From a virus, in the IMG/VR virus record IMGVR_UViG_3300046517_000257, positions 1 to 25,007 of that record: 25,007 nucleotides of DNA; one strand, given 5' to 3'. This document shows positions 1 through 25,007 of the stretch, in pieces. The notes below the pieces were generated by a model, which saw only the letters and a program-made list of their open reading frames with translations, searched no databases and was not told the DNA's origin. Each line of letters starts with the position of its first letter. The stretch's first letter is position 1. The position numbers were made by a program, and so were the translations under genes.

Positions 1-180
1 TTGCCATTTCAAATGAGTTGCCGGGTTGATCAGATTTGTCGCCGGGTAATTGACGTCGGCGCTGTCGGCGGTCGCCACCAGTGCCAAATTATTCCAGCCG
101 ACAATCGGGTGGTCGAGCGTAAAGCCGGTCTCATAGGAGGTGACCAGGGTCAGGCCGGCGGCGGGAATTACATTCGGCAT
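1..180 (-). CDS. Minor tail protein, N-terminal part only (discoidin-like start)
   Basis: The first 60 codons of a gene that runs off the left edge. The ATG at 180 lies two bases after the tape-measure stop (TGA at 182-184). The visible protein starts MPNVIPAAGLTLVTSYETGF and continues with a GWNNLA stretch, then YPATNLINPATHLKW. The pattern of a short beta-strand, then P-A-x-N-L-x-x-P-x-T and a tryptophan, is typical of discoidin-like (F5/8 type C) carbohydrate-binding folds found in phage distal tail proteins. The position straight after the tape measure fits a distal tail or baseplate protein. The family assignment is inferred from 60 residues only; the coding status is well supported. Confidence 0.75.
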   Translation of the reverse strand, partial: MPNVIPAAGLTLVTSYETGFTLDHPIVGWNNLALVATADSADVNYPATNLINPATHLKWQ

Positions 181-181
181 G

Positions 182-2296
182 TCATGCCACCTTAATTTTG
201 TAGCCGTCCCCGATTGCCTGATTAATGTTGGCCATGATATCGCGCAGCACGTCGCCGCGGTAATAGTCCTTGGGCGAAATGCCCTGCACGGTCACGGTTT
301 TGCCGGATCCGCTGTCGCCGTATTTGTTTTGGTCGACGCTCACACGCTCGCCTGGCGTCGCCATGATTGGCACCATTTGCGTGTCAACGCCGCCGGCACC
401 GCTGACCTGGAAGGTGCCGCCGCGCGCCATAGTGGCGGCCGGCTGTTGCGCGACAATCTTGGCAACCTGCGCCATGCCGGCGGCGACCATGGCACCCGCC
501 GCAATCGGTCCCAGGACCGGGCCGAGTTCGGCCAGGGCCTTGGTCGCACCGACTAGCGTGTTGATTATGGCCTGCGAAATGCTGAAGGCCTTGCCGATTG
601 CAAACATGGTGGCGTTGCCGTGCGCAAAGGTATTGAAGAAGTCCGCGAAGTTTCCGGCAGCCGTCGCCGCGGCCTGGCCGTAGCTCTCCATCATTTTCGA
701 CGCCGCTTTCATGGTGGCGTTGGCGAAGGTGTCGGTGCTGATTTTGCCGGCGTCGAGCGCGGCCTGTATGCGGTTGATTTGAACTTCGAACTGCTGCCAC
801 GGCGTTAGCGCGTCCTTGATCAGTTGCGCACCAAACACGCCGAGCAGCGCGTCGTTGAGCTGTTTCATTTTTGGCGTCAGGGTGTCGACGGTCCCGACAA
901 ATCCTTCGCCGGTATCCTTGATCAGTTTCAGTTTAACCGCCGCTGCGGTAAATCCCGGTGCCAGGCCTTCGAAGTCGCCGCGCAATTCGCGCGCTTGCAT
1001 GCCGAGCTTGAGAATTTCCTCGTTGAACTTTTTCGCGTCGCCGGCCGACGCCGGATTGAATGCCGGCGGCGGTTTTAAGTTTTTCAAGGCCTCGCTGGCG
1101 GTGTTGCTTGCGCCTTTCAACCCCTCGAGGTTGCCGGTCAACGCATTCAGATTAATGCCAATGGCTTCGGCGGCCTTGGCCATGCCGCCGCCGATATCGG
1201 GCAGCATGCCGCCGATCGCGTTGCCGACCTCTTTCACCTTTTCAATGAAGGCGTCGAGGTTGCCCGTGGCGTATAAAACAATGGCAGCGAACGCCGCAAA
1301 GCGCGCAATGGTTATTGCCTTGATCGCGTTCAACACCTCGCCGGCCACGGCCGCGGCGTAAAGTGCCTTGCCGAATTCGTACACTTGAATGGCAATGCCG
1401 AGGAACAGGGTTGCCAGCCGATACTCGACAAAGACCTCGATCACTTTTAACAGGAACGTAAAGTTATCGGCCAGCAGCGCCACCACGCGCAGCAGATAAT
1501 TTGCCGAGGTCGCCACCACATCATTTTGACGCGCCCAGCCGATCATTGCGTTGGTTATGTCGATCAGTGGCGGCAGCAAGTTGGTCGCCAGCACGTTGGA
1601 AATGCCCTGCGATATCACGCCGAACAGTTTCAAGTTGTCGACGAACTCGCGCGCCTGGTTGCTGGTCTTGGTCGATATCACCGCGCCAAAGTCTTCGGCG
1701 TCCTGGCGGGCTTTTTGTAGTCCTTCGCTGCCGAGGTTTAGCAGCGGGATCATTTCCTTGCCGATCCGCTGGCCGAAGATCGCGGAGGCTAAGGCCGATT
1801 TGGTCGCGCCGTCCTGGAAGCCGGAAAACTTCTCGGCAATGGCTGCCAGCACCACGCTCGGATCGTTCGACTTGAGGGTGGTCAGCGAAATGCCGAGCGC
1901 GTGAAACGCGGAGGCTGCCGGTGTCACCGCCCCGCCGGCAACCGCCAGCATGTTGGTCGACAGCTTGCTCATTGAGCGGCCGACCGCCTCAATACTCACG
2001 TCGGATAACTCGGCGGCGACTTTCAGCGCGGACAGCTTTTCGACCGGCACCCCGATTTTTTCGGAGAGCTTGCCGAGCTGATCCATCTGCTCGATTGAGC
2101 GCTGGACCGCGATCCCAATGCCGCCCACAACGCCGGCCAGGGCAGCGCCAGCGGCGACGGCCGCGGTGCCCAGGCTCGAGGTCAGGCCTTTGGAAAACTT
2201 TTCGAGCTGGCTGGTCGCGCCCTCAAATCCGGAGGTAAACGCCGCCGTATCGACGCCCAGCAATACGCGCAGTGCGCCTATGGTTGCGTCAGCCAC
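182..2296 (-). CDS. Phage tail tape measure protein
   Basis: 704 residues, GTG start at 2296, nine bases after the chaperone stop. Tape measure proteins set tail length and occupy the tail lumen before DNA ejection. The N-terminus (ATIGALRVLLGVDTAAF, then an F-x-x-G-F-x-x-A motif) matches the usual tape-measure start. Hydrophobic Ala/Gly-rich segments lie near residues 40-63, at several places in 270-345, and near 590-620, with Ala/Lys-rich helical sequence between them. It follows the tail assembly chaperones, which is the conserved siphovirus order. At 704 residues it is somewhat shorter than lambda gpH (about 850), so the tail is probably shorter than lambda's, on the general rule that length scales with protein length. 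No lytic transglycosylase or peptidase motif was recognised. Confidence 0.9.
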   Translation of the reverse strand: MADATIGALRVLLGVDTAAFTSGFEGATSQLEKFSKGLTSSLGTAAVAAGAALAGVVGGIGIAVQRSIEQMDQLGKLSEKIGVPVEKLSALKVAAELSDVSIEAVGRSMSKLSTNMLAVAGGAVTPAASAFHALGISLTTLKSNDPSVVLAAIAEKFSGFQDGATKSALASAIFGQRIGKEMIPLLNLGSEGLQKARQDAEDFGAVISTKTSNQAREFVDNLKLFGVISQGISNVLATNLLPPLIDITNAMIGWARQNDVVATSANYLLRVVALLADNFTFLLKVIEVFVEYRLATLFLGIAIQVYEFGKALYAAAVAGEVLNAIKAITIARFAAFAAIVLYATGNLDAFIEKVKEVGNAIGGMLPDIGGGMAKAAEAIGINLNALTGNLEGLKGASNTASEALKNLKPPPAFNPASAGDAKKFNEEILKLGMQARELRGDFEGLAPGFTAAAVKLKLIKDTGEGFVGTVDTLTPKMKQLNDALLGVFGAQLIKDALTPWQQFEVQINRIQAALDAGKISTDTFANATMKAASKMMESYGQAAATAAGNFADFFNTFAHGNATMFAIGKAFSISQAIINTLVGATKALAELGPVLGPIAAGAMVAAGMAQVAKIVAQQPAATMARGGTFQVSGAGGVDTQMVPIMATPGERVSVDQNKYGDSGSGKTVTVQGISPKDYYRGDVLRDIMANINQAIGDGYKIKVA

Positions 2297-2305
2297 TGAG
2301 CGCGC

Positions 2306-2656
2306 TCACTGCTTGTAAACGATTTTGCCGCCGGTCGCTTGTACCCAATTTTTAAGTCCTTCCAGTTGTTGGTCGAGCACGGCCGCCGTTTGCTTGTGCA
2401 TGATCAAGTCACGCAGCTGCGGAAATCGCTGCGTGCGTTGCAACGCCGCGGTGTGCCAGGCACCCCAGGCGCGCTCGTTATGTTCATTGATTAGTCGGTC
2501 GTTGTGGACTTCGAACGTCAGCGAAAGCGTGTGCGGCGTCTGATCCCAAAATGCGTCGTGATCATAGCCAAGCAACAGCCAGCGTCTTAAGAGTTCATCC
2601 CAATCTGTGCTTTCGCTGGCTTCGTAGGGCGCGGAAGGGCGGCCGCTCCGTTGTCT
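2306..2656 (-). CDS. Tail assembly chaperone, downstream part in -1 frame (T-like)
   Basis: About 116 codons in the -1 frame relative to the preceding chaperone, ending nine bases before the tape measure. The conserved part begins STDWDELLRRWLLLGYD and goes on to FWDQTPHTLSLTFE, which resembles the Phage_TAC_6 type of chaperone (W...LG...FW..TP.E). No ATG, GTG or TTG in this frame lies between the chaperone overlap and the DWDELL block. The only ATG, at 2794, lies far inside the other gene and would add an Arg-rich, out-of-frame N-terminus. The first TTG, at 2575, would cut into the conserved block. Synthesis by -1 frameshifting from the upstream chaperone, as with lambda G-GT, is therefore the best explanation. 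The coordinate 2656 is the suggested shift point; the true point is unknown. Confidence 0.75.
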   Translation of the reverse strand, partial: RQRSGRPSAPYEASESTDWDELLRRWLLLGYDHDAFWDQTPHTLSLTFEVHNDRLINEHNERAWGAWHTAALQRTQRFPQLRDLIMHKQTAAVLDQQLEGLKNWVQATGGKIVYKQ

Positions 2657-2967
2657 TTTGCGGCGTCGGTTTTGACCTTGGCCGACTCGAACGCATCCAC
2701 AAAGATTTTGGCAACCGCGTCCGGACCCATTTCGTCGATCATGTCGCCAACGTCGTCCTCTGTCAGCTGGTGCTGGCGGTAGAGGCCGGCCCAAAAAATA
2801 AGCCGCACGTCGGCGGCTCCGAGATCTTCGAAACGATCCTTGACGAATTTGACCATGGTCATGCCGGTTTTTGTTTCGATCAAAACCTGCGCATTGGTGC
2901 CGAGTTTGAACGTCCAGGATTGTCCCCGCGCTTCGAAATGCACTTCGCCTTTCACCGGATTTGTCAT
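2587..2967 (-). CDS. Tail assembly chaperone (G-like, GTA TAC family)
   Basis: 126 residues. The ATG at 2967 is chosen because AAGGAG stands about ten bases upstream; longer readings of this frame run through the tail tube gene and are not credible. The N-terminus (MTNPVKGEVHFEARGQSWTF) and the later LIETKTGMTMVKFV and DVRLIFWAGL stretches match the gene-transfer-agent-type chaperone family (Phage_TAC_11). These proteins bind the tape measure during tail assembly. The last 30 residues are Ala/Pro/Lys-rich and overlap the -1 frame reading of the next chaperone. It lies between tail tube and tape measure, the standard place for the G/T pair. Confidence 0.85.
   Translation of the reverse strand: MTNPVKGEVHFEARGQSWTFKLGTNAQVLIETKTGMTMVKFVKDRFEDLGAADVRLIFWAGLYRQHQLTEDDVGDMIDEMGPDAVAKIFVDAFESAKVKTDAAKDNGAAALPRPTKPAKAQIGMNS
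2653..2661 (-). other. Candidate -1 ribosomal frameshift site
   Basis: On the minus strand the zero-frame codons read GCA AAA GAC. A tRNA-Lys on AAA can slip back one base and still pair fully, because four A's are present. A shift here would join residue 104 of the chaperone to the -1 frame and give a fusion of about 220 residues. This is not a textbook X-XXY-YYZ heptamer. Other weak candidates in the overlap are GTC AAA ACC and GCG AAA GCA further downstream. The site is inferred from the overlap geometry. Confidence 0.35.
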
Positions 2968-2984
2968 GCTTTGCTGTCTCCTTT

Positions 2985-3410
2985 TTAGATAATCGTCAGC
3001 GGTCCAGGCTGACCGGATACGCGGAATTTCGCCGTCGCCGTAATGAGATCCCCGACCGTCAGGGCAATGGCCGCCGAAATCAAATAGGCATTGAACACCA
3101 GGCTCGAACCGTTCGGAAACACGACCCGCCGTGACTTGACCGTCCCGCTGCCGATCTCGGCGAACAACGCCTGATAGGTGGCGGGGATAAAATTGGCGAC
3201 GATATCCACTTCGCCGGCCGTTGGAATGCCCACCAGCACCTCGCGCCATTCGTTCGGTGCCGCTTCGTGACCGGCGTCGATCACGTCGCGCGTCAGCTCG
3301 GGCAGCGTGATCGAATTGACTTCCGCCGTGGCTGACCAATTGTCCGGACTGCCGCCCTGATTGGTCTGGAACAGCGAACCATAGCCAATGATCGCCAGCG
3401 TTCGCGTCAT
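2985..3410 (-). CDS. Tail tube protein paralogue 2
   Basis: 141 residues. The ATG at 3410 overlaps the stop of the preceding tail tube gene (ATGA). It is clearly related to that neighbour. Both have AIIGYG near residue 7-12, then an SPxNW motif, a GI/GL-x-x-x-GE motif near residue 65, a (F/W)PNG(S/T) motif, and VGDxxTATxxFxVxG near the C-terminus. This pattern fits the lambda gpV-like tail tube fold. Tube proteins form stacked hexameric rings around the tape measure. Which of the two copies is the main tube subunit cannot be told from sequence. The second could be a minor ring or tube-cap subunit. Confidence 0.8.
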   Translation of the reverse strand: MTRTLAIIGYGSLFQTNQGGSPDNWSATAEVNSITLPELTRDVIDAGHEAAPNEWREVLVGIPTAGEVDIVANFIPATYQALFAEIGSGTVKSRRVVFPNGSSLVFNAYLISAAIALTVGDLITATAKFRVSGQPGPLTII

Positions 3411-3847
3411 GGTGCCGGCGACGGGATCGTGACCGTTTGCGTGCCGTCGACCTTAAACACGCAGGTCGCCGTCATGCGGTCGCCAACGGGCGATACCGTT
3501 TCGTATCCCTTGACGTGCCCGAGGAATTGCCAGGTCGTGCCGTTCGGCCAGGTGATCAGAATTTGCACTTTCGTGCCCGAGGTCTGCAGTCCCATAAGCA
3601 GCAATTCGGTCACGCTGCCGGGTACGCGGTTCATTCCGATTGACGCCTCGCCGCCCTCGATCAGTCCCGGAATATATTCGCGGGTGCGGTTGTCGGAAAT
3701 AAAATGCGTGGCCTCAACGTCGGCCACCTGTAAATTCGGCGGCTTGACTTCGATCACTTCCTGGATTTGCGTCCAGTTGCCTGGCGACGCGCTGTCGCCG
3801 ATTTGGACGGTAGTACCATAACCAATGATTGCCCGTGTCGCGACCAT
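3407..3847 (-). CDS. Tail tube protein paralogue 1
   Basis: 146 residues with ATG at 3847, preceded by a strong AAGGAG about eight bases upstream. The sequence begins MVATRAIIGYGTTVQIGD and contains VEATHF, a loop with IPGLIEGGEASIG, WPNGTTW, and a C-terminal VGDRMTATCVFKVDG. This matches lambda-like tail tube proteins (major tail protein of siphoviruses). The strong ribosome binding site, against a coupled start for the copy downstream, suggests that this copy may be made in larger amount and serve as the major tube subunit. It follows the gp10-like and tail terminator genes, as expected for this position. Confidence 0.85.
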   Translation of the reverse strand: MVATRAIIGYGTTVQIGDSASPGNWTQIQEVIEVKPPNLQVADVEATHFISDNRTREYIPGLIEGGEASIGMNRVPGSVTELLLMGLQTSGTKVQILITWPNGTTWQFLGHVKGYETVSPVGDRMTATCVFKVDGTQTVTIPSPAP

Positions 3848-3865
3848 AGCTAGTTCTCCTTTGCG

Positions 3866-4417
3866 TTATTTGGATTGTATTGCCGCCAGCAGACGCAGTT
3901 GCTTCATGACCAGCCGCAGCCGCGCTTTTTCAATTTGCGTTGCCAATTCGGTTTGGATCAGTCGCAACGCTTCTTCCTTGTGCAAGTCCCAGGCCGGCCG
4001 CATGAACGGTTGCGGCGCCTGGTGGATGGTGCCGAATTCAAAGCCGTAGAACGCGCGCCGCGTTGGACCGATCACCGCAACGCCCGAGGTCATTTTGGGA
4101 TCGTCGTCGGTTGCGGCGTTGGCAGCGTGTGCCGCCTGGCCGGCTTCCTCGCGGGTCGCGCCGTGTTGCATGGCTTCGGCAAAAGCGGCCTTGCCGGCGT
4201 TCTCGGTGGTGAATTTGATTTTCGAGACCGCGATACTCGGCTGCACTCGCCGCACGCGAATGAGCTGCGTCGCTTCGTCGACGATTGGCTGTGCGGCCGC
4301 AACCAGCGCACGCCGGATTGTATTCTTAGCGGTGGCCTTCGGCAGTTCCGTTAACGCTTGCTCGAGGTCGGCCAGGCCTTCCACTTGCACCGTGATCTTG
4401 ACCGGATTGCTAGGCAT
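3866..4417 (-). CDS. HK97 gp10-like tail completion/connector protein
   Basis: 183 residues, ATG at 4417, overlapping the end of the DUF3168 gene by eight bases. The N-terminus VKITVQVEGLADLEQALTEL followed by a Lys/Ala-rich helix (KATAKNTIRRALVAAAQPIVDEA) is the hallmark of the HK97 gp10-like family, neck proteins acting at head-tail joining. The C-terminal FYGFEFGT...QPFMRPAWD is also typical of the family. The middle (residues about 85-115) is Ala/Glu-rich and somewhat longer than in short members. The neighbours (head closure, DUF3168, tail tube) are exactly those expected. Confidence 0.88.
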   Translation of the reverse strand: MPSNPVKITVQVEGLADLEQALTELPKATAKNTIRRALVAAAQPIVDEATQLIRVRRVQPSIAVSKIKFTTENAGKAAFAEAMQHGATREEAGQAAHAANAATDDDPKMTSGVAVIGPTRRAFYGFEFGTIHQAPQPFMRPAWDLHKEEALRLIQTELATQIEKARLRLVMKQLRLLAAIQSK

Positions 4418-4835
4418 TGCGCTCGGCGTACCAAACGTAATAGTCGCGACTGACGCGGTACATGAGGACGCCTTCGTCCCAATCGTCGCGGCCAGTGACC
4501 GAAAAAATTCCTTGTACGTTGACCGTGCCCAGTGGCGGGTCGAGCGTTATCAGGCCGGCAAATCCGCCCAGTTGTTCTTTGACGAGATTGGCCAGCGTCA
4601 TGGCGCTGTCGGCCGATTGCGACCAGGCGTCGATTTGATAGCGCGCCGATACCAGCCCGCTCGGGCCGTCCATTTTGTAAATGTCGAATTCGCTAATCAG
4701 ATTGTAAACAAGGCTGTCGCGCGACACGCCCTGCAGCACTTTGACCGGATAAATGCGGCCGTCGACCATGGCCTTAATGCCGGCGTTCGACGCCAGCAAT
4801 TCCAGCAGCCCAGGGCGAACGTCGACGAGCGTCAT
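4410..4835 (-). CDS. DUF3168-type tail completion (tail terminator) protein
   Basis: 141 residues, ATG at 4835, directly after the TAA of the head closure gene (TAAATG). The start VRPGLLELLASNAGIKAMVDGR..P, then SRDSLVYN, SARYQIDAWS and the ending GVLMYRVSRDYYVWY are typical of the DUF3168 family. This family includes tail terminator or completion proteins that cap the tail tube and join it to the head. It sits between head closure and the gp10-like protein, the usual order in lambda/HK97-type phages. Confidence 0.88.
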   Translation of the reverse strand: MTLVDVRPGLLELLASNAGIKAMVDGRIYPVKVLQGVSRDSLVYNLISEFDIYKMDGPSGLVSARYQIDAWSQSADSAMTLANLVKEQLGGFAGLITLDPPLGTVNVQGIFSVTGRDDWDEGVLMYRVSRDYYVWYAERNA

Positions 4836-5216
4836 TTAGTCCCTTTCGTCCTGGCGCACGACTGAGAAGATCCGCAAGCCCTCGCGCCGGCCGATCTCCT
4901 CGACGAATTGAATGTCGTAAACGCTATTGGCAGCCGGATCGCTTGGAGACTTCACCAGCGCCGACGCCGGATAAATAACGCGATCAATCGGCGTTATGTC
5001 GGCAATGATTTCCGCCCAGCGCACCACGAAGGCAACCGTCGCATTGCCGATAATTTGTTGTTTGGCGAACCGCTCCGACCCTGTGATCGGCTGCAGCGAC
5101 GCCGGCCGCGTCGACAGCGTGACCCAGGTCGGCACCGGCTCGCCCGACGCCGACTGCGAATAAACCGCGCGCTGGATCGCGATAGTGCGGTCGAGTGCAC
5201 CGCCGCCGCCCTTCAT
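4836..5216 (-). CDS. Head closure / head-tail adaptor protein (SPP1 gp16-like)
   Basis: 126 residues. The ATG at 5216 overlaps the stop of the upstream glycosyltransferase gene (ATGA), so I prefer it to the longer start at 5231. The sequence contains LDRTIAIQR, then GEPVPTWVTLSTRPASLQP, SERFAKQQ and an RW near residue 65, with IDRVIYP and a C-terminal GLRIFSVVR. This is the pattern of small beta-barrel head closure proteins (Phage_H_T_join type), which seal the connector after packaging. Its usual partner, the adaptor, is here about 10 kb away at 15142-15747, with surface and glycan genes between. Confidence 0.85.
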   Translation of the reverse strand: MKGGGGALDRTIAIQRAVYSQSASGEPVPTWVTLSTRPASLQPITGSERFAKQQIIGNATVAFVVRWAEIIADITPIDRVIYPASALVKSPSDPAANSVYDIQFVEEIGRREGLRIFSVVRQDERD

Positions 5217-6016
5217 TGGATCAGCCGCCACAAGGTGCCGTCGACCAACTCGGCTTCGTTAAACTGGCAATACGCCAACGAGTGCAGCCATTGATCGCGC
5301 TCGGGATAGGCCGGGCTTTCGATTTGGGAAAAATCGGTTTTCCCGACCAGCGCCGCCGCGCTGATCGGATCGACGAACACCGGGCAGCCCATGACCACCG
5401 CTTCGACGGCGGCAATCGAGCCGTGAGCGACCAGGCAGTGAGCGTCTTTGAGGTGTTCGAATAACGGCACTTTGCTTTCTTTGTCGCGCACAATGATTTC
5501 TCGGTCGGTGTATTGCTTGAGCTGCGCCAGCGTGCGCGCGGTCCAGCCGGGATCAGAAAACAAATTCCAGTAGTCGGGCAGGGTATCGGCGAGGACGATA
5601 TGCCGGCCCGACTTGCGCCAGGGCTTGACCTCCTGGCCGAGCTGCAAAGCGTTCCAGCGGTCGGCCGGCACGGGATAGATCTCGCGCATTTGCGGCGCGT
5701 TGACATGCCAACGGTAGAAGCCGCCGGGAATTCCCATGTCGCTGCCCTTCGGCAGCCAGGTCGCAAACACCCGCCGCAAATAGCCGCGGTCCCAGTAAAT
5801 CCAGGTTTTGCCGGCGGCCTTCCAGCGTTCGATATACGGCCGCAAAAACGGCGTGCAGCCGACAATCGGAATGATATCGGCCGGCAGCTCGTCGAGCCGG
5901 CGCGGATCGTCGCGCACCACGCGGCCGACTTTCACGCCAATGCCTTCAAACAGTTTCAGTTTGAATTTTTTCAAGCCGGGCGGAATGAACAGCGCCACCT
6001 TGCCGCGATCTATCAT
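5213..6016 (-). CDS. GT-B-like glycosyltransferase (capsule/Kdo-transferase-like)
   Basis: 267 residues. The ATG at 6016 overlaps the stop of the preceding gene (ATGA). Longer readings upstream are Arg/Ala-rich, out-of-frame copies of the neighbour. The N-terminal part has KVALFIPPGLKKFKLKLFEGIG. The C-terminal part has FEHLKDAHCLVAHGSIAAVE followed by AVVMGCPVFV, the pattern of nucleotide-sugar-binding GT-B domains in capsule synthesis and Kdo-transferase-like proteins: a His-Gly-Ser, then Glu and Gly-x-Pro-Val. A glycosyl transfer role is inferred; donor and acceptor are unknown. It is the last gene of the glycan cassette and is coupled to head closure, so it is co-transcribed with morphogenesis genes. 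Confidence 0.7.
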   Translation of the reverse strand: MIDRGKVALFIPPGLKKFKLKLFEGIGVKVGRVVRDDPRRLDELPADIIPIVGCTPFLRPYIERWKAAGKTWIYWDRGYLRRVFATWLPKGSDMGIPGGFYRWHVNAPQMREIYPVPADRWNALQLGQEVKPWRKSGRHIVLADTLPDYWNLFSDPGWTARTLAQLKQYTDREIIVRDKESKVPLFEHLKDAHCLVAHGSIAAVEAVVMGCPVFVDPISAAALVGKTDFSQIESPAYPERDQWLHSLAYCQFNEAELVDGTLWRLIQ

Positions 6017-6696
6017 CCGACCCGCCAATGTGCTTTGACCCAGGGCAGCCGCCCGAACAGTTCGGGCTTGCGCCAGCCGATAAACGTCACAATGCGCGCA
6101 TTGGGCGGCAGCTCGGCGTCGTGCCCCATTGGCCAGCCGGGCTTCTGGAAGGCGTAAATTCCGGACTGCTGCCCGCCTGGCCAGCCGGCCACGACCGGCA
6201 GCTTGTGCCAAATCCAGCCCTGATCGTCGGGGAATTCATGGAACGGCGCGCGGGCGGCTTTGGAGACTGAAAAGTCCGACCAGATCTCGGCGTGCCGGCC
6301 GACGCGCAATTGCATGACGCTGCAATTGTAGGGGTTCGGATTGCGCGCGTTGACGCCGCGCAAAATCAGAAAGCTGTCGTCGCGTTCAAACAGATCGCCG
6401 AACGGTCCGACCGCGATCAGGTCGAGGTCGAGGCTGACAACCCGATCCTCAAAGCCGTGCCGCTGTTGCCAGGCCGGATCGAACATGCGCAGCCGGCAAT
6501 AACAACCGCGGCCGATCAGCTCGGGATCCGAAATCGAGCGTTGCTCGACGCCGGCCGGCAGCTCCCGCGGCCGGTCGGTAAACACGACGAAGCGGTGCGG
6601 CGCTTTGTAATTGCGCCAAACGCCGGCCGCCAGCTTGGCCACATGGCTTTCGTTGTATTTGTCGCCCCATAGCCAGGTCACGAAATCTACAGCCAC
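6013..6696 (-). CDS. GT-A-like glycosyltransferase with DxD motif
   Basis: 227 residues, GTG start at 6696, overlapping the methyltransferase stop by about ten bases. The N-terminus AVDFVTWLWGDKYNE and the later PHRFVVFTDRP resemble glycosyltransferases commonly seen in phages of Alphaproteobacteria. A DLD motif lies near residues 90-92 in RVVSLDLDLIAVG, where GT-A enzymes bind the metal and nucleotide sugar. The C-terminal half contains FPDDQGWIW, which fits the usual acceptor and second acidic region. The substrate is unknown. The start is not certain because no strong ribosome binding site precedes it; translational coupling to the methyltransferase is likely. Confidence 0.75.
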   Translation of the reverse strand: MAVDFVTWLWGDKYNESHVAKLAAGVWRNYKAPHRFVVFTDRPRELPAGVEQRSISDPELIGRGCYCRLRMFDPAWQQRHGFEDRVVSLDLDLIAVGPFGDLFERDDSFLILRGVNARNPNPYNCSVMQLRVGRHAEIWSDFSVSKAARAPFHEFPDDQGWIWHKLPVVAGWPGGQQSGIYAFQKPGWPMGHDAELPPNARIVTFIGWRKPELFGRLPWVKAHWRVG

Positions 6697-7262
6697 AACA
6701 CGCCAATTCCGTTGTCTTGCTTGTCGTGTTTGATTTCAACGTGCCGGTAGGCCTGCTTGATCATGTTCCAGAACTGCGGCACCTCAATCGGCTTTTTGTG
6801 TTTCGGCATTGGCTCAGGCCGCCAAAAATTAATGTCGTGGAAGGCGACCAGCCGACACACTTTGCTGTAGTTGTCCCAATCCTTCGCCACATAAGGCAGC
6901 GTGTGGTTCGCGTCGATCAGGCAAGCGTCGAACGGTCCGAGCGCATAAACCCGCTCGATCACCGCGCCGTCAGTGCTATCGCCGATCAGCAAGTGAGCGT
7001 CGTAGCCTTTGCGCTTCAATGCTTCGACGCAATCATGCAAGTGCGGCAGCGTGTCCTTAAACGAGGTGTCGCCGTGCGGAAGGTCGAGCGCGACAATGCG
7101 CGATCCGGCCGGCAATGCGTTTGCGATATGCCACAACGAGCCGCCGAACTTGCAGCCGATCTCCAGATAACTCTTAACGCGCTCGGTCTGCAGTAGCTTG
7201 GTGAATTCGATCAGCTCGGTGCGGTTTTGCAGAAACGCCGTTTCGTATTTGAAGCTGGTCAA
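6687..7262 (-). CDS. SAM-dependent methyltransferase, class I
   Basis: 191 residues with a TTG start at 7262. AAAGAGG stands six bases upstream and supports this start. Motif I is visible at about residues 32-42 (YLEIGCKFGGS), an acidic residue ends the second strand near residue 60 (IVALD), and a CLIDANHTLPYVAKDWDNY block followed by VAFHDI resembles the Methyltransf_24 and cephalosporin hydroxylase-like groups. Placed between glycosyltransferases, it may methylate a sugar; that is inference. It overlaps the end of the GT9-like gene by 89 bases in another frame, an unusually long overlap for this compact region. Confidence 0.8.
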   Translation of the reverse strand: MTSFKYETAFLQNRTELIEFTKLLQTERVKSYLEIGCKFGGSLWHIANALPAGSRIVALDLPHGDTSFKDTLPHLHDCVEALKRKGYDAHLLIGDSTDGAVIERVYALGPFDACLIDANHTLPYVAKDWDNYSKVCRLVAFHDINFWRPEPMPKHKKPIEVPQFWNMIKQAYRHVEIKHDKQDNGIGVLWL

Positions 7263-8022
7263 GTGCTGCCTCTTTCACGGTGTCGACACTGATATTCGCC
7301 ATTGCCTGCGCGCAGTGTTTGCACGGTTTGATATTGCCGCACGCTTCCGCGCCGCCTGTTAAATTGGTGTGCAAATCGTACCCGGTCACTTGCGGCGGAA
7401 TGAAACCGCCGAACAGCACCACCGCCTTGACGCCGACTGCGGCGGCGGCGTGGTGCATGCCGCCTTCGGGACCGATATACAGCGCGGCGCGCGACAGCAC
7501 GGAAATCACATGGCGGAATTTCGGCAGCTCGATCAGATCCGCGCCGGCAATCATGCGCCTGGAATTGCCGTGTCTGAATTGCACCAGCCGGCAGCCCTGC
7601 AGCAGCAGCCGGCGGGCGAGCTCTTGGTATTTGCTTTCGCCCCAGTCCTTGTTCGGCGCGACCGATTTTTGCCAGGGGACGTTCGGCTCAATGACGACAA
7701 AGCCGGGCGTGAACATTCCGGCGATCTGGCGCTCGGCGTCGTCAAAAAAGAACTCGCCCGGCCGCGCCTTGAAATTGTAATTCCAGGCCCAGCGTCCATT
7801 CACCTGGCGGTTATATTTTCGGCGGCCTTTGTAGTGGTCGATCCATTCAAGGTCGCTTGCACCTTCCGCGCCAGGTGCCGCGACGTTCGGATTGCCTTGG
7901 TAGATCTCGGCCGCCCACGGTCCCCATAGTATTGTTTGACCGTCGCCGAAGGCTATTCGCTTTCCGCGTGCGTGGGCACCGCGCGCCAGGCCGCTACCGA
8001 TTATCTCGTCACCAAAACCCAT
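7174..8022 (-). CDS. GT9-family (ADP-heptose transferase-like) glycosyltransferase
   Basis: 282 residues from the ATG at 8022 (a TTG lies one codon upstream). It begins MGFGDEIIGSGLARG, like the Gly-rich first loop of the GT9 family. Further on it has FVVIEPN, KDWGESKYQELARRLL, and near the C-terminus ALYIGPEGGMHHAAAAVG followed by VVLFGG, the nucleotide-sugar-binding pattern of heptosyltransferase-like GT-B enzymes. The end has a Cys-rich CGNIKPCKHC segment. The last 29 codons overlap the methyltransferase gene and may be a nonconserved tail. The specific sugar is unknown; heptose is only the family's best-known donor. Confidence 0.8.
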   Translation of the reverse strand: MGFGDEIIGSGLARGAHARGKRIAFGDGQTILWGPWAAEIYQGNPNVAAPGAEGASDLEWIDHYKGRRKYNRQVNGRWAWNYNFKARPGEFFFDDAERQIAGMFTPGFVVIEPNVPWQKSVAPNKDWGESKYQELARRLLLQGCRLVQFRHGNSRRMIAGADLIELPKFRHVISVLSRAALYIGPEGGMHHAAAAVGVKAVVLFGGFIPPQVTGYDLHTNLTGGAEACGNIKPCKHCAQAMANISVDTVKEAALDQLQIRNGVSAKPHRADRIHQATADRAR

Positions 8023-8092
8023 CAATCAGGCCCAGGATTATGCCGGCCGCAATCGCGCACAGCGCCACAATCACCAGCATGCGCGGCGTCAT
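8009..8092 (-). CDS. 27-residue membrane microprotein
   Basis: A very short gene. Its ATG at 8092 overlaps the stop of the upstream glycosyltransferase (ATGA), and its TGA at 8009-8011 lies inside the start of the GT9-like gene, so it exactly fills a gap of about 65 bases in an otherwise overlapping operon. The product is MTPRMLVIVALCAIAAGIIL followed by GLIDGFW, one predicted membrane helix with a positively charged N-terminus. Function is unknown. It might anchor or assist the glycosyltransferases at the membrane. The start and stop geometry matches the rest of the cassette, which argues for a real gene, but its small size leaves doubt. Confidence 0.55.
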   Translation of the reverse strand: MTPRMLVIVALCAIAAGIILGLIDGFW

Positions 8093-8883
8093 GCGGCACG
8101 CGCGCCGCCGCGAACCGCGTCATAACGGCCGAAGGGTTTGGCGGGGATATACCGTTCGGCGGTGTATCCGGCCGCAACCGCCTCGCGCCATATCCGGTCG
8201 ACCAGCGGCTGCACGTCGGACCTCACATGCGGCAACGCCGCCGCCTGGCGGTTCCAGTGCTGTTGCCCGGCGGCGCGCAGACGCGGCAGCGCGTATTTTA
8301 AATGTGGCTGCGTTTCCACGCGCGTGAAGTGGATAATTTTAATGTCGGGATCGATCAGCGTTTTATAGGTTTCGCCGTCGAGGCAATTCCAGTTGCCGGC
8401 GAATTTTGCGGTTGCCGATCCGATAGTGTGGCGCACTTTGCGATAGAGGCCTTCCGTTTGCCGCAGCGCGTCGAACGCCGGCAGGAGTGCGCGGGCCTTG
8501 GCGCAATCAAACAGCATGACACAGGAATGCGTTTCGTCTTTTGACAACAGCACGGCGTTGTCTGGAATTGGTTGCGTCCACAGTTTCACGATATCGTCGC
8601 GGGCGATCTGGTCGACGTCCATGTAAATCGCTTTGCCTTCGTAGTTGCAGACATGGGGAATGGCCCAACGGAACGCCGAAAACGGTGTGGCCCAGCCGGC
8701 CGTCGTCCAGCCTTCGCGGGCGAGCGGGTTGGAGTACCAGGGCGAGGTCGGATCGCGCGATAACATCATCCAGTGAATGTCGACCGGCGCGCTGGCGTAA
8801 TGGCGCACGGTATATTCCAGCATGGCTTGCGCCTCGGCGTCCTCGCCGTTGGCGCTGCAGCCGACAAACAAGCGCACAGTCAT
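8089..8883 (-). CDS. GT-A-like glycosyltransferase with DVD motif
   Basis: 264 residues. The ATG at 8883 is chosen over a GTG at 8892 because it forms an ATGA overlap with the upstream stop and lies just after GGTGGAGG. The N-terminus MTVRLFVGCSANGEDAEAQA starts a Rossmann-like strand, and a DVD motif at residues 89-91 (KAIYMDVDQIA) is the metal and nucleotide-sugar site expected in GT-A and GT8-like enzymes. CVMLFDCAKAR and NWNCLDGE follow as the later conserved blocks, and IIHFTRVETQPH contains the histidine often seen near the end of such domains. The substrate is unknown. The C-terminal 40 residues are charged and variable-looking. Confidence 0.75.
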   Translation of the reverse strand: MTVRLFVGCSANGEDAEAQAMLEYTVRHYASAPVDIHWMMLSRDPTSPWYSNPLAREGWTTAGWATPFSAFRWAIPHVCNYEGKAIYMDVDQIARDDIVKLWTQPIPDNAVLLSKDETHSCVMLFDCAKARALLPAFDALRQTEGLYRKVRHTIGSATAKFAGNWNCLDGETYKTLIDPDIKIIHFTRVETQPHLKYALPRLRAAGQQHWNRQAAALPHVRSDVQPLVDRIWREAVAAGYTAERYIPAKPFGRYDAVRGGARAA

Positions 8884-9524
8884 AACCTCCACCTTTCCAG
8901 CATTTGATCGATCGTGAGCGTCGGGAATGCGGTCAGCGCGCTAAAGTGCGAACAATTCACAACGTCAATGCCGCGCGCCTTGAGCTTGTGGGCGTTGCCG
9001 TCGAGGTGCTTGCGCCATTGCAGAAACTGGCCGGCGTCCGGATTGCGCAGCGGCTGCGGGTGGTTGCCGTGCCAGTGCAGATCGCCGGAGGCGCGCATGT
9101 CGAAGCCGATCAGCGCAATGCCGGTTGCGCCGAATTGCGCCACCAGGTTGACCATTTGAAAACCGGAATTCCCGCCCGATCCGACCACGCCAGGCGTATC
9201 GAACAGAAAATCGTTGACCCACATTTCGGCGTGGCGGGCGATCTTCAGCCTGGCAATGCCTTCGATCTTTATGGCGTTGATCGGATCGTCGAGCGTCAGC
9301 TTGAGACCGGCGAAGTCTTTCACCTGATCGCGCCGCATGGACCACCAATCGGCGTCGCACGAGTAGAGAATTTCGGCCCACGGACACAGCCGGTAACTCT
9401 CATTGATCGCGATAACATGAATGCGATCTTTCAGCTTTTCGACGCCCGCGGTTTTTGCTGACGGTCCCGCGGCGACAATGGCCACGCATTCCCCGCGCCA
9501 ATCTTGCCACCAATCAGGCTGCAC
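8880..9524 (-). CDS. MptE-like / DUF115-like protein, possible glycosyltransferase
   Basis: About 214 residues from a GTG at 9524, overlapping the end of the Gly/Ala-repeat gene by 11 bases. A GTG at 9563 is an alternative; upstream of that the frame is only an Arg/Ala-rich shadow of the repeats. Near the N-terminus is CVAIVAAGPSAK, then VIAINESYRLCPWAEILYSC, and later GSGGNSGFQMVNLVAQFGAT followed by IALIGFDM. This set occurs in the MptE-like (DUF115) fold, related to sialyltransferase-like enzymes, and often appears in phage genomes beside glycosyltransferases. Activity is not known. It opens the glycan cassette. Confidence 0.7.
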   Translation of the reverse strand: MQPDWWQDWRGECVAIVAAGPSAKTAGVEKLKDRIHVIAINESYRLCPWAEILYSCDADWWSMRRDQVKDFAGLKLTLDDPINAIKIEGIARLKIARHAEMWVNDFLFDTPGVVGSGGNSGFQMVNLVAQFGATGIALIGFDMRASGDLHWHGNHPQPLRNPDAGQFLQWRKHLDGNAHKLKARGIDVVNCSHFSALTAFPTLTIDQMLERWRL

Positions 9525-10944
9525 GCTTGTCGAAGGTTTGGTCTGGCCGTTTTTCGAATTCACTTGCTGGCCGCGTTTCAAACGATCCGACGCCGACGCC
9601 CGTGGTCGGCGTTCGGCGCACAAGTCCGAACTGGACACCGAATGCGTTGCCGCGGCCGACGCCGGCACCGGCAAAGACGCTGGATGCGGTGCTGCGGGCA
9701 GCGCCAGCGCCCGAGCTGTTGCCCTGGCCCGCGCCGACCTGGCCAACCACGCCTTTGAAGGCAGCGCCAGTGCCCTGGCTCGATCCGGCCGCAATGGCGG
9801 GCTTTAACGCCGTACCGTTGGCCGCCGCTGATCCCTGGCTCGCGCCGGCACCGACTGCCGAAATGATCCACGCGCCCGCGCCGGATCCGCTACCGACGCC
9901 CGCGCCGCTGCCGAAGTAGGTTCCGGCCGTGGTCCCGACCGCAGCGCCCGCTCCATTGCCCTGACCGGCACCAACGGCCGAGGCCGAGCTGGCAGCCGCG
10001 CCAGCGCCCGCGCCAGGTCCGACGCCGGCACCCACGGCCGGCTTAAGGGCGGTGGCATTGGCGGCACCGCTGCCCGAGCTGGTGCCAGCGCCCTGGCTTG
10101 CGGTCGATCCCAGGGCCGCCGCGGCACCCTGACCATTGCCCTGGCCGGCACCCACGGCCGACAGGATCGCCACGCTATTGGCTGAGCCCGCGCCCTGACT
10201 GCTGCCGGCACCGACCGACCCCGCCACGGGCGAAGCGTTGCCAACGCCCGTTCCGCTGCCGGCACCGACTGCCGAGGCGGTAGATTTACCGAGGCCAGCG
10301 CCCGCGCCAGATCCGACGCCGGCACCGACTGCCGACGCAGTAGAAGCACCGACTGCCGCGCCCGATCCAGAACCAAGGCCCGCGCCGACTGCCGGCTTTA
10401 ACGCAAGTCCATTTGCCGCGCCGCTGCCGCTCGCCGCACCCCCGCCGACCGCCGACGCCGTGCTGATCGCAAGCGCGGCACCGCTGCCCGAACCAACGCC
10501 GGCACCGATTGCCGGCTCCAGCGCAACGTCATTTGCCGCGCCGCTGCCGAAGCCCGCACCCGCGCCGACCGCCGACACGATTGCGGAAGCATTTGCCGCG
10601 CCCGAACCGTTGCCCTGGCCCGCGCCCGCGGCCAACGAAGCGACCGAGCCGGTATAGGTCTCAACGACTTGCGCGCCATAGACGACGAGCTCGAGCGCGT
10701 TCGTTTCATTGATCGCCACGCCGCCGCTCGGCGTGTTCAAGACGTATTGTTTTTTGAAAATCGCTTTACCGACTGCGGCACCGCTGCCCTGGCTGGTGCC
10801 CGCGCCGACCGCTGGAATTACCGCGACGGCATTGGCGGCACCGCTGCCGCTGCCAGTGCCGGCTCCGGTCGCTGTCGCAAACGCCGCTGCCGGTACGGGC
10901 CAACCTTGAACGCCAAACGCTTGCCCGCGAAAGCTGTCAAACAT
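9514..10944 (-). CDS. Gly/Ala-rich repeat protein, probable virion surface protein
   Basis: 476 residues, ATG at 10944, overlapping the LamG-like gene by eight bases. Apart from a non-repeat block at about residues 63-105 (contains NALELVVYGAQVVETY), nearly the whole protein is made of about 19 units of close to 20 residues, with consensus VGAGxGxGSGAAxxxxxxxA. Two unit types tend to alternate, one ending in AL(K/E)PA and one in STASA. The C-terminus is different and charged, with the related pieces FETRP, FEKRP and FDKR. Silk-like low-complexity proteins of this sort occur among phage fibre or decoration proteins. Its Ser/Thr content and its overlap with the glycan cassette make it a possible glycosylation target (inference). 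Confidence 0.8.
   Translation of the reverse strand: MFDSFRGQAFGVQGWPVPAAAFATATGAGTGSGSGAANAVAVIPAVGAGTSQGSGAAVGKAIFKKQYVLNTPSGGVAINETNALELVVYGAQVVETYTGSVASLAAGAGQGNGSGAANASAIVSAVGAGAGFGSGAANDVALEPAIGAGVGSGSGAALAISTASAVGGGAASGSGAANGLALKPAVGAGLGSGSGAAVGASTASAVGAGVGSGAGAGLGKSTASAVGAGSGTGVGNASPVAGSVGAGSSQGAGSANSVAILSAVGAGQGNGQGAAAALGSTASQGAGTSSGSGAANATALKPAVGAGVGPGAGAGAAASSASAVGAGQGNGAGAAVGTTAGTYFGSGAGVGSGSGAGAWIISAVGAGASQGSAAANGTALKPAIAAGSSQGTGAAFKGVVGQVGAGQGNSSGAGAARSTASSVFAGAGVGRGNAFGVQFGLVRRTPTTGVGVGSFETRPASEFEKRPDQTFDKRAA
9622..10629 (-). repeat. 60-bp coding minisatellite (about 17 contiguous units)
   Basis: Within the Gly/Ala gene, residues 106-441 form 17 consecutive units: 11 of exactly 20 codons and the rest of 18 to 21. 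On the plus strand this appears as recurring GCCGGCACCGACTGCCG-like and GCCGCGCCGCTGCC-like words. Two further units lie before the non-repeat block, at about 10765-10872. Unit sequences have diverged, so the array is old or selected at protein level rather than freshly expanded. Such arrays can change length by slippage or recombination. Confidence 0.85.
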
Positions 10945-11767
10945 CCGGATACCAGAACGACCACGGGTTTGCCGACCACTGGATTAATTCGGCGAGCGAA
11001 TGATATTTTCCCGACCAATAATAAGTGGCGTAGCGCGTGTCATTGCCGGTCGCGTTAAATTGTTCGCCATTGATCGTGTAGAATTTATTGACCGCCGCCT
11101 TGTGTGTGCTGAATGATGACCCGCTGCCTGGCGAAAATTGAAGCGCGCCGGTTTGCAAGTCACGCAACACCCAATTGCTTTTATTTCCCAAGCTGCCGCC
11201 ATTGTCGGTGTCGTAAGCAACCGCGAGGAAATAGGCGCGGCTGATAACAAACTTGATTGCGGTCGTCGGGTTCATCCCAAATGGCGCTGACGAATTCGGG
11301 CAGTTAATCGAAATGTTGCCGTCAGACGACCCCGTGATAACGACAATGCCGCCGTCGTTGGCATTGTTGTTCGACATCAGCTCGTAAAAGCTGGCGGCGT
11401 TCGGATCGTACACCGACGCATAGCGAACAATGCAAGCCACTGTCCCTTTGTGGTCGTCGACGTAGGGTATTGAAGACGTGCCGCCCGCGTTAAACCACGC
11501 CAATCGGCTGAAAGGCCCGACCGCGTAACAAGGGCCAAGAATGCCGTCCATGAAGTGGCCAATGTTGCTTTGATTGCTGGCGGCATTGACGCCGTGCAGT
11601 AAATCGAAAAATCCGTTTTGGTTCCAACCGCTGCCGGTCGTTTTTCCATTGCCAAGATACACGCCGGAAACGCGCACCAGCTCCGATGCAGCAACGTGAC
11701 CGCTGTCAAAGCCGGGCGTTATGCCGGTCGGCCATGTTAACGGGTTGCGCGTGACGAGGCGCGGCAC
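10937..11767 (-). CDS. LamG/concanavalin-like virion protein
   Basis: 276 residues, GTG start at 11767 two bases after the preceding stop. The protein has a beta-rich composition with spaced aromatic residues. It ends in YYWSGKYHSLAELIQWSANP followed by WSFWYPDV. An ending of this kind (a helix leading into an 'x-N-P-W' and an aromatic-Pro close) is typical of phage structural proteins with LamG-like jelly-roll domains. A central segment (FLAVAYDTDNGGSLGNKSNW) resembles the strand containing the ligand-binding edge. A sugar-binding or virion decoration role is inferred from fold type and from its neighbours, the beta-helix spike-like and Gly/Ala repeat proteins. Confidence 0.7.
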   Translation of the reverse strand: MPRLVTRNPLTWPTGITPGFDSGHVAASELVRVSGVYLGNGKTTGSGWNQNGFFDLLHGVNAASNQSNIGHFMDGILGPCYAVGPFSRLAWFNAGGTSSIPYVDDHKGTVACIVRYASVYDPNAASFYELMSNNNANDGGIVVITGSSDGNISINCPNSSAPFGMNPTTAIKFVISRAYFLAVAYDTDNGGSLGNKSNWVLRDLQTGALQFSPGSGSSFSTHKAAVNKFYTINGEQFNATGNDTRYATYYWSGKYHSLAELIQWSANPWSFWYPDV

Positions 11768-11768
11768 A

Positions 11769-12245
11769 TCACAGACTTTGCATGTTGACGGGCGCGGCCT
11801 TTATCGTGTTGGCCGACGACGCCAGCGTTTGGCCGGTGTTGTTTTGCACGCCGACTTTGTATTTCAGCGCCGGCACCAACACCAACCCGTTTGAAAGCCA
11901 CACGGTTGCGGCGCTGATGGTCGACACCGGCAGCGGAATAATAAAATCAGGCCCACGCGGCGGCACCACTGACGCCTGTTCGTAAGTTGTGCCGCCGTCG
12001 TATGATTGTAAAAACCAGCCGGCAATATTTGCGCCAGCACTGAGCGCCGAGCCAATCGCACCCAGCGTCAAAAACAGTTCCGCCCAGATCGATTGCACAG
12101 AGCTGGTGTTGCTGAATGTGCCGGATGATACGGCGTATGATCCCGTAGTGAGCGAATTCAATTCCGTTGACATGAGATTGAATGCGGTCGCCGCCAGCCC
12201 GTTATTGCTGGTGCCGGGGTTCCAAAGGAAATTTGCTGCGACCAT
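11769..12245 (-). CDS. Hypothetical phage structural protein
   Basis: 158 residues, ATG at 12245 in a TAATG junction with the upstream gene. The sequence starts MVAANFLWNPGTSNNGLAAT and is rich in Ser, Thr, Ala and hydrophobic residues. It has a GWFLQSYDGGTTYEQ segment, then GPDFIIPLP and a C-terminal LKYKVGVQNNTGQTL, a beta-sandwich-like pattern. I do not recognise a named family with confidence. Its length, composition and place between other virion-type proteins suggest a small beta-rich virion component. No signal peptide or membrane segment is evident. Confidence 0.65.
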   Translation of the reverse strand: MVAANFLWNPGTSNNGLAATAFNLMSTELNSLTTGSYAVSSGTFSNTSSVQSIWAELFLTLGAIGSALSAGANIAGWFLQSYDGGTTYEQASVVPPRGPDFIIPLPVSTISAATVWLSNGLVLVPALKYKVGVQNNTGQTLASSANTIKAAPVNMQSL

Positions 12246-12688
12246 TAGACCAACCCCGCTGCTGTCGCGTCATTGACGCTCACCATGCCGTTTAATCCGC
12301 CGCCGCCCAGGGCAAGCGGTGCCGTTGGCCAGGGAATTTGTGGCGTGTCGAATTGCGCAACGTAAGGCGCCAGGTTGCGTTGTGTTGCTGAAGTCGACGG
12401 CGACGACGCGCCAATCGGAAACAGCGTGGCAAACAAACCGCGCAAGTTGCTGTTGGGCGAATAGTCGACCGGCGTCACGGCGAGATTGCGTTGGACCGAC
12501 GCCTCGTCGGCGGCCGCGAGCGCCTTGTATTCGGTGCGGTCGACGCGGTTATAAATTTCGTAATTCGGCACAATCATTTTGACGGCCGGCCCGGTCACGG
12601 TCTGCGCATTGATCCAATCGCACTTTGATTGCGTGGTGCCGGCCGGCGCTTGCGTCCATTTTGTTTTCAGCGCGTCATAGTAGGCCAT
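12245..12688 (-). CDS. Hypothetical phage protein
   Basis: 147 residues. The ATG at 12688 is preceded by GGGAG about nine bases upstream, a better ribosome site than most genes here have. The N-terminus MAYYDALKTKWTQAPAGTTQ followed by KCDWINAQTVTGP resembles small phage proteins that start with a 'W..L..GTT..K...IN..TVTG' pattern; I know no function for them. The middle contains a Lys/Arg/Asp-rich helix (YNRVDRTEYKALAAADE), and the C-terminus is Pro/Gly-rich. The good ribosome site and its place after the spike-like gene suggest it is made in useful amounts, but no role can be assigned. Confidence 0.6.
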   Translation of the reverse strand: MAYYDALKTKWTQAPAGTTQSKCDWINAQTVTGPAVKMIVPNYEIYNRVDRTEYKALAAADEASVQRNLAVTPVDYSPNSNLRGLFATLFPIGASSPSTSATQRNLAPYVAQFDTPQIPWPTAPLALGGGGLNGMVSVNDATAAGLV

Positions 12689-12707
12689 GCTGTTGTGCTC
12701 CCATGCG

Positions 12708-14225
12708 TCAGCTCAGTGTCGCGACCGGATCGAGATAAATGCCATTGAGCGACGCCTTGCCGACTTTCGGATATACCGAAATAAATCCGGCGAATTGGAT
12801 CGTGCCCGTCGTGATCGTCTGCTTAAACCGCCACATGGCTTTGAAGGTCGCCGTGCCGTCCGTGACCGATCCGCCGTCGACCGCCGTGGCGATCCCGCCG
12901 GGCTCGCTGCCGGCACTGGTGCCGGCTGTCGTGCAGAGGAACAGCCGGCCGGGATTAGAGGCCGCCTTGTAAATATCGCCCGCGCTGTAGGCGGTGCTGT
13001 TGGCCCGCGCCGTTGCCGCGCTGTCCCATGCTGCGGTGGATGCGCTTAATGCGCTATTGCTCGCAAGCGGGCTTGCCTTCGTGCCAGAAATATAACCGCC
13101 AACGGGTGCCGCGGAATTTTGCAGCGCTTCAACATCAAACCAAATGTCGTCGTTGTTCGGCAGCGCCGCAAAGTCACGCGGGTCTGCAATGCCTTCCAGC
13201 GTCACATTGACGGCTGCGCCCGTAAGCGTATTCCAAATGGCAATCGCCATTGTCTTAAAGTGATGGTGCCATGACATATTTGCGGTAGTGACAATTTTCC
13301 ACGCATACGCCGTGCCCATTGAAGCGCCGCCCGTTCGCACCACCGCCAGCGCAGTGGTGAGCGTGGCGTTGTAGTCATACAGTTCGTTGCGGGTGTTGCT
13401 TGCAATGCTGTCCGAAACTATTGACCAAATCTGATTTTGGCCATTCACAACGCCGCCCGAAGCCGACAGCGGTGTGCCGCTGGCCATTTTGCAATCTTTG
13501 AAAATAAATTTGTTGGCATAAACGGCAGCATTAATTCCGACAATTGTGCCGCTGAAGGCACTGAAATCGCAGCCCTCAAACGTCGCATACTGTCCATCAT
13601 TTGCAGGAAACAAATTGGTCGGCTGGGTGCCGCTGAAAGTAAAAGTGCATCCAATACATTTTGCTGATGCGTTTGGGAATGCAAGGCCCTGATTGGCGGA
13701 ATTCACAAATGAAAATGTGCAGTTGCGGAAGTCGGCATAAGTGCCCGCGCTGACCACCATATTGTTGCCGGTGCCCGTGCCGCTGACGCCAAGCGTGCAG
13801 CGTTCGTAATAGGCAACACGCCCGTTGACTGACAGGTTTAAAATTTGCGAAGCCGTTGAACCGCCCAAACCAACATTCAAATAAAGCCCGTACACCCAAA
13901 TGAAGCCGACCATTTGGATATTGCCGGCGGTGGTCCTGACAATTGACCCAGCGCCAGCCGCGCCAATTTTCAAATCCGCTGGACCTGGTGACGATTTGGT
14001 GTGGTCAACAACCAAAAGATAATTGGGTGCCGACACGGTTCCAGGAAACGATAGCGTCAGGCTGGTGGTGCCTGTTTCGCTGTGATCGTCGCCAATCAAT
14101 AACGTGTCACCCGCCGCGATTGGCCGCGCCAGCGCCGCCGAAACCGTCAGGTAAGCATTCGCCCAGCTTGAACCGTCGCCGGCACCGCCCGCACCGCTCG
14201 CGCTGCTGACGAAATAGCTGGCCAC
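12708..14225 (-). CDS. Right-handed beta-helix spike/fibre-like protein
   Basis: 505 residues, GTG start at 14225 directly abutting the preceding TAA. The N-terminus (SYFVSSASGAGGAGDGSSW followed by ANAYLTVSAAL and AAGDTLLIG) is the standard opening of pectate-lyase-like right-handed beta-helix proteins. Residues about 90-270 carry short imperfect strand-turn repeats ending in Cys/Asn-rich turns (for example ADFRNCTFSF, CIGCTFTFSG, FEGCDFSAFSG, FKDCKMASG), matching stacked helix coils. Near residue 410-465 is a small module with STAYSAGDIYKAA and a GSVTDGTATFKAMW ending, like virion-associated carbohydrate-binding modules. A receptor-binding or glycan-degrading tail spike is possible; catalytic residues could not be identified. 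Confidence 0.8.
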   Translation of the reverse strand: MASYFVSSASGAGGAGDGSSWANAYLTVSAALARPIAAGDTLLIGDDHSETGTTSLTLSFPGTVSAPNYLLVVDHTKSSPGPADLKIGAAGAGSIVRTTAGNIQMVGFIWVYGLYLNVGLGGSTASQILNLSVNGRVAYYERCTLGVSGTGTGNNMVVSAGTYADFRNCTFSFVNSANQGLAFPNASAKCIGCTFTFSGTQPTNLFPANDGQYATFEGCDFSAFSGTIVGINAAVYANKFIFKDCKMASGTPLSASGGVVNGQNQIWSIVSDSIASNTRNELYDYNATLTTALAVVRTGGASMGTAYAWKIVTTANMSWHHHFKTMAIAIWNTLTGAAVNVTLEGIADPRDFAALPNNDDIWFDVEALQNSAAPVGGYISGTKASPLASNSALSASTAAWDSAATARANSTAYSAGDIYKAASNPGRLFLCTTAGTSAGSEPGGIATAVDGGSVTDGTATFKAMWRFKQTITTGTIQFAGFISVYPKVGKASLNGIYLDPVATLS

Positions 14226-14675
14226 TTAAGCCCGCCTCTTAAATTCCGCCCGCTTTTCCAGCATGCGCGCCTTGACGATTTCCGGCTGCTGTTCGTGCCC
14301 GTCGGCGTAGGTTTCCAGGACGGCGTCGGACATAACTTTCTCAATGGCGCGGTTGAAGTTGGTTTTGACGCCAGGGCCGGCCATTGAGGCAATTCCGACC
14401 ACGCCGACCACGCGCGGATAAATGCGCTCGGCCTTCGGCTTCAGCTGATCCGGCAAGCCTGACGGCCAACCATTGTCGATCAGCCAGCGGTGCGAATAGG
14501 CCCGCGCTCGAAACGGAATGCCGTTGGTTTGCGTGCGCGCAAGATGCAACGCCACCAGCGCGTCGCGGTCGGTTTTCGGCTGCGGCCAGTTCGGTGCGAC
14601 GTGCGCCCACAACTTGCGCAGTTGCGGCACGTCGCAATCGATCAGGCAGCGCCGCAGCTCGGCCGTGTGTTGCAT
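14226..14675 (-). CDS. Hypothetical phage protein, possible head-tail region component
   Basis: 149 residues, ATG at 14675 one base after the upstream TAG. It is charged and helical, unlike the beta-rich neighbours. It contains ELRRCLIDCDVPQLRKLWAH, a WPQPKTDRDALVALHLART segment, then AYSHRWLIDNGWPSGLP and a Lys/Arg-rich C-terminus (KARMLEKRAEFKRRA). The composition suggests a soluble, possibly nucleic-acid- or protein-binding factor rather than a virion decoration protein. No family recognised. Its conserved-looking Trp and His residues and exact spacing to both neighbours support a real gene. Confidence 0.65.
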   Translation of the reverse strand: MQHTAELRRCLIDCDVPQLRKLWAHVAPNWPQPKTDRDALVALHLARTQTNGIPFRARAYSHRWLIDNGWPSGLPDQLKPKAERIYPRVVGVVGIASMAGPGVKTNFNRAIEKVMSDAVLETYADGHEQQPEIVKARMLEKRAEFKRRA

Positions 14676-14676
14676 G

Positions 14677-15129
14677 CTAGTCGAGCGAGAGCGTCGAAGT
14701 CGTCAGGAGTTGCGGCTGTACGCCGTTGCCGAGCGTAATGTTCGGCGTCACGTCGCCGCGCCATAGCAGGGCCTGCGCGCCGGTCGGCGGTGCCGCGTTC
14801 GATTTTGCCGTGGCAAAATGCGTTGCCGTGCCGGTGCCGCCTGTCCCCTGCGGGAAGGTGATATTCGCGACCGGGTTAACGACGCCAGAGGCCTCCGCCC
14901 AGCCGCCTACCGTGCGCAGCACATTGACGCGCGTATAGGACGTATAAGCGACTTCGTTGGTGGTGGCGTCGCCGGCTTCGCCAGGATCCGCCGTGTGCAG
15001 CGACACGCCGATATTGGTCTGCGGCGTGGTGGCGGCATTGTCGGCATAGTTGGCCCAGGCCACCGCTTGAAAGATCAGTTTCAGAATTGCGTCTTCGGTC
15101 GCATTGGCGATTGAATTCGTGAGTGTCAT
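14677..15129 (-). CDS. Phage structural protein with LHTADPG motif
   Basis: 150 residues. The ATG at 15129 follows AGGAG at about nine bases. The sequence has an N-terminal helix (NATEDAILKLIFQAVAWANY), then IGVSLHTADPGEAGDATTNE, YTSYTRVNV, and a C-terminal beta-rich part with NITFPQGTGGTGTATHFA. The 'LHTADPG-x(n)-NEV-x-Y-x-R' pattern is widespread in small phage tail or decoration proteins (mycobacteriophage gp80-like); the exact role is not settled in my knowledge. It comes straight after the head-tail adaptor and begins the accessory virion-gene block. Confidence 0.75.
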   Translation of the reverse strand: MTLTNSIANATEDAILKLIFQAVAWANYADNAATTPQTNIGVSLHTADPGEAGDATTNEVAYTSYTRVNVLRTVGGWAEASGVVNPVANITFPQGTGGTGTATHFATAKSNAAPPTGAQALLWRGDVTPNITLGNGVQPQLLTTSTLSLD

Positions 15130-15141
15130 TTGGCTTTGCTC

Positions 15142-15747
15142 CTATGCCATGCCTAGCAGCACGCGGTGCTGCCGCAGCAATTGTTCAACTCCCCACGGCA
15201 GTTGGTAAACCACCGTGCCGACCACCAGGCTTTCGCGTTGCTCGTAGAACGTCCCGACCGTCAGCAACACAGCGGACTTGATATCGCCTGGCACGGCCGC
15301 ACCTGGCGGTGAATTGTTGTCGAGATATCCGGCGCGGAAACGAATGCGCACCGAGTTAATTGCCGAGATCGGCGTCGGCCAGCTCAACGCCGCATTGGCC
15401 GGCACCACCCAGCCAGGCTCGGAAATCGTATCGACGTAATATTGATCGGCGACAATGCTGACCGGCGTGCCGGTGGTGTCGTCGTAACTGATATCGACCA
15501 CCTCGATCAGCGGCGGCCGCGGAATTTTAATTTCGAGATCGATGCCGGTCGGAAAGCGGTCGAGGACCAATTCCCAGGTCTGATCGCACAGCGCGCGGCC
15601 GAGAAACGCTTCAGTGGCTTTGGTGGCACCCTCGATATAAGCCGCGATCACGCTGTCGTCGTCATTGTCGACGACGCGCAAATGGGCCTTGGCCTCGTCG
15701 AGCGTGACCGGCGTCGTGGTGGCGGGCGTGATCAGCTTAGTGCCCAT
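15142..15747 (-). CDS. Head-tail connector adaptor (gp6-like, phiE125 gp8 family)
   Basis: 201 residues, ATG at 15747, three bases after the upstream stop. The N-terminal TPVTLDEAKAHLRVVDNDDD followed by SVIAAYIEGATKATEAFLGR is diagnostic of gp6-like adaptor proteins, which form the ring beneath the portal. The C-terminal part has IPRPPLIEVVDISY, RIRFRAGY, DIKSAVLLTVGTFYEQRESL and a final helix, as in the phiE125 gp8-type subfamily. In most relatives the head closure gene follows directly. Here it lies about 10 kb further on, after surface and glycan genes. Confidence 0.9.
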   Translation of the reverse strand: MGTKLITPATTTPVTLDEAKAHLRVVDNDDDSVIAAYIEGATKATEAFLGRALCDQTWELVLDRFPTGIDLEIKIPRPPLIEVVDISYDDTTGTPVSIVADQYYVDTISEPGWVVPANAALSWPTPISAINSVRIRFRAGYLDNNSPPGAAVPGDIKSAVLLTVGTFYEQRESLVVGTVVYQLPWGVEQLLRQHRVLLGMA

Positions 15748-15750
15748 AGG

Positions 15751-16560
15751 TCACCACTTGCGCCCGTCAGGGCCGAGCTGCGTGAGATCGCGACCGTCGC
15801 GGCCGTCCTTGCCGGCCGATCCAGGAGGCCCGGCCTTTCCTTCGCGTCCGTCGCGACCGCGTTTGTTGGTCAGCTGCCATTGGCTGTTCGGCGTGCCGGG
15901 CCGGCTGTCGGTGTCGGCCAGCGCCGCCCAGGTCGATCCTTCGTGCGTGGCGGTGTCGCCCGCCTGGTATTTGCCCTCGCGCCAGATCCCGCGGAACAAC
16001 GGCCAGGGCGGCGAAATCGAAAACTCCTGGACCTTATCGCCGCGCGCAAATTTGAATGTGATCGTGCGCTCGCCGTCAAATCCGACCGACAAATCCTCGA
16101 AGCCGAGGCCGTCCGCGCCGTCCTTCGGTGGTGGAAGTTTCGCAACTTCCGCTTTTATTGTTTCGTAAATCTTTGCCGGATCCGCGTCCGCACCGACAAC
16201 ATGGCCAGCCTTAAAAGTGCTGCCGTCAGAATAGCTAAGGTAAAGATCGCCTGCACGATCCACATAAACGTTAGCAAGGTGAGGCTGAGCAGCAAGAGCG
16301 CCGGCAATCTTAGCGTCGACCATATCGGCGGTAACAATCTCAGCGTCTGGATCGCCAGCATTGTTGTGGTCCTGGCCGAACGCTTCCGCAATCATGCGGC
16401 GCACTTCCTCGGCCTGTTCGTTCGTTAAGTTGTTCGGCGGCGACGTAAGTGCGCGTTCGATTTTCTCAATGCGCTCGGTGATCGGCAGCGCCCAGGCCTT
16501 GAAGCGATCCGCAACAAAGCGGCCGACCGTCTGCAGGAATAGTTTTTCAGAGGCTTGCAT
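15751..16560 (-). CDS. Virion protein with carbohydrate-binding-like module and collagen-like tail
   Basis: 269 residues, ATG at 16560 inside the last 14 bases of the portal gene, preceded by a GGGGCGGA ribosome site. The N-terminal 65 residues are helical (FVADRFKAWALPITERIEKI). Residues about 180-228 contain GIWREGKYQAGDTATHEGST followed by WAALADTD, the pattern of small CBM5/12-like modules. Residues about 235-258 are eight Gly-X-Y triplets (GRD GRE GKA GPP GSA GKD GRD GRD), a short collagen-like stretch suggesting trimer formation. A virion-anchored, sugar-binding trimer is a reasonable inference. Its position between portal and adaptor is unusual. Confidence 0.75.
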   Translation of the reverse strand: MQASEKLFLQTVGRFVADRFKAWALPITERIEKIERALTSPPNNLTNEQAEEVRRMIAEAFGQDHNNAGDPDAEIVTADMVDAKIAGALAAQPHLANVYVDRAGDLYLSYSDGSTFKAGHVVGADADPAKIYETIKAEVAKLPPPKDGADGLGFEDLSVGFDGERTITFKFARGDKVQEFSISPPWPLFRGIWREGKYQAGDTATHEGSTWAALADTDSRPGTPNSQWQLTNKRGRDGREGKAGPPGSAGKDGRDGRDLTQLGPDGRKW

Positions 16561-18028
16561 GATCGTCCGCCCCGCGTGTCATTTCAGCGAGTAACGCCGC
16601 TTCGTCGAGCCGCAAGTCGGGCAGCAACTTTTGAGGGGTCGCCGGGACTTGTGCCGGCGGCTTGCCGCCTGGTGCTGCAGCGGGTGCCGCTGCCGGCGTC
16701 GGCGGTTTGGCGGTTGCAAACGGGTCGGCCTTTGCGTCGCGCTTGGCCAAGGCCTCGAGCGAATAATTCTGCTGCTGCAGGTACGGCGTGTCGCCGCCCT
16801 TCACGGGCGGCAGGTTTAATTTTTGCCGGCCTTCGTTCGGTGCCAGAATTCCGTTTTTCACGCCGTCGCCATAAGTCTTGTATTGCGTGGCGGTGTCCAT
16901 TTTCAAAAGATCGTCGAGCGCAAACTCGGTGCCGTAGCCGGCCGACTCCAGCCCGAGACCGTCGTCGAGCAAACCCTCGATTGCTTCCATGAGGGTCTGC
17001 AGACATTGCGAATAATATTGCGAGTTGAGGGCTTCGACGTTGTTGTATTTCGGCGGCGTCGACGCGCCGACCATGTAGGGCGGCACATGGAACACACTGC
17101 AGACAGTTTCCGAAGTCCACTGCAGTTGATTGATCAGCTGGCTGTCGACCGCGTTCACGGTCATGCCTTCGTATTTGAGGCCGTCGCCCAGCACCGCGAC
17201 TTTGCCGGAATTCGCGCCGGTGTAGTTTTGCTCCCAATGTTCTTTCAGTCGTTTGGCGGTATCGTCGGAGATCGTGCCTGGCGCGCTCAGAATGCCGCCA
17301 GGGCGCGAGCCATTCTGGAAAAACATGGCCGAGTTATTCTGAATATTGAGGCCCTGCGTGGCCGCCAGGCCGCAAGCCGTGATCGGAGAAACGCCGACCA
17401 GCGGGTGGTAAAACGGGATCATGACGTCGTGAATGATTTCCGACGCCGGGATTGTCACCGCGCCGCGCGTCACTTCGGTGGTGTCGACGCCGCCGGCCGA
17501 GGTTTGAATGCCGGCCAGCCAGTTGGTCGAAAGCTGGTAATAGACCGATCCGTCCGGTGCAATCAGCACCCGCGTCATGAGCGGGTCGAGGACGTACATG
17601 CTGGTGACGACGTTGCGGTTGTCGCGCTCTTTTAAAATATACGCATTACCGTGCAGCAGTTTCGAGGTCACCCATTGTTCAATAAATTTTTGGCGAATTT
17701 GATAATGGTTCGGCTTGGAGAGGACCGGCGAAAATGCCGGCACGTCCACGTCTTCCCACACTTCGGTATCTTCATTTTCAGAAACGAGGTTCAAACACAG
17801 CTTGCCGATATCGGACGCGATCAAGGTCACGCACGCATAGACCGTCGAGAACGTCAAAACATTGTCGAAACGAATTTCAACGTTGCGCTGCCATGCACCC
17901 GGAAAACTTTCGCGAATGATATTGAACCAGCCGCTACCGCCTGGCGTCACTTGTCCCCAGCCGCTCGGCGGCAGCGTCGGGCCTACCGGCGCTTTGGTGA
18001 CCTGGATTTCGTAACCAAACACCCGCAC
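16547..18028 (-). CDS. Phage portal protein (HK97 family)
   Basis: 493 residues, GTG start at 18028 preceded by GAGG about ten bases upstream. The portal is the dodecameric ring through which DNA enters and leaves the head. Features of the HK97-type portal are visible: TFSTVYACVTLIASDIGKL near residue 60, LLHGNAYILKERD near 125, a long AIGxxx-free helical wing with ACGLAATQGLNIQNNSAMFF near 220, and GILSAPG, then FHVPPYMVG and NVEALNSQYY near 310-330. The C-terminal 60 residues are Ala/Pro-rich, probably flexible. The gene follows the capsid gene rather than preceding it, a reversal of the common portal-protease-capsid order. Confidence 0.95.
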   Translation of the reverse strand: MRVFGYEIQVTKAPVGPTLPPSGWGQVTPGGSGWFNIIRESFPGAWQRNVEIRFDNVLTFSTVYACVTLIASDIGKLCLNLVSENEDTEVWEDVDVPAFSPVLSKPNHYQIRQKFIEQWVTSKLLHGNAYILKERDNRNVVTSMYVLDPLMTRVLIAPDGSVYYQLSTNWLAGIQTSAGGVDTTEVTRGAVTIPASEIIHDVMIPFYHPLVGVSPITACGLAATQGLNIQNNSAMFFQNGSRPGGILSAPGTISDDTAKRLKEHWEQNYTGANSGKVAVLGDGLKYEGMTVNAVDSQLINQLQWTSETVCSVFHVPPYMVGASTPPKYNNVEALNSQYYSQCLQTLMEAIEGLLDDGLGLESAGYGTEFALDDLLKMDTATQYKTYGDGVKNGILAPNEGRQKLNLPPVKGGDTPYLQQQNYSLEALAKRDAKADPFATAKPPTPAAAPAAAPGGKPPAQVPATPQKLLPDLRLDEAALLAEMTRGADDHASL

Positions 18029-18032
18029 GCGG

Positions 18033-18356
18033 CTAATCCTCGGCCCGCATGTCGCGCCGCTTATATTTTCGTTTCAGTGGCTTCGGCGGCACCAGCGGCG
18101 CGGCGGTCTGCGTCGACATGGGTTGCTGCGGCGATTTCGGTGTGGCCGGCGGCGGCGGATCCTCCGCTTGCAACGCCCGCGGCTGCAATGTTGGCGGTTG
18201 CAGCGGCGCGGGAGCTGCCGGCGGAAGATCCTCCGGACGCGCCCGACCAATGCCGGCCAGGATCATGGCGTCCTGGTCCGACGCCTCGAAGGCGTCGCCA
18301 GGGTAATGCGTCTTGCCGGCATAATAGACCTCGACCAACGCCACGACCTTTTTCAT
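18033..18356 (-). CDS. Small Pro-rich phage protein
   Basis: 107 residues. The ATG at 18356 overlaps the stop of the small membrane protein gene (ATGA); a longer reading from 18668 runs through the terminator and is rejected. The N-terminal 45 residues (KKVVALVEVYYAGKTHYPGD followed by AFEASDQDAMILAGIGRA) form a small beta-rich unit seen in several short phage proteins (DUF7210-like pattern: 'Y-x-G-K-x-Y-x-P-G-D ... A-x-x-L'). The rest is Pro/Gln/Ala-rich and ends in a basic cluster (KPLKRKYKRRDMR). Function unknown. The place just before the portal suggests a head-associated role. Confidence 0.7.
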   Translation of the reverse strand: MKKVVALVEVYYAGKTHYPGDAFEASDQDAMILAGIGRARPEDLPPAAPAPLQPPTLQPRALQAEDPPPPATPKSPQQPMSTQTAAPLVPPKPLKRKYKRRDMRAED

Positions 18357-18565
18357 GGATGAATGCCCAGCAGTGGCAGCCCGAAGATCAGTGCGACCGC
18401 CTGATAGAGGACGATCAGCGCCACGATTATCAGGTAAACTTTTTTGACTTGTTCGGGGACGGTGACGCTCAACCAACTCAAAATCCAAACGATCACCAAG
18501 CCGACCAGCACCAGCACGGCCGCAGTAATCGCAATGTTCAACAGACCGAGCAAAATGCGTTCCAT
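18353..18565 (-). CDS. Small two-helix membrane protein
   Basis: 70 residues, ATG at 18565 with a strong AGGAG seven bases upstream. Two hydrophobic segments are clear: about residues 5-33 (LLGLLNIAITAAVLVLVGLV onwards) and about 43-66 (VYLIIVALIVLYQAVALIFG), separated by a short loop with EQVKK. Size and topology would fit a holin or other small membrane protein, but no lysis gene stands beside it, so holin is only one possibility. It lies after a terminator-like hairpin and before the portal operon. Confidence 0.75.
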   Translation of the reverse strand: MERILLGLLNIAITAAVLVLVGLVIVWILSWLSVTVPEQVKKVYLIIVALIVLYQAVALIFGLPLLGIHP

Positions 18566-18595
18566 GATTTTTCTCCTGTCTGATTGTTGTGTTTG

Positions 18596-18640
18596 AAAAC
18601 GGGAGCCGTCTCACCGGAGGGCTTCCGGCAACGGCTCCCG
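18596..18640 (-). terminator. Terminator-like hairpin after the capsid gene
   Basis: A perfect 10-bp inverted repeat, CGGGAGCCGT (18600-18609) and ACGGCTCCCG (18631-18640), with a second inner CCGGA/TCCGG pairing in the loop. In the minus-strand direction the stem is followed by TTTTC. It lies 62 bases past the protease-capsid stop and 31 bases before the next start codon. It probably lowers transcription past the capsid gene, giving more capsid than portal message. The U-tract is short, so termination may be partial. Confidence 0.7.
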
Positions 18641-18701
18641 CCCCCAATTCGGTTAAACCCGGGAACAACCCAACCTTGCGTAAGAGCTGAGCGGCTTTGG
18701 C

Positions 18702-20669
18702 TTAACCGGAATACTTTCCGTTACTGATATACGCGACGGCGCCGGGCCGGCGTTTCTGCCAGTTGATCCAGCGTTCGGCGCGCAGGCCGGTCATGTTCAT
18801 TTGCCACAACGAGACCAGCGTCGTGCTTGAAGTCGGCGGCGCGTCAGGTGCCGAGTCCATTTGTACGCTTGCCTGATTGCTGGCGTCGATCACGGTCTGG
18901 CCGTCGTCGGCCAGCATGATTTCGGACGCCTTGGCAAAAATGATCGGCGTGCCGTCTGACGGAGATCCGCCGACGCCGGGAACGTTTTCCGACGCCACGA
19001 CCGGATAACCCAACAGCGTGCCGCCGTCCGCACCAATCGACGGGTAGATATATTGCCCGAGCGGATTGGTCATGAGCGAGATCGACAAGGCTTGCTGCTG
19101 CGTCATGATAAACACGCCGCTCGAGGTCGAAAGATTTGCGGCGAGGAAGGTGTTAAACAACGCCTTCATATCCGCCTTGAATGCGTCGGACGTTGTACCC
19201 GACGCCGTGATCGGCGTGACGCCGTTGGTGATCGAAGCCGGCGAAACGTTGGTCACTGCCGCAACGGCCGGGTCGACGAACTGCCGATCCAGGAATTGCG
19301 CCATACTGTCCACCATGTCGGTACGCACGACCGCCTCGGCTGACGGATTGGAGAAGCGCACCAGTTCGTCGGTCAACACCACAATGCCGGCGGCCTTGGC
19401 CCAGCGCAGTTGAATGGTCGTAAATGCCAACTGCGAAACGGGTTTGGGTTTTTGCTCACCGACCCAACCCATTGAGCTGCCGGCTGTCTGCGCTGGCATT
19501 TGGATATTGAACGGCACGCGCCGCAGGCCAGGAATGCGGCCAATGATCGTGGCCGGCCGCAACAGTTCGGCAAATTCCGAAGCCATGACGGTATAGACCA
19601 CCAACGGGCCGGCATAAGTTGCGTCCGTTGTGAGGCCGGGATTTTGCGCCGCCTTCATCAGTTGCGGAATGTCATGCTCAAGCACGAGCGCGACTTCCGG
19701 CGTCTGATCCTTCCACTGTTTCGCGTAATTTTGCGCTTCCCAGCGGTTGCCCTTGGCATAGGCCATTGCCATTGCGAGGCGAATGAACGCGGTGCCTTTC
19801 GGCAAGTCCGCTTTTTTGACGCTGATCACGCCGGCATGCTGGCCACTGGCGGCCGCGCGTTCGGAGCCGGCGGCGAGTTCGTCGGCCGGTTTGGCTTTCG
19901 TCTTGTTTTGCTTTTCCAGTGCCGCCAGCCGCACCAAATGCTCGTCGATCTTTTTCACTTCGCCTTCGAGCGTGTCGTATTCCTCGCTCTCGGCGTCGTC
20001 GAGCGTAGAGCCGGCGTCGGCTGCCTTTTGCATCAGCTCGGCCATGCGGGCGGCCTTGGCGGCGCGCGTGGCTTCGAATGCGGAAATCTGTTCCGCGATA
20101 GTCTTCGGCATTGTCTTCACCTTTGATTTTCGCTTGCTGCCCGCGTCGCCGGGTTTGGGTCGGTCACTGTCCGCTGCTGTCATGCCGGACGCGGCCAGCA
20201 GCGGCAGGTCAATCGATTTGATTTGCGTAATGGTGGCGTCGGCATTCGCCGGAATTGTCACCAGCGACAACTCCATGACTTCCGTTTCGAGGAAGTGAAT
20301 GCCGTCGGTCTTTTCGAGGAAGGCGTATTCCAGCGCCTTGAAGCCAATCGACACCGCGCGCACCAGGCCGAGCTTGACCGATTGCCAGGCCTCCTCGACG
20401 CGATCTTTCAGCGCGCCGGCTTCCTCGATCTGCGGCAAGTGCGCCTCGAACGCGATCCCGTCCTGGGTCGGCTTGGAGAATTTCACGGTGCCGACCGGCT
20501 TGTCAGATTTGTGCTGCCACAACAGCGGCATGGGATTGGTAAACTTGACGCCCAACGGCTCGACGATATCGCCCATGCGATCCGGCGTCGGTGTCGTGGC
20601 CATGCCGCGCAAAATGCGTTGCTCGGCGTCGACGGCTTTCACGGTCAACAGTGAATAAGCGCGGTTCAT
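18702..20669 (-). CDS. Prohead protease-major capsid protein fusion (HK97 type)
   Basis: 655 residues, ATG at 20669 after GAGAGG. Residues 1-155 are an S78 prohead protease: RILRGMATTPTPDRMGDIVE, the catalytic His at 53 in LLWQHKSD, Ser 107 in RAVSIGFKALEY, and ELSLVTIPAN at the end of the domain. Residues about 187-275 are a charged coiled-coil region, the delta domain that serves as scaffold in HK97-type capsids. Residues about 290-655 are the capsid fold (GLTTDATYAGPLVVY, AAGIVVLTDELVRFS, DRQFVDPAVAAV, GYPVVASENVP). No stop separates protease from capsid. An internal ATG at 20111 with a good ribosome site could make capsid alone. Confidence 0.93.
   Translation of the reverse strand: MNRAYSLLTVKAVDAEQRILRGMATTPTPDRMGDIVEPLGVKFTNPMPLLWQHKSDKPVGTVKFSKPTQDGIAFEAHLPQIEEAGALKDRVEEAWQSVKLGLVRAVSIGFKALEYAFLEKTDGIHFLETEVMELSLVTIPANADATITQIKSIDLPLLAASGMTAADSDRPKPGDAGSKRKSKVKTMPKTIAEQISAFEATRAAKAARMAELMQKAADAGSTLDDAESEEYDTLEGEVKKIDEHLVRLAALEKQNKTKAKPADELAAGSERAAASGQHAGVISVKKADLPKGTAFIRLAMAMAYAKGNRWEAQNYAKQWKDQTPEVALVLEHDIPQLMKAAQNPGLTTDATYAGPLVVYTVMASEFAELLRPATIIGRIPGLRRVPFNIQMPAQTAGSSMGWVGEQKPKPVSQLAFTTIQLRWAKAAGIVVLTDELVRFSNPSAEAVVRTDMVDSMAQFLDRQFVDPAVAAVTNVSPASITNGVTPITASGTTSDAFKADMKALFNTFLAANLSTSSGVFIMTQQQALSISLMTNPLGQYIYPSIGADGGTLLGYPVVASENVPGVGGSPSDGTPIIFAKASEIMLADDGQTVIDASNQASVQMDSAPDAPPTSSTTLVSLWQMNMTGLRAERWINWQKRRPGAVAYISNGKYSG
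20109..20124 (-). promoter_or_regulatory. Candidate internal ribosome binding site and start for free capsid protein
   Basis: On the minus strand, AAAGGTG (20118-20124) stands six bases before an in-frame ATG at 20111 (codon 187 of the fusion). Translation from here would yield a 469-residue protein beginning MPKTIAEQISAFEATRAAKA, which looks like the natural N-terminus of a capsid delta domain. This would allow excess capsid over protease. It is inferred from sequence only. Confidence 0.55.
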
Positions 20670-20725
20670 GGCGCTGCCTCTCGTGTTAGGTTGCGTTGGG
20701 TTCGTCGAGCAAAACAGGTGCGCGC

Positions 20726-20929
20726 ATGGCGCAAATCCGTTGGAATACCAAAACCGTTCCTGACGGAACGCAGTACGGACAAGACTTGCGCGTGCTGGAA
20801 TATTTCGACGGGACCGATTGGCAACAGGTGCCGGAGGTCGACAGCCGACCGCTGCCGCAGCCGCTCAATTCGGAGCCGCCCACACCGCACACGGCTGAGG
20901 AACCGGCTCCGCAAATTCCGGCAGCATGA
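20726..20929 (+). CDS. Small plus-strand protein of unknown function
   Basis: 67 residues on the plus strand, the only gene in that direction. The ATG at 20726 follows ACAGG at seven bases; a TTG at 20696 is an alternative. The product begins MAQIRWNTKTVPDGTQYGQD and continues LRVLEYFDGTDWQQVPEV, a compact, plausible folded unit with well-placed aromatic and charged residues. The last 25 residues are Pro/Glu-rich. Opposite frames here are Arg-rich or Cys/Ser-rich and look like shadows. Its start faces away from the capsid start (56 bases between), and its last 65 bases overlap the end of the methyltransferase on the other strand. Function unknown. Confidence 0.6.
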   Translation: MAQIRWNTKTVPDGTQYGQDLRVLEYFDGTDWQQVPEVDSRPLPQPLNSEPPTPHTAEEPAPQIPAA

Positions 20930-21461
20930 CCTCGCAAATCTGCGAATAGTGCACCAAGCGAAACCCGCGTTTTAAAAGCACCGGCTCGAACTCGGTGGTC
21001 TCGTCTGCGCTGCCGCGCCACACGAAAAATTTGCCGGTGTGGCGGGCAAAGTGATCGACCAGCGCCAAGAGCTCGCCGGCCGGCATGGCGCGGCGCAGCT
21101 TGTGGTAGACCGCCAGCATCAGCATAAAATCGTAATGCGCGTGGTAGTGGCGGCCGAATGCGTGTTTGACCGCTTCCGGCCCATGCGTCAGGTCGACGAC
21201 CTCAAAGCGGGCGTCGACTGATCGAATGTCGGCAAACCACTCGTTAGCGGTGCGAATGGTTTCGGTGGACTTGTCGCAGCCGTGCACGACAGCAGCGCCA
21301 GCAAGTACAAAATCGTGACACACAGCGCCACGATTGCAGCCAATGTCGAAAACGGACTTGTCGCGGCCACGCGGTAAAAGATCAGCCAAACCGTCAAGAC
21401 GATAAGCGCTGAAATTAATAACTCGACGCTGGACACCTTTATCGGTCCAATCGGCCGGCAT
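20865..21461 (-). CDS. SAM-dependent methyltransferase, class I
   Basis: 198 residues, ATG at 21461 in a TAATG junction with the large terminase stop. Motif I is at residues 37-45 (VFDIGCNRG), an acidic residue closes the second strand (VVHGCDKS), and motif II-like VVDLTHG follows. The C-terminal half (YDFMLMLAVYHKLRRAMPAG and later FVWRGSADET) matches small-molecule or sugar-type methyltransferases rather than DNA methyltransferases, as it has no (D/N/S)PP(Y/F/W) motif. The substrate is unknown. It may act with the glycan cassette or on capsid or host targets. Its end overlaps the convergent plus-strand gene. Confidence 0.8.
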   Translation of the reverse strand: MPADWTDKGVQRRVINFSAYRLDGLADLLPRGRDKSVFDIGCNRGAVCHDFVLAGAAVVHGCDKSTETIRTANEWFADIRSVDARFEVVDLTHGPEAVKHAFGRHYHAHYDFMLMLAVYHKLRRAMPAGELLALVDHFARHTGKFFVWRGSADETTEFEPVLLKRGFRLVHYSQICEVMLPEFAEPVPQPCAVWAAPN

Positions 21462-23008
21462 TACACGAACAACATTTGATATTCTTTCGGCGCTTCGGTC
21501 GGTGCTTCGGCCTGGCCGGCAGCCATTGCCAGCGCCACCATGCCGTCGATCCGGCCGCGCGATCTTGACTTGTCGAGCTTGCGATTGTTGGCCGGATCGC
21601 GCGTCACCACGCAGTTATGCGCGCACATGGCCAACACCGGATGATTGCCGTGCCGCAATTTTTCGTTGACGATCATGGTCTCCAGAACCTTCAGCGCCGG
21701 CGACATGGATTTATAGCCCTGGCCGAACTCGATAAACTTCTCGGCGATCACGGCTTCCGACACGCCGACGCGCACCAGCCAGGCGCGCAAATGGTGGAAA
21801 TTCCAGCGGTCAAAAGCGATCTTCTGAATGTTGTGAGTTTCCAGAATTGATTTGAGCCGCACCGCGACGAATTCGTAACTGATCGTCTTGCCCGGCGTCG
21901 TTTCCAACTGTTTGACGGCCGCCCATTCGTCGTACGGCACACGATCCAGCCGCGAGCGTTCCAGCAGTCCCTCTTTCGGCAGCCAGAACGTCGGCACCAC
22001 ATCCCAGCAGCCGACGTCGGCCTGGCCGATCAGCACCAGCGCGGTTAAGTCCCGCACGGCCGAGAGGTCGAGGCCGCCGAAGACCGGCGCGGATCCCAGG
22101 GCGTGCGGCTTGGCACCGCATTTTTCCCAAATATCGCGCTCAATGAACGGATTGGAGGCTTCGACCCGCTGATTGAGAACCAAATTGCGGAAATCGGCTT
22201 CGCGTCCAGGCATGCGCCGCGCGTCTTCGGCCATTGCCAGCACTTCGGTCGGGTTTAGGAAATCCCCGAACGCCGGATTAGCCAGGCGGATTGTCGCCTC
22301 GGCAAATGGATCGGCGTCTTTCGGTGCCGAGTGCAGCGAACAGACGACGCGCGGGTCGTTTTTGGCGAGCGCGTCGTCGATCAGGACCGACAGCAGATCG
22401 GCGTCGGTCGGCGCTTGCGTCGAAATCACCACCGAAAGCGGGTTCGATTGTGCGCCGGTCGCGGTTTCCAGCGCCTCGTAGAGTTCGGAGCGTGGCCCGC
22501 GCACCTGGCCGAGTTCGTCGTGCACGATAAAAACCGGCGACAGGCCGAAGGCGGTGGCGATTTCCGCCGACAAGGCCCGGTAAAGCGTGCCCAGCTCGGG
22601 ACAAAATAACTGTTTGGCGGTGTCGCGAATGATCACGACCGAACGCAAATCCGGCGACATGCGAACGATCTTGGCGGCCAGCGCAAAAATGATTGCCGCT
22701 TGCTCGCGCGATTGTGCCGCCGAATAGAGCTGCGAGTTGTATCGCTTTTCGTGGCCGCACAAATGCAGCAGCAGCAGAAAGGCGGCCAGCGTCGTTTTTG
22801 CGTTCTTGCGGCCGACCGAAATTATCGCGCGGCGGGTGTCGACTTTGTTGTCGTAGATCTTGCGGATTTCGTCTTTTTGCCAGTCGCGCAAGCGGACCTT
22901 TTTGCCAATGTCCGGACCTTCCGGAATGCGGCAGTAGTCCTCAATCCATTTGATATTTTTATCGGCCCGGCTCAGTTCGGGTTTTTTCGTTTTCGGGCGC
23001 TTCGGCAT
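21461..23008 (-). CDS. terL: Terminase large subunit (HK97-like)
   Basis: 515 residues, ATG at 23008, nine bases after the small subunit stop. This ATPase-nuclease pumps DNA into proheads and cuts the concatemer. The Walker A motif is at residues 65-73 (VGRKNAKTT), Walker B near 158-165 (PVFIVHDE), and a STQAP coupling motif at 196-200. The nuclease domain has Asp residues at D314 (GGLDLSAVRD), D400 (KIAFDRWN) and D488 (RGRIDGMVAL), the acidic triad of the RNase H-like fold. All motifs are intact and the length is normal, so a working enzyme is expected. It belongs to the Terminase_1 type. Confidence 0.96.
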   Translation of the reverse strand: MPKRPKTKKPELSRADKNIKWIEDYCRIPEGPDIGKKVRLRDWQKDEIRKIYDNKVDTRRAIISVGRKNAKTTLAAFLLLLHLCGHEKRYNSQLYSAAQSREQAAIIFALAAKIVRMSPDLRSVVIIRDTAKQLFCPELGTLYRALSAEIATAFGLSPVFIVHDELGQVRGPRSELYEALETATGAQSNPLSVVISTQAPTDADLLSVLIDDALAKNDPRVVCSLHSAPKDADPFAEATIRLANPAFGDFLNPTEVLAMAEDARRMPGREADFRNLVLNQRVEASNPFIERDIWEKCGAKPHALGSAPVFGGLDLSAVRDLTALVLIGQADVGCWDVVPTFWLPKEGLLERSRLDRVPYDEWAAVKQLETTPGKTISYEFVAVRLKSILETHNIQKIAFDRWNFHHLRAWLVRVGVSEAVIAEKFIEFGQGYKSMSPALKVLETMIVNEKLRHGNHPVLAMCAHNCVVTRDPANNRKLDKSRSRGRIDGMVALAMAAGQAEAPTEAPKEYQMLFV

Positions 23009-23017
23009 TGGCCGGCG

Positions 23018-23455
23018 TCAGCTCTCCCAGGGCTTCGGTCCCGACAGCGTGTTGCGCGACGCCGTGGCCGCTGCCTGCGGCGTGTAGCGCGATTGATTGG
23101 TCAACCGCATTTTGGTGGCGAGATCGGTCGCGCGCTTACTTTCCTCGTTGCGCATGCGCAAATAGAGCTGCAGCCGCCTGGCGCCTTCCTCGGGCTTGAT
23201 CCAATCGTCCTGGAAATAGGCAATGATCCGGCTCAGCCGTTCGATTTCGGAGCGGGCCCGGCAGTAATCTTTCAGCATGCTTTGCAGGGCAGCGGTGGCC
23301 AGGAAGTCCTTCGGCTCGCTGCCCGCGATCGATCGCCAGGTCGCTTTCTGTTCGTCGGTCAAGTCGTCGGGCGGATCCGGCCGGCCTTTGTCGAAATTGC
23401 CCTTGATCACCACCAGGCCGGCCTCGACGGCCGACTTGCGTCCGCGTTTGTTCAT
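23018..23455 (-). CDS. terS: Terminase small subunit
   Basis: 145 residues. The ATG at 23455 overlaps the stop of the ParB-methyltransferase gene (ATGA). The N-terminus MNKRGRKSAVEAGLVVIKGN is basic, then DPPDDLTDEQKATWRSI begins the helical core, as in P27-type small terminases. A long helical region (LKDYCRARSEIERLSRIIAY onwards) would form the oligomer core. The protein recognises the packaging site and recruits the large subunit, which follows directly. The fit to the family is good by pattern and context, although small terminases vary a lot in sequence. Confidence 0.85.
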   Translation of the reverse strand: MNKRGRKSAVEAGLVVIKGNFDKGRPDPPDDLTDEQKATWRSIAGSEPKDFLATAALQSMLKDYCRARSEIERLSRIIAYFQDDWIKPEEGARRLQLYLRMRNEESKRATDLATKMRLTNQSRYTPQAAATASRNTLSGPKPWES

Positions 23456-24963
23456 TCTGCTGCCGACACTTTCGGTTTCTGTTCAACGCGGGCGGCGGCC
23501 ATTTCGTCGTAGCTGCGGCCATCTTCCAGCAGCACGACCGGCTGATCCGGATAGAGCTTGCGGTATCGGACGACCGTTATGTCGCAATAGTTCGGCGAGA
23601 TCTCACAGCCGAGGCCTTGGCGTTTGGTTTCCTCGGCCGCCACGATAGTCGAGCCGGAACCGCAAAACGGGTCGTAAATCAAATCTTGTTCGTCGGAATA
23701 GGCGCGGGCAAAAAACGCCGGCAGCCCGACCGGGAACGCAGCGGCGTGGCCGGTTGCCTCGTGACTGCCGGCAAAGGTCGGCAAGCGGTTACCCGGGTAG
23801 GCAAGCCCTGGCGCGATCCAATCCGGATTGACGCCGAGCGGCGCGCCGGACTGCCAATGCGTGCCCTGGCTGCCTTCCGCGGACGGGTGCCCTTTGCGTT
23901 TTTTTCGCATTTGCGATCCGAAGATCGGCTGGCGCGTGCCCTGGCGGTTGGCCCAGCTGGTCTCGCCAATGCCAGGCCCGGCCGGCAACGGAACATTCTC
24001 GCTCATGTGGCGAACCGCATCCGGCCGCATTTTCCAGCGGTCGCGGGCGAACTGATAGACCGGCTCGAATTGGTTTTTAAAGCGTTGCACGACGCGCTTC
24101 GGCACGCCGACGCGCTCCCAGCAAAACTCGGTCGCGAAGTGCCAACCCCATTGGCGCGCGTGTGCCAGTACGAGATCAAACACGTACAGGTCGGTGTCGA
24201 GGCCCGCGCCGCTCGGCTTGATGTTCACAAACCAAGATCCGTCAGCGGCCAGGTGCCTGGCGACATTGGCCGCCACTGGCGCAAACCATTCGACGTACTG
24301 ATCGGGCGGCACCGGCTGAAAGCCGGAACTCTTATCGTAATCGCGCTGCACGGCGTAAGGCGGCGAGGTGAATGCGACATTGATCCGCTGCCCGGCCACT
24401 AAACGGTCGACTGTTTTTCCGTCACGGCAATCGCCGCAGATCAATCGGTGGCGGCCGAGCTGCCAGATATCGCCGGCAAGCGTTACCTGCTGCGCGGGAA
24501 CTTCCGGAATGACGTCAAGCGCGGGATCGGGAACGCCGTCGCCCGATCCGCGCAGCAGCGCGTCGATATCGGCAAAGCCGATCAGGCCGATATCGAAGTC
24601 GAGGCCCTGCAACGCCTTCAGCTCGCCGCCGATCAAATCAAAATTCCAGGCGGCGTTAAGTGCCAGCTGATTGTCAGCCAATCGATAGGCGCGCTTTTGT
24701 GCCTCGCTCCACCCCGTCGCAATCATGACCGGGGCTTCCGCCAACCCGAGCCGACCCGCCGCCAATATGCGGCCGTGCCCAGCTATAACTTCGCCAACCT
24801 CGTCGCAAAGTACCGGGATCGTCCAACCCCATTGGCGCATTGAGGCGGCTAGCTGATTGATCTGGCTTTCCGAATGCGTGCGCGCGTTCGTTTCGAACAG
24901 TTTCAGCGACGCAATCGGCCGGCGTTCGACGCGATCCGCCGGCCAGGCCGGCGACGCCGCCAC
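23452..24963 (-). CDS. ParB-like nuclease domain / DNA methyltransferase fusion
   Basis: 503 residues from a GTG at 24963. The frame stays open to the window edge (25007), so the true start may lie further upstream. Residues about 12-110 are a ParB/Spo0J-like domain (LFETNARTHSESQINQLAAS and the GHGR motif at 62-65). Residues about 160-490 are an amino-methyltransferase: TSPPY at 199-203 before DPFCGSGS at 431-438, the beta-class order for N4-cytosine or N6-adenine enzymes. A long insert between them contains basic, target-recognition-like sequence. No restriction enzyme lies nearby, so it is probably an orphan enzyme that protects or marks phage DNA. It opens the packaging block. Confidence 0.88.
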   Translation of the reverse strand: MAASPAWPADRVERRPIASLKLFETNARTHSESQINQLAASMRQWGWTIPVLCDEVGEVIAGHGRILAAGRLGLAEAPVMIATGWSEAQKRAYRLADNQLALNAAWNFDLIGGELKALQGLDFDIGLIGFADIDALLRGSGDGVPDPALDVIPEVPAQQVTLAGDIWQLGRHRLICGDCRDGKTVDRLVAGQRINVAFTSPPYAVQRDYDKSSGFQPVPPDQYVEWFAPVAANVARHLAADGSWFVNIKPSGAGLDTDLYVFDLVLAHARQWGWHFATEFCWERVGVPKRVVQRFKNQFEPVYQFARDRWKMRPDAVRHMSENVPLPAGPGIGETSWANRQGTRQPIFGSQMRKKRKGHPSAEGSQGTHWQSGAPLGVNPDWIAPGLAYPGNRLPTFAGSHEATGHAAAFPVGLPAFFARAYSDEQDLIYDPFCGSGSTIVAAEETKRQGLGCEISPNYCDITVVRYRKLYPDQPVVLLEDGRSYDEMAAARVEQKPKVSAAE

Positions 24964-25007
24964 GTCAAGGGCCGGGCCGGATTTGTTACGATTTTTAATT
25001 TGTATTG

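Follow-up and report, generated by a model that had tools for sequence, protein, structure and literature searches.

A glycosyltransferase and methyltransferase gene cassette among the virion assembly genes of a tailed phage

A cassette of six enzyme genes and one gene for a 27-aa membrane peptide lies among the assembly genes of a tailed phage, at positions 5213-9524 (minus strand) of the 25,007-nucleotide stretch of viral DNA analyzed here (hereafter, the window). Computation establishes its gene content, the families of its enzymes and their intact motifs, the selection acting on them, the conserved gene order and the linkage to virion genes. We propose, with modest confidence, that the cassette is an optional late-gene set that builds a short O-methylated oligosaccharide, most likely onto a phage structural protein.

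Layout of the late module and its cassette

The 25 kb virus record contains a tailed phage's late module, encoded on the minus strand. In order of transcription it carries genes for a ParB-DNA methyltransferase (23452-25005), TerS, TerL, the SAM methyltransferase g198, a protease-MCP fusion, portal, adaptor and head proteins and a Gly/Ala/Ser repeat protein, then the cassette, and then genes for the head-closure protein Hc1, tail terminator, neck, major tail proteins and tape measure. The cassette is thus enclosed by virion genes, as a preliminary description of this DNA had claimed, with the terminase and other head and packaging genes upstream and Hc1 and the tail genes downstream. The same description reported six enzyme genes and a microprotein arranged head to tail and coupled to the head-closure gene, and this too is borne out: successive cassette genes overlap, and the ATG of Hc1 (4836-5216, minus strand; PF05521, E 9.7e-12; phrog_25) overlaps the stop codon of the last cassette gene, which encodes a GT-B-like enzyme, as ATGA. 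At the other end, the gene for the Gly/Ala/Ser repeat protein (9514-10944, minus strand; 24% A, 24% G and 12% S, with repeats of ~20 aa) overlaps the cassette start.

Comparison with orthologues in two related loci (L006 and L009) gives pN/pS values of 0.15-0.40 for the six enzymes, indicating that all of them are under purifying selection. Because of these values, and because dozens of dereplicated viral contigs carry the same genes in largely the same order, the cassette is more than a chance arrangement. Internal promoters and terminators within it show no excess above shuffled sequences. Its G+C and GC3 equal those of the flanking genes, and so give no sign of recent acquisition. Hydropathy analysis detected no membrane span in any of the six enzymes, as expected for cytoplasmic protein glycosylation.

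Enzymes encoded by the cassette

The first cassette gene (8880-9524, minus strand; phrog_4603, E 5.7e-42) is the most widespread member and encodes a single-domain protein of 214 aa, for which AlphaFold returned a model with pLDDT 92.2. The nearest solved fold to this model is that of the flagellin glycosyltransferase Maf (5MU5; Z 15.9 across 188 of the 214 residues), followed by the GT42 sialyltransferases CstI (Z 13.0) and CstII (Z 12.4; overall range Z 11-13) and by the archaeal MptE kinase (Z 12.1). The protein had been called MptE-like, but the higher Z for Maf and the strong phrog_4603 score do not favor a kinase, and the model places the protein in the Maf/GT42 fold, which alone does not fix the reaction. 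The Pfam MptE-like family (PF01973) scores 19.2 bits (E 0.0011) against a curated cut-off of 34.6, and matches 12 of 22 relatives at E up to 0.01. The fold is common to the phage enzyme, Maf and CstI/CstII, but identity to them is just 12-16% and the phage protein is a lone 214-aa domain. Twenty-one larger contigs, nearly all of which carry cassette genes, were searched with positive controls for a CMP-sugar synthetase and yielded none, though their records may be fragments; nonulosonate chemistry would therefore need supply from the host.

Two further enzymes are of the DxD-bearing GT-A type, as originally proposed, with the paired aspartates (D92/D94 and D90/D92) at 100% in their respective families. 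The first of these (8089-8892, minus strand; an alternative ATG at 8883 overlaps the preceding stop) has a DVD motif at residues 92-94, and D92, D94 and H188 are invariant in 35 sequences of its family. We name it GT8-like only, because Glyco_transf_8 scores 15.3 bits (E 0.015) against a cut-off of 24.3; the profile of its family (A4) weakly picks up GT8 enzymes. The second, the phrog_1962 glycosyltransferase (6013-6696, minus strand; E 4.8e-14), has no Pfam match. Its family profile (A2) matches GT8 enzymes in the PDB (Gat1, 6mw5, at E 0.0025; glycogenin at E 0.05-0.5), and residues D90, D92, D158 and Q159 are at 100% in 75 sequences; this profile similarity, together with its DLD motif, identifies it as a GT8-type GT-A enzyme.

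The GT9-like and SAM methyltransferase assignments of the preliminary description both hold above Pfam cut-offs. The heptosyltransferase-like GT9 enzyme (7174-8022/8025, minus strand) scores 36.9 bits with PF01075 (cut-off 22), and its GxGD and EGGMHH motifs are >90% conserved in 55 sequences. The SAM-dependent O-methyltransferase (Methyltransf_24; 6687-7262, minus strand) scores 28.4 bits with PF13578 (cut-off 26.3), with E34, G36, D117, H120 and D143 conserved in 59 sequences. A seventh cassette enzyme, g198 (20865-21461, minus strand), has weak methyltransferase Pfam matches; its gene stands apart here, between TerL and MCP, whereas L011, L012 and many other relatives have its homologues inside the cassette.

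The remaining enzyme, encoded at 5213-6016 (minus strand), is a GT-B-like glycosyltransferase that appears nearest to the Kdo transferases KpsC, WbbB and KrkA. No PDB entry matched it by sequence, and its structural matches (Foldseek best match KpsC, E 1.2e-5; VIA-align 6mgd, Z 8.2) come from a low-confidence model with pLDDT 58.4, making its putative Kdo-transferase-like identity the weakest of the enzyme calls. A block of the form HGS-E-G-PV is conserved in its family (66 sequences). By sequence, this call and that of the first GT8-like enzyme are both weak, and single-sequence phmmer searches with three cassette enzymes recovered no convincing relatives from the PDB. Across the cassette, motifs are intact in 35-75 relatives per enzyme family, and neither profile nor fold comparison placed any of these proteins outside glycosyltransferase or methyltransferase families or folds. 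The microprotein (MTPRMLVIVALCAIAAGIILGLIDGFW; 8009-8092, minus strand) is a 27-aa membrane peptide with a single span (hydropathy 2.99) that is kept in L006 and missing from L009.

Distribution and gene order across phages

Related loci were surveyed with iteratively built profiles run on the ORFs of fetched loci. Maf-like loci were collected for their homology to cassette genes, irrespective of where the gene lay, and in 19 of 19 with both flanks visible the Maf-like gene has the MCP/portal block on one side and the neck gene on the other, although these represent fewer independent lineages than 19 because three Nitratireductor loci look closely related. The Maf-like loci include prophages of Phenylobacterium, Nitratireductor, Xanthobacteraceae, Lysobacter and Halomonas, as well as Tetraselmis viridis virus S20 and D3.

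A second sample, gathered with the phrog_1962 glycosyltransferase as the entry point, comprised 62 dereplicated viral contigs. Because contigs are often incomplete, the counts among them are lower bounds: at least 61 carry GT-B, 56 the Methyltransf_24 gene, 54 GT9, 44 the Maf-like gene, 39 g198 and 36 GT8. The Methyltransf_24 gene lies directly upstream of the phrog_1962 gene in 47 of 53 testable contigs, GT-B lies directly downstream in 42 of 58, and Hc1 is found downstream in all 40 contigs that show it. The genes are therefore not scattered in related phages but linked to each other and to morphogenesis genes, and these sequence comparisons indicate a cassette that is real and widespread, with a largely conserved gene order. 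The site varies in some phages: the cassette lies between MCP and portal in four lineages, and in Caulobacter phages it is flanked by tail and lysis genes, so that the Hc1 linkage is not absolute. Further methyltransferases (TylF and FkbM), a hexapeptide acyltransferase and GT8 enzymes that score above the Pfam cut-off occur in related cassettes, consistent with a variable glycan.

Presence was also scored in 41 dereplicated contigs that span the connector region and were chosen by their portal, regardless of the cassette. The Maf-like gene is there in 12 and other cassette genes in 2 more, and 27 have none. Judged by this sample, the cassette is accessory, which speaks against an essential role in assembly; the listing of its P1 homologues as non-essential points the same way.

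Possible products and relation to known systems

The predicted gene content of the cassette lends good support to the earlier suggestion that it makes a short glycan and methylates it. In the mechanism we propose, soluble enzymes would assemble the glycan in the cytoplasm of the infected cell, with sugar nucleotides provided by the host. The Maf/GT42-fold enzyme would probably start the chain on Ser/Thr, in the way that Maf modifies flagellin. Extension would fall to the two GT8-type enzymes, GT9 and the Kdo-transferase-like GT-B, and capping to the methyltransferases. Attachment to a structural protein would take place before or during head-tail assembly. The neighboring Gly/Ala/Ser repeat protein is a possible acceptor, at most as a local partner; it was rejected as a general one, since only 2 of the 104 loci compared carry large A/G/S/T-rich ORFs under a strict filter that left out the window's own clade.

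The main rival to a virion glycan, also named in the preliminary description, is that the cassette alters the O-antigen, capsule or flagellin on the surface of the host during infection, which might block superinfection or free progeny from receptor-rich debris, for example. LPS and capsule pathways typically use GT9 and KpsC/WbbB-like folds, Maf itself modifies flagellin, and in the Caulobacter phages the cassette adjoins lysis genes. However, the cassette encodes soluble enzymes with no flippase, polymerase, or polyprenol-linked or integral-membrane glycosyltransferase, and, lying among assembly genes, it is presumably expressed late; we consider this explanation unlikely. Glycosylation of phage DNA (hypermodified bases) as a defense against restriction seems to us highly improbable. 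Thymidylate-synthase family genes serve many DNA-hypermodification pathways, but no gene of the thymidylate-synthase/hydroxymethylase family was detected in the 21 contigs, nearly all with cassette genes, in an imperfect test that covers one hydroxylation route, with positive controls and records that may be fragments. The cassette families match protein- or glycan-directed enzymes, and the linkage is to head-tail genes, even though the window includes a ParB-DNA methyltransferase gene and phage DNA glycosyltransferases are described as common and diverse (Pyle, 2024, as cited in PMC12619734). Also highly improbable is that the genes serve morphogenesis functions unrelated to sugar, such as assembly chaperones, keeping ancestral glycosyltransferase folds only as scaffolds: their P1 homologues are named putative morphogenetic (PMC10695390) and the linkage to Hc1 is close, but catalytic motifs are intact, 27 of 41 relatives lack the cassette, and the same source lists P1 pmgO, pmgP and pmgQ as non-essential.

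Within the preferred reading of a virion glycan, a more specific and only tentative proposal is that the Maf/GT42-fold enzyme forms the core of a phage system for protein O-glycosylation that is widespread and as yet undescribed. This enzyme would place the first sugar directly onto a virion protein and variable partners would extend and methylate the chain, with P1 pmgO-pmgQ as the laboratory version. A literature search whose coverage mostly lay outside subscription papers returned no earlier description of the cassette. If the proposal is true, virion glycosylation would be no mycobacteriophage speciality but a common trait of Proteobacteria phages, with a bearing on phage stability, adsorption, recognition and phage-phage competition.

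In mycobacteriophages (Che8 and others), phage-encoded glycosyltransferases glycosylate capsid and tail-tube proteins (Freeman et al., 2023, as cited in PMC11256854 and PMC12619734). Virion glycans are reported there and proposed here, and the comparison is one of systems. The glycosyltransferase genes of Maravista (cluster F1, a Che8 relative) lie near the 3' end of the genome, not between head and tail genes. S20 has a stretch from the capsid gene to Hc1 with two Maf-like genes, other glycosyltransferase- and methyltransferase-like genes and a phrog_1962 glycosyltransferase that immediately precedes Hc1; it matches the window's cassette only in the Maf-like and phrog_1962 genes, and most other members differ.

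The P1 segment pmgO-pmgP-ppp-pmgQ resembles the cassette in that pmgO belongs to the Maf-like family, pmgP is its paralogue and pmgQ is a phrog_1962 glycosyltransferase (matched on the P1-like RCS47). It differs in having no GT9, GT-B, GT8 or methyltransferase gene, in including a phosphatase and in its position. These P1 genes, so far only "putative morphogenetic", gain a testable biochemical function from the present reading, in a phage and a host that are both laboratory standards. The Caulobacter giant phages CcrSC and CcrColossus have a fuller cassette than P1, with a Maf-like gene, two GT-B, GT8, a methyltransferase and GT9 in one row, but in another order, with a methyltransferase that the Methyltransf_24 profile does not match, without a phrog_1962 glycosyltransferase in the row, and placed between a tail gene and the lysis genes.

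A displaced methyltransferase and other window genes

Between TerL and MCP lies a SAM methyltransferase gene (window 20865-21461), homologues of which occur in or beside the glycan cassette in 39 of the 62 relatives, the dereplicated viral contigs found through the phrog_1962 glycosyltransferase; this gene is a cassette member that has been displaced.

Directly upstream of the cassette, window 9514-10944 encodes a Gly/Ala/Ser-rich protein with repeats of ~20 aa, and three related loci (L006, L011 and L012) each encode A/G/S-rich proteins resembling it. Inside the cassette, the GT9 reading frame shares 89 nt with that of the methyltransferase (window 7174-7262), and the window's GT9 C-terminus is longer than that of the L006 orthologue.

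The portal is apparently in two pieces (window 15751-18028): the main portal gene matches the N-terminal part of the portal family phrog_2271, and the gene immediately after it matches the C-terminal end. Upstream of the terminase genes, a DNA methyltransferase is fused to a ParB-like domain (window 23452-25005).

Related cassettes and known phages

Additional genes lie within related cassettes. A hexapeptide acyltransferase in one relative (L151 7789-8337) suggests that some phages carry acylated sugars, and another cassette contains a protein with NUMOD3 (homing-endonuclease) motifs (L026 10130-10783). Because a Maf-like match in phage D3 (L039 5867-6388, within 5691-6409) runs across annotated orf6.5 and orf7, orf7 has probably been given an incorrect start in the annotation.

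Related six-enzyme cassettes in Caulobacter phages CcrSC (L196 4372-8858) and CcrColossus (L197 3323-7876) are flanked by a tail gene and lysis genes. In the P1-like phage RCS47 (L038 2938-5496), pmgO and pmgP are Maf/GT42-like, as is the window's first cassette enzyme, and pmgQ is a phrog_1962 glycosyltransferase, a family shared with the window cassette.
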